Positions 1 to 64,000 of a stretch of DNA of 64,000 nt are shown here, piece by piece. The DNA is from Styela clava (Eukaryota; Chordata; Ascidiacea; Stolidobranchia; Styelidae), in the NCBI RefSeq assembly GCF_964204865.1, contig NC_135253.1:22294001-22358000 (forward strand), read 5' to 3'. Below the pieces are notes generated by a model that worked only from the letters and a program-made list of their open reading frames with translations, was not told the DNA's origin and did not search any database. The stretch's first letter is position 1. Every line of letters begins with the position of its first letter. A program made the translations under genes and the position numbers.

Positions 1-760
1 GCTGAATGAACTCGCTTATTAACCCTTGACCCCAGAAGATTTATTCCTAAATATGCTTGCAATTTTGTATGCTTATATTGTGAATTTTCTCATAAATTCG
101 CAATTATAAACTAGTTTTCATATTTTAAACACTTTTTCAATTCAAAATAAATAATCACTTGTCATTTGAAGATAATGATAGCTGAGTGTTGTCCCATCTA
201 GTCTACCAAATCTGGGAACAATTCTCGATTATCGCAACTGAATTAAAACTCCATAAAAAATTATGTAATATTTTTTTAACTTCTTGTAGTCAAGTATTCT
301 AAATAATTTTGTCATTTCTTGCAACTTTGGATAATGGGTTAGTTTTGCTATTGTACTCCGACCACCACCAGCTTATTACCTCTTCATCCCCATCTCGCGG
401 TTCTGTTTTGGTACTCTTTATTGTCATGACGAAGAGACGCTGCAGCTTTGAATTTTGAATTCAGGAATATTCATGTCGCTTTGTTCAATACTGCTTCCTA
501 TCGCCGTGTGTTTGATGTAAGATTGTTACATAGACAGGTAGCTATTTATTTATCGGAAATAAAGATAAAAACGTCATACTTCAGTTTTTGCTGCAGAAAC
601 GATAAGCTTATAATAGTTACTGTATATTTTTTAGAAGTCTGAGCTCTGTCAATACAGACCAGCAGCCGTATTACCGGTACTGTATTAGAATAGGGATACC
701 GGTAGTGTTATTATATTTATCCTGTGATGAACCTTAGAAGAACCTTAAGAACTTTGAACT
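1..760. other. Intergenic, no gene recognised
   Basis: AT-rich sequence with no recognisable coding exon. The one open frame here (448-642, 64 codons) has no domain-like features and no splice context. A short hAT-like element begins at 761. Confidence 0.5.
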
Positions 761-919
761 AGGGGTGGGCAATTGCTTGTTGCTAAGTGGGCCGGTTCCA
801 GATAATAGACTTGCTTGGTGACCGGAGGCTCAATATGAAACTGAGCAGCAGGCATAAGTGGGCCGGATGAAACACTCAGGAGTGCTGGATTGGGGCCACA
901 GGCTGTAATTTGCCCACTC
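761..919. mobile_element. Short hAT-like non-autonomous element
   Basis: The ends are imperfect inverted repeats: AGGGGTGGGCAA on the left and TTTGCCCACTC on the right. The same 8 bases, TTTGAACT, flank it at 753-760 and 920-927. An 8-bp target duplication is characteristic of the hAT superfamily. The 159-bp interior has no coding capacity. Confidence 0.6.
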
Positions 920-1011
920 TTTGAACTTTCTTATCTATTTCAGTATTTCTTCTCGTTTGAAATGAGCTTGAAAATTCTCATCCTTCTCACATCCAGAGTA
1001 CCAGGATTTTT

Positions 1012-1456
1012 CGGGTCTCATGTAGTTTCGTACCCAACGTTACTTCTAGTTGGCGTAGCATAACAATTTTTTTATGTGTCAATCCTAACCCCCACCTGAC
1101 TACACAATCCAAAAATTATGTCACTACGACGTAATAGAGCCCTTCAAACTATGCGAACTGTCATCCAAGATGCGCAGATGAGAACCCGAAATCGAACAGT
1201 AATTTCTCTCGTTTTCTCGTCGCAACGATCCCGATAGGAGAGAGATTGCTGACGTTAGTCAGTTTTTTATCGTCGGCGCGGATGCCATTTCAGGCGATCG
1301 TACGAGTATTTGGCAAGCTCTATGACGTGATTGTGACGTTGTAGTGACGAAATTTTTGGAAGGCGTAGTCACGTGAGGGTTAGGATTGGCATGTCAAAAG
1401 ATTATTATGCTACGCCTACTAGAAGTACGTTAGGTACGAAACTACACGAGACTCGT
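1012..1456. mobile_element. Long terminal-inverted-repeat element upstream of PIH1D2
   Basis: About 1012-1070 (CGGGTCTCATGTAGTTTCG onward, through TAGTTGGCGTAGCATAA) is repeated inverted at about 1400-1456 (TTATGCTACGCCTACTAG ... CGAAACTACACGAGACTCG). The similarity continues inward as a mirrored 'CCTAACCC...' and 'GGGTTAGG' pair. This gives a foldback element of about 445 bp with long arms. It ends only about 95 bp before the PIH1D2 start codon, so it lies in or next to that promoter. No transposase is encoded. Confidence 0.65.
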
Positions 1457-1550
1457 TTTTTCTTAATTTGAATTTTTTCATGCTCCCGATACCAACTTTC
1501 AATATCGTGCATTTTAGTTACAGAAATATTATTAAAATCACTAGAACAAT

Positions 1551-4500
1551 ATGGATTCTAAAGAGATGAAAAATCAAGCTGAATATATTTGGAATCGACT
1601 GGATGACTTGGCGAAGAATGACCCTGATGCGTATAAAAAATTTATTGAAAAACAAATGGAGGAACAGAAAATATTTACGTCGTCTCCTGAACCAAGGATT
1701 TGTTTACAGACAAAAGCTCTTGTGAGTATGAAAGCAAAATATATTGTATAACAAAACTGTAAGACAAAACATTATTAGAATATTTTTCTTTTTGAAAAGA
1801 CGATAACGTGGCTTTATTTGAAACTATCTTGTTTAAGTTTTAAGGGCATAATACATTTGATAGTTAGCTAGTTGAATATTCCAGATGTATGGTCAGCGAA
1901 TTTGTAACCGACCATTGAATACCTGAACCATTATTTACTACCCACTTTGTGTCAGAATTTTTGGTTTTAATTGTAGGTCCATTTAGTTGACAAAAGTTTA
2001 CTCGTTTTAGTCTTGTCTCCGTACTCCTGTTTGACAAATTTTTTTTATCTTAGACCAGTGGTTCTCAACCTTTTTTCTTTCGTGGCCCACTTTCGTTGCA
2101 AGAAAATTCTGTGACCCACTAACTTTCTCATGCAAGGGAAAAACTACAAGAAAAACAAGACTAATTTTGCCAAAATAAATACTTTCACTTTAATGATTAG
2201 AATGAAAAGCAGCAGCATCATTCATTGCTACTACAATAAAAATTTGACTATAATGACACAAATGAAACCAAACTTTCCAATAATAATAGTAATTTTTGAT
2301 AGGCTTGTGGCCCACTTGAAAAGACTCTATGGCCCAGCAGTGGGCCATGGCCCACAGGTTGAGAACCAGTGTCTTAGACTCTAGATCCCAATCCCAAGTT
2401 AAGACTCCTGCTCTCAAATCTAAGAAAACCAAATTTTGAATACGAAAACTTGAGCATAAGTGAGCCTTCTTTAGTAGACTGTTAAAAAGAAGGCTTGGTC
2501 CACTCAATTTTTTCAAGTTTCTGTAGCTCAGACTCTTTATACCAGGGCTTTCCAAGCTTTTTTCAGGACGACCCCAAACACACAACTTTCAAGTGTCCAG
2601 TGCGACCCCAAGTCAATATATATATATTTTTCATGAAACTTTAGAAGAGCTTCTTTTACTGGACTTTTGAGTTTGGTCATGTGGTGGTATTAAGTAAAAT
2701 AAGCAACTACATTTTTTGTAGCATATGCATAGAGCGATGCCTATGGGCCTGTTTTACATTAATTAAGCCATGCTACAAACTGCTAAATTCAACATGGTTT
2801 GTCAAATCTTAGATGATTTGTACATCCATCCTCTACCATACCTCAGCGACTCCACCGACCCCATGACCTGATTGCGACCCTCCCCAAATATCACTCCGAC
2901 CCAATTTGAGGTCGCGACCCCTGGTTTGGGAACCCCTGCTTTATACCAAAATATTTGTTAGTTATACTTCAGTTCCAACTGTTGACTCTGAGGAGTTCAA
3001 AATGATGATTTTGGCTTTGATGTAAAGTAGAAAATGCCAAACTTAGATCACAAACTTTTTATCCCCAGTGCCCTGCTATTCAGAGTTCCAATAGAGCAGT
3101 GGTTCCCAGTCGGGGAACCCTTCTCCCCCTCTTCCTCGTTTCATTGCTTAATAACAAAATCATTACGTCACTTCAAAAATAGCAAACTTCCACAAATCAA
3201 ACTGATATTCAAATATTTGAAAAGCTAAAATTTTGAAAACAGTAATTCTAATTCCTCTGGACATATTTTCGTATTTGTACAGATATAATAAACCTTTTTC
3301 AGCTACCCCTCCCCCCTCACACCCACTAATACCAAGAAAACTTTTATAGTAACAAAAATCTAATGGGTTAGGATTGGAATCATGAATGCATTGACAAAGA
3401 TAAATGGACCCATTAAAACAAAATACTTTTATCAGTGCGTTTTTTTCTCTGCATTTTTGATGCCCTGCTTTGGATTTAGAACATTTAAAGATAGATTTTT
3501 GAGTGTTCATGCATTATCGCTTAGGTATATGAAGTTGTGGATATGATGGCCTATTGCAGCGGATCCTAACTGAGGGCCTGTGGCCCTATATTACAAGAAA
3601 ACTCGCTGTTTTTCCTATTTTCATTGCTTGGTAAGGTTATTTCACAGGGTGTTTTCACTTTGTTGAGCATGAATTGTTTGAGCATAACGAGATTTGGAAT
3701 CTACAAACCAAAATATCACTATAAATAGAACTGAAATGATGAGCAGGAGGCCATGAGTGAGGGCCATGAGCCATAAAAGATTGGGAACCACTGCATTAGA
3801 GTTTTGCATCATAAATCAGATTTTAAAATAATTTAAAATGATGTAATTTTTTTTTTGAAGGGAAATGAATCAGAAATTGTTTTCATTAATATCTGTGCAT
3901 GGAAGAAGATTCCTTATCCTGAAACTGAAGATGAACCTGTCAAATTATTTGCTGGAATGAAAACATCTAAGAAGTTGAAAAACGGTGTGTACTTTAGGGA
4001 GGTCCAAATTAAATTAAATACTGAATGTCATTAGATGTGAATAGAGCAGGGGTGAGCAATGTTTTTTGACCTGGTGCCAAAAATTTTGCCCATCTAGACT
4101 GCCGGGCCATATGTAAGTGTGTGTAAAACGTTACAATTATGAACAATATTTACAGTGTTACAAGAGCAAAAGTGAAATACAATAGGCCTCGTGCCAAGTC
4201 TAAATGTAATCGCAATCTCGACAAATTCCTTGAGGTATTTATTGCTAAAACATCAAAATTTATTTTAAATTTGGTTGTGGTAGCATCAGGCGGGCCAGAT
4301 TGAATTACCCAAGGGGTCGTAGTTTGCCCATGTTAGGATGTTTCAAGAGTAATCAGTCAGTAATTAATTTTTTCACAGGCCGAAAATATACATTTAGATT
4401 TCAGTGTGAGGGAGGGAGACGCGACAGACCAGTGATGGCTATCAAGCAGCATTACCTATAGGGGGGAATGTCAAAATTTTATTTGAATATATAAATATAG

Positions 4501-7500
4501 GTGTTCTCTAAACTGGCATTCAATCATAATTCGAAGCAATATTCGCCCCATAGTATTTTAATAATAATAAAATATGAATGATAAAACCTACTTTCAACTT
4601 ACTATCTGTTAAATCGGTAAGTATGTTGATAGGTATTTGTATGTCTGTATGTATGTCTGTTAGATGCACGCGATATCTCACGAAAGCGAGATTGAATCTG
4701 CTCCAGATTTTGCATGTGCATTCATCTTATCTCGGACCAGAAGCCTATTGATTTTGGGCGAATCAATCAATCAATTATTGATCAAATCAGTTATCAATCA
4801 ATTATTGATATAGTGATCTAGATTTTTGTAAAGCGAGAGAATTTTGAGACCCGCCGAGTGTGTGTGTGCGATGCGCAGTGCGCAAGTTACAAGAGCGGAT
4901 GAATCGAAACTGCAGTTTCTGTTTTGGGGGATCCCCTAACTATCGATCGATAAGTCTTCGGTTTCCAACCGATATTCTCGTTTGTAGCTTATTGTTAGCT
5001 AGTAATTTTTTGCGGTTGCCGCGAGACTTGACGAATTCTAAAAAAGGGCGCAGCTTAAATAGTTTGAGAATCCCTGTTATAACAGATGAGTATCGGGATT
5101 CTTTCCCTAAAATTTATCACATTGTTTCTATATATTTAGGACAAACGGAAACTGTTCTTCCTGTAGCAATAAATGATAAATTATACGAAGAATGTACCGA
5201 TACAGATCTGAATAAAAATGCTTTATTCGGATTAATTTTGAACTTGACTGAAGATACGTTAAAGGTATTGAAATCTCTCTGAATTCAAAAGTTATTTTAT
5301 TCATGTTTCCATCTATCCATATCCAGTAAGAATACTATGAAAAAAAAAGGGTGACAAGCAACTTCTGGTGTGTTAAGAGCTATAGGTAGGTTTTCATATG
5401 CTCAAACCAAGGTCCTCAGCTAAAAGCGAACAAAGGCCTGTTAGAGAAATATGGCAAGTGACGACTAACTCATTAAAAAGAGAAATATATAGTTTTCAAA
5501 ATGTAAGTTTGGTCAAACCTGTGCTCTGAGTTCCCAACTGAGAGAAAAAGAACAGCTTCTGCTAGGATAGTATTTCAACTGAATAGTGACATGTTAGGAA
5601 CAATTTTTCTTAAACTAAAACTCTTAACTCCATATCCGACATAGGATCATATGAAATCGGTATGGATTAGCTGATTATCTCCGCGTTGTTGCTCATCGTG
5701 CTAAGCGTTAGGGATGCGCTCGCCACCGCACCTCTGATTACTCTGCGTGGTTCTCAGGTCCAAATCCCATGCAGGGTTAATTATGTTCGAGAGGATTGCT
5801 GGACTCTTCGCTGCCGTAGGGTGGTTCACGTAGCCGCTGGTCGGTTGCTGGTTCCTCCATCATCAAGTTCATGCATATGAAAACAAATAACTGGCCAACT
5901 AATCCTGTACCTGACATAGACTGGTAACCGAACAAGAGGCCGTGGTTCGCCATATGATTAAGCCGTCTTGTCAACTTTCCTCTCCTTCAGGATAAATATG
6001 TAAATCCTACTCATTTCTCAGACGAAAATCTCAAGGGACTACAGAAATTACAAAGAGCTTTATAAAGGGGATTTACCGGCTGATCCAAGGACTTTATTTA
6101 TCACGAACTCCCAAATCCAAAATGAAAAAGACATTTTACAAATGGCCCAAACGGTCAACTCTCCTGAAGATCTTCTAAAAAAATTATCGATGAATGAAAA
6201 AACTGAAAATGGACTCGATACTGCAAAAATTGACACAAAATTTGAAATGGATGAATTATTAGGGAAAAGGGATGAAAAGAAAAGCAAGAATAAGAAGGAT
6301 CTGATACAAGAAATTAAAGAAACTAACACAGGTAGATTTTAATTGAATTTGCTCAAAAGAAGATCACATAGTCCCACTTAGCAGTAGCGGTGAGCGATAT
6401 CAAATATTTCTCTTCGAATTGAATAATTCCCAAAAAGAAAGCAAAAAACATCGCCAAGACAATGGTTTTTTGAATCTGTTTTACTGTTTGTTAATGAAAA
6501 CTGCGGGAGAATACGCGAGTGATCGTGTGGTGGGTCATTCGGATACATAGCAACTTCTCACAACTTTAGACCAGTGGTCCGCAACCACCGGGCCGCGACC
6601 CATCGCCGGTCTGTGGAAAGGTCACTACCGGTCCGCAAAAAGATGTCATGAAAACGTACAATGCCATTGTTATCTTTATGTGAGGTTGGGTTTTTAAAAT
6701 GACAAATACAAAAACGAAATATCGAAGTGGGTTTAACGAAAAAAATACGTTACGTGAATAGTATCACCTTTGTTTTTGATTTCAACATAAATTCTCTAGG
6801 GCATATAATTTATCACATTAGATTAGTTCGTTTGTATAAAGGTGGTCCGCCAAAAAAAGGTTGCCGACCACTGCTTTAGAACCCAATGGCTCTTAAAAAC
6901 ACTCGTTTTATGGCTTCCGACCGGCGCACTAGCGGTTACGAACTAACTTGGCAATTAGAAATTTTAGAATCCTCGCCCCCCCTCCTCCTCCCCCTTAAAA
7001 ATTTCTGGGTACTCCCTGTGATTGGACATTGACAAGTTGGTTAGAAAATGCAATAGATGTTAATCTATTCAATTCTATTTATTACACCCGCGCGCGGCAA
7101 GGTAGTGGCCATGGGATTCTAATCGAGATGTAACCTGTAATTGCATTTACTTAATCTAACACCTTAACCCGTGGGCCACATTTACCCAGTGTATCCGCAA
7201 GGCGCCATTGTCATGGGCGCAAAAACGACTAAAGTTTTTCGTAAAATGTTTTAATATTCCTGTTGAAAACAATTAACACTCATAGTTTTACTCAAATAAT
7301 AACATATCTCAATTCAACAGCAGCCGTTAAAATTGTCAACCAACGATAAGGGGCTTCGCCATGGGTGTCATTTTACGTAGATACGATACTGCATTTACCT
7401 AACAAACTTCATGTACAGACTTCTCTCATCTGCCGAGACCAGAGCACACACTGACAGAGATGCCAAAGTACAATGAAAGACCGGCAAAGTTTGTCTTGAA

Positions 7501-8264
7501 GATTAAGTTACCTACAGTATCCAGTGTTGCAGAATGTGATTTGAATATATCAGAGGTAACAGTAGCTAGCTAATGTTGTTAGAATGGGATTTACATATTT
7601 ATTCTGAGGAAGAGGAAAGCCGATAAGACAACTCAATCATATGGCGAACTACGGCCTCTTGTCCAGTTATCAGTCCATGTCGGGTATGGGATTACCCAGT
7701 CATATGTTTTGGATGCATGGACTTGATGGTGGAGGGAGCCATAACCGACCAGCGGTTACGTGAACCACCCTACGACGGTGAGGAGTTCGCCAATCCCCTC
7801 GCACATAACTATCAGGGGATTTGAACCCACACAGGTCAGAGGTGCTTCACGCTTAGCAAGCACGATTCGTCACACTGCCGAGCTGAAAACCTTAGCAATA
7901 ATGGTAATTTTGATTGAAAATAGTATCATCAAGTTTCTTTTTGTGTACATTTTTCTTCCACTTTTTTTTTTTGACCCGTTTTAAATCTTGGTGTCAGTGA
8001 TTTCTGATGACCAGATCTGGATCTTTGCGACCTCTATTCTCGGTAATTGCGATGATATACCTGTTTGTCTGAATTTACTGTGATTTTTTGCATGACAAAG
8101 TATAATTGGAATTTTTTTTCTTAATTTAGGAATCAGTGGAACTCATTGTAGAAGATAAATACTATTTTACTTTGACATTTCCGTCAGCAATATCAGAAGA
8201 TGACGCTTCAGCTAAGTTTAATAAGAAAACGTCTTGTCTGACGTTGAATGTGCCATTGAAGTGA
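1551..8264 (+). CDS. PIH1D2: PIH1 domain-containing protein 2-like, six exons
   Basis: Exons read as 1551-1721, 3861-3984, 5026-5264, 6022-6331, 7419-7555 and 8130-8264. All junctions are GT/AG and the phases close to 371 codons plus TGA. The N-terminus (residues 1-57: WNRLDDLAKNDPDAYKKF, PEPRICLQTKAL) resembles vertebrate PIH1D2. The PIH1 domain runs through exons 2-3 (VFINICAW; LRIPVITDEY; AINDKLYEE). Exon 4 carries a Lys-rich linker (about residues 179-282). Exons 5-6 encode a CS/p23-like C-terminal domain (FVLKIKLP, CDLNISE, KYYFTLTFP) ending VPLK. PIH1 proteins are HSP90/R2TP co-factors, and PIH1D2 is linked to assembly of axonemal dyneins; that role is family knowledge. The protein is about 55 residues longer than I recall for the human one, mostly in the exon 4 linker. 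The exon 3 acceptor is the least certain junction. Introns hold a hAT-like element, a MITE, two tRNA-type SINEs and other repeats. Confidence 0.85.
2056..2371. mobile_element. hAT-like non-autonomous element (CAGTGGTTCTCAACC ends)
   Basis: Lies in PIH1D2 intron 1. Terminal inverted repeats are CAGTGGTTCTCAACC and GGTTGAGAACCAGTG. An exact 8-bp target duplication, TCTTAGAC, lies at 2048-2055 and 2372-2379. The interior is non-coding, with 'GGCCCA' motifs near both ends. A diverged relative lies at about 14737-15042. Confidence 0.75.
2543..2938. mobile_element. hAT-like non-autonomous element (CAGGGCTTTCCAA ends)
   Basis: Lies in PIH1D2 intron 1. The left end is CAGGGCTTTCCAA and the right end TTTGGGAACCCCTG, an imperfect inverted pair. 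The 8-bp sequence CTTTATAC occurs on both sides (2535-2542 and 2939-2946), exactly as expected of a hAT insertion. The 396-bp interior is non-coding. Confidence 0.75.
3097..3793. mobile_element. hAT-like non-autonomous element
   Basis: Lies in PIH1D2 intron 1. It begins CAGTGGTTCCCA and ends TGGGAACCACTG, a 12-bp perfect inverted pair. Flanks CAATAGAG and CATTAGAG differ at one position, consistent with an aged 8-bp target duplication. No transposase is visible in the ~700-bp interior. Confidence 0.65.
4045..4340. mobile_element. Degenerate hAT-like element
   Basis: Lies in PIH1D2 intron 2. Starts CAGGGGTGAGCAA and ends near CGTAGTTTGCCCATG, with 'GGGCCA' and 'GGGCCAGATT' blocks near the ends. 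This is the layout of the other CAGGGG-type elements in the window. I could not define a target duplication. Confidence 0.4.
4611..4978 (+). repeat. Interspersed MITE-like family, long subtype
   Basis: Shares its left part (GGTAAGTATGTTGATAGGTA; ATGCACGCGATATCTCACG) and its right end (ATCGATAAGTCTTCGG...CCGATATTCT) with copies at 18132-18419, 20631-23059 (interrupted), 23558-23912 and 26820-27105. This copy and 23558-23912 share an inner block (TGTGTGTGTGCGATGCGCAG) missing from the others. The right end carries a small hairpin (TCGGT...ACCGA). It sits about 47 bp upstream of the inferred acceptor of PIH1D2 exon 3. Confidence 0.7.
5685..6012 (+). mobile_element. tRNA-derived SINE, near full length
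   Basis: Lies in PIH1D2 intron 3. The head (about 5690-5775) has a tRNA-like layout ending in a B-box-like GGTCCAAATCCC. The body follows (GGGTGGTTCACGTAGCCGCTGG; GAGGCCGTGGTTCGCCATATG). The tail GGATAAATATGTAAATCCTA is shared with other copies. Related copies lie at 7596-7880 and 9738-9935 (minus), 15333-15470, 31717-31905 and 36725-36890 (plus), and 44068-44275 (minus). Its 3' end stops about 10 bp before PIH1D2 exon 4. Confidence 0.7.
6572..6873. mobile_element. hAT-like non-autonomous element
   Basis: Lies in PIH1D2 intron 4. Ends are CAGTGGTCCGCAACC and GGTTGCCGACCACTG. Flanking octamers CTTTAGAC and CTTTAGAA match at seven of eight positions. GC-rich ends and an AT-rich core, no coding capacity. 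Confidence 0.7.
7596..7880 (-). mobile_element. tRNA-derived SINE, minus strand
   Basis: Lies in PIH1D2 intron 5. Read on the minus strand it has a tRNA-like head with a B box GGTTCAAATCC (complement of 7817-7827). The shared body follows (GGGTGGTTCACGTAACCGCT) and it ends near CCGATAAG...TCTTATCGG-type sequence. It belongs to the same family as 5685-6012 and preserves the tRNA-like head best. Confidence 0.7.
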
Positions 8265-8800
8265 ATATTGAGACTTTATGCTATTTGAGTTTCTTTAGAA
8301 GTTCGACTTTTTTATCACCATTACCGAAAGTCTAAAATTTCGACCTCAACTTGGTGAAATTCAGAATTTAGACGATGACTCAGACTTTTGACGATAACAC
8401 TGTGGAAAATATTACCAAGTCAAAATTTGATAAGAAAACGTATTGTCTGGCTTTGAGTGTTCCTTTGAAGTGAATATTGAGATTCTATTTCTGTAGAGAA
8501 GTTTACACTTTTATATCACCATTCAAAGTCAAAAAATTTGGCCCCAACTCGGGGAAATTCAGAACAGCTCTATATACCTGTCCTCTACACTCAATATATG
8601 TCAGAGTCTGTGGTTGATGAACGTGGAAAATACTCTTCGAGTTTAATTTAAGCAAAATCTGATAAGAAAATGTCTTGTCTGGCTTTGAATGTTCCTCCAA
8701 AGTGAATATCGAGACTCTATTTCTGTTGAAAAGTTTGACTTTTTCATCACCATTCAAACCCAAAAAATTTTGGCCCAACTCAGGGAAATTTAGAATGACT
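8221..8800 (+). repeat. Tandem triplication of the PIH1D2 3' end
   Basis: The last coding bases and following 3' flank occur three times. The anchor ATAAGAAAACGTCTTGTCTG starts at 8221 and recurs, diverged, at 8430 and 8662 (spacings 209 and 232 bp). Each copy continues through the equivalent of the stop codon (AAGTGAATAT). About 90 bp later each has a second conserved block, of the form ATCACCATT...CCAACT...GAAATT. Copies 2 and 3 are non-coding in the gene model. They would only matter if an alternative 3' exon used them, for which there is no evidence. Confidence 0.75.
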
Positions 8801-10630
8801 TCGTCTCCACACACCAGTGCTTCCCTACCTTTTTCAGTTTGCGACCAACTTTTATTGCCATCTTCTCTGTGCAAACCACAATGAAATGTTAATCCCATGC
8901 CATTTCCTTTAATGCAAAACATGATCTTGCAAATTGGATATTATTAAATCAAGTCTGAAAAATGCCGAATTCATCAAGTCATTTTTTTTTTTTTGGTTGG
9001 GCCATCTCATCATCCAGCTGATTAAAGTTATTTATGAAGTGTATAAGTGTGTGTATATCAATTTAAATGCCTCATAAGTCTATGAATGATCTTCAAAAAA
9101 TTTCCTCTCAAGCTTTATCTAAATGTTTATAATTTATGACGATCATGGGAGTAATGAAAAATCGGGATGGTGAATTCTTCGATCGATATATAGCAAGCAA
9201 TTAATGCAATGAGAGAAAAATGTATTATTCTGTCCCTGGTCTGCATAACAATTTCACCTAGTTGACTTTCTCTTTTATGTTTTATCCTGTGATATATTTG
9301 CTCTATGCATAGTATATAATGTTGGGATATTTTGTAACAAATTTTATTTTTTACTATTTTGTTCCTTGAAAATAATTTTATTCAACTAGTATGAAAGTTA
9401 TAAATTATTCTGCGAGTCTTATCAACAGATTAAGCTATATTTTTTTAAGTTCTATCAATACATATCTATCCCAGTCGTGGAGTTACAAAAGTCGTAGACA
9501 TGACAGGTAAATTTTTCAGTTCAAAAGCTCTAGTCCTAGGTTTCTCCAACTGCTGCACTGGGCCTTCATCCCCACTAAGAGTCCATGGAGCAGTTCCATA
9601 GGGCCATGAGAAAAAGGGTTTAATGCGATTACTACATTAATTTATATCAATAACCAGAGTGTTGTTCAATTCTTCAACTCGAATACATTTATGTTTTTAC
9701 ATTCGCTTATTGGCCTTCTAATATTAGGATTGGTACAGTAGGATAGGATACACATATTTATCATGGAAAGAGGAAAGCCGCCCCATGTCGGGTGTGGGAA
9801 TATTCATATATACGCTTTAGAATTTGTTAGCCAGTTTTCTATAGCATGAACTTGGCGATGGAGGAAGCCGCAACCAATCAGTGGCAAGTAGTTCCTCTCG
9901 CACATAACTATCCCTGCAACGATTTCGAATCCATTATTAAACATGGCAAGAAAAACAACTGGAGGAAACCTTGAAAGCAGCATTAGGTATTTAGCGGGCC
10001 ACAAACACATGATATTCCACAGTGATGTAAAGCCAGCCCAAACCCAACGTTTATCTCGATTTATTTTGTACTACAGTACTAGCAATTGAAGTGGTTAAGT
10101 CCGTACAGCTGGCCCGATGGGTGGTCCTGTGGTCTGTAGTTGGTTTATGCCTAGGTTGCTTGTTATTGTTTTCAAATTGAATATGTAGAATTCAGTTTCT
10201 GAATTGCGTTCAAATAATCTTAATCATCACTTTGAAAAACTCAACTAATAAACAACTGTTCTATCTAATTATTTTGGATCCTAAGTTCTTAAATATCCAG
10301 TCTGTCAATGCTAAGTCAAGATGCAGAGAAGTCTGAAAGTCAAAGGGTGGCACACTTGTACACTGTTGGTACTTTGACCACATCATTAATGAAATTGATT
10401 CTAAAAGTACCGTCAGGATGTTAAACTACACAACTTGAGATGACTGAAGCAAGATCACAGACAAACCAGATCCATTAGCTCATATTTTATTTTCTAACAC
10501 AATATTCGAATTTCTGATGACAAACAATTACATAGCACGAAATTTTCTCGAGTTCAATATCTTGGCTAAATTGTCCAAAATTCGTCAATTGCTTCGAAAA
10601 CTCACACGAGCCAATCTTGAAGTCACATCA
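8801..10630. other. Intergenic between PIH1D2 and RPL29, mostly repeats
   Basis: No gene recognised. It includes a rearranged partial copy of the tRNA-type SINE on the minus strand (about 9738-9935, with GGAAAGCCG and GATGGAGGAAGCCGCAACC pieces). The rest is AT-rich non-coding sequence. The two flanking genes are convergent. Confidence 0.5.
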
Positions 10631-10633
10631 AAG

Positions 10634-10639
10634 TTTATT
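10634..10639 (-). terminator. Candidate poly(A) signal of RPL29
   Basis: AATAAA on the minus strand overlaps the TAA stop codon of RPL29 (TTTATT on the plus strand). The overlap implies a very short 3' UTR, as is common for ribosomal protein mRNAs. Confidence 0.5.
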
Positions 10640-10820
10640 TTTCGGCTTTTACTTTTCCTGCTCCTTTTTTGTTGTGCTTCTTAGCAAACCTCATGTTTCT
10701 TAAAAACTTTGGACATACTCCTTTTAGGGAAGGGTATTTTTGTGAAGTTGGTCTTTTTATTCCATTCTTATGAGCTTTTCTTGACTGATTATGACTCGTA
10801 TGATTCTTCGACTTCGCCAT
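10635..10820 (-). CDS. RPL29: 60S ribosomal protein eL29 (RPL29)
   Basis: 61 residues starting [20 protein letters not shown], the hallmark N-terminus of eL29, then [30 protein letters not shown] and a Lys-rich tail. The frame is open nine codons further upstream, but family conservation puts the start at 10820. The length fits invertebrate eL29, which lacks the long mammalian tail. It is a component of the large ribosomal subunit and strongly basic. There is no intron in the coding region, so it could be a native compact gene or an intact retrocopy. A TOP-like motif 28 bases upstream and a close poly(A) signal favour a functional gene. Confidence 0.9.
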
Positions 10821-10847
10821 GCTTCCAAACTCTCGAGTTACCAACAC

Positions 10848-10854
10848 GAAAAGG
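10848..10854 (-). promoter_or_regulatory. Candidate 5' TOP start of RPL29
   Basis: The minus strand reads CCTTTTC just upstream of RPL29. Ribosomal protein mRNAs typically begin with C followed by a pyrimidine run. Transcription starting at 10854 would give a 34-base 5' UTR. Assigned from the motif only. Confidence 0.4.
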
Positions 10855-11581
10855 ACCGATATATTACGTCACGAACCGGAGAACGGTTTTCTATCAAGTG
10901 TGACGGTTTCAGCTGAAATATAATGGATATATTCGATGTAGAAACAGTCAAAAACTCGAAAATTATTTCAAATTTTATTCTTGAAAAATAGCCATACCGT
11001 AGTTTATCAGTTACTAACCGCTTAGCAAGGTTCGTTTATATAAGTGATGTAAATTTGGACATGTTACGTGTGATGATGTAAAATGCAGAGAAGCAAAGAT
11101 ATTTAAATAACAAACAATATTATTACTTTGTTAATAAATGCCAATATATACAATACTGTAATTGAAAACACAGGTTGATTAACAATATGTTGCGTGTGTC
11201 AGTATACAGTATACAAGAACGGTCAAGGTTTTTGGCCCGTATGCTTTAGATTTTTCGAGCGCTCATACAGCAGATATCCACATGAAAAACGCCTCATGAA
11301 AGCTTTTATCGAATGCAATTATAAAATGAAATCTTTCCTAAAACAATTTCAGTTAGAGATTATCAATAACGAGTATATTGACATACTTCGTAATATTCAT
11401 TAATGAAATGCGATCGAAAGTTGTGAACGTTTCGTCGAAGATTGATCACGTGACTTTGCTTTTTTCCTTCACACGTCGCAAAGCATCGTTCGTCGCCATT
11501 TGCGTTTAGCTTTTCGCGAGCTGTTGTCATTTAAATAAGCGTATTAACTCTATTCATTAGTAGATTTAGAAGTTTATCGAG
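10855..11581. other. Divergent intergenic region between RPL29 and SF1
   Basis: The start codons of RPL29 (minus) and SF1 (plus) are about 760 bp apart, head to head. The stretch contains an E-box-like ATCACGTGAC at about 11446-11455 and GC-richer sequence near 11460-11520, plausible promoter of SF1. A 69-codon open frame at 11194-11403 has no recognisable family. Confidence 0.45.
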
Positions 11582-14500
11582 ATGTCAAGACGAGGTAGTG
11601 GATTTACAGGGGCAAATGCGATTCCGCTGGGACCGCGAAACCCCGCAATTGGGTCAAAAAGGACATTTTCTGCGACGCCTCCGTCGGAAAAACAACCATC
11701 GCTTTTGAAACCGCAAATGCCTCCACCGCAACAACATTCCCAGCCTTCACCACAGCAAAGTTCAGTCAGCAGTAATGCTGCTGCAGCACTTAGGGCTGCC
11801 CAGGCTGCTGCTGCCAGCTTGCAACAAAAGAAATTTAGCTCTGGTAAGCTTGTAAACATCTATTTTTTGTATCTGAAACAAACATGCCATTTGATAAAAA
11901 TAAAAACGTTAAAACTAGTGGATATGATTTATCAACTTTTGAAATGCTTTTTGATATTTTAAAAGTGTATTAGTTAAGACATGAATATTCAAATTAGTCA
12001 CATTCCAGTACGGTACACTTAACAGGTCGAGCGAGGCGACGTCTGGACATTGTTAAAACGAAGTTGTACAATAAACTAAAAAAATGCACGATCTAAAAAC
12101 GTCATCATTGAATTCCTCTGTAAAAAATAATCCGATTTACAGAAGGAAAAAATTTTTTACTTTTACTATGGCATACAGTTTTTAGCAAAAACGACAGTTT
12201 TGGTCATGTGACGGCTGCGATTAACGTAAAATATTTCGAGACTAGTATGATGCGATATGACACATCTGCCGTCGTGCGACTCGCCCCTCGCTTGTGAGAC
12301 ACATGGAGTGTTTAGTGTTATTGAACCAAAATGAGGGGACATAATTGGAATTTGGAAACTGTGCCTTACTGCATCTAGATGATACTTAACGAAGTCTTGA
12401 TTGTATTGTCATACTCAATAAACTCTGTAATATATATTTTCTTAGCACCAGCACCACCGCTAATGCAAGCCCCACCACCTCAGCCGTCTATGCCTACAAC
12501 GCCGCAGCAGACGTCTGATGAACGTGGCCGACCAAGAAAGAAACGTAGCCGCTGGTCGACGCCGGAAGTGAAAACTGACATTCCTGGTATCCCATCCACG
12601 ATGCCTGCTAATTTGAGTAAAGAACAGCAACAAGCATACATAGGTAATTTCCTTTTTTATTCATTTTTTTGAATTTTCCGCTTTTGTGCTTTTTTTTAAT
12701 AGATTGAATCTTTTTGTATCTCTCTTGGCCCAATTAGGTTTGAAAAAGTTTGTTTTTACATTTTATACACGTTTTTTATCTTTCAAATTCACAATTAACT
12801 GTCTCTAACTTCTAGGGCTTGGGTAAGTATCTGATGCCAGGTTTTAGGTGGATGATAGGATTTCAAGAATTACGTCTCAAAGGAGTTTCACGCTCTCAAT
12901 TCTTATTTTTTCGTATTAATATAGATTTTTACTCTTTTTTAATACACCAGAGGCACTATCGGTGCTCCACTTGGTGTCTCCCTAACAAACGATTCTTTTT
13001 TCTTTTTCAACGTGTTTCATAACCGTGAAAATTACAGTTCAGCTACAGATCGAAGATGTGACGAGAAAGTTGAAATCTGGCGACCTTGGTATTTCACCTA
13101 ACCCTGAAGACAGGTTTGGTTAAATCTGAGTGCAACAAGCACTTTGGGTTTTTACATATTTTGTGGTGACATTAATTTTTTGCTATTTTTGTTTAATTTA
13201 TTATTTTTTTACAACTTTCTACTTAGTAACCCTTTTATTGGTATTTATCTAAAACAAAGTCATGTGCATATACTCATAAATAAAAGAGATTCGTCACTTT
13301 GTAAAGTTGTAGGCGAAGCACTTCTTAGTTAATTCGAAGTACAGCATATATTAAAAATATATCCCACTATGAAAGCAACAATACGATTCTCTGATCATTT
13401 TTTGACAAACCAATCAGGCAAATGAATTTTTTTTTGTTTTTTAAGAAACCATAAAATGGCCATTTTATTTAATAATTTCTAACGTAACCTAATATCCTAG
13501 TTTGAGGGGTAGAAATATAAATTGAAAGATTATATAAAACTGTAAGTATATATAAAAGAAAGATTTAAGTAATCTTGAGTACTGTATACCGTCGCATGTT
13601 AGCCAGCTCCCCGAAACGGGGTATTTATGAAAATTCCCATATAAGCCAACCTGAGTTATGCGCATAGAAACGTACTCACTAGTTTGGAAACTTTTTTGGA
13701 ATTTTTAATTCTGCTTATATGCGAGAATATACGGTTACAGTGATTGTAAAGTACCAGCCATCTCAGAGGTTGCTTTTCTAGGGCCTATTTTTTAAGCTAA
13801 AATATGAAACTCTAGTAGTCAGAGATGGTAAATATTATATATTTTTGATCTATTTTCTAACAATCCAACCATGTTTAATATAACCTAACATATTGTGCCC
13901 AAAAACCCTTTATGCAGCCACTTACATTGCAGCATTGTGAGAACGCTCGTCATGGCCAGTCAACCATGAATTCTGCAGAACTCTACTTCAAAGAGAGCTA
14001 CGCAGCAGAAGACCTCTTCATTAAATAACCATTTTATTCTGATAACTTTATGAATTTTCTTAGTGGAAGTACCTCCCCAAATTTATAATCAATTTTTCTG
14101 CAGAGTATCAAAAATGATTTTAATCTGATACCAGTTTATTCACAGCAAATTACCTAAATTTTTCTCTTAAATTTGCTATTTTTTCTACAGCCTAACCTTT
14201 CTACAGGTCTAGCAGGCTTAATTCCAAATTTTTCAGGATTTTTTTCTTCTATTACGACAAAAATTAACTTTCTTACAGCTGCTAAGTGTGCTTGGGTTCA
14301 ATGGGTCGTCAATTTTCATCTAAAAAATTGTGTTTTTTACAATTATGCATTTTTACCAGTAATTTTATCAATAGCCTCTATGTCATTTCTTGAGAAATTT
14401 TTTGAAGTTTCACTTGATTTTAACAGTGAATGTGTTGAAAAGGTACTCCCTTAGTATGTGAACCAAGATGGCGGACACCAGAACGTAGTATGTGGATCAG

Positions 14501-17500
14501 GTTAGGCCATAATTCCAGGTACACATACTACGGGAGTCACTTGGCTAGTTCCCGAACTTGTAATAGAACTAAAATAAGGAAAATTGGAATAAAATTATGG
14601 CCTAACCCTAACCTGGTACACATACTTTGTTCAGTTGTCCGCCATCTTGGTTCACATACTACGGGAGCGCCGTTAAAATGTGTTAAAAATCTGAGGTTCA
14701 AATCCCATCACCCAGGGTGTAAGAAATTGGCTAGGCCGGTGGTTCTTAACCTTTATCTTTCGCGGCCTATTTTCGTTGCACAAAAATTGTGTGTCCCACT
14801 AACTTTTTCATGCTAGATAAAATCTACAAGAAAAACAAAGAATTCTTTCTGGAAAAATAGACACTAATAATAATTAGGAGAGAAATTACAACCCTGTAAC
14901 AAAAAACAGCATCATTCATTGCTACTACCATCAAATTTAACTAACTTTACCGACAAGACCAGTAATTTTAATAGGTCTGCGGCCCACATGAAATGTTCCC
15001 GTGGCCCAGCAGTGGGCCATGTCCACTGGTTGAGAACCAGTGGACTAGGGGTTGTTGAAATGGAAAGATTCCTGTCAAAAAAAGAGATAAAAAATAGACC
15101 CTCTTACATATTGGAGTAAACTTGAAAGAAGTGCTGGAATAACGCGCGTAATTCCTGTTTTTTCTTAGGTCTCCTTCTCCGGAACCGATTTACAATAACG
15201 AGGGAAAGAGGCTGAATACCAGGGAATACAGAACAAGAAAGAGACTGGAAGAAGAACGTCATAAACTGATACAGGATATGATCAAAATAAATGAAAACTA
15301 TAAGCCACCTGTCGATTATAAGTAAGTTTTACGGTTACGGCTTCCTCCACCATCAGGTCAATGCTTCGAAAAACAAATAGCCAACTAATCCCATACCCAA
15401 CATGGAATGGTAATCGGGCGTGAGGCTGTCTTTGCTCTTCCCCCAGATAAATATGTAACTATTATCCTTTGTTGTCAAATTTTTTTGAATAATTCTCTGA
15501 AAATAGGCAGTTGGTCATTACTGAAGCAAAGCAACTCCTGCATGTTTAATTGACTGGTTCCATAATACTAGAGCATATGTGACAAAAGAGTTGTGCCCAG
15601 ACAGAAAATGATTGACGTGTATTAGTAGAGCATATGTCTTTGATTGAGGGACTATATGCGAGATGGAGTGAATGCAGAGGATTTTACAGGGGCCGAACTA
15701 AAAAAATTAAACAATAATTGACAGAAAGAATTGTTTTTCTTTAAACTCAAATTATTATGCCAACACAATAATTGTGTATTAATTTGGTCACTAGATCAGT
15801 GATTTGATAATATTTTTCGGTTATATTATATCAATAGCTTCAATTGATAACGATAATAAGTGTGATAGCCGCCTTTTTTATGTTTTCTATCAGAATTTTG
15901 ATGAATTTTTCTTGCTCCATTCCAGGCCTCCCGTCCAACGCATTAGCGAGCAGATCAATATTCCATCTGATTTGAATCCGAGCATTAATTTTGTTGGCTT
16001 GCTTATTGGACCAAGAGGAAATACATTGAAGAAGATTGAAAAAGAGGTGGGTGGGACAGTTTAGTACAGTTATTCTTAATCACTCATCACCCCTGCTCTG
16101 CGCAAGGAAAAATTTTCTTTTCATCAGTTATTAAAAAGCCGAGCAAAGAAACTTAGAGTCAAAGAATTGAACAAAATCGTATTGAGTTTATTCTATATTT
16201 TAATTTATTCACAAATGGTATCTACTATCTAGTGGCCTTTTTTGTGGCCCAGGAAACTTCTCCATGGTCCTTTGAGCGACCAAGGACCAAGTTTGACTTT
16301 GTGTCATTTTAGAATGCCTAATGCACGATCCTTGGAACCTCAGTATGATGTTTACTAGCCATGAAAATGTTATATGAAAAATTTCTAATATTTAATCCCT
16401 AGCATTTTCAGGGAGTCCCCACGTTACGGCGGTCGTGACTTACGCTGTTTCTCCATAACGCTGTTTCGAGGTTACGAACGCACTCCATAAAAATATAAAA
16501 GTTAATACTGTACTGTAATATCTAAGCCCCTTAAACTGGATCATTGTGATCAAGAAAATCACTGCTTTGGGCTCATTGGTTTTCCTCATTTACATCGTGA
16601 ACGACCTAGACAATTGCGAACTATTACGATTATGAACGAATAATAATTAAGCTTCAGTCACCTGGTACACAGTTTCAGTGATACTGTACGCCATATTGCT
16701 TGTTTGAGCCTTTTTTTTCGTAACTTGTTTGATCGTTTTTTTTTAAACTTTTTGCCCTTTGTTATGGACTCAAAGCGTAAAACAGATGTTTCTGATACAG
16801 TACAATATGTATAGAGTACTTTATGTACTGTACAGTATAATGTCCCGACTTACACTGAAATTCGGGTTACACCTCGTCTCAAGAAAGAAACAACGTCGTA
16901 AGCCAAGGAATCGACTCCCTGTATATAAGTATTCTCAAGATTTATAAATAAGAGCCAAATAAAACACCACCCATATGACAGCAGCAAACGCTAATTTCTC
17001 GTGCAAATTTAAAACCTAAAATTCTATAATTTAATTCTGCATCCCAGTGCAATTGTAAAATCATGATTCGTGGCAAAGGATCAGTGAAAGAAGGAAAGAT
17101 CGGACGGAAAGATGGTTTGCCATTACCTGGTGAAGATGAACCACTACATGCCCTCATCACTGGAACTACTATTGAAAGTGTGCAGAAAGCCAGCAAAGAG
17201 ATTCACAAGATTATAAAGCAGGTATAGTGTTATTTTTACTATTTGTAGAGGTTGCATGATAGTAACTCCCAATCCTTCCTCAATGCCTTTGCGCTAGTGG
17301 ATCTGTATGTGTATAATGCAAGGATGTTGTAGCAGGAATAAGAATACCATAATATGCAATTCAATGAGTTCTGCTGCACACTAACACAAATGTATTTCTG
17401 TAACGTTTCGTCTGAGCAAAATCAACAGGTTTTAAACTGCACGAAACATTACAGAAATACATTTGTGTTAGTGTGCAGCAGACTCTTGAATTGCATAGTA

Positions 17501-20500
17501 TCATCTTTATTAAATTGTTAAATATCATTTACACAGGGAATTGAACAGCCAGAAGGTCAGAACGATCTAAGAAAACTCCAGCTCATGGAGTTGGCCAGAT
17601 TGAATGGAACTTTGAGAGATGATGCTTTGCCAAGGTAATGATTTAAGTGTTTTGAGGTGATTAACTGGTATATCCATTACGGGTGTCCAGAGAAAATTGT
17701 ATTTCTGTAATGTGTGTACCAGGTTAGGGAGGTCATGAGAGTTTGTAATACTGCTACTTCAAAAAGGTGGTGACCCGAATGGTGATTCAAATTTTCAAGA
17801 AACACTCTTTACGACTTATGAATTTTTGTGTAGAGTATACCAAATCCTGTTAAAATTTTTGAGTTTTATCAATCAAGTCTACAATACTCTGAAGAAATTG
17901 TGAAGCACCATCAACCAAACATTATTTTTTATATTGCAGAGAACGTGAATGGCTTAAACCAGAGAACCAGAATGTCACAAACACCACCGTGTGTACAAAA
18001 TGTGGGGGCAGAGGTCATCTTTCACAAGATTGTATGGCAATGGCTCCGAGTATGGGGCTCCAACAAAACCCTCAAGCCCCCATGAACCAGGTTGACAAAG
18101 CTAAAATGGACAGTGAGGTATGTTCATTATTACTTATCGATCTCGATCAGTAAGTATGTTGATAGGTATTTGTCTATATGTCTATTAGATGCACGCGATG
18201 TCTCACGAAAGCAAGGTTGAATCTGCTCCAAATTTTGCATGTGCATTCATCATATCTTGGACCAGAAGGCTATTGATTTTGGATGAATTATGTTGTATAA
18301 TTAGCGAGTTATTAATTAATTAGTGATTGGACACATGGTGTCACTATGGAGTAAGAGCGCTGTTTTGGGGGTTCCCCTAACTTTCGATCGATAAGTCTTC
18401 GGTCTCTGACCGATATTCTGTTTATATGTTATATGTCATTCGCTCTGAAGTATTTGTACCAAGATGATGCACAACCTGAACAACCCTAACCTGGTACACT
18501 TACTATGTTCAGGTTGTACGATACTTCTTGGTACGAATACTTCTTGAGCACCAGAATATCTGTGTTAGCAGCCACTGGATGCAAATGATATGATAACCAG
18601 ATCCCAACTTATTCACTGCCATTATCACATGTTAAAAAAAATGTATGTAGACCAAATGAATCGCTCTTGTCATAAAAGCCTTATTGTTATTTGGCACTTT
18701 ACATATTCACTTAAAACAAGATTATTGATATATTAATCAAAATCATCTCCTATAAGGCTCGCGACTTCGTGCCCAGGGGTGTTCAGGACATGATAGAAAG
18801 TGTCCTATGCCAATTCATCAACAGTCAAGCCCCTAACCTAGGGGTCGGCAACCTATTATCGCTCGCGGGCCAAAATTAGGGTTGCGTCATTGTCGGGCCT
18901 CACATATTTTTAGAAACTTGAAAACCGATCGGATGATACTTTTTATAATAAAAATCAATCAGTGATTCATCTCTCGATTGTATTGCATCTCAAAAAAATT
19001 CCATTTGAATATTTTTGGCGCCTTTGAACCCTTTGAACTCAGCATCAACTTTTCTGCGTTTTGTTGTGATTTGTCTAATTATAATTAAATTATAGGCTCA
19101 TTAAATGAATAATTGTGAGGTTATATATATATACTTGTTAGGTTATATTATATATAATTTAGTCTACACGTGTCTCACAATAAATTGTGTTACGTGAAGA
19201 ATATAATCGTCAAAACAAATGTTTTGTTACTATAATTCAGTGAAGCGTCGCGGGCCAGATTACATTTTTTCGATACGGCCCGCGGGCCGTAGGTTGCCAA
19301 CCCCAATCCTATTTAACACTATTTTCCCATTTCCAGTACCTGTCGCTCATGGCTGAGCTTGGAGAAGGACCACCACCCTCTGATAACAGTAACACCGGAG
19401 GCGGGAACAAGAGTTCTGGTGGTGGGGGAGGTTTTGGAGGTCAAAGACCACCATGGGGTGGCGGTGGAGGGCAGAATAAAAATGATGATAAGCCTCCTCC
19501 ATTGATGGGAACTAATTTCGGTCCATATCCAGGGTAAGTTATTCCAGATACAATATATCAAAATATTCTGGGATATTCCCCAGTAAATGTTGCAGAAAAA
19601 CTATAAAAATAATTTAAAATGAAATAGAGGCATCCCTGGCGAACGAATCCCTAACAAGCTCACATGAAAACTGTACTAACAGTTCCAATCCCCACATCTA
19701 AAACATCAATACCTAGTCCAGGGTGGTCCAAACCTGCTGCTCGATTCCCACATAGAGTGCGGGTCATGGTAAATTTCATAAACAACAGTGAAATGAACAA
19801 ATACCGACATGAAACTGACATCAAAATGAAACATTTAGAAAGCACACTAAATACCCACTAAATACGACGAAATTCATCATTACGCCACACAAATTCCTAC
19901 TTGCAAGCGACTTTGTGATGTCATAGGATGAGTGCGGGTCATAGTAAATTTCATAAAATTAACACCATGACTCGGAACTCCCCATCTGACATTAAAATGA
20001 AACCAGATTTTTTTTTTAAATATCTTCCTTTCCATTATTTTAGTTCATTGAGACATTTCATTTTTTTTAGGCCACCATCTCAGAGTTTAATGGGAACCCC
20101 TCCACCATGGATGAGGGGGGGTCCCCGAGGGGGAAGAGGCGGAAATTTCAGAGGTCGAGGATTCCGTGGGGGTAGAGGAGGTTATGGTGGACGTGGAGGG
20201 GGAGGACCGAATAATTACGGAGGTGGGGGGAACAATTTTGGAGGAGACGGATACGGAAATGCAGGAGGCGGATATGGTGGATTCAACTCAAATAATGATA
20301 TGGAAGGTAGGAATGCTTTTTTATTTAGTGTTTAGGTAGGCAGTGGAAAAAAGCTGGGTCCTTTTAATTAAGGACAGTAGTGTCAAAGTAATCTTTGTTC
20401 AAAGTGATGTCGGTGGAAATTATATAATCTTTGACAAGATGTTAAAATGTTATTTTAAACTGACTCGGTCATTCCGACTCTGACCAATTTGAAATTGAGT

Positions 20501-23500
20501 TTCGATTAAATTCTTTTAGTTAGATCACTAAACAGATTCGAAACAAATTTCAGATAATTGATTGGTCCATTAGTTACAAAGAAAGCTGTTTTTTTTTCAC
20601 AAGAAAAAGTTTTCCCCCAACATCTAAACGAGAATATTGGTCGAATACTGAAGACTTATCGATCAAAAGTTAGGGGATCCCCCGAAACAGCGCTCTTACT
20701 CCATAGTGTCACCAGGGATGGCCAATACCGAATAGTTCACTATTTCGAATACATTCGAAATTATTATTTTCGAATATGAAATTTCGAATACTTCGAAAAT
20801 AAAATCCAGTGATAGAATCTAAGTGTATGAAGGAATTTTCATACAATAAACAATGGAATAACTTCTATCTACAACCTGGCTATATTACCAGGCATTTCAT
20901 GTTTGCGGATTATTGCGATATATATTTTATATAACATGAGTTATGTTAATTAACAGAATTAAAATAATACGACAAGGCATTTTAAATAGTGGTATCGGTG
21001 ATGGATTTGAATGCTTGCGCAACACAAAATCATCCTAGTAAAACGCTCATACTTTTAAATACCAACCATTATCCAAATTATTTGTCAAAAAGCGGGATAA
21101 AGTATGAGTTCTTTTTCAGACTTTCAATTCTTTTTCAGACTTTCAATTTTTTCGTGAGTACAAAAATACGAATCAAAAAGTAATTATATTCGGGAACGTT
21201 ACCACACATTTTAAGTCCGCAGATCGCCGTTGTATGTTTGTGTAATAATACTTTTATTATTTCATAAATACGAAAATAGGTTCAAAAACTATTTATAATC
21301 GGGTAGTTTACCACACATTCAATGTCCACAGATCACCGTTGTATTTTGTGAATACGAAAATAGGAATCAAAAATTAATATCAATCGCGAGTTTGCCTCAC
21401 AATTTATGTCCACAGAATGCCGTGATATTGTGCCCGAATATAATTAATTTTTGATTCTTATTTTCGTACTCACGAAAAAATTGTCGGAAGTCGGAACAAG
21501 TCGGAAAAATAATTTATACTTTATTACACATTCAAGTCCACAAATCGCCGTTGTATTTTTGAGTTATAATAGTTTTAATATTTTGTAAATACGAATCCGA
21601 AATTAATTATAATTGGGCAGTTTACCACACATTTCATGCCCACAAATACCTGTGGTATTTGGTATTAATACTTTCATTATCGATACTTTTGACCATCATT
21701 ATCAAAATTATTTGCCAGAAAGCGGATGAAAGTATCTTTCTAATAAATCAACTTGTTTCCCAACTTGTGACAATTTATTGGATATCGTAATAATTACGGC
21801 TATGAATACCGTATTTCCCGGCTAATAAGTCTACCAAGAAGACGGGTAGAAAAATTGTTCCCTGTTGTTCAGTTATGCTAATATGCGCTAATAATAATGT
21901 TTAGAACCAGATCACGTATGTTTAGTGGAATCATACTCACAGAATTAACTATTTTTAACAATAAAGCGGTAATTTTAAGGTAAAAATCACAATCATTTTG
22001 AACAATCTATAATTTTATTGGGTCAGAACAGAACCAGATCATGTTTGTTTGGTAGAACCATACTCACGGAATTATCTATTCTCAACAATGAAGCGGTAAA
22101 TTTAAATTATAAAGCGGCAATCATTTTGGACAACCTATCAACCCGAATGTTGAAATAATTTTGGAATGTGATAAGTACCACGCGGTACGTCCACGGGTTA
22201 TTTCACAGCTGTGTTTCATGTCCCTGTCGTTTTCTGCTGAATCGGCAAAACCAAAGGGTCATAAATCACTTACTTTATCTCGGTGGCCGTGTTTTCTCTT
22301 TTGAGTAACGATAACCGGCCTACGATTATATATCATGATTGGCAGACCCATAAGAACCAAATATAAGGTTAACACAAATTATGCTTGAGAAGACTAATGC
22401 GAAAAATAAGCAGGCCACATAGAAATAAAATAAACATACTTTCTCAATAAGGCGCCCCTCCCCCCAAAAAATCAAGCCAAAATTGGGTCTAGAAAAGCGA
22501 CTTATTATCCGGGAAATACGGTGATTGTCGATTTTTCGACTAATGGAAATGATTTTGTGAATTAAAAGACGAATGTCGGCAATGTCCACCAACGCAAACG
22601 TGTCGAAACACTATGCGTACATTCGCGCTGAATATAAATAATCAAAATGCCGATTCTATTTCATCGTCATTACAATACGTGAGAAAGCGTAAAAAGTCGT
22701 TTGAGGATTCCGGTAAAACGAAACACCGTGTTTACGGCGGAAAGTGACTACTATTCGTAATTATTCGGAAATGAGCCGAAAAGGTATTCGAATACTTTGA
22801 TATTCGAATAATTTCGAATATTCGATTCGTTTTGGACAACCCTGAGTGTCACCTTGTGTCCCATCACTAATTAGTTAATAACTCGCTAATTATACGACAT
22901 AATTCATCGAAAATCAATAGGCTTCTGGTCCGAGATAAGATGAATGCACATGCAAAATCTGGAGCAGATTCAATCTCGCTTTCGTGAGATATCGCGTGCA
23001 TCTAACAGACATACAGACAAGTACCTATCAACATACTTACCGATTAAAATCGATAAGTAATAACTAAGAGCAGCAACAATAAAAGCAAAACTATCTGCTA
23101 CTTTGTGTCTTATAATATTGTATTATTATTTCAGGTGGTGGCAATATGGGATGGGGAGGTAATCAATATGACAACAGCAATATGGGAGGATATGGACCCA
23201 GTGGCATGGACAATTCAGGTAGTGGGGGTAATATGGGAGGTTTTAATAACCCCCCACCTCCTCCACCCCCAAGTAATGCCCCACAGCCTCCACCTCCCCC
23301 AAGTTCGGACAGTGGGAGCTGGCAGCAGAATCAGTGGGGCCAAAATGATGATAAAGATAATAAAAAAGGAAGCAAGAGTGATAAGAAAGATGGCTCAGGT
23401 TAGTTTTTTTTATCAATTTTGTTGGCGTCGGGTTTATACCTTACTTCACAAGGTAACAAGGTGTAACGAATTGGGTAAACAGTGGCAATGTTTTTACATA

Positions 23501-24528
23501 CCAGTGGTTGCTTGAACAGAGCCAAATTCAGAGTGAAATTTTCTTAAAAACTAAACTAGAATATCGGTTAGAAACCGAAGACTTATCGATATTTAGGGGA
23601 TCCCCCAAAACAGAAACTGCAGTTTCGATTCATCCGCTTTTGTAACTTGTGCACTGTGCATCGCACACACACACACTCGGCGGTTCTCAAAATTCTCTCG
23701 CTTTACAAAAATCTAGATCACTATATCAATAATTGATTGATAACTCGGTAATTATACGACATAATTCGCCCAAAATCAATAGGCTTCTGGTCCGAGATAA
23801 GATGAATGCACATGCAAAATTTGGAGCAGATTCAACTTGCTTTCGTGAGATATCGCATGCATCTAACACACAGACAGACAAATTCCTATACCGATCTTAA
23901 GATCGATAAGTAACAACTATACTATCAGGATTCACGAGTATGTGGTTAAATGTAAAATTGAGCTGTCTGTCTTGCCATATTTTTTCATGTCGGATAAATA
24001 TTAAAAATTCCGTAGTAATTATAAATAAACTACTGTGGCTCCGACTTTCAATTTTACCTTGAGACTCCATGAAATGGATTAACCATTATGTTTTCATACT
24101 CAAGTATGAAGTCAGAATTTTTATTATATTATTCAGGTAACCAGAATTCTGGCAACAACATGATGGGAGGCGGAGGAAACAACATGATGGGCGGAGCCAA
24201 CAATATGATGGGCGGAGCCAACATGATGGGAGGAGGAATGATGGGCGGCTACGGCAATAGTATGGGGATGGGGTACGGCATGTGGGGACCCATGGGTAAT
24301 GGCATGGGTCAACCTCCCATGCCCCCAGGGCCCGGTCCAGTCCCACCACCGCCCCCTGGTGGTAGCGGAAGCAATAATAACTCAAGCACGGATGGTTCTA
24401 ATAACATAAGTCAGTGGGGAATGGGTGACAATAGTATGGGGTACAATAACATGGGTTATAATATGGGTATGGGGATGATGCCTTTCGGGATGCCCCCAGC
24501 CCCGCCTCCCCCTCCACCCTCCTCGTAA
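11582..24528 (+). CDS. SF1: Splicing factor 1 (branch-point binding protein), twelve exons
   Basis: Exons: 11582-11843, 12446-12643, 13038-13113, 15169-15321, 15926-16046, 17048-17221, 17537-17634, 17940-18117, 19337-19533, 20071-20306, 23135-23398, 24137-24528. All introns are GT-AG and lengths sum to 782 codons plus TAA. Visible features: a Gln/Pro/Ala-rich N-terminal extension (1-110); the U2AF65-ligand motif RKKRSRW (Trp ~124); the SPSP phosphorylation motif (~180-183); the KH-QUA2 domain (~230-360) with GxxG loop IGPRGNT; one CCHC zinc knuckle, C379-x2-C-x4-H-x4-C392; then DKAKMDSEYLSLMAELGE. The nuclear protein binds the intron branch-point sequence with U2AF (family knowledge). Residues ~440-565 are Gly/RGG-rich and 650-720 are NMMGG-rich, unlike the Pro-rich vertebrate tail. 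The extreme C-terminus (MPFGMPPAPPPPPP) matches vertebrate SF1. The start is the first ATG of an open exon. Confidence 0.93.
13588..13735. mobile_element. Small inverted-repeat element (ACCGT...ACGGT)
   Basis: Lies in SF1 intron 3. The left end ACCGTCGCATGTTAGCC is an imperfect inverted partner of the right end GCTTATATGCGAGAATATACGGT. A related, more degenerate copy seems present at about 36955-37075 (GCGCATATAAGCCGACCCCT ... GGATATACAGT). No coding capacity. Confidence 0.5.
14453..14675. mobile_element. GGTGCTCCCGAAG-family MITE
   Basis: Lies in SF1 intron 3. The arms begin GGTACTCCCTTAGTATG and end CATACTACGGGAGCGCC, with CCAAGATGGCGGACA mirrored as TGTCCGCCATCTTGG. An inner inverted block GGTTAGG(GTTAGG)CCATAAT is also shared. 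Flanks GTTGAAAA and GTTAAAAT are a plausible diverged target duplication. Relatives: 18446-18553, 33437-33663, 34690-34887, 38123-38234 and 39690-39895. A long-interior subtype lies at 36168-36392 and 40348-40562, with a partial copy at 26316-26470. Confidence 0.65.
14737..15042. mobile_element. hAT-like element related to 2056-2371
   Basis: Lies in SF1 intron 3. Ends CCGGTGGTTCTTAACC and GGTTGAGAACCAGTGG. It shares TTTCG(C/T)GGCC...TTTTCGTTGCA and the right block GGCCCAGCAGTGGGCCATG with the element at 2056-2371. Target duplication not clear. Confidence 0.55.
15333..15470 (+). mobile_element. tRNA-derived SINE fragment
   Basis: 5'-truncated copy starting ACGGTTACGGCTTCCTCCACC about 12 bp past the SF1 exon 4 donor, and ending CAGATAAATATGTAACTATTATCC. 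Same family as 5685-6012. It sits unusually close to a splice donor. Confidence 0.6.
16403..16922. mobile_element. Possible pogo/Tigger-like remnant
   Basis: Lies in SF1 intron 5. Ends CAGGGAGTCCCCACGTTACG and ...GCCAAGGAATCGACTCCCTG form a partial inverted pair. A short stretch from 16764 reads MDSKRKTDVSD in frame, like the N-termini of pogo/Tigger transposases, but it quickly degenerates. If correct, this is a deleted relative with most of the transposase gone. Confidence 0.35.
17354..17496. repeat. Long near-perfect hairpin in SF1 intron 6
   Basis: Arms of about 55 bases (ATGCAATTCAATGAGTTCTG ... GTATTTCTGTAACGTTTCGT, and ACGAAACATTACAGAAATAC ... CTCTTGAATTGCAT) are inverted copies with only a few mismatches. 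They surround a ~30-base loop. Transcribed within the SF1 pre-mRNA, it would form a long double-stranded stem. It is most likely a foldback MITE. Confidence 0.7.
18132..18419 (+). repeat. Interspersed MITE-like family, short subtype
   Basis: Lies in SF1 intron 8. Starts ACTTATCGATCTCGATCAGT and ends ATCGATAAGTCTTCGG...CCGATATTCT. It contains the block GTGTCACTATGGAGTAAGAG, where the long subtype has a different interior. ACTTATCGAT and ATCGATAAGT are mirror images near the two ends. Confidence 0.7.
18446..18553. mobile_element. GGTGCTCCCGAAG-family MITE, short form
   Basis: Diverged short copy in SF1 intron 8: CTGAAGTATTTGTACCAAGATG left and CTTGGTACGAATACTTCTTGAGCACC right, with AACCCTAACCTGGTACAC between. 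Closest in length to 38123-38234. Confidence 0.5.
18840..19305. mobile_element. hAT-like element (GGGGTCGGCAACC ends)
   Basis: Lies in SF1 intron 8, ending about 30 bp before exon 9. Ends AGGGGTCGGCAACC and GGTTGCCAACCCC, with CTCGCGGGCCAAAATTAG inside the left end and CCCGCGGGCCGTAG inside the right. The same family occurs at 45892-46126 (cut by the BEL element) and 55678-56152. Confidence 0.65.
21140..21720. repeat. Degenerate tandem repeats inside the hAT-like element
   Basis: Units with the consensus 'TTACCACACATT...GTCCACAGATCGCCGTTGTATTT...AATACGAAAATAGG' recur around 21200, 21310, 21390, 21520 and 21615. One copy near 21440-21475 is in the opposite sense. Spacing is irregular and the units are diverged, so this is a decayed subterminal array and not CRISPR-like. 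Confidence 0.55.
21808..22522. mobile_element. Inner inverted-repeat element within the hAT-like element
   Basis: Left end ACCGTATTTCCCGGCTAATAAGTC and right end GACTTATTATCCGGGAAATACGGT are inverted with about two mismatches. Inside, a ~105-bp block beginning GAACCAGATCA occurs twice in direct orientation (about 21904 and 22029). It is the third level of the nest. No coding capacity or clear target duplication. Confidence 0.65.
23558..23912 (-). repeat. Interspersed MITE-like family, long subtype, minus strand
   Basis: Lies in SF1 intron 11. Begins AGAATATCGGTTAGAAACCG and ends GATCGATAAGTAACAAC. It carries the CACACACACACTCGGCGG block that marks the long subtype also seen at 4611-4978. Confidence 0.7.
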
Positions 24529-24536
24529 AAGACATA

Positions 24537-24542
24537 AATAAA
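24537..24542 (+). terminator. Candidate poly(A) signal of SF1
   Basis: AATAAA nine bases after the SF1 TAA stop codon. If used, the 3' UTR would be very short; alternatives further on are not excluded. Confidence 0.45.
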
Positions 24543-24815
24543 CGGTTCCTGTTCTATTGAGATGAATTGTTGGGGTCAATTCAAGCGAGCGTATGTCTTG
24601 CAGAGGCTTTCATGTTAATAACTGATCAAGATATTTGAAGACTTGTATTTTTCAACTTTCAGGCCGTGCAAGATTCATTAATAGATTGTTCGTTTTTTCA
24701 TTTTATTAACAATTTTATTAGGTTGTTGAACTGATAACTAACATATTTTTGACTTTGGCCTTTTTCGAAACATTTTTATCAGGAGCTTTTTCAGTGCCAA
24801 TGACTGTTCGTCTAA

Positions 24816-25046
24816 AGCAGTGGTTCCCACTTTATGTTTTACCTCTTTGCGTTTTAGATACAGCCAGTTGTTGGATTATTATGACATGTTGAGCGTGTGT
24901 ATATTCATATCAATTCGAATATACCGGTAAAATTAAATATACATACCGGTATAGGCTCCTTGCGGACAATCCGCTCTCCTGGCCTGCGAATATTCTTCCA
25001 CTTCTAATTTTGACCAATGTTCAATTAACTTTGGGAACCACTGGCT
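24816..25046. mobile_element. hAT-like remnant
   Basis: Starts CAGTGGTTCCCACTTT and ends TTTGGGAACCACTGG, an inverted pair like that at 3097-3793. Flanks do not give a convincing target duplication. Confidence 0.45.
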
Positions 25047-25149
25047 TCTAATTCTCGATGTTTAAACATCCCAGCTGTTTATAATAATAATAGTACATGA
25101 ATAGATGATAAAGCAGCTAAATATTTTGCTGTTACTATAATCAGCGATG

Positions 25150-25569
25150 TGCGTGAATTACTGATTTGTTTTCCAGTTCTTGTCCCTATCAGTTTATAAT
25201 CTTTCATCTTAATTGTTTTGCGACATTCCCTTGTGTGGAGATGAGAACCCTCTATCGTAAAGCATTGGCTGAAAATTTTGTAAGATTTGTCAATACAATG
25301 CTATTTTTATGGTGTAAGACCGGTGTGCAACCTGCGGACCGCAGGCCAAATACGCTCACAAGGAGAACTTGCGCAACCCGCAGAGATGTGACTATTTTGA
25401 ATGGCGTGAATTCAGACGAATTTTTATATAGTTTAATCTGTTACGTGCAAGCAACCAAAATTTTTGTGCTTGCAACTACTAGAAATCCTATGTTAAATAA
25501 AGATGCCGCCCCCGCTTTCACTCAGTTATTTGTATCCGGCCATGCTGTATGAGAAGTTGCACACCCCTG
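25150..25569. repeat. Repeat family ending in a GTGCAACCTGCGG element
   Basis: 25150-25320 and the following hAT-like segment (GGTGTGCAACCTGCGG ... GTTGCACACCCCTG, about 25320-25569) are diverged copies of 27618-27890 plus 31229-31315. That second copy was split by the LINE. A right-end piece also occurs at about 37690-37748. Its right end abuts the eEF1A-like fragment. Confidence 0.55.
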
Positions 25570-25581
25570 GTATAACTCCAC

Positions 25582-25685
25582 AACAGACTGTTGCTGTTGG
25601 AGTCATCAAGGAAACAATCAAAAAGTGCGCTAATGTGAAAGAAACCAAGGCAGCAGCAAAGGCCAATAAAAAAGAGAAGAAGTGA
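25582..25685 (+). pseudogene. Orphan eEF1A C-terminal fragment
   Basis: An open frame of about 34 codons reads QQTVAVGVIKETIKK then a Lys/Ala-rich tail and TGA. QTVAVGVIK is the conserved end of domain 3 of translation elongation factor eEF1A, where a Lys-rich tail also follows. Nothing upstream encodes the rest of eEF1A: a repeat ends at ~25569 and SF1 precedes it. CACAACAG just upstream could act as a splice acceptor, so an isolated last exon is possible. A 5'-truncated retrocopy or transposon-carried fragment is more likely. No internal stop or frameshift. Confidence 0.6.
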
Positions 25686-25836
25686 CTGGAAGCATCTGGC
25701 GCCCATCAACAGCCAAAACCTAAAAAAATGTGTGACAGTTCAGCTTCGTTTGCTATTTCATGTTTTCCTCTATTTCGTTTCTAACCTCCAATGTACAGTT
25801 TTATTTACAATGTTATCATAGCCAACCTTTCGCGAG

Positions 25837-26220
25837 GAAACTAAAATTTCAATTATGTTAGAAATTTAACGTTTGTAATGTGCTGGTTTTCTGAGGAAGT
25901 TTGATCGAGATATCACAGGGATATGAAGTGTGCACTAGTTGAAATTAAAAAAAAAAAATTTTTCTTCACAAAAAAATAAGACCTGAATTACGTTAGAAAT
26001 TCACTTCTGTAACAATGCTGGTCTTTTGGAATGAGTCTATCGGGATGTCACAGGAAAAAGAAGTGCGCACTGGTTTAATTTACAAAAAAAAATCATCATG
26101 AGGAAAATAAAATTTGAATTATGTTTGATATTTACTTCTTTAATGTGCTGGTCTTGTGAGTAAGTCTGATTGAGATGTCGCAGGAATACGAAGTGTTCAT
26201 TGTTTTTAATTCAATTTTAG
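25837..26220 (+). repeat. Three tandem ~130-bp repeats after the eEF1A fragment
   Basis: Three diverged units, starting near 25841, 25972 and 26103. Each has GAATTA(T/C)GTT, then TGCTGGT(C/T)TT, then GAGAT(A/G)TC(A/G)CAGG and GAAGTG. A poly(A)/A-rich patch separates units 1 and 2 (about 25947-25958). No coding potential. Confidence 0.65.
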
Positions 26221-26315
26221 AAAAGAATATTTTATATTATATATATTTATATTAGTAATATTTTAAATTATAGAGACTTTATAGACACCTACACGTAGTG
26301 TAAGGGATGGCCCTG

Positions 26316-26470
26316 CTCGGTACTCCCGTACCGTGCGTACCAGGTTAGGCCATAATTTTATTCCGATTTTCTTTGTTTTTAGTTCTATTGCAAGTTCAGG
26401 GAATGTCTGTGTCAGTCAAGTGGAATATCCCCCTGCACATAAGCTTAAATCCCTTTACACAATTTGATGT
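26316..26470. mobile_element. Partial GGTGCTCCCGAAG-family MITE
   Basis: GTACTCCCGTACCGTGCGTACCAGGTTAGG followed by TTAGTTCTATTGCAAGTTC matches the left half of the copies at 36168 and 40348. The right terminus is missing. Confidence 0.5.
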
Positions 26471-26819
26471 GAAATAGGCGAATATTGATATATCTCATCG
26501 ACTTACGTCAAAACGCTTATGAAATGGTAAAATTTAAACTAATACAGTATACCCTACAGAACAATAGTTACTGAGAATGACCAAATATTTTCATAGAATA
26601 GAATAATTTCAATAAATAGGAGATTTCCGGATAGTTTAATCCACGCGGGAGAGAAGTGGCACTAAGGGACGACACTTATATTTGTTAATTAAGTTATAAT
26701 TGCTTTTTCAGTCAGCGTTTATTTTCTTTATGCTCCGCAGGCATCCGATCTACGCAGGTGACTGACAGATTCCCTATCTCACAAGTAATACTGGTTCACG
26801 CGTCATAGCGGACATTTTT

Positions 26820-27105
26820 ACTTATCGATTTTAATCAGTAAGTATGTTGATAGGTATTTGTCTGTATGTCTGTCTGTTAGATGCACGCGATATCTCACGA
26901 AAGTGAGATTGAATCTGCTCCAGATTTTGCATGTGCATTCATCACATCGGACCAGAAGCCTATTGATTTTGGGCGAATTACGTCGTATAATTAGCGAGTT
27001 ATTAATTAAGTAGTGATGGGACACAAGTTGTCACTATGGAGTAAAAGCGCTGTTTCGGGATCCCCTAGCTTTATCGATAAGTCTTCGGTCTCTGACCGAT
27101 ATTCT
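26820..27105 (+). repeat. Interspersed MITE-like family, short subtype
   Basis: Complete copy: ACTTATCGATTTTAATCAGT at the left, ATCGATAAGTCTTCGG...CCGATATTCT at the right. Interior with the GTTGTCACTATGGAGTAAAAG block, as in 18132-18419. Confidence 0.75.
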
Positions 27106-27201
27106 GGTTTATTTTTTTGTCGTTGGCCAGACAAATGCGAAAATTGTTAAGCTATCACCAGCAACAGGCTTATTTAGGAATAACTGAAGAATTTGTATTT
27201 T

Positions 27202-27345
27202 TGATGCCGAGTCGCGCGCGCATGCACTCAATAGTAAAGGCTCATTGGTAACGCTAAGAAGCCAGCCGATGAAATACCAAGATCTACGAAAATTATTCAA
27301 AATAGCGGTTTCGATAGAAGCAATTTTGAAGTAAGGCTGAACAAG
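27202..27345. repeat. Segment duplicated at 31331-31485
   Basis: GAGTCGCGCGC...CACTCA.AAGTAA...CTCA..., then GATGAAA.AC and CTACGAAAA.TATTC.AAATAGCG recur, diverged, at 31331-31485 on the other side of the LINE. This is an older local duplication or two copies of one repeat; function unknown. Confidence 0.45.
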
Positions 27346-29211
27346 TTAATCATAACAATTCACTATTAACTGCTGTGCGTCATTAGCGTCGCAGTCAATG
27401 TTATTGTTTTGATCGGGCAATCAAGATAAGATTTTTTTCCTTCCGCACCGGAAGAAAAACTGGATTTTTTGCAAAAAAGCCCCCGCCGCTAATGAAAAGT
27501 GTGATTTGAGAAAACACTATCCCACGTTTCATAATAACAAATTAGTAATTATCCAATTAGGGTTCGAAATGATTTAAAAATGTAACTTTCCAACGCAATC
27601 TTCATTCCTAACACTAGCTGGAATTACTGATTGTATTCCAGTCATTGTTCCTATCAGATTTATGTTTTATCTAGTTGTTTTGCAACATTCCCTCACACAG
27701 AGATGGAAAACCTATCATAGAGCATTGATGATTGATTAATACAGTGCCTTTTTTATTGGTGTAAGTCAGTGGTTCGAAACCTGCGGACCACATGCCACAT
27801 GCGGCCCACAAGGAAAAATTATGCGGCTGCGGAGAAGTGGCAGAGATGGAACACTGGCTAGATTAATTACTAATTTTAAGCGTTAGCCGGGTTTTTTTTT
27901 TTTTTGGCGGCGGCGGCTTCGTACAAAAAAAACGAAAATTGAAACAAAAACTCAGTCAGTCAGTATCAGTAATTTATTTCTTCACCAAGCTGAAAGTACG
28001 AATTATACATACACAAGTAAAGGAAATATAAAAGACCGCATTCCAGGGTGAAAGGAGACGCCGAAAACCAATTCTGGTTATCGAGCGGCGGCACCCTCGG
28101 GGAAGTCTAACAAAAACGTGATAAATATAATTAAATCGAACAAAATATATTACTTAATAAATAAATAAAGAAACGCAATCGATGCGTCAAGGCGACCCGG
28201 TAAAAACCAAGCAATCGCCGTTTAAAAATAAGAAAATCGACTCCATGCACCACAGTCTAGGTAACCATGGAAATTATTAAGTGAACCAAACAGACTTGCA
28301 GTGTTGTCATAGCAGGTAAATAGTTCGGCTACGGTAAGGTGCAACACAAGTCGATTGTGTGCATATAAGTGTCCAGATTGAAATAAAACTGGATGTTAAG
28401 AGTACACAAATTGTAAAAGTATAGAATACCGTACCAATCAAGTATGCAAATAACAAAATATTGACACTTAGAGGCAGAAACAAGCTAGTAGTGTAAAAGC
28501 TAAAATGTTGACCTGGACTAACAAGTGTTTTGATGCTGGAGTCAAAGATTCACATACGGGAATTGTATAGACATGAGGAAAATATACATCGAAATATTCA
28601 GCAGTATTAATACAACACAATGAAGTGAGTATCATACCATAGAAGTAGACTAGGAAAATTTATAAAAATTAAGTTAATCAAAAGGATAAAAACAATTGAC
28701 CTGGATCACTGTTACCGAAGCATTATAAATAGTAAAAACAAATACAACATTAGGCTTGACTGCCCATAATGAAAGTAATCAGGATGCCAATTAAGTTTGG
28801 ATCCCAGTTGAGGCATGTAAAATGGCATGGTAACAATAAGTGTACTTATGGGCATTGGACTGTAGGCATGAATTTGTCATTGGCAGTTAACAGAATAGAT
28901 ATCAAGAAATTACACACTAAATAGGAGACCAAGATCATTGAGAAGCGGGCTCAATAGTAGGACAAAATGCCTGCAATATTTTTTTGTTATATAATTTTAG
29001 TAATATAATTTTTGGCTTTACCTCAACCCACAATGTGTTGGTGACAGAAATACTTGTCAAGTGGCTTGAGCCCATCAGTATGGAATACACAATTAAAATT
29101 ATAAGCTAAAATACAATACGAATATTTACACGAGACATTGTTTTGTTACAGGTGATTTGGATCGAGACAAATGATGAGCTGGCAATGACGAAAAGATTTG
29201 CTGGGACAACA

Positions 29212-30201
29212 TCAACTGGATGTAGAGGCAGTGGAAAGGTAAAGGGAGCGCATGAATTTTTTGTATTTGAATTTGAAAGTGTCATAACTACAGTTACGTA
29301 AGTTTAAGGGAATATTATTCCAAGTTACCACACCTTTATATTTCAAGGAGTTTTGGGATTTGCTTAGAGAAAATCTGGGTATAAATAAATTAGACCTTGT
29401 CGAAGAGCGTGTGTTATGATCATGCACTTTACTGAGCGAAAAAAAATAATCGTCGAAAGCAGCGGGCAAATGGTTGCTATGAAACTGATGCATGACCTTG
29501 GAAATCTCTAGTTGATAGATATCGGCTAATTTTAACACCCTGGTCTTATAGTATAGGGTGTTTAAGTTAGATCGAATGGGTGCTCTAGAGAGAATTCTAA
29601 CTGCTCTATTTTGTAAAACTTCCAAACTGTGCAACGCTGATTGGGTGGCGGAGCCCCATGCAGTTATAGCATACTGTATATGAGACTGGAAAAGTGCGAA
29701 GTATATGGTTCGGAGAGTTGAGTCCTGGACGTAATGTCTGAGCTTACCCAGGATTCCAACTGCTCTTGACAGTCTCTTATGCAGTTCAGTAGTATGAGTG
29801 TTCCAATTTAGTTTGTCGTCAATAAGAAGCCCAAGATATTTGAAAGAGTGGACAATTTCGAGTGTGACACCCCTGATTTTAATTGAAAAGTTTTCATGTC
29901 TGGTTCGAGTTTTAGGACCAAACAACATAACTTTAGATTTTTTAACATTCACAGTAAGTTTATTGCATACCATCCAATTATACACTTTGTTAATTTCAGT
30001 GTTCACCTCGGCTTGCAGTGAGATTAGATTCTTTGCACTGTCGAGCAGACAGGCATCATCGGCGAAGAGTTTGCTCAAGAAATTTGAACAATTTGAAAGA
30101 TCGTTTATGAAGATTAAAAAATTCAAAGGTCCTAATACGCTACCTTGTGGAATTCCGTAATGGATGGGTAATAACGAAGACCTGTGAGAATCTAACTCCA
30201 C
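29212..30201 (-). pseudogene. LINE reverse transcriptase, C-terminal part
   Basis: Open frame of 329 codons with YGIPQGSVLGPLNFLIFIND, the catalytic FADD box (residues 46-49), NVKKSKVMLFG, FKYLGLLIDDKLNW and the thumb/C-terminal LINE region (WGSATQSALHSLEVLQNRAV). It is out of frame with the upstream part at 30192-31085. The frame itself has no internal stop, so the element is fairly young. Confidence 0.8.
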
Positions 30202-31085
30202 ATATTGATAACGTCCGGACAGAGAATAGCATGGTCGACAGTATCAAAAGCTTTTTTCAGATCTAAGAAAGTACAACAGACGAATTCCCCTTTGTCAAGT
30301 TTATCATAAATAAATGAAGTTAAGTCCAAGATAGCGTGGCTGGTCGAGTGATTGCTTTGGAATCCAAATTGACATTTATTGATCAAGTTAAATTTTTTAC
30401 AAAAATTCAGCATTCGACTATGAATTAATTTTTCTAAAATGATGCCTAGGGAGGGTAAAATGGAAATTGGTCGGTAATTTGACGGGTCATTTCTTTTGCC
30501 ATTTTTAAATATTGGTTTCACTCTGGCAATCTTTAACGATGAAGGAAAAATACCTAATTTAAAAGATGAGTTGAAAAAATGACACAGAGTTGGCGATATG
30601 ATATCAGCGACTTGTTTTAGAAAGTAAGTTGGAATACCATCTGGGCCAACTGCTTTTCCATTTTTCAGGTTCAATATGGTTTGAAGAATCTCTGTATGTG
30701 TCGTTGGCTCCAGGAAAAGGGTGTTTTGCAGCGGAACACCCAAAAAATCGGTAGAAGGGTTAGAGCTACCAGGGATGTTATTCGCAAGTTTCTTTCCTAC
30801 CGTTGAGAAGAATTCATTAAATTCACTGGCCATCATGATGGGGTCTGTCACTGTGGTACCATTTTCGAGTTTCAATTCTGAGATGGATGTATCATCTCTG
30901 GACTTAGTCTTAATGATCTCGTTAATAGTTTTCCAAGTTTGTTTGATATCTCCCCGGTTATTCTCGAGGGCATAGCGATAATGCAGTTGTTTCGATTTTC
31001 TCTGCAAGTGCATTAAGATATTTTTATATTTTTTGAAGTGGAGACGCTGAAGTGTATTACCTTTCAAAAAATTTTTTTTGAACAT
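30192..31085 (-). pseudogene. LINE reverse transcriptase, N-terminal part
   Basis: Open frame with the fingers region of a non-LTR reverse transcriptase: LKNGKAVGPDGIP, KPIFKNGKRNDPSNYRPISI, FLDLKKAFDTVDHAIL. The reading extends without a stop to about 31141. It ends in an out-of-frame tail just after the motif FDTVDH. Comparison with the next frame indicates that about 30 residues of the palm were deleted together with a frame change near 30225. Probably inactive. Confidence 0.75.
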
Positions 31086-31716
31086 ATTATTTTTGTGAAT
31101 GATGGACTTGCGAATTCCCTTAGTGATCCACGGTTTGGAGTATAATTTATTTTCTCAGAGCATTAAGTTTAATAAGCGATCTTAACATTCAAGAGTATAT
31201 ATATTAAATAAGGCTTGCATACGCAAAAGTTTTTTTTTTATCGAAGATGAAGTCCGGCACGAAACAAGCTTTCCAGTTATTTGTATCTTGCCCTTCTGTA
31301 AGGTTGCACACCCTGTTTTGAATATTTGCTCTACGCAGAGTCGCGCGCTGATCCACTCAGAAGTAATAGCTACTCACTTCTGAGAACGCTACGGCAACCG
31401 ATGAAAGACTAAGTGCTACGAAAACTATTCGAAATAGCGAATTCGATGTATACTATAGAAATATTTATAATGAAATAAAGTAGTTATGAGTTTCATGTTG
31501 GCACATTCAGCTAAACTAATAAATTTGGTCAACGAGTGATAAAATGATTTTCTACAGTTTCCTTCCTTTGAGATAAATATTATTGTACCTCAAATCCCAT
31601 ACGTCTACGAGACACTGTAGAATTGGAACGATCAAGTTGGCAATAATATTTGAATTGCGTGCTGGTGCATTCCAAAACAAGGAAAATCGGAATAAAATAA
31701 CGCCTAACCTCAACCT

Positions 31717-31905
31717 GGTTGGGTGGTTCACGTAACCGCTGGTCGGTTACGGCTTCCTCCACCACCAAGTCCATGCTTCCGAAAACAAACAATACAGTAA
31801 AACTAATCCCATACCCGACTTGGAATGGTAACCGGACGAGAGGCCGTGGTTCGCCATATGGATAAGCCGTCTTATCGGCTTTCCTCTCCCCCGGGATACT
31901 CGGTC
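31717..31905 (+). mobile_element. tRNA-derived SINE body
   Basis: Copy lacking the tRNA-like head: GGGTGGTTCACGTAACCGCTGG, GAGGCCGTGGTTCGCCATATGG, GCCGTCTTATCGGC, CCCCCGGGATA. Same family as 5685-6012. Confidence 0.65.
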
Positions 31906-33428
31906 AGATCTCAAACCTAATGCCCACAAATCCTTGCTGATGTCACAATCGCAAACCTACAAAAACCTTCACAGATATATGAACACAAAAGGGAAGATTT
32001 TATTACATCATAAGATATGTAGACACAAACAAAAAAAAGCTTTTATTACATCATAACACTGATATATGAATAATTGCACCATCGGCATTTAGCACCTTTG
32101 AATAAAATTTAAAAAAAGTTATAAATTACGCATTCTACTGTTTGGACATAATATATACACTAGTGAAACCAGGGAGGACTTAAGGAAGGTATTTTACTTT
32201 GTATTTACACGTAGTATCATCACCTTCACGAAAATATCTAACAGTGTAAAATGTTTGGACATATTTTATGCAATAGTAGAGGCGTTTCCAACTAGGTGAG
32301 CCTTTTGGGATGAGCGAAGGGGGAGGGGGGGGGGGAGATTTTACAGTATTCTATACCTAATTAGTATTATTGCAATGCATATTTTTAATTAGGTTTGCCG
32401 CTTCGCTTCTGAATATATATTTTTTTAATCGAATCTTGAATCAAAGTCTCTCGCTTTGAAAAAGATGGGATTCATAAATCCAAAAGTGGCATCCTTACCT
32501 TTGATCATGACACACCTTATCCATTTATCACCATTTAAATTGCCATTGCAAAACATTTTCATGTCACAAAAAATCGAATTTCGGGCTGGGCATTTTTTGA
32601 ATACATAGTATTGGAAGATATGTAGCTGTATGGTATATTTTGATGGGTCTTCAAGAGACATAAATCAGTGAAAACACGCAATCTATCATTCAGACAGTTC
32701 GATGAGTGTTCTCACACACCAAATAACATATCAATACCATGTTCGAAAGAAAAAAGTCATACCTCAGAAATGCATTTTAAAAATTTGACATGAATAAAAC
32801 TTGGAAATGAAAAACTAAAACTAGTTTGAAATTAATCATTATTTAAAACTACACAAAAACAATAACATCTCCAACATAAGAAATTATAAAACTTGTTGAA
32901 TAAAATACACGAACAGTTGAACTGTGGATAATCTTACAAAAATTTCAGTTTCCGAGTAATGTTGGGAACTTGAAAATAATACATTGAACTTGATGCCTCT
33001 TATTACTAATGAATATAAATTTTAAAGTGCTTACAGTCTTCATCAGTAAGTTTGGAAACTTATGACAGATTAGAATCAGTTTTAAAGGAGTCATATCTAA
33101 TTCTCATTTTGAAATATCTTTCTTTTTTAGTGGTTCTCATGTGTAATGTATGTACTGCCGCATTTATATATATAGTTTCAGTATCTATTGGCAATGCAGG
33201 GGTTGACCACAACTATACTTAGAAATGAGTCTCATTGTTTAACGAAATTCGTTTGAAAAAGAAAACATTGACACCTACGGTACTAGTCAGTTTAAGATCA
33301 ATGAAAGTAGCCCAAAGACCATTAGAAAGGCGTTTCGACATTCTCGCTTGTCACATATTTTTGACAAGTTTTATTCACACAAGGCACTTGTGCAAGCAAT
33401 TCATAAATCGAAGAAAAACATGTATATT
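31906..33428. other. Gene-poor stretch between LINE region and BLZF1
   Basis: AT-rich with no recognisable exon. Contains a G-run (about 32319-32335). The longest frame (32425-32661, minus, 78 codons) has no recognisable domain. Confidence 0.45.
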
Positions 33429-33436
33429 ATAAATTA

Positions 33437-33663
33437 GGGGCTCCCGAAGTATGCGAACCAAGATGGCGGACATCGGAACGTAATATGTGTACTAGGTTAG
33501 GGTTAGGCCATAATTTTAGGTATAAATACTACGGGAGGCTCTTGGTTAGTCTTCAAACTGATAATAGGACTAAAATATGGAAAATTGGAAAGAAATTATG
33601 GCCTAACCCTAACCTGTTACGTTCCGATGTCCGCCATCTTGGTTCGCATACTTCGGGAGCACC
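33437..33663. mobile_element. GGTGCTCCCGAAG-family MITE with exact 8-bp duplication
   Basis: Arms GGGGCTCCCGAAGTATG and CATACTTCGGGAGCACC, with CCAAGATGGCGGACATCGG mirrored by CCGATGTCCGCCATCTTGG. The octamer ATAAATTA flanks it exactly (33429-33436, 33664-33671). Together with 38123-38234 it defines the family boundaries and an 8-bp target duplication, as in hAT or P-type elements. Confidence 0.8.
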
Positions 33664-33754
33664 ATAAATTATATATATATACAGGCTTTAAAATGTTGCA
33701 ATAACAAGGACCGTAGACAGGGGCATATTCGATGTGAGTTGAGGGTCAGACAAT

Positions 33755-33760
33755 TTTATT
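33755..33760 (-). terminator. Candidate poly(A) signal of BLZF1
   Basis: AATAAA on the minus strand, about 30 bases past the BLZF1 stop codon. Confidence 0.45.
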
Positions 33761-33787
33761 TATATTGAATTGGGCGAAAAATCCAGA

Positions 33788-36700
33788 CTATATAACATGT
33801 ATTTCTCCCTTACATTTACTGCAACAAGCAAGAGTTATGTTATCATATTTAGTGTGCGGATGAAACCTCCCGGTAACAGTTCCACTACTTCTGCGATTAA
33901 CGGGACTCGGATAATATTCTAAATTTTTTGGAACACTTGGTGTCGGTGATGGGCCATTTTCTCTTAACAATTGTAAGACATATTTTTCCGCAAGCGTTGG
34001 TTTGACTTCATATTCGGGTTGCATGGTGTGTGGACTGGTTCCGGTTGAGCCGATACGTTTCCATGACGATAAGAATTTTTTGTATCCTGTTGTCCTCGAT
34101 GTAATGGGCCGAGACGACCCCAGTAATTGGGACGATATTAAGTTAGACAGTTTTAAACAGTCTTCATCCACAGGTATTTCTGAATCCCTTTTCTTTGATT
34201 TCGTTTGGTTTTCTAAAAAGGGAATGTTGTAAATACTAAGCTGAAACTTTGCATATTGTATATTTTGTACATAGATCCAGAGGCGTAGCCGAGAGTATTT
34301 AAATGAGAGTTTCTGAAATTTCTTATTCCAGTTGAGCTGGGGACAGCTAGCGTATCCGGGCGGATGACAAAAAAACTTTGGTTTTCAAGAGTCTTGAACA
34401 TCTAAAATGCGTTTCAAGCTATGAAAAATTGCTTTGTATGATACAGAATTTTTTTTTATACTTCAAATGGAAGCACCCCCCCTCCCCCCGGGGATGCCCC
34501 TGCACAAATTCCACACTTCAGGTCTTTAGTATTGATCCAAACAATGGCCAAACAAACCCTTGTGTATATTTATCAGCTTGAACTTCCAAACTTTGGTTTA
34601 ACTTCAGCCATACGTTTTTCTTGGGACCTACTGTAAGCCCATAAAAACTCTAGGCTTTGGAAATCTTCAGGCCTCATAGACCATGTTGAAGAACACTTGG
34701 TACTCCCGAAGTATGTGAACCAAGATGGCGGACATCAGAACGTAGTATGTGTACCAGGTTAGGGTTAGGCCATAATTTATTTCTAATTTTCTTTATTTTA
34801 TTTCTATTACGAACTCGGGGACTAGCCTAGTGACTCCCGTAGTATTTGTACCTGAAATTATGGCCTAACCCTAACCTGGTACACATTGGAAATCATCAGG
34901 CACATAGACGACGTTGCAGAACAGTTGACTGTAAAAAAAATTACCAGATATAAAAAATCCAACCTTTCTTCCCCCATTGCAAAGCGCCATGCAATTGTTT
35001 CAAAGTTTCGAGAATCTCTTCAAGATGTTCTGATCTCATGCGATGTTCCCGTAATAATCCTCGAATTGCTGTCTCCAACTCACGATGACGTCGTTGCAGT
35101 CTTGAAAAATTGTTAAAACTGAATAGTAAAACCAATATCTACAGGGTTTTCATAAAGTTTCAATTTTGTTATGTTTTGTTATAACTTAACCAAGTTTATT
35201 GTTTTTAAATCAGTAATTTTTCAAGTAATTTTACTTCATTTAATACATCTATGAGAGCCAAAATAATATAAGTATCGATAAATTACCTTTGCAATTTTAG
35301 GAACTTGTAAGACATTTTGGACACCCTATATTAGAAGTATATACCACGTCCACAAGATTTATGAAATGCGTGTTTTGAGTGATGACTGCAAATTCAATAT
35401 AACCTTTGATGTAACCAGAGATTTATCTACACCTCCCGTATAGTGGGTGACCCCCCCTCCCCCTAGGATTTACATCCCCCCGAACCCTGTGCAAAAGTAT
35501 ACTTAAATGCAAAAGGGAAAATAAAAAAATATATATATAAGGGCAAATTTCGAAATTGTGAAGAGATTTATAGTCCGTCATAGATGAGAACATTCAAAAC
35601 TAATTGAAGCCAACTGGTTTTCTTGCTTTACTCAAGGATTTACTCTTACTATAACACAGGGGTGCACAACACGGGGCACGTGTGCCAAATTTGGCACGCC
35701 ATACGCTCAAATGTGGCACGCGAACGATTTTGTAAAAAAAAATATTTATGGTATACATTGAAATATCACGTTTATATCGAAATCAGCAGTTTTTTTTCAG
35801 GAAATTAAATTGTTTCAATGAATAGATATTCGTTATTATGTAATATTATTGAAATTTGTTTGTTTTACGGGAGGTAATTTACAATACCACAATTGTGCGT
35901 AGCACGCGACAAGATTATTTTGAAAAATTGTGCACCCCTGCTATAACACTTTGAATATTTCGGAATGGGAAAAAATTAAACAAACCTGATTAAGTTTTCC
36001 TGTGTTTCATCACATTGAACTCTACTTGCAAGAAATTTACTTCTCCAGACATCACATGAAATGTTCAGTCTTTCAGCCTCTTCTTCCTGGATAAAATAAA
36101 GTGGAAAAAATGGATCAGCGTCACATAGCAGGTTTCTTGTGTTTGCTATGGGATTTAAAATTGGGTACTCCCGTATTGTGTGTACCAGGTTAGAATTAGG
36201 CCATATTGTATTCCGATTTACCTTATCTTAGTTCTATTACAAGTTCGGGGACTACCTGTGTTAGCTAAGTGAATATACCCCCTGCCCATAGGTTTCAGTC
36301 CCTTTACAATTTACATAACTGGATGTAAAGTAGGTGAACAAAATTAGTTACCTCAATATTGGTACACATATTTCTGAAGCACCAAAATTTGTTATATTCG
36401 ATATGATTTTATTTAAACTTTATAGAATATTTAGGTCTGAAAATTTGTCTCATCTCAGGCATCTGACATTTATGCTGGAACGGAAAGTAGCTTTCTTTTA
36501 ACGTCTGACAATATTATTACAGTAAATGTTGTTTTTACATAAACGGAGGAGCAGGGAATCAAACTAAATTAAATTTGCATGAATCCAAAAACACAATGAT
36601 TTCTGCCAACGTCTCTATTAAACATGAACCAACAGAACTGTGGAATTAAATACATCACAGTTGTTTTAATTGTATTGTAAACTTGATCTGCTTCAAGTAA

Positions 36701-38801
36701 AGCATCAATGATTGAAATGGTCAGGTATGGCTTCCTCGTCGACCATCAAGTCTGTATCTGAAACAAATAATTGTCTACAAACTCCCCATGGACTGGTAAT
36801 CGAACGAGAGGACTTGGTATGCCCTATAAGTTACAAGCCATCCTATTGGCGTTTTTCTCCCCTGGGATAAATATATAAATCCTATCCTAATGGCGTGTGT
36901 GTACGCTCTTTATTGTGAGAACTTAGCATGGTTTGAGTTGTAGCTCTTGGAATCACCGGTAAAATAGCATTATGTCATTTCGCTGAGTGATCAAAGTCAT
37001 GCGCATATAAGCCGACCCCTTAGTTTGGCAACTTTTTAGTTTTTCAAACTCGGCTTATTCACGAGGATATACAGTGAATCTTATCCTATTCAATTGGCAA
37101 TCTCTGACAGGAAATGCTGTAATATAATTTTACACAGTTGCAGATCTTTGCATCTTGGTGCCGTCCCCAACTTTGCAAGTGCTCTTTTAAAAGACATTAT
37201 TCGTCTATCCCGACCTATTATATAACTCTTGAAAAAACGAGAGCAAAAAAATCAGGATTTTGTCATAGATGCTCGTAACGAGATGAATCTCTGTTGCTTC
37301 TCTTGAAAAAACAATCTTGGATCATTCCTACTCAAAGCGTACTAACACGGAAGCAAAACAATTTAGACAAATTGCTTAAAAGCAAGAAGTAAAAAAACTT
37401 CATCACACAGACCTGAGCAGCTAATTTTTTCTTCAAATTTTCGTTTTCCATTTCAAGTTGAGCTTTTTCTGTTGCAATCCTCTCGTAATGGAAACCCATG
37501 TCTTCACCAATGGAAGCAACTAGAAGTCGTTTGAGTTCTTGATTAACCTGGAAATAAAAAATGAATGATCGCTTTAGAATAGTAATTATTGAAATATATA
37601 AATCAGTGCAACCTTTACAGCTAGGTCACATTCAAATCACTGGGAGAAAATTGGATTAAACCAGATTAAACTAAATTTAGCATTGTTTCACGGGCCGCAC
37701 AATTTTTCCTTGTGGGCCGCATATGCAGGTTGCACTTGCACACCCCTGATCCAAATTAGCAAATAAAATTCAAGAGCTTTTAAATCTGTAAAATTGTTTA
37801 TTTTATTAGTATTTCCATTTTTGAATTTGTATATTCTAGTGTAAATAAAATTTATTTTCAATCTTTCATAAAAACCGCTGCTTTTGCGACGAAGCACAGG
37901 TTCCACTTCAAAAAGAAACCCGCAGTCAAAAACGGACAAAACAAGAATCAGGAGCCCCAGGATGGCGTGTGGTCAAAACGAGTTAAAGTTATTGAAATAT
38001 ATTGCGTTGCCCTGGTGTGATCTGGTTATTACAGACTTTGTCACATAAAACTAATAGAAATGAGACGGATGCATGTGATACCTATTTGACAATTGCGTGT
38101 AAAAAAGTGATAAAAGATTTTTGGTACTCCTGAAGTATGTGCACCAAGATGTCGTCCAACTTGAACCCTAACCTGGTACACACATAATATGTTAAGGTTG
38201 TGCGCCATCTTGGTACGCATACTTCAGGAGGTCCAGATTTTTTTGAAATATTCTATACCAATGCGTAATACGCATCCCTTAATTTTAGAGATGAAAATTC
38301 GACACCGGCAGTGAGTATTATACATAGAGAAATATGGTAACTGAAGTACATACTTTTCTTTTAAACACATCAAATAGATGAAAACTCTGACAAAACCAGT
38401 CTCACCTGTACTTGAATTTCCAGATGATCTTTTAGAGCCGCTTTCTCTTCGATCAAAAATTTTTCAATATTGGGTGATAACGCATCAGATGGGACAGGAC
38501 TTGGTAGGGAATCTCTGTGCAGGAACTCTTCCTCTTGATCCATAATTGACCTCTGACTTATTGACCTTTGAACTTGTGATTTTGCAGAGAGTGTGATCTT
38601 GTCAGAAGGAAGTAAAACTGGGGTAGAGTACCCGCTCGAAGTCTTTGAAAGTGGGGTTATATATTTGGGAAGTAAATTTTCTTGTTTTTCAGATTTATCC
38701 ATTTCCATACCGTCACCTACCTCCCTCGGAGTGGTGGGGCAAGATATTGCAGTCCGTACCATGTTCAATTGAGAGGGCGATTGAAGCAGTACATTCGCCA
38801 T
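33788..38801 (-). CDS. BLZF1: Golgin-45 (basic leucine zipper nuclear factor 1), five exons
   Basis: Minus-strand exons, in order: 38801-38406, 37547-37413, 36086-35986, 35100-34964, 34212-33788. All junctions are GT-AG and phases close to 397 codons plus TAG, almost the length I recall for human golgin-45 (400). Features: a Ser/Pro-rich N-terminus; a coiled coil across residues ~110-260 with the conserved ELKRLLVASIGEDMGFHYER, ISCDVWRSKFLASRV and LHGALQWGKK; and the C-terminal GRFHPHTKYDNITLACC block with CSKC, the region that binds GRASP55 in vertebrates. Golgin-45 tethers medial-Golgi membranes with Rab2 and GRASP55 (family knowledge). Introns contain two complete GGTGCTCCCGAAG MITEs, a SINE and hAT-like elements. 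Exon 1 starts at the only upstream Met of the frame. Confidence 0.92.
34690..34887. mobile_element. GGTGCTCCCGAAG-family MITE, right end lost
   Basis: Lies in BLZF1 intron 4. GGTACTCCCGAAGTATGTG, CCAAGATGGCGGACATCAG, then ACTCCCGTAGTATTTGTACC and CCTAACCCTAACCTGGTACAC. The terminal CTTCGGGAGCACC is missing. Confidence 0.6.
35657..35940. mobile_element. hAT-like element (CAGGGGTGCACAA ends)
   Basis: Lies in BLZF1 intron 3. Ends CAGGGGTGCACAA and TTGTGCACCCCTG are a perfect 13-bp inverted pair. Exact octamer CTATAACA on both sides (35649-35656 and 35941-35948). Non-coding 284-bp interior. Confidence 0.8.
36168..36392. mobile_element. GGTGCTCCCGAAG-family MITE, long-interior subtype
   Basis: Lies in BLZF1 intron 2. 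GGTACTCCCGTATTGTGTG left, TTGGTACACATATTTCTGAAGCACC right, with interior CCCCCTGCCCATAGG and TTACATAACTGGATGTAAAG. Shares the interior with 40348-40562 and 26316-26470. Confidence 0.6.
36725..36890 (+). mobile_element. tRNA-derived SINE fragment
   Basis: Lies in BLZF1 intron 2. GGCTTCCTCGTCGACCATCAAG to CCCCTGGGATAAATATATAA, diverged from 5685-6012. Confidence 0.55.
38123..38234. mobile_element. GGTGCTCCCGAAG-family MITE, short form, exact 8-bp duplication
   Basis: Lies in BLZF1 intron 1. GGTACTCCTGAAGTATGTG and CATACTTCAGGAGGTCC. The octamer AGATTTTT flanks it exactly (38115-38122, 38235-38242). At 112 bp it is about half the length of the complete copies. Confidence 0.8.
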
Positions 38802-40347
38802 TTTCTTTATTTTTTAATAAAAACTACCGATAGATCTAAAATTTATTTAAAAAAAATTAATTTCACAGTCTACACAGCTTACAGTATGAAATTGTGTTCA
38901 TGAATTATAATAGAAATAATAATTATGACATCATAAAGTACATGAAAACAGCTATTCTGACAGCATAATAATATTGACAAGAACAATAGCATAATCATAC
39001 ACATTAGTATATAAATGAAACATACATGACTAAAATAAGAAATAGTACAAGAATATAATTTTATAAGGATACAAGCAAGTATGGGGGCGAATAGAGTCAC
39101 CTTTTTTATGGATCAAAGTCATCTAAATCAGTGCTTCCCAAATAGTGAGTCACTTATTCAAGGTGGGCAAATCAAGCATTTCCAAACGTTACATAAAGTT
39201 TTCCATTACATCATAAAAATTTTGTCAATATCATCACGTGTGGGCTTGTCTGTAACCATTGTGCAACTTCGAGTTTTGCATTATTTCATGGGGATACAAT
39301 GATAATCAGTGCTTCCCGACCTGTGAGTGGCGAAGCTATTCAAGGTGGGCAAGTTAAGCATTTCCAAATGTTACATACAGTTTTCAATTACATCATGAAA
39401 CTGTGGCACCGTCATCATGTGGGGACTTGTTTGAAAATGTCCAATATGCGAACTCAAGTTTCACATTGATTTTAAATTGCATGAGATACATTGTTTATTT
39501 TTTCTCTTTTAGTAATATCTCATTGCGGGTCGCACAGAAAAAATGGCAAGAAAAGTGGGTCAAAAACTGGAAAAGGTTAGGGAGCAATGATCTAAATTGA
39601 ATCACTCAGACTTGTGACAAAGTAACCATGCCACTAAGACTTTACTCAATGCTGATTTGATTTAGAGATCTAGGATTGAGGATCAACACTGGGTATTCCC
39701 GAAGTATGTGAACCAAGATAGCAGACACCGAAATGTAGTATGTGCACCAGGTTGGGGCTATGCCATAATTTTATTCCAATTTTCCTTATTTTAGTTCTAT
39801 TACGAGTTCAAGGACTAGCAAAGTGACTCCCATAGTATTTGTAACTGAAATTATGGCCTAGCCTTAACCTGGTACACATACTTCGGGAGCACCAAACACT
39901 GACATCAATTAATTGTAAAGAATACCTAATGCGATAATCGGAACCATAGAATTTAGGGCTACTCAACTATTTTTACTGAAGATCCGCATACAAAACTTCA
40001 AAATTATTTGGGTCCGGTGTTTCCAGAAATTATATTTCGGCATCCTTAAACGCGCACTTCCTCGACCGGCTAATGATTATCAGCTAATCAAGATTGTTTA
40101 TTATGGTGGTATAGTTCTTTTCATATATATTCAAAACAATAAAGGGCATTTTATAAAATGAAACTTGTAAAGTTGGGCTAATGATCCAAAATAAAGAATT
40201 GGGGCCGGTCCGAATCAAATACTCGAAAAGTCCGGATTTGGACTGCGGTCTGCCAGTTGAGTAGCCCTGCCATAGAGAAAACCATCCGAGGATAGAACTT
40301 TACGAGGAAGAAATTTTCTAGTGCTATTTTTATTAGTCAAAAATTAA
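38802..40347. other. Intergenic upstream of BLZF1, repeats
   Basis: Contains a direct ~180-bp duplication (39128-39300 and 39305-39480: CAGTGCTTCCC..., TTCAAGGTGGGCAA, AAGCATTTCCAAA). A GGTGCTCCCGAAG MITE lies at 39690-39895. A hAT-like element at about 39954-40270 has TAGGGCTACTCAACT and AGTTGAGTAGCCCTG ends. No gene recognised. Confidence 0.5.
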
Positions 40348-40562
40348 GTACTCCCGTTGTGTGTGTGTACCAGGTTAGGGTTAGACGATAGTTTCATTTC
40401 GATTTTCCTTATTTTAGTTATATCACGAGTTCGGGTACTGTCTGTGTTAGCCAAGTGAATATCACCATAGGCTTTCGTCCCTTTTCACAACTTGATGTAA
40501 AATAGGCAAACAAAATTAGTTACCTCCATAAGTCCATATTGGTAAACACACTGGAGCATCAA
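40348..40562. mobile_element. GGTGCTCCCGAAG-family MITE, long-interior subtype
   Basis: GTACTCCCGTTGTGTGTG left and a degraded right end TTGGTAAACACACTGGAGCATC. Interior shared with 36168-36392. Confidence 0.55.
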
Positions 40563-40874
40563 AAATTGAACATGATGAAGAACACAAAATGCCACTCTAT
40601 ATATAGGTAGATTTGGAAAAGTAAATAAAAAACAATGTGCGTATAGAAAACATTCAAAATGATTCAATCATATAATTTTTCCATAATAGAATTAGTAACT
40701 GAAGCTAAAATTTTAGTAAGTTTGTTAAAATATGGTTCTTTAATATCTTATCGGTCAGTTTCCTGAATTTCATGATTTTACTGCAGAAATGATGAAATTA
40801 CAAAACAGTATTTTTGAACAAAAACACCCATTTTGAATAGTATTAATTGTTGTATGAAAAAAACTTGAAAAAAT

Positions 40875-41033
40875 ATGGACCAATCTTGAGCAGACGTGAT
40901 GGGAAGGGCGATCATTTGACAACTGAGTCATGAACTGCATCCGTAATAAGGTTGAATAAGGATTCTGCATGTTAATTTTTGCGATGCGATGTTAATTTTT
41001 GTGGAGATGATTTTGATGACGAGCATGTATTTT
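40875..41033. repeat. Diverged copy of part of the BEL-flanking segment
   Basis: GACCAATCTTGAGCAGACGTGATGGG ... GAGATGATTTTGATGACGAGCATGTATTTT closely matches 45477-45630 and 55260-55413. A ~12-base difference lies around GTTAATTTTTGCGATGCG. The segment that flanks the BEL element is therefore partly a dispersed repeat. Confidence 0.65.
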
Positions 41034-43230
41034 TTCTCTTGAGCAAGGGCGCAGTTCTGAGGGGCTGGCCCATCTACCTGCATTCCTAGGGTTACAGGGG
41101 GACAGCTACCTTATATGGGGTTACTTTTTTAAATATATTTGAAATTATTTTTTAGTTTGAAAATATATCAACTACCCCAATTCCACGGAAAGATTCAAAA
41201 CGTATATAAAAGTTACGACGTAGTGAAGTATTTGATTCAACAGAATGGTTTCACAAGTTTCGAAATATCATAGTATTTGGAAATGCCCAACCAATCCTAT
41301 TTTATTCAACAACCATAATAAACGCTATTTGACATCAAATAGATACAATCTCACTGAATCTTAAATTGTAGTTGAATGAAACCGATATAATGTTATTAAC
41401 TCCCAAATCAAATCCTAAAGATATTTCATCCAGATTTTGAAATCTAATAGTATTGAGAAATGACCAGCCCTAATCATGACAAAAAGTCGGATTCTGGCTC
41501 AATGGTTGCTATCCTAAAACCACATTAGAGATAAAATGAAGTGTAAACAAAACATCGAACACTAAACACCTGGGCGAGTGGGGATACATAAACCAAATGA
41601 CGTCAAACTCATATTTGCTACAGAAAATAACAAAAATAATTTGCTAGAGATCTCCATGCAAAACAAAATATTTAGAATACAAGATATAGTACAAATGAAA
41701 ATTGACTAAAAGCAAAGTCATGTGGAAGTGAGGGAGCTCATCTCTGAGGAAAGTTATTATGGATGACCATTGTAATGCCAAGTCTAAAGGTGAGTCTAGT
41801 AAGACTATACAGATTACCCTGTCATTATATTACGCGTTAATGAATGCCTGTCAAATTTGAAATGTTGAAAACATCATTGGTGTGAAACAATAAAACAAAT
41901 TTTTCTCTCTTTTAAGGTAAGTTTAACCCCAAAAGTTCACAATCTGTCACTCAAAACTATCTAAATCACTAGCAGAGGAGTTTTTAGCAATCACTAACAT
42001 ACATGTGATTCATAATAGGTGTGAATTTATAATGGATGTCACTGCAATGTTCCCTCTAATTTTTTGTAGTATGTGTGCGCAGAAATTTTAGCGTGTGCGC
42101 ACTTTTTTGGAAATGACTGATATTTGTGCAAAAACCAATGAAGAAATTTCGGCGTTCTAACCGGGTAATAAGTGAGTCAACAACAAACTTTCTCAACCTG
42201 CCAATCGAGCACATTGTTACATTACATCGAAATATGTTTGTGCGCAGTAAATCTATTCGTGTGCGCACCCTCCGAAAGCTGTGTGCGCGCGCACACGCGC
42301 ACACCTTAGAGGGAACACTGGATGTCAGTATATGCCCGTAAACCAAGTGCATGTTGACAAAAGTGAAAAAAGCAGTCTTTTAGGTATGGTCGTTAAAAAC
42401 AAAATTACAAGGACAACATGATTAATAAGTGAGTATTAAATATATCAAAAGAAAATAATAATGTGTGTGAACAAAACACATTTCAACTACATAACTAACA
42501 CCTGATATTTTTCAACTACTAAACTATTAAAAAATTTATTACGCAGTCTCTGCCACTTTCACCACTAGGAGGACAATGGAGCATAATTGATAGTGACAAC
42601 CAAAGTTGCTACCCAAAAAAACCATATAAATAAATTTGTGAATCTCTTTCAGACATTTGGACGAATATGATTGTGTTCAGGAAGACTCGAAAAAAAAACC
42701 TATAAATTTTTTTAATACTCCATGAAACTTATTTATGACAATTTATTCAACACTCACTCAAAGGTTCAGTAATCTAAGAAGCGTTGCCCAAAAGTTATGT
42801 TCCCTCTAGAATATGTTTCAAATAAACTGTTTTAAGATCTGTTTTTGGGTCACCTTGTGGACATGGACGTTTCCCTTGTTCCAAAAATAATTCCCCCATA
42901 TATTTAACATTTTTGCTACGCCAACTATTTGTTTGAGCGGAAATTTCAATTGTTATGTCATTGTTGACTTTTTGAAGATTGGTCAGGATTACAAAATCAA
43001 TGCACAGGAAAACATACACCTTATATACAGAGTCTTGCTACATACTGCGCGAAAAGTGTAGCACAAAGGTTTGTGTTCTATGTCTAAATTGCTGTTTTAA
43101 AACGAGATTTATCAAAAAAGGACAACAAATTACAGATCATACGCCCAAAAGTGTCAGCGATATAGTGAAGTAAAAAATGACATTTTTCAATGTTTGAACT
43201 AATAGATATGCTATAAAAACACAGATAAAT
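41034..43230. other. Intergenic, no gene recognised
   Basis: AT-rich. Around 42048-42316 there is a hAT-like element with CAATGTTCCCTCTAA and TTAGAGGGAACACTG ends and GTGTGCGC-rich subterminal sequence. Flanks GATGTCACT and GATGTCAGT nearly match. Nothing else recognisable. Confidence 0.45.
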
Positions 43231-43234
43231 AATA

Positions 43235-43834
43235 CTAAAGTTGGAATAGCTCATCTGTGTCTTGATGAAATGAATTAGAGTTTGAAAAAGTTGTTTTCGT
43301 GGCCGATTCAAACGAGGGTTTTCTCCTCATGAATTTGGCACAAGGTGCGTGAGTATTTTTACGAATTTCAATATCGCTTTTCTCAGAAAGCATCGTTGAT
43401 GTCACTTTCATTGTTGAGTTTATTTGTTTATCAAGTTTTTGAAGAAAATCATGGACACTGTCTTCTGCTACTGTTGGTTTTTGCGGCGTAGAATTTGACT
43501 CATTTTCCGCAGAATTTTTACCCTTTTTCAAAAGAATTTTTGGACTTTCTGACTTTGCATTATTTACTGCTGAATTTTGTGATGATTCACCATTTTTCTG
43601 TCCTGGTATTAATAAATATTGTCGAGATTGTATCGAATCCGTATAATGAAGTTTATTTATCCTTCTTAATTCTTCGGTCGAAGTTCCAAATCTTAGTGCG
43701 ATTCCTGGCAATGTTTCGCCTGGATCGACATAATGTTGGAAGAGAGGTTCCGCTGGTTTTCTGCCTGAGCGCACAAATGATCCGTATGAATTCTGTATCA
43801 CTCCTGTAGAAACGATTGACTGCCACTCAGTCAT
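43235..43834 (-). CDS. LysM and peptidoglycan-binding domain protein (LYSMD1/2-type)
   Basis: Single open exon of 199 codons. After NSYGSFVRSG, a LysM domain spans residues ~34-77 (VDPGETLPGIALRFGTSTEELRRINKL ... YLLIP) with the usual G-D/E-T-L and I-N pattern. A polar, Ser/Lys-rich middle follows. The conserved LYSMD1/2 features come next: DFLQKLDKQI (~128-137) and the acidic/hydrophobic end DTDELFQL. Vertebrate LYSMD1/2 are intracellular proteins of poorly known function; no signal peptide or membrane segment is visible here. The lack of introns could reflect a compact gene or a retrocopy. I cannot separate LYSMD1 from LYSMD2. Confidence 0.85.
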   Translation of the reverse strand: MTEWQSIVSTGVIQNSYGSFVRSGRKPAEPLFQHYVDPGETLPGIALRFGTSTEELRRINKLHYTDSIQSRQYLLIPGQKNGESSQNSAVNNAKSESPKILLKKGKNSAENESNSTPQKPTVAEDSVHDFLQKLDKQINSTMKVTSTMLSEKSDIEIRKNTHAPCAKFMRRKPSFESATKTTFSNSNSFHQDTDELFQL

Positions 43835-44067
43835 TTTTGCTGCTTTTTCAAAATCTGTACTCCAGGGTTTTAACTCTGGTATTAAAGTATCCAGATTACA
43901 GATTTGCTTTCTTACATTAGAAGTATATTTATTAAATATTACACTTATATCTATAAGTACAAATACGAATACTGTTAGTGTTAAACAGACGCTGACACAT
44001 TATTTGTTAGTTGAAATACGAAAATATTAAAATAGTATAGTCCCAAACTTGTTAGTATTATAGGATA

Positions 44068-44275
44068 GAATTTACATATTCATTCTCGGGGAGAAAAAAA
44101 CGATAAGACGGCTTAACCATATGACGAACCACGGCCTATCGTATGGTTACCATTCCATGTTGGGTATGGGATTAGTTAACCTAGTTATTTGTTTTTCGGA
44201 GGCGTGGACTTGATGGTGGAGGAAGCCGTAACCGACCAGCGGTTACGTGAACCACCCTACCGCGGTGGTTCACTG
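44068..44275 (-). mobile_element. tRNA-derived SINE body, minus strand
   Basis: ACGATAAGACGGCTTAACCATATG, CTTGATGGTGGAGGAAGCCG, GCGGTTACGTGAACCACCC: reverse orientation copy of the 5685-6012 family without a clear head. Confidence 0.65.
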
Positions 44276-45128
44276 ACTTTTGTGGCTATTCTGATATTTC
44301 ACTATCTAGACTAGATCTTATCATCCTGCTGTCAGACTGTAGTACTAATTGACCAGACTGCCATGTCTGTATATACCATTTTCTGATTTTAGCAGTTGTT
44401 ATTGAGCAAAAAGGTTAGCTTAGCACCAATAACAAATTAACCAAATCCTGAATTCAGCAAGTTCTGATCATCTGGTTTGCTGGCTCTCCAGAATTCTATA
44501 ACACACATACAGACATACGTTACCGACGTACTGTAACTAATACTAAAAGTAGATCAGACTGATAAGGACGTTAATACAGAGAACTAGGTTCCGCTAAAGC
44601 GAAACAGCTGAATCAGTAAACAAATGCCGAAGATATACCGTACTGAGATAAGGAACAATAGCAAGTCAGCTGTCCCGTGACGTCATTAGAGTAAAATTCT
44701 CCAACATCACGTGCTCACTACGCTCGAGTGAAAACACGAAACGAAATTTGGAGTCACGGGAGTAAAAACGTTCAGGGCAAAGAACTCGATAATCTTGGAT
44801 CAGATTCATTATTTTTGATGTGTTAAAACATGTCAAAAAACAATTTTTTTGCAGTAATAAAGGCGTCGAGGAAAACGTCGAAAGATTTAACGCAGTGAAA
44901 AGAACAAAAAAAAAACATGCATTTTTTGCCCACGTCAAAATCGATAGTTTGGCGGGCCGGGTTGTGAACCAGCGATGAGCTGGAAAAATTGTAACAACCG
45001 GAACGCCCTAATTCACAAAAATGTAAAATATTCCCAACACGACGCGGACGTTTACAGAACTGCAAATACATTATATAAAATATGTTTGTGTAAAATTATA
45101 AGAGTATCCATAGCAATTCAATACAAAT
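44276..45128. other. Intergenic, no gene recognised
   Basis: Open frames at 44666-44938 and 44823-45071 (minus) show no family features. A CRE-like TGACGTCA lies near 44679. The stretch ends where the duplicated BEL-flanking segment begins. Confidence 0.4.
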
Positions 45129-46126
45129 CTTATTATTAAAAAGGTATAGAATGAATTTTCACGGGGTCAAAGGACTGGGAAACGTTTATTACACGTTACT
45201 GCTGTACTAAATTATTTGCGTGATGTGACGTAAAAAGACACACGATTTATAATGTAACAAAACATAAATTAATAACTAAGTTAACCAGAGAAACTGTACC
45301 ACAATTTTATTTCAACAACAGGAACGCAAATGCAGCAAAATGTCCAACAACCGGAACGCCGTTCCGGCCACAGCTAACCACTGGTTCTGACCCGCGGGAC
45401 GCCATTTGCAACCCCTGTGTTAGGGGCTAGAAGAGTGGATCGGGGGTTTGGTTTTGCTGCATGTCATTCAAATATGAACCAATCTTGAGAAGACGTGATG
45501 GGAAGGGCGATCATTTGACAACTGAGTCATGAACTGCATCCGTAATAAGGTTGAATAAGGATTCTGCATTGATATACAATGCGATGTTAATTTTTGTGGA
45601 GATGATTTTGATGACGAGCATGTATTTTGAGGCAGCGACAACTTCAGTGCGTGCAGCAGACCGGGAGCGCACCATGGCCCAAGTGCAGTTTTCGCCACTT
45701 TGTGGCGTCTGAACGTGCCGCAAACCATAGCCTCTACGGTCAGACCATGCCGGCTGACATTTTAGCTGCCACAAAACAATGGCATGAGGCGTGGGTACCA
45801 CGGCAGCAAATTAGAAACAATGACGGCTAAAATTGTACTGCCACAAACCAAGGCATGTAGTAAGATCACTTTAAATACCCCAATACAGGGGTCGGCAACC
45901 TTTTGTCGCTCGCGGGCCAAAATTAGAGGTTGCAAGTCATTGGTGGGGCGCACATATTTTTAGAAAGTTGAAAACCCCAACGGATGATACGTTTTGTAAT
46001 AAATATCAAGCAGTTTTACATCTCTCGAATAGAATATAGATTTATTTTTTTCTCATTGCCTTGCATCTCAAAAAATTACATTTAAATATTTTCGGCGCCA
46101 TTTTTGCACCTTTTGCACTTAGCATC
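45129..46126. repeat. Left copy of ~1 kb segment flanking the BEL element
   Basis: CTTATTATTAAAAAGGTATA through GCACTTAGCATC. The same sequence lies at 54914-55912 in the same orientation, with roughly a dozen substitutions and one indel by eye (about 1%). The left copy ends exactly at the first base of the 5' LTR. Its last 235 bp (45892-46126) are the left half of a GGGGTCGGCAACC hAT-like element whose right half occurs only beyond the right copy. Confidence 0.85.
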
Positions 46127-47203
46127 TGAAACCGCCTCGCATTTGTTTTCGTTTATTTCACACTTGACTGATTTTGTGATTTGCGTATTCTGCGATTGCA
46201 ACATAACCTCACACATTGATGTTGCCATGTTTCTAGTATCGTTTTGTAGTTATTTCTAGGTTTGTATTGGGCATATCTAATGCTGCTCAAGTAGGGTTTA
46301 GTACTAGTGTAATTTATGATATTTTTCTGATGACAACCTACCCCGATTTGTAGACTGTTAACAAATTAGAACATAGAATTATGCTAATTTGTCCTGTGTT
46401 GCTAGGCCAGCTCTCTTTGTGTTGTTGCTTATTTCTGGCAACGCTCGTTCTTTCGCTCGCTGCTTTCTGGGCGGGAATGTCGGCAGTGATTATCTGCTCT
46501 CCAGTTTTGTTAGATTTTTAGTTGTTTAAGGTCTCAGGAACCGGGTTTTTAAGTCATATATTTAGTAAAAGTTACCTTTGAATCTTTCCCAGCTCTATTC
46601 GCGTTTAGATGTTCGTTATTCTCAGTAGGCTAGGAAAACAGTTGCAAGTAGTTATTTCATGATATTTTGTGTGTTTTTTTGTTAGATCTGATCAAATATA
46701 GAGCTAGTTAAAATAATAGCTTCCAGTCAAATAATTGGTTGTTCTTTGAGTTGAAGGCTACATCGTCAAGTAAGTCTTTGATTTATCGTATTTTATGCTT
46801 TATTTAGTGATATGAAACTGCAATTTTAAGGTAAACAATTGTGCTGTATTTTTGGCTTTTTCAATTAATTTGTGATTCTAAATTGATAAATATTGTGCTT
46901 TTTAAGTGCTAATTAGTTAGATGTTTGGTAAGTTTTATCGTGTGACATATTTTGAGACTGTTTTCCATTTCTGTTTAGAAAACCGTACAAATTGACAACT
47001 GTATACTGATTCGTACTTTCAACTGTAATTGAATTTCAATCGTACGTACACTGCATTTTAAACGTACCTTTTTCGTGACAACAAGAAATTTCAAAAGGCG
47101 ATTTGTACGCGTATTTTTATTGTGGAGTCTCGAAACGATTCAGAGAGCAACCGTCCGTTAACGCGTGTTGGCGCTAGATAGCGACTCCGATTTGGCGCCT
47201 ACA
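46127..47203 (+). repeat. 5' LTR of the BEL element
   Basis: TG...CA boundaries, direct repeat of 53832-54913. It is followed directly by TAAGTTTTTTGACG. I did not identify a TATA box with confidence. Confidence 0.85.
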
Positions 47204-47285
47204 TAAGTTTTTTGACGTTTGCACAAAAGCTGAAAAGAAAATTGCACATTAATTCTGAAGTTGCCTGGTTGAAGTTAAATTAAAA

Positions 47286-48515
47286 ATGGCAACGGCTGAT
47301 GCTCACTTAAATGTCGAGGACAATGAAGATGATTCAACAACAAATGACGGTTCTGCAAAATCAGACGTTCATGAAACAACAATAATTGCAATGTCAGTTG
47401 AAACACAACCTAAATCAAGTCTTGCATTGGCAAGTGAAAATGTTGTGAGTGATCATTCTAGTGGTGTGAGTAAAGACTTGTTCCTAAGAATACCTGATGT
47501 GGATTCAGTTTCTCACCTAAGTTCGCGAAAGAACATTAATAAAGAGAAGTCTGTAGCATCTTGTGTTGCTGAAGAAATGTCAACAAACACACATGTAATG
47601 ACCACAAGATCAAAAGTGAAACAAAAGAAATCAACTGTTTTAACTCGGGATTGTTTGTCAAGAAATTCAAAAAGAAGAAGCTTGAAAACGTTTCGTAGTG
47701 CAAGTTATCGATCAACATCTGTTGTCCAGTCACAAAAATCAGCTCTTAGTGAGTCGCAAATAGAAAACATCTATGAAGCACGAAAAATAAGTCAGCAAAG
47801 AAAAACTGAGCTAGAGAAACAACAGCTCGGTAACCGGTTGCAACAAGAAAAAGAAATTTGGGAAGAAAATAACCAAATTGAAGACTTGACGCTGGAAAAG
47901 GAGTGGCAAGAACTCCTGCAACAACAACAAGTTGAGGAGGAAGAAATAAGAAAAGAAAAGCAACGTCAAGAGGAAGAAATTAGAATTGAAAACCAACGTA
48001 AGCGAGAAGCATTTATGCGTCGTCGCCAGGAAATACAACAAAAAAGAAAGATCGAAAACGTTACATTCGATCGACGTAAACAAAGAACCCTGCAAGAAAT
48101 CGAAGACAGAAGTCGACGAGAACTGCTGGGATTGGACATGGACTTTAATGAAACTTTAGCAGAAAGTGGGATAATTGTTAATAAATCCCCATCTGCTGTT
48201 ATTGCTAATGATACTACTAACCAACAATCGACACAAAATTCTGTAACTACACCATCAGAACCTGAACCCGATGTACAAAATGCACCTGTAATGTTACCTG
48301 TAACAACTGCACAATTTTCACAACCGCAGATCACACAAGTCACCAGAACGAATATGTTGAGTACCATGAGTAGGAGGAGGACCATCGCCGGGGAAAATGG
48401 TGAGTCGGTTATTCCTGCCTCTGAAATTGAAATTTGTAATCCACAAAATGTTAGTGTGACTATGGGTGGTGATGTTGCAGTTGAGAATGTGTCCCAGAAA
48501 TGTGTTGAATGTTAG
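47286..48515 (+). CDS. BEL element ORF1, gag N-terminal region with coiled coil
   Basis: 409 codons. An acidic, Ser/Thr-rich N-terminus is followed by a long Glu/Gln/Arg-rich heptad region (~155-285) predicted to be coiled coil, then a Thr/Pro-rich tail. It stops at 48513-48515, inside the start of the next frame, which lies +1 relative to it. In this family gag usually runs straight into pol. The stop is therefore either a mutation or a frameshift site; the sequence alone does not decide. No conserved domain beyond the coiled coil. Confidence 0.6.
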   Translation: MATADAHLNVEDNEDDSTTNDGSAKSDVHETTIIAMSVETQPKSSLALASENVVSDHSSGVSKDLFLRIPDVDSVSHLSSRKNINKEKSVASCVAEEMSTNTHVMTTRSKVKQKKSTVLTRDCLSRNSKRRSLKTFRSASYRSTSVVQSQKSALSESQIENIYEARKISQQRKTELEKQQLGNRLQQEKEIWEENNQIEDLTLEKEWQELLQQQQVEEEEIRKEKQRQEEEIRIENQRKREAFMRRRQEIQQKRKIENVTFDRRKQRTLQEIEDRSRRELLGLDMDFNETLAESGIIVNKSPSAVIANDTTNQQSTQNSVTTPSEPEPDVQNAPVMLPVTTAQFSQPQITQVTRTNMLSTMSRRRTIAGENGESVIPASEIEICNPQNVSVTMGGDVAVENVSQKCVEC

Positions 48516-51500
48516 TTCAGGAGTGGCTACTACCTGTTCTTGTATGCTGAATGATAGTACCGTAGCTCCCCGGGTGAGTGTGAGTGCGTGTACTATGAAC
48601 GATGTGACTCGAATACCTGAAATGAGTGTGAGTTTACCATTCACCTCACCTATTTCAATTGCTAGTCAGATTCCAATCTATACTGCTCCTAAAGCAAGTT
48701 CTGTACCTGTAGTGACTTTGTCAAATAGTGTCCCTTTGACAGGTGTGACCCAAATGCCTGTTATGCCTAATCAAGTTTTGTCATACCCTCAAATAATTTA
48801 TGTACCCCAACCTCAGTTTGGTTTACCACCTTCGGAACCCCCTACTTTTTCTGGAGATGCTGCGGAGTACAGATATTTTTTGGATATATTTGACACTGTA
48901 ATTGGAAGTAGAGTTCAAAGCCCTAAAGAAAAAATGGTGTATTTGCTCAAATATACAAAGGGTCCTGCTCATGCACTGGTCAAAGGTTGCCAGCATCGTG
49001 GATCTGAATGTTATAATGAAGCAATTCAGTTGCTTGATGAAACATATGGACGAAAATATCAAATAGGGGAAGCTTGTATAAATTCAGTTTCCTGTGGTCC
49101 TAATTTAAAATTGGCTGATAAAGATGCCCTAACAATGTTCGCCGCAGAGCTGATGTCCTGTATGAATACATTGATAGGAATTGAATATAATAATGTATCT
49201 ATTATGACAATTGATAAGATGGCCATGAGAATGCCTCATTCTTGGAGGGCAGGGTGGCTGTCTGTAGTTGATGATGTTTTAAATGAAAAGAAGGTGAATT
49301 TAACAGTTGAACATTTGGCGAATTATGTTCGAAAACGAACTCGTGAAAACACGAATCTGCCTTCTAATGATTCAAACTCACCTCCAAAGCAATCGAACCC
49401 TGTGAAAGGTCTGAAACCCTATAGATCAACATTTGCTACATCAGTTGTTGATAGGCCTGTACGAAAATGTGTTAAATGCAATAAAGATCATTTTTTGAAT
49501 CAGTGTGTTAAATTTCGTGAATTGAGCTATGAAGATAAAATTGAGTTCGTCAGGAACCGAAAGCTTTGTTTTTCATGCCTCGAACCTGGTCACTGGAGCA
49601 AAGACTGTAAGCGAACAAAGCCTTGTAAGGTTGAAGGATGCAAGAGAAGACATACAACGGTTCTTCATCCTCCAGACAAAATCCAAATTAATCATTCTGG
49701 GACAAAAGGTGATGAATCTCCTGTTTTGAAAAATTTTGGCTCTCAAACACCTGAAACTGAAACCAAATTCAATGCTTTTGTTAATACATCTAAAAATGAA
49801 AAGGTTTTGCTCAATGTGATTCCTGTTAAAGTACGTGTTAATGGTGACAAAAATGCTATTGTGACGAACGCATTTTTTGATAATGGTTCCACTTGCTCAT
49901 TCATAAGTGAGTCTCTTATGCACAAGTTAAATGTTGATGGTCTCAAGATAAATTTGAATGTTCGTACAATAAATAATGAAACTGAAAGTAAACAAAGTAT
50001 GATTGTGAAAGGTCTTGAAATTTCGGACTTTGATGAATCTGAATATGTGTCATTGACGCCATTATTTTCAAACGATAAAATTGGTGTTGAGCAATCTGAT
50101 ATTCCCTCTCAAAAGGACGTGGATCAATTTATTGAATTTAAGAATGTTGTTATACCAAATATTAAATCTGAAGTGGGTCTTTTGATTGGCAAGGATAATC
50201 CTAAATTGCACAAACCATTGGAAGTTGCCTATGGCCCTCATGACTATTTTGCATCTAAGACTGTTGCTGGATGGATGATTAGTTGTCCACCTAAGAAGAA
50301 TGACAATCAAGGTAATCCATGTAATTATTTTGTGAAAAATGAAGTGCATCCATTGTGTCAAATGTGCACGGATGTCATTGATTCGGCTAATAATGAAAAG
50401 GAAGAAATCTCCCCTCGACAACAAATGTTCCTTGATAGGGTGAGCGAATCTATTAAGTTGAAAGATGACGGGCACTATGAAATTGATTTGCCATTTATAA
50501 ATCCAAATTCGAAATTACCTTCAAATTATTTGCAAGTGAAACAGCGAACCGAATCGCTCAAGCGTCGATTTATTAGGGATCCAAATTTTTATTCTGAATA
50601 TAAAGATTTTGTGGAAAATATGTTAACTATGGGCTATGCAGAAGAAGTTTCTGATTCTACTGAAAGTGAAGGTCAAATTTGGTATATTAATCATCATGGC
50701 GTTTATCACCCTGAAAAGAAGAAAATTCGTGTAGTATTTGACTGCTCATCTAAATTTCAAGGAATCTGCCTTAACGACGTTCTGTTACAGGGGCCGGACC
50801 TGGCCAATAACTTGGTTGGTGTTCTGTCAAGGTTTCGCAAAAATGTGGTTGCTGTACAGGGAGATATTCGCTCAATGTTTTTACAAGTGAAGGTACCCGA
50901 AAAACACAGAAATTATCTTAGATTTTTCTGGTGGGAAGACAGCGACATAAATAAACCCATGAAAGAATTTCGCATGACAGCTTATCCATTTGGAACGGTT
51001 TGCAGCCCAAGTTGCTGTAATTATGCATTGAAACAATCTGCCGAATACAATAAACATGATTTTGATATGAGTGTTATAAATGCAATTAACGATTCATTCT
51101 ATGTGGATGATTTTTTCGATTCAAGACCAAATGCCGAAAGTGCCGTTTCTCTCGTGAAAAATATTTCTGCTGTCTGCGCAAAAGGCGGATTTGAAGTTTT
51201 AAAATGGATCAGTAATGATCGCAATGTTATTGCCGAAATTCCTGAAGATATGAGATCAAAGAATTTGAAAAATTTAAATTTAGCTGTTGACGCTTTACCT
51301 CTTGAACATGCTCTAGGTATGATTTGGAGCGTTGATGAAGACATCTTGTGTTTCTCTGTTAATCCTAAAGAGAGACCTCGTAATAGACGTGGCATGTTAA
51401 GTGTCGTGAATTCTATTTTTGACCCAATGGGCCTGGTACAACCAGTGCTTCAGCCTGTGAAGGTTCTAATGCAAATGCTTTGCAGACAGAAGTTCAGTTG

Positions 51501-52590
51501 GGATGACCCAATACCACCGGGAGTTGAACAAGAATGGCTAAAATGGCTTTCTGAGTTGCCTAAACTGAAGGAATTTAATGTACCAAGATGTTTTGTACCC
51601 GTGGATTACGGTGAAGTTGTAGAAACTCAAATTCATCATTTTTCGGATGCGTCTGAAAAATCATATGGCGCTGTGTCTTATCTCAGGATGTTGAATTCAT
51701 CTGGACAAATACACTGTGTGTTACTTTGTGGAAAATCTAGGCTAGTACCATTGAAAGGCTCGACAATACCTAGACTCGAACTGTGTGCAGCAACTATTTC
51801 TGCGCGCAATGATAAATTTTTCAGAAATGAGCTTAAAATTGAAATTTCTGCATCTTATTTTTGGACAGATAGTACGACGGTGTTACGCTATTTGGCTAAT
51901 GAGGATAAAGTATTTAAAACTTTTGTTGCTAACAGAGTAAATCTAATCAAGGAAGTTTCTGAAATTAACCAATGGTATTATGTGCCATCTAAATTGAATC
52001 CGGCTGATGTTGCCTCCAGAGGTATGTCAGTGGATGCCTTCCTGAATTATCCGGAATGGAAATCTGGTCCAAGTTTTTTATGGAAATGTCATGATGAGTG
52101 GCCTGAACAACCTGATTTCTTACATTCTGTGTCTGATGGAAATTTGGAAATTAAGAAAGAATTGCCTGAAAAATGTTTTGCTGTTGTGAAAGATCAACCA
52201 TGTGTTCTTGATGATGTCGTTGCTAAATATTCAAATTGGCATCACTTGAAGAAAATAATTGCTTGGATGTTACGTTACATAAACAAATTAAAGTCAATTG
52301 TTGGATCAAACTGCAATTTGAAATCTGGACCTGTTGAATCTTTAACTGTAGAAGAAATGATTCTGGCTGAGGTGGAAATTATAAAGCATGAACAAAGAAA
52401 ATACTTTTTAAAAGAAATTGATGTTTTGTTCAAAGGAAAACAAATTCCAAAATCAAGCTCTTTATGTAATTTACAACCATTCTTGGAAAACGGACTACTT
52501 CGTGTAGGAGGTAGGACAGAGCAGCAAATGTTGAGTTTAATGCAAAGCATCCAATTATTATCCCAAAAGAAAGTAAAATTGCTTCTTTAA
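48466..52590 (+). CDS. BEL element gag-pol: CCHC, protease, reverse transcriptase, RNase H
   Basis: 1374 codons, open. A gag core (~120-290, starting PPTFSGDAAEYRYFLDIF) is followed by zinc knuckles (CVKCNKDHFLNQC ~335; CFSCLEPGHWSKDC ~367). A Cys/His-rich CKVEGC...H follows. The aspartic protease centre reads FFDNGST (~468), with DNG where DTG/DSG is common. Reverse transcriptase motifs are VVFDCSSKFQG (~754), QGDIRSMFLQV (~795) and the catalytic YVDDFF (~878). RNase H motifs are FSDASEKSYGAV (~1056) and WTDSTTVLRYL (~1132), with LNPADVASRG. The last ~15 codons are out of frame relative to family expectation, because a break near 52525-52535 shifts integrase into another frame. Confidence 0.85.
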   Translation: MVMLQLRMCPRNVLNVSSGVATTCSCMLNDSTVAPRVSVSACTMNDVTRIPEMSVSLPFTSPISIASQIPIYTAPKASSVPVVTLSNSVPLTGVTQMPVMPNQVLSYPQIIYVPQPQFGLPPSEPPTFSGDAAEYRYFLDIFDTVIGSRVQSPKEKMVYLLKYTKGPAHALVKGCQHRGSECYNEAIQLLDETYGRKYQIGEACINSVSCGPNLKLADKDALTMFAAELMSCMNTLIGIEYNNVSIMTIDKMAMRMPHSWRAGWLSVVDDVLNEKKVNLTVEHLANYVRKRTRENTNLPSNDSNSPPKQSNPVKGLKPYRSTFATSVVDRPVRKCVKCNKDHFLNQCVKFRELSYEDKIEFVRNRKLCFSCLEPGHWSKDCKRTKPCKVEGCKRRHTTVLHPPDKIQINHSGTKGDESPVLKNFGSQTPETETKFNAFVNTSKNEKVLLNVIPVKVRVNGDKNAIVTNAFFDNGSTCSFISESLMHKLNVDGLKINLNVRTINNETESKQSMIVKGLEISDFDESEYVSLTPLFSNDKIGVEQSDIPSQKDVDQFIEFKNVVIPNIKSEVGLLIGKDNPKLHKPLEVAYGPHDYFASKTVAGWMISCPPKKNDNQGNPCNYFVKNEVHPLCQMCTDVIDSANNEKEEISPRQQMFLDRVSESIKLKDDGHYEIDLPFINPNSKLPSNYLQVKQRTESLKRRFIRDPNFYSEYKDFVENMLTMGYAEEVSDSTESEGQIWYINHHGVYHPEKKKIRVVFDCSSKFQGICLNDVLLQGPDLANNLVGVLSRFRKNVVAVQGDIRSMFLQVKVPEKHRNYLRFFWWEDSDINKPMKEFRMTAYPFGTVCSPSCCNYALKQSAEYNKHDFDMSVINAINDSFYVDDFFDSRPNAESAVSLVKNISAVCAKGGFEVLKWISNDRNVIAEIPEDMRSKNLKNLNLAVDALPLEHALGMIWSVDEDILCFSVNPKERPRNRRGMLSVVNSIFDPMGLVQPVLQPVKVLMQMLCRQKFSWDDPIPPGVEQEWLKWLSELPKLKEFNVPRCFVPVDYGEVVETQIHHFSDASEKSYGAVSYLRMLNSSGQIHCVLLCGKSRLVPLKGSTIPRLELCAATISARNDKFFRNELKIEISASYFWTDSTTVLRYLANEDKVFKTFVANRVNLIKEVSEINQWYYVPSKLNPADVASRGMSVDAFLNYPEWKSGPSFLWKCHDEWPEQPDFLHSVSDGNLEIKKELPEKCFAVVKDQPCVLDDVVAKYSNWHHLKKIIAWMLRYINKLKSIVGSNCNLKSGPVESLTVEEMILAEVEIIKHEQRKYFLKEIDVLFKGKQIPKSSSLCNLQPFLENGLLRVGGRTEQQMLSLMQSIQLLSQKKVKLLL

Positions 52591-52637
52591 TAATAGATTA
52601 TGTCCACAGAACAACTGGTCATAACGGTCGTGAATAT

Positions 52638-53699
52638 GTGTTAGCTGAAATAAATCAAAAGTATTGGATCGTAAAAGGTAATGCTTTGGTGCGAAGTGTT
52701 TTGAGAGGATGTGTTCCTTGCAGGAAGAGACAACGTCCTCCTGAATCTCAATTAATGGCGGACTTACCTGAGAATCGCTTGATACCGGATAAACCTCCTT
52801 TCACATATGTTGCAGTGGATTGTTTTGGTCCATTCTTGATCAAGCAAGGAAGGAGCGAGGTTAAACGTTATGGTGTGCTTTTTACTTGTTTAGTGTCGCG
52901 CGCTGTACATGTGGAAATAGCAAACAGTCTGGACACTAGTGCTTTCATTATGTCTCTTAGAAGATTCATAGCAAGGAGAGGTCAAGTTATTGAGATGCGA
53001 TCTGATAATGGCACTAACTTCGTCTCTGGTGAACGAGAACTCAGAGATGCGATTAAATCTTGGAACAAAAACCAAATTCATGATTATTTGTTACAGAAAA
53101 ACATCAAATGGATATTTCAATCGCCTGCTTCATCTCATCATGGTGGTGTGTTTGAGAGACAGATTAGAACTATAAGGAAAATCTTTAATGCTGTTTGCTG
53201 TGAACAAGTGTTGACAGATGAGAGTTTAAGAACTCTTATGTGCGAATGCGAAAATATTGTGAATGGACGACCGATAACTACAGTATCGAACGACCCTAAA
53301 GATTTAACTCCATTAAGTCCAAATAATTTATTACTGATGAAAGAGGAACCAATGCTTCCTCCAGGTGTGTTTGACACCAAGGACATGTATGCTCGAAAGC
53401 GTTGGAAGCAAGTCCAATATCTTGCGGATGTTTTCTGGAAACGTTGGAGAAAGGAATTCCTTCCGCTTCTTCAATGTCGACAAAAATGGAACAAAGTGCA
53501 ACGAGATCTTCAAAAGGATGACATTGTACTTGTTGTGAATGAGAATCAACCACGAAACACTTGGTTGCTGGGACGAGTCATTGAAACTTACCAGGATAGC
53601 AAGGGTAGGGTTCGTTCCGTGGGTGTTCAAACCAAATATTCCATATTCCAACGCCCTGTGACTAAACTTGTACTTCTGCGTGAGTGTGATGAAACATAA
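52638..53699 (+). CDS. BEL element integrase region
   Basis: 353 codons from the first Met of the frame. The integrase homology starts upstream of this Met, so the frame break near 52530 separates it from pol. Visible: the second half of the HHCC zinc-binding site (CVPCRKRQ ~25). The catalytic triad follows: VAVDCFGPF, MRSDNGTNF, and HHGGVFERQIRTIRK carrying the Glu. The C-terminal DUF5641-like domain contains DVFWKRWRKEFLPLLQ and GRVIETYQDSKGRVRSV. All catalytic acidic residues are present. Confidence 0.85.
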   Translation: MLAEINQKYWIVKGNALVRSVLRGCVPCRKRQRPPESQLMADLPENRLIPDKPPFTYVAVDCFGPFLIKQGRSEVKRYGVLFTCLVSRAVHVEIANSLDTSAFIMSLRRFIARRGQVIEMRSDNGTNFVSGERELRDAIKSWNKNQIHDYLLQKNIKWIFQSPASSHHGGVFERQIRTIRKIFNAVCCEQVLTDESLRTLMCECENIVNGRPITTVSNDPKDLTPLSPNNLLLMKEEPMLPPGVFDTKDMYARKRWKQVQYLADVFWKRWRKEFLPLLQCRQKWNKVQRDLQKDDIVLVVNENQPRNTWLLGRVIETYQDSKGRVRSVGVQTKYSIFQRPVTKLVLLRECDET

Positions 53700-53831
53700 T
53701 TTGGTAACTTTTCAATTTCGTTTTAAAGAATTTCTTTCTGGCATGTTTGTTGAGTGTGTTTGATGTGTTTTGAGTGTGTGGAAATCTTGTAAATTTGTGG
53801 ATGCAAATTTTAAATTTCCAAGGGGCCGGGA

Positions 53832-54913
53832 TGAAACCGCCTCGCATTTGTTTTCGTTTATTTCACACTTGACTGATTTTGTGATTTGCGTATTCTGCGA
53901 TTGCAACATAATTTCACACATTGATGTTGCCATGTTTCTAGTATTGTTTTGTAGTTATTTCTAGGTTTGTATTGGGCATATCTAATGCTGCTCAAGTAGG
54001 GTTTAGTACTAGTGTAATTTATGATATTTTTCTGATGACAACCTACCCCGATTTACAGACTATTAACAAATTAGAACATAGAATTATGCTAATTTTTCCT
54101 GTGTTGCTAGGCCAGCTCTCTTTGTGTTGTTGCTTATTTCTGGCAACGCTCGTTCTTTCGCTCGCTGCTTTCTGGGCGGGAATGTTGGCAGTGATTGTCT
54201 GCTCTCCAGTTTTGTTAGATTTTTAGTTGTTTGAGGTCTCAGGAACCGGGTTTTTAAGTCATATCATATATTTAGTAAAAGTTACCTTTGAATCTTTCCC
54301 AGCTCTATTCGCGTTTAGATGTTCGTTATTCTCAGTAGGCTAGGAAAACAGTTGCAAGTAGTTATTTCATGATATTTTGTGTGTTTATTTGTTAGATCTG
54401 ATCAAATATAGAGCTAGTTGAAATAATAGCTTCCAGTCAAATAATTGGTTGTTCTTTGAGTTGAAGGCTACATCGTCAAGTAAGTCTTTGATTTATCGTA
54501 TTTTATGTTTTATTTAGTGATATGAAACTGCAATTTTAAGGTAAACAATTGTGCTGTATTTTTGGCTTTTTCGATTAATTTGTGATTCTAAATTGATAAA
54601 TATTGTGTTTTTTAAGTGCTAATTAGTTAGATGTTTGGTAAGTTTTATTGTGTGACATATTTTGAGACTGTTTTTTATTTCTGTTTAGAAAACCGTACAA
54701 ATTGACAACTGTATACTGATTCGTACTTTCAACTGTAATTGAATTTCAATCGTACGTACACTGCATTTTAAACGTACCTTTTTCGTGACAACAAGAAATT
54801 TCAAAAGGCGATTTGTACGCGTATTTTTATTGTGGAGTCTCGAAACGATTCAGAGAGCAACCGTCCGTTAACGCGTGTTGGCGCTAGATAGCGACTCCGA
54901 TTTGGCGCCTACA
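53832..54913 (+). repeat. 3' LTR of the BEL element
   Basis: Direct repeat of 46127-47203, with a CATAT duplication near 54263. It is followed directly by the right copy of the ~1 kb flanking segment. Confidence 0.85.
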
Positions 54914-55912
54914 CTTATTATTAAAAAGGTATAAAAAGAATTTCCACGGGGTCAAAGGACTGGGAAACGTTTATTACACGTTACTGCTGTACTAAATTAT
55001 TTGCGTGATGTGACGTAAAAAGACACACGATTTATAATGTAACAAAACATAAATTAATAACTAAGTTAATCAGAGAAACTGTACCACAATTTTATTTCAA
55101 CAACAGAAACGCAAATGCAGCAAAATGTCCAACAACCGGAACGCCGTTCCGGCCACAGCTAACCACTGGTTCTGACCCGCGGGACGCCATTTGCAACCCC
55201 TGTGTTAGGGGCTAGAAGAGTGGATCGGGGGTTTGGTTTTGCTGCATGTCATTCAAATATGAACCAATCTTGAGAAGACGTGATGGGAAGGGCGATCATT
55301 TGACAACTGAGTCATGAACTGCATCCGTAATAAGGTTGAATAAGGATTCTGCATTGATATAGAATGCGATGTTAATTTTTGTGGAGATGATTTTGATGAC
55401 GAGCATGTATTTTGAGGCAGCGACAACTTCAGTGCGTGCAGCAGACCGGGAGCGCACCATGGCCCAAGTACAGTTTTCGCCACTTTGTGGCGTCTGAACC
55501 TGCCGCAAACCATGGCCTCTACGGTCAGACCATGCCGGCTGACATTTTAGCTGCCACAAAACAATGGCATGAGGCGTGGGTACCACGGCAGCAAATTAGA
55601 AACAATGACGGCTAAAATTGTACTGCCACAAACCAAGGCATGTAGTAAGATCTCTTTAAATACCCCAATACAGGGGTCGGCAACCTTTTGTCGCTCGCGG
55701 GCCAAAATTAGAGGTTGCAAGTCATTGGTGGGGCGCACATATTTTTAGAAAGTTGAAAAACCCCAACGGATGATATGTTTTGTAATAAATATCAAGCAGT
55801 TTTACATCTCTCGAATAGAATATAGATTTATTTTTTTCTCATTGCCTTGCATCTCAAAAAATTACATTTAAATATTTTCGGCGCCATTTTTGCACCTTTT
55901 GCACTTAGCATC
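54914..55912. repeat. Right copy of ~1 kb segment flanking the BEL element
   Basis: Begins CTTATTATTAAAAAGGTATA at the first base after the 3' LTR and matches 45129-46126 to its last base (GCACTTAGCATC). The sequence then continues into AATTTTTCTGCG, the natural continuation of the hAT-like element it contains. Confidence 0.85.
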
Positions 55913-56152
55913 AATTTTTCTGCGTTTTGTTGCTTTTTGTCTAGTTATAACTAAATTATAGGCTCATTAAACGAGTAATTGTGAATTATATACTTGTTAG
56001 GTTATAATATAATTTAGTCTACACGTGTCTCAAAATAAATTGTGTTATGTAAAGAATATAATCGTCAAAGCAGCTGTTTTGTTACTATATTTCAACGAAG
56101 CGTCGCAGGTCAGATTATAGTACTCCGCGGGCCGTAGGTTGCCGACCCCTGC
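55678..56152. mobile_element. Complete hAT-like element (CAGGGGTCGGCAACC ends)
   Basis: CAGGGGTCGGCAACC and GGTTGCCGACCCCTG are a perfect 15-bp inverted pair. Interior related to 18840-19305 (TTGTCGCTCGCGGGCC; TAGTTATAACTAAATTATAGG). Its left half is also present at 45892-46126. No clear target duplication (CCCCAATA left, CCTTAATG right). Confidence 0.7.
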
Positions 56153-59100
56153 CTTAATGGATTGAAACAACGAGATGTTTAATACATATTTCAAGTCTAA
56201 AAACTTTGAGTATTTGTGCATCGAAATGAAAGGTTCTCATCAATGCTATCTTTGCATTGTGTCTCATATGCAACATCAGATGGCCTTAAACAACACTTGA
56301 CTACTCAGCATTTCAGATACGACCATGGCAAGAGACGCCACGTTCGTTCGTGGCAGGAGCCACCATGAAATGATAAGAACTGCGCCTCCCATGGCCAGTT
56401 ACATTTTAAAATGTAAACGAATAAACTTCTATAAACCGCTGATTTTTCTGAAGAATATTGTTTACAGAGGTAAGAACAATCCATGGATGCCCATTTAGAA
56501 AAAAATGTAAGGACATACATTACACTGATTAATAATTTTAACGACCACTCCTCATTAATCCTCCTCTCATATTCTTACTTTATTATCTGAAATTGATGTT
56601 GGTATCAAAAATTCATCTGAAAATTGTGACTAGGCTTCATCAATAATGCCACCAGGTGTTTATGGCATTATTTATTTTTGGATAATACCTTCAATTCAGT
56701 GAATGACGGAAAATTCCAGCGTGTTTTCAAAAAGATTGTACGACACCGATTCAAGCAAAGCACAATGTAAGATGTTTTTGGACACGTAGTGGACATAACG
56801 ATCGTTTCAATATTATGTTGTTGTTCTTTGACACGTATTTAAAAAGTCGCTTTTCTCTTTGATTACTGGACTAATTGCTTTGAAATTTTCAGTGGTTGAA
56901 GATGAAATTTTTCTCCAGAAGGCTATTACTTTTATTTATTTCAAATATTTCTGTTAGCTCTGTAAGATTTGTTTTTGTTTGCTATGACGTCACTAAACGT
57001 TCTGCGGATATCGGACGACATTTTGTGTCCAACGGACCATCTTGCAATTTCAATTCACGCTGTCACAAGACAGGATCTTCTAAAGATAGAGAAGTTCTGG
57101 TACCGTAACACAGCGCGGTGACACTGAACTAACTCGTAGCTGTCAAAAGCTTGAAAATCCATACAAATATAAGAAATAAAAAGATGAAACTTGGCAGGTG
57201 GGTAGAGTTGTGTTTCTTTTAACCATATTTGAAAGTTTCGCGTTTCTACATTTGAAGGAGGGGGAATAGGGGGTGTGCATTTCCGATACGTCGATAATAT
57301 CTTTGTCAACCAATTTGCGGCCACCGTGTTTTCGTCTGTTTGATTGCTGTGATGTGGTGCTTTGTTTATAATTTAACGAGTTTTGTTCGAAATAACCGTG
57401 TTCTTGAAATATATGACGGTCAGAAATGCAATTAGAAGCCCAATGTTTTCACGCTGTCACAAGACCAACAATTGTCAACCAATTTGCGACCACCGTGTTT
57501 TGTCTGTTTGATTGCTGTATGGCTGCGTATGCGATAGTTTCGACGCAGCATAAACGATGATCAAGGCTTGAAATCCGTGGTCGCACACTGGTCGTTCGGT
57601 CGCAAATACGTCTTTCGAGTGCCGTACTTTGGGGATTTGTATAGCTTCAACCCTTTGTCGTAGAAAGTTAATACGAGGTTTAGCGTGTAGAATAAATGCC
57701 GCCAATGCACCCACGGTGAAAAAATTAACGGGTTAGATATATTGGTTTTTGTTTTATAGCGGTTTGAATGAAATTGTCCGCAGACTGGCTACACCACCCT
57801 AGGCCTGGTGAGTTGTCCGTGTAGTCGAATTGTCCATCAGCCCTAAACGGCTATGATATGACAGTCACTGTACCAAAAATTGTACCCCGACTCGGCTGGT
57901 GTTAAGTTGACGCATGTTATTTAGTAACGTTTTTATGTGAAATGTTTGACTGTGGTTCGGTACCTGATCCGATAATACGGTACATAATTGACTCATATCA
58001 CGAGATATTTCAACTGATGTTTCAATTGTCACAGGACCTAAAATATCTATGACAGGTATAAAAGCAATAGTATTTATCATACGTGTGTGCCTTTCTGATA
58101 GTAACAATACACTTTAACAATACAGTAGTTGGAAAAGTAGTTTAGGCTACGCAAATATATTTAACAGTGGACATACAAGCCGTAAAATTCTCTACAGCAG
58201 TTTCACAAGGAAAGGAGTGGAAGAGGTTGTAACGATCAATCTTTCCCTTTTTTAAATCATAACAATGTCAGGGGTCATTTAACACATATTATGACGTCAC
58301 ATATATGTCACGTGACAAGAGCCCGCGTTTGAACGACTCAGACTCAAGGTCAGCCAGTTGTTTTAGGTTGCGCTTTGCATTTGGCAGCGCTGTTTTAGAT
58401 TAGAATATTTAGGTCTCTGACTTTGCTTTATTGTCGGTAGATGTTCATTTAGGTGTATTGATTAGTAAGCTGCTTATTTACGTAGTTTAATTCGAACCAA
58501 GCATGTTTTTCTCACAGATGTAGACTTGTAGTTGGTAGCCCAAAAAATTCTTTAAATATACGGTACCACGGAATTGTAACGGTAATGGCACACGGAATTA
58601 GAATATAATATACAGTACACAGTATTATCTTTCGTCACTCAATAAAAGAACTGGATTAATTGGTTTCAAATAAATTTAACACATTGCAAGTCAGTGGCAA
58701 TCATATTGGGCGAAGGAATTTAGAAATACAGCCAGCTATATAGTCTACAGGCAGGGCATCTCGGTCGGGACGTAATTGTCGCCTTCAAATATCATCAGGT
58801 TAAAGGGCGTCACTTATAGAGGTAGATAATAGGAGGGATCTTTTATAAAAAGCCATATAACCAATTTGTAACTAGATAACTACTAATTTGTTGTTTTAAA
58901 ACGGCGGGGGTGTTTTTCTCAAATCTCACAACATGCAGATTACTGCGCAGTTCAATAGCGTTATATCTATATCTTATTTTAAGGTGAACTTTAGTTTAAA
59001 AGTGAAATTATCATGTGTCCTACATGATTATCCCGCCCACCCCCTTCAGCAAGTGTACTGGAGGTGTTACCAGAAAAACAGAAACCCTAGATATCGGATT

Positions 59101-59190
59101 CTATGAAATTTAAATCAAGAAGGGGTACAGAGTTCACGCGATAGGCAAAACAATCGAAGATATTCATTCAGTCACAATAGACTTGACACC
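56153..59190. other. Gene-poor stretch with local duplications
   Basis: No exon recognised. GTCAACCAATTTGCG(G/A)CCACCGTGTTTT...CTGTTTGATTGCTGT occurs at about 57302-57350 and 57474-57520, and CACGCTGTCACAAGAC at 57057 and 57450. A CRE/E-box-like cluster TGACGTCACATATATGTCACGTGAC lies at about 58291-58315 and could be a promoter, but no gene could be attached to it. Confidence 0.4.
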
Positions 59191-59490
59191 ATGTTCGTTT
59201 TGAAGGGAATGGAAATATTCTATCCTGATGATCATTTTCATAAATCATCTCAATCTGATAGCATGATTTCAGATGCAACCAAATATGTTACGTTTGGAGA
59301 GAAATTCCTTCATGAAAACTCATGCACAGGATTACGGATGGATATTAAAAGATGGATCAACGAAGTGTGGGCGCATCGTCTTGGCAGACTGCTAAATTTA
59401 GCTCTAGTTTGGAAAATGTTAAAGAAAACGGAAGGATGGATGACCAAGAATGCATTAAGGAAGTGTGGGCGCATAGTCCTGGATAACTGA
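59191..59490 (+). CDS. Hypothetical ORF, 99 codons
   Basis: Open frame starting MFVLKGMEIFYPDDHF. I recognise no family. It contains an internal diverged repeat: EVWAHRLGRLL then, after ~28 codons, a CGRIVLDN segment from a similar DNA block. Its 3' half recurs as a broken copy at 60838-60900. It could be a fragment of a transposon or an exon of an unknown gene; coding status is weak. Confidence 0.2.
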   Translation: MFVLKGMEIFYPDDHFHKSSQSDSMISDATKYVTFGEKFLHENSCTGLRMDIKRWINEVWAHRLGRLLNLALVWKMLKKTEGWMTKNALRKCGRIVLDN

Positions 59491-59572
59491 CTGTTGAAAT
59501 CTAAATAAATGTTGCAGTTATTCCCGGCGGGCATCGGTTATAAAGCCATTAGATGTGTTTAAATAAAAATTA
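59427..59572 (+). repeat. Segment repeated at 60838-61045
   Basis: GGATGGATGACCAA(G/A)AATGCATT, GCGCATAGTCCTGGAT(A/G)AC, GTTGCAG(T/C)TATTCCCGG(C/T)GGGC and ATAAAGCC...AGATGTGT(T/G) appear in the same order at 60838-61045, with ~60 extra bases in the second copy. A dispersed or locally duplicated repeat of unknown type. Confidence 0.55.
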
Positions 59573-61045
59573 AAATGTCTGTGCTTGAGTTGAATGATTT
59601 CATATTGGGCAGATTGTGGTCCAATATGAGGATGACACCTTTGTGTTGATAACGCTAGACTGCTAGAGGATATATTTATGCAGCTTGTGCAGCGGCATCT
59701 CTCTTCATGTTTTAATTTACGTTAACAGCTTGTGCTCCGTTGGCACAGAATATGAAGCTTCCATTAAACAATTATTATATCAACCAATTTCCGTGGTTTG
59801 TCTTCCACGGTGAGATGATTTTTTCAATCGTTCCTGCTCACTGGCTACATATGACAGATGTCATAAATTCTTTCAACACTTTCAAAGAAGAGGGAAAACA
59901 TTAGAGGATTTCTTGATCAGAATAAAGATTCAAAATCGTTGGTTCCTGGAACAGTTCTCGATGTGAATGAAATCAAGAGGACAACAAATATATGAACACG
60001 AAAAAGTAATACCGGTAGCCTTCTAGCAACAAATACTATCTTTCACCACTGAAAATTTCAAAGTAATTGGTCCAGTAGTTAAAGAGAAAAGCAATTGGTG
60101 CAGTAGTTAAGACATTGGAAAAGAAAACGGCTGCAATGTCGACGTCTTTAAAGGCATTGGAAAAAGCTGCAATGCAATGTGAAACCGAAAAGTGCAGAGA
60201 GTTTTGAATGGCAGATTGAAAATGAAAACTGGTATTCATGTACTTTCGTTGGGTATTTTGATGATTACTGTTTCTTCATGTCGCGGTTCAAATAACGAAG
60301 AAATAGTAATAGAATAAATACTTTGACGGCCCATCATTATCAGAAATAAGGAAAATTTGTTTCAAAAACTAATGAGAACAAGGCACAACGAGTTTTTTCT
60401 AATACGGCCTTTAATTATGTCCAACATCCGCGCGTGAAGATATTGCAAACGAGTGACGACCGAATTTAAATATTTGAAATCTGGCCGAAGTTGCCCCATC
60501 GGCAACGAAAATAATAATAATTAGGTTACCACAATTTAATTAACTTAAACATCAAGCTATGGATAGACTATTCAAGCCAGAACCGCTGGTGTTGGATCCA
60601 GAAGCTGCCTAGGCTGTAGCAAGATGCTAGCACTGGAAACGGAATTTTCTTGACAGAAGTAGGAGCAGCACAAACAGCTCTAGGAGAACAGGGATGACCA
60701 GTAAACAAACGTTTATTGATCTTCCGATATTTGTCCCACAAAATTTATGCTCATGTAGAAGAATGTGATAAAGAAACGTAGTATGATTTTAAATTAAATC
60801 TTCTATATGCTACTTAGAGAGAAATTTCTTCATTAGGGAAAACGGATGGATGACCAAAAATGCATTGAGAGTGTGCGCATAGTCCTGGATGACTGTTGAA
60901 AGCAATGTTTGTTTGGATATGTTTATTGAAACACACCTATGTAAAAATATTAAAGCCGATTTTAAATGGTGTAATACCGATGTTGCAGCTATTCCCGGTG
61001 GGCCGACTTCCATTATAAAGCCCTCAGATGTGTGTTTGAATAAAC

Positions 61046-63670
61046 ACCTTTATTAGACACGCTCCGTCAATGCTAGTATGGAATAATGGTTGCCAGCAGT
61101 GTTAACTCTAAGCAAATTATGAGTGCGAAAGTGCTTCGCAGTCGAAAAAAAAAGTGCGAAAGTGCTTTTGCCGATTTTAACAAGTTAGGTGCCCTAGCCT
61201 TTCATATAACCCATTTAAAACGGCATAGATACTCAAAAAAGCGCTCCTCCGGTTAATATTATGAATTAAAGTGAAGCCTTTTCGTTAACCGAGTTCCCTT
61301 TAAGCGAATTCATGTTTAATTAAAACAAGCGAATTCATCGGCAACGAAATGACATCTGCTAACACCTGCCCGGACAAAACTTTCATGCAATGTATCACGG
61401 TGTCAGTTGCTTACTCGCCTAAACAGCAAAGACTTTCACCTTTGTTACTCCTACCATCTAACAGACACGAGGCAGGCTGGAAACCATATTAGTTACAGGG
61501 TGGATCGTTTGTACAAATCCCGTGCAAAATAACCCCCCCCCCCCCCAAATATAAATAGTAATCAACTAATTAGGGTTAGGTGCGCTGGAAATTCAACTTT
61601 GGATTTATCCCTAAACCTAATCTGATAATTATAAATTTGTGATTTTGAACCACTTTGAAAGTCGCCACCCGCTGTTTTAAAAGATAAGTTCACCTACCTT
61701 CCCTCCGAAATATTACGCAGGATACTCCCCTGTTTTAGGAGATAGGCTGACCTACTTTCCTTTCAAACCTTTTTCTCCGAAATATTACACAAGATCACTT
61801 TGAAAATCCTCCCGTTTCGTGAACTAGCGTGACCTAATTTCTCATTTACATTTATATTATACTATTTCAGAGCTTACCCAAAGACAAGTAATTTTTAAAT
61901 GTCGACATGCCTTGGTTTGTGTGCGAGTTTGTTTAAATCGGGCAGAAAACTTAATATTTTGGCAAAATGTTTAGTAATGTCATGTACTTTCAGTATTCAT
62001 AAATAGCACTCTTTGTAATGCTGCTGACCTAGTATCAAAGATTCGCATCACAACGCCACTTGCGAGGTTTCCATGTATTTCAATTACACTAATAGGAACG
62101 ATGACACATAAGAGTTTTCTTTTGCGAAGGTACACTAAATATAACGAGGGTGATTCTTGAGAAAAACATGAATATAAAAAATAAACGAATGATATGATAG
62201 TGGATCCCAAATAATTTTGAGAGTGTCTCGAAATACCAATCCATTTGATAAATAATTTTTATTCGACCACATGAACGCTGATATCCTGAAAATTATTGTT
62301 GAAAGAGAAGTACGCATTCTCAGATATCGGACATCCAGTCGCGATATTCAATCGTTCATATGCACAAATCTCACATTAATAGTAATTGCTACCCAAGTTT
62401 GTAAAGTTTAGAAACCAACAAACAGAAAATAACTTATCCTAAAACACAATTAAAATTCAGTCGGCAATAAATTCGTCGCCAAGACGATGCCATACAAAAC
62501 AAAAAAGATTTGGTCGCGAGAGTTACGTGAGATGACTGCCCTTGTTTTTTAAGCAGAATGTAAAAAAATTTATAATTAATAAACGGGAGTTACGACGCCC
62601 TTTACACATCGTGTGTATTAAACTTCCCTGGTAAGTACTTTGGTAAGTACTATTATTATTGTACTTATACACCTGTTGGAGTATTTCGGACAATTTCGAA
62701 TTTAAAATAAATGAAAACCCGACATATAATAAAGACGCAAAAGTAAAATGAACATTTATTGAAAAAGTTATTATTTAAGAAAGTCAACATGATCGTACAA
62801 TTCCGCCAAAACCTCGATGTTCGCAAGTGAGATGATAAATAAATACTTCCCTGTATTCGATCAATTAACTTTAGCGTATCGTTGTTCTGCCAACAAACAG
62901 CCGGGTGCAAAATATTTCCGTCCTGTGATATGCTCACAAATATTCTCGATATTAATATCATACCCTCGCGTATGTACTTTCTATTAGCTCTTTAGTGATC
63001 CCTTCCATCCTTGGCCAAGTCATGTTTCGAATATGTGAACATTTTATTCGACCATACGTGGCCGGCGGGATGTTAAAAATGTAAACAAGAGAGAGGTAAA
63101 ATCAATCGCGAATTTCGTTATAACGGCTCGTTTACGAATTGTTGCGCCCGTTATTGTCGAAAATGATTACATTTGTTGTATTTTGAGGCATTTAAGCAGT
63201 AATAATTAGGGCATGACATCATCAAAATCGTCAAGTGAGATCTTGAAATTGCAAATTCCGTAAATAAAATTGTGAATTATTCGGTAACGAATTCAGCTTT
63301 AATGACCGTCGGGGTATTGTTTTGTTAAAAATTATTATTAATGCGAGAGCGCCGAAAACATACAGTCCATACCGATGCGACTGCAATTTATATGGTCGCA
63401 ATTGGTCTGGCGCGTTTAGTAATAGTGTAAAATAAATTAAACGAATATCAATTATAACCAAGCCTGTCAGCGTGTTTATTTTCTGTTGGCAGGAATCGTA
63501 AAATACCATCTTGAGACAAATTCACTTCTATTATAACATCTTAATTTTCAGTTATTATCGTTATACAAATAACGTGTGGCAACTTTTTAATTTATCGTCG
63601 ACCAAAAAACCGCCCCACACTCGTCCAAACGTGTGTCGAGCTTGAACGACAGGAACAGATTCATCGACGA
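61046..63670. other. Gene-poor AT-rich stretch
   Basis: No gene recognised on either strand. It has a C-run at 61533-61546 and several short unrelated open frames without family features. Two imperfect repeats of ACCTACTTTCC...CCGAAATATTAC lie near 61690-61790. Confidence 0.4.
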
Positions 63671-63699
63671 CCTTAATTAGGGAAAATATGTATTTTATT

Positions 63700-64000
63700 G
63701 GGAATGCAAAATAAATGTAACAAAACGCATTTTTTTGTGATATAACTTTGTATTTTCGGAAACGGGTTGCCGTGAAAGGTAAAATTTGATCTAAATTGAT
63801 CGCAAAAATGTTTTATTTTAAATGTAACAAAACACATTTTGCGATATAACCTTGTATTTTCGAAAACGGGTGTCCTGAAAAGTAAAATATGATCTAAATT
63901 AATCGCAAAAATGTTTTATTTTAATTGTAACAAAACACATTTTGCGATATAACCTTGTATTTTCGAAAACTGGTGTCCTGTAAAGTAAAATATGATCTAA
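63700..64000. repeat. ~105-bp tandem repeat running off the right edge
   Basis: GTAACAAAAC(G/A)CATTTT starts at 63717, 63824 and 63927. Each is followed by GATATAAC(T/C)TTGTATTTTCG(G/A)AAAC, then GTAAAAT(T/A)TGATCTAAATT and TCGCAAAAATGTTTTATTTTA. Spacings are about 107 and 103 bp. Later copies are more alike, and the array continues past the window. Confidence 0.8.

Follow-up and report, generated by a model that had tools for sequence, protein, structure and literature searches.

How does a single retrotransposon come to stand between two nearly identical kilobases of host DNA, with no short target duplication of its own? The question is raised by a BEL element in the window analysed here, a stretch of 64,000 nucleotides from the ascidian Styela clava (NC_135253.1, positions 22,294,001 to 22,358,000; all coordinates below are those of the window). 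A sequence-only reading had put forward three answers, namely a crossover between BEL copies whose insertion sites on two homologous chromosomes were 1 kb apart, a rare and very long staggered target duplication, or an assembly join of two haplotypes. We have found that the lineages of the long terminal repeats (LTRs) and the target sites favor the crossover, that the long staggered duplication fits poorly, and that an assembly join amounts to the same sequence as the crossover.

Structure of the element and its flanks

The left copy of the host segment (dup1) occupies positions 45129..46126 (998 bp) of the forward strand and shows 98.8% identity to the right copy (dup2), which lies in the same orientation at 54914..55912 (999 bp). 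Between the two, also on the forward strand, are the 5' LTR (46127..47203, 1077 bp), the BEL internal region (47204..53831) and the 3' LTR (53832..54913, 1082 bp). The LTRs were delimited by self-BLAST and global alignment, which upheld the earlier claim of direct repeats of about 1 kb ending exactly at the LTR boundaries, with the right coordinates; dup1 and dup2 adjoin the LTR ends without a gap, and both LTR ends are complete.

The LTRs start with TGAAAC and end with CCTACA, and are thus of the TG...CA type, while the right end of the internal region, directly ahead of the 3' LTR, carries the purine-rich tract AAGGGGCCGGGA with two C inside. Three open frames were found on the forward strand of the internal region. 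The first, of 409 aa (47286..48515), had no Pfam match. The second, of 1374 aa (48466..52590), matched DUF1759 and Peptidase_A17 (E 1.5e-48) over the cut-off, with CCHC, Asp_protease_2 and RVT_1 falling slightly under it, and the third, of 353 aa (52638..53699), matched DUF5641 over the cut-off and the integrase core (rve) under it. With its Pao-type coding region, TG...CA LTRs and purine tract, the element is a BEL/Pao LTR retrotransposon. The short target duplication of fixed length that also characterizes BEL/Pao elements is missing at the window copy, whereas each of the 14 other family loci where both joints were read has one of 5 bp, and the window copy is therefore treated as a rearranged member.

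In global alignments dup1 and dup2 differed by 11 substitutions (7 transitions) and one 1-bp indel, or 1.1%, and the 5' and 3' LTRs by 18 substitutions (16 transitions) and one 5-bp indel, or 1.7%. The two rates did not differ significantly (Fisher p=0.35); the by-eye figures given earlier were about 1% and 2%. The absence of a short target duplication was likewise confirmed, as the host bases at the left joint are GCATC (46122..46126, forward strand) and those at the right joint CTTAT (54914..54918, forward strand). At neither joint was there microhomology, in that no terminal base matched between the LTR and the displaced host sequence. The sequence-only reading had named, as something that would refute it, a larger composite element with the segment in its interior. 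This candidate was rejected, since the best 40 of 3086 candidates in the animal's own genome held no full-length copy of the segment beyond dup1 and dup2, and no flank repeat accompanied the nine other paired copies of the family.

The locus before insertion

Both outer edges of the duplication are crossed by repeats of other kinds. An old interspersed repeat of about 415 bp (44970..45384) runs unbroken over the left outer edge at 45128/45129, and 10 of 10 genomic copies of it that were fetched align over this edge, though the match of L004 crosses it by just 22 bp, an insertion in that copy ending the alignment there. The right outer edge at 55912/55913 is spanned by a second old interspersed repeat, whole at 55671..56151, whose left half is found again at 45886..46126, where it is severed by the 5' LTR; the same terminal motif stands at 55671 and at 45886, and it is by this motif that the repeat is labelled hAT-like. 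Here too, 10 of 10 fetched copies align over the edge, with two (L015 and L020) doing so by only 21 bp, after which an internal gap follows. The start of dup2 lies within the left repeat and the end of dup1 within the hAT-like one. As the repeats span both outer edges, the left flank is natively adjacent to dup1 and dup2 to the right flank, and the original order was thus left flank, one segment, right flank.

Two other origins were considered and rejected. If two elements had inserted in cis and sister exchange had followed, extra BEL copies or solo LTRs would stand at the outer edges, yet these are native; if a BEL had entered the junction between the units of an older tandem repeat, a target duplication would be present. 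When the genome was searched with the left outer flank (44131-45128), the segment and the right flank, the full-length matches among the best 40 candidates scored lay at the window locus only, in one version of the locus, with no parental allele carrying a single BEL.

The BEL family in the same genome

A genome search with the 5' LTR returned 30 candidates, all of which were scored, giving 28 near-full LTRs and 5 fragments. The 28 consist of the two in the window, nine other pairs, six solo LTRs at five loci (a solo-LTR locus on C16 is duplicated and was counted once) and two 3' LTRs on the unplaced contig C314, on which no whole 5' LTR was found and which was excluded from the pair and target-site counts. 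Perfect 5-bp target duplications, read by eye from the junctions (with the LTR end taken a few bases past the BLAST match at C9, C14b and the C16 solo LTR), were present at all nine other paired copies and at all five solo-LTR loci, making the window copy the sole one of 15 loci with mismatched target sites. BLAST of flank against flank, with 1.5 kb on each side, recovered the 1-kb repeat at the window copy and no repeat in any of the nine other pairs. The solo LTR on C14 is irregular in having a separate 128-bp LTR piece just upstream; its 5-bp duplication is present nonetheless.

Lineages of the LTRs

When an LTR retrotransposon inserts, its two LTRs are identical, both having been copied from a single template. 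In each of the nine other pairs the LTRs were reciprocal nearest neighbors, being separated by 0, 0, 0, 0, 3, 10, 12, 12 and 13 substitutions. The window LTRs do not pair in this manner, since they lie 18 substitutions apart, with the 5' LTR 11 from that of C14a and the 3' LTR 15 from that of C2b. Three substitutions and a 5-bp insertion are unique in the LTR set to the 3' LTR and C2b, which were also joined in the tree with support of 99/95. At the sites uniting these two the 5' LTR has the common states, and it is without the 5-bp insertion; in the tree it fell weakly with C8 (84/74), though C14a is its nearest by distance, and it had no well-supported relative.

For 12 of the 18 substitutions between the window LTRs both states occur elsewhere in the family, as against 10 of 50 in the five control pairs that differ (C13 0/13, C16 3/10, C9 3/12, C6 4/12 and C14b 0/3; Fisher one-sided p=0.0005). 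When the 18 substitutions were placed at random, a mean of 2.0 were of this shared kind, and 12 were reached in 0 of 20,000 draws. Three of the controls also exceeded the random-site null, with the observed value reached in 125 (C16), 224 (C9) and 47 (C6) of 5000 draws, and differences with shared states must therefore arise in other ways as well, by hot spots or conversion. Forcing the window LTRs to be sisters lowered the log-likelihood by 16.5, with an AU test p=0.112 by which sisterhood is not rejected. Judged by these comparisons, the window LTRs look like members of different lineages, and the two ends of the element like those of two insertions; since a newly inserted element has identical LTRs, one that unites two lineages points to more than a single insertion event. 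As 12 of the 18 differences are variants found in other family members, the LTR divergence of 1.7% is no age. Dating by LTR divergence, which was tried and set aside, is meaningless here, and the earlier remark that flanks and LTRs may be similar in age does not stand as an argument about dating.

Bases private to single copies were also counted. Leaving out alignment columns with letters in fewer than 26 of the 28 LTRs, there were 3 private bases in each window LTR, compared with 2-6 in sets with identical LTRs, so that by this count the LTRs of both parents look young. The internal region, counted without the poorly covered C9, had 33 private bases in the window copy, 14-26 in copies with identical LTRs, 53 in C16 and 51 in C6; the value of 33 argues against a very young element.

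These results bear on the idea that a single integration produced a genuine target-site duplication with a very long stagger. Such a duplication has precedents in HERV-K(HML-2), where, as in the window, an LTR element stands between long direct host repeats; those given in the passages cited here measure 250 bp (confirmed) and 450 bp (putative), whereas the window repeat is 998 bp long and encloses LTRs of two lineages (PMC5488345). In the same passages the authors themselves raise the prospect of "pseudo-TSDs" made by recombination (PMC5488345). A single integration would have required LTRs that were identical at insertion, against which stand the 12 differences that are family variants (with the caveat of the AU test), and the other loci at which both joints could be read had 5 bp without exception. 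We therefore regard a long staggered duplication as very improbable.

Origin of the duplication

On balance, a crossover inside two BEL elements that lay about 1 kb apart on homologous chromosomes is rather probable. Two distinct members of a young BEL/Pao family would have inserted in the same orientation, one on allele A at the right end of the segment (GCATC) and the other on allele B at its left end (CTTAT). A crossover within the mispaired BELs would then have linked the left flank, segment and 5' LTR of allele A to the 3' LTR, segment and right flank of allele B. The product would be segment-BEL-segment, that is, a tandem duplication of host DNA around one chimeric BEL. The LTRs of this BEL would be of two lineages and each parent would have supplied one target site, so that no matching short duplication would be expected. 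No clear switch of tract marking a breakpoint was seen in the internal region when 300-bp tiles were compared with ten relatives. Two same-strand insertions within 1 kb are rare a priori, with about 7e-4 expected for two haplotypes of 16 loci each, which counts against this reading.

We infer that the exchange took place in a living cell, rather than in the assembler, and between homologues. The assembly join differs in that one haplotype would carry a BEL at GCATC and the other haplotype another BEL at CTTAT, with the assembler switching from one to the other inside the element and the duplication existing on no chromosome. It predicts the identical sequence, down to the LTR lineages and the missing target duplication; the 1.1% divergence of the flanks could be heterozygosity, and a single version of the locus is what was found among the best 40 candidates scored. 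Nevertheless, the window contains no N, and the join requires the same rare pair of insertions to be present within one individual. Other duplicated places that were examined, a small and not decisive sample, were 94-98% alike or multi-copy, and thus older or repeated duplications rather than obvious copies from two haplotypes. Taken together, an assembly join is a real but doubtful alternative to the crossover.

The differences between the two flanks introduce a further candidate. Six of the 11 substitutions could be polarized with old copies of the repeats, and at all six the rarer state was in dup2 (sign test, two-sided p of about 0.03), with the old copies mixed 7 to 2 at one of them (column 193). 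A seventh substitution pointed in the same direction when compared with a weakly aligned local copy of 163 bp, and the single indel in the opposite one. Three of the 11 substitutions lie at most 31 bp from the 3' LTR joint, an arrangement with a chance of 0.4%; three changes within 11 columns anywhere have a chance of 4%. The pattern was recognized post hoc, and a single multi-base mutation would be enough to explain the cluster. Neither the bias toward dup2 nor the cluster is predicted by allelic divergence.

A bias of this kind resembles error-prone synthesis, and all six derived bases in dup2, together with the three changes near the 3' LTR joint, would suit a one-ended aberrant integration. 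In such an event integrase would have joined the 5' LTR at GCATC, the free 3' LTR end would have primed repair synthesis 1 kb upstream, and dup2 would have been connected to the right flank by homologous recombination, with the LTRs diverging later, for example by gene conversion. Retroviruses offer precedents, as HIV and ASLV proviruses with one-ended integration have, like the window copy, host duplications beside them, which can extend over hundreds or thousands of bp, and the model presented in the part of the study cited includes error-prone synthesis of the duplicated copy (PMC5041404). In these proviruses, as far as the cited part goes, the aberrant end usually has microhomology and often truncation, whereas the element ends in the window have neither, though the precedents do not always show them (PMC5041404). 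An extra cause would also be needed for the two LTR lineages, and a one-ended integration is, in our estimate, unlikely.

The features of the crossover and of one-ended integration could conceivably be combined in one concerted event, in which each of two different BEL cDNAs would have been integrated at a single end, with the two sites 1 kb apart and located on sister chromatids or on homologues, and the broken chromosome healed by recombination between the cDNAs. If true, this would yield a chimeric element, two LTR lineages and a freshly synthesized, error-bearing right flank, and would account for the derived bases piling up in dup2 as well as for the mixture of LTRs and the lack of a target duplication; some long "target duplications" would then be by-products of paired half-integrations. 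We consider it highly unlikely, and a crossover between two established insertions is the explanation carried forward here.

Comparison with known systems

An event of the proposed type is already known, and the window copy, read in this way, is a clear example of it. The roo element belongs to the BEL/Pao superfamily, and Goldberg et al. 1983 is reportedly the source for exchange between its copies at white. Hughes and Coffin 2005 are said to have recognized inter-element recombination through LTR pairs that do not cluster. At the Drosophila white locus, unequal exchange has been described between roo copies, in the section cited (PMC7003089). As is proposed for the window, crossover of mispaired copies of an LTR retrotransposon there duplicates or deletes the DNA between them; the roo event was recovered from a cross, whereas in the window it concerns a 1-kb segment in one assembly and is deduced from LTR lineages and target sites.

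LTR pairs that fail to cluster have been used as marks of inter-element recombination, and, in the portions cited, the logic is the one followed here, by which the recombinant element is recognized and LTR dating becomes void (PMC2672092, PMC545599). The window copy differs from the published recombinants, to the extent that these portions describe them, in that the parents proposed for it occupied a single locus, at a distance of about 1 kb, hence the host DNA duplicated in tandem. Structurally unequal LTRs have also been described in HIV proviruses, commonly with large 3' deletions in the part of the work cited, a pattern that the window copy does not have (PMC9278108). In a narrow look at the open-access literature we noticed no BEL/Pao case with the segment-BEL-segment geometry.

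Significance of the locus

Within its BEL family the window copy is an exception, and the cause is likely ordinary recombination or an assembly look-alike of it. If real, the locus would document cleanly, in nature, how a crossover between two retrotransposon insertions only about 1 kb apart duplicated host DNA in tandem. It would illustrate that insertion dates taken from LTR divergence can be misleading and that recombination may be the source of some very long "target-site duplications". LTR lineage, target sites and native outer edges are three checks that can be used genome-wide to count such events.

Differences between the duplicated flanks and a third partial copy

The left (45129-46126) and right (54914-55912) copies of the duplicated host segment show three differences inside 11 bp at 54934-54944, adjoining the joint at which the 3' LTR of the BEL element gives way to the right copy (54913/54914), and at all three the rarer state, as judged against other genomic copies of old repeats, is that of the right copy. 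A third, partial copy of the middle of the segment was also found in the window (40871-41033, 163 bp), in the same orientation as the duplicated segment and 4.6 kb upstream. Its identity is about 94% overall and about 98% over the first 100 bp, and a stop was present in the single reverse-strand frame tried.

BEL-family sequences elsewhere in the genome

A solo LTR belonging to the BEL family has been duplicated along with its flanks on C16 (L044 at 2.29 Mb and L046 at 2.21 Mb), the two copies being 83 kb apart and 95.6% identical, and a neighbouring stretch of C16 is likewise multi-copy. Another solo LTR, on C14 (L048, 0.99 Mb), has a second, 128-bp piece of the LTR start about 50 bp upstream. 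On the unplaced contigs C314 (L033, L034 and L049) and C208 (L050), pieces of the same family lie beside tandemly repeated DNA whose unit is about 192 bp long, and in these pieces a partial LTR runs into its own inverted copy.

Other features of the window

A 103-bp tandem repeat (63712-64000) extends to the right end of the window. Two adjoining open frames on the minus strand (29212-31085), both encoding a portion of a reverse transcriptase domain, represent a second retroelement that is probably broken. Also on the minus strand, an open frame of 199 aa (43235-43834) contains a LysM domain and is perhaps part of a host gene adjoining the duplication.
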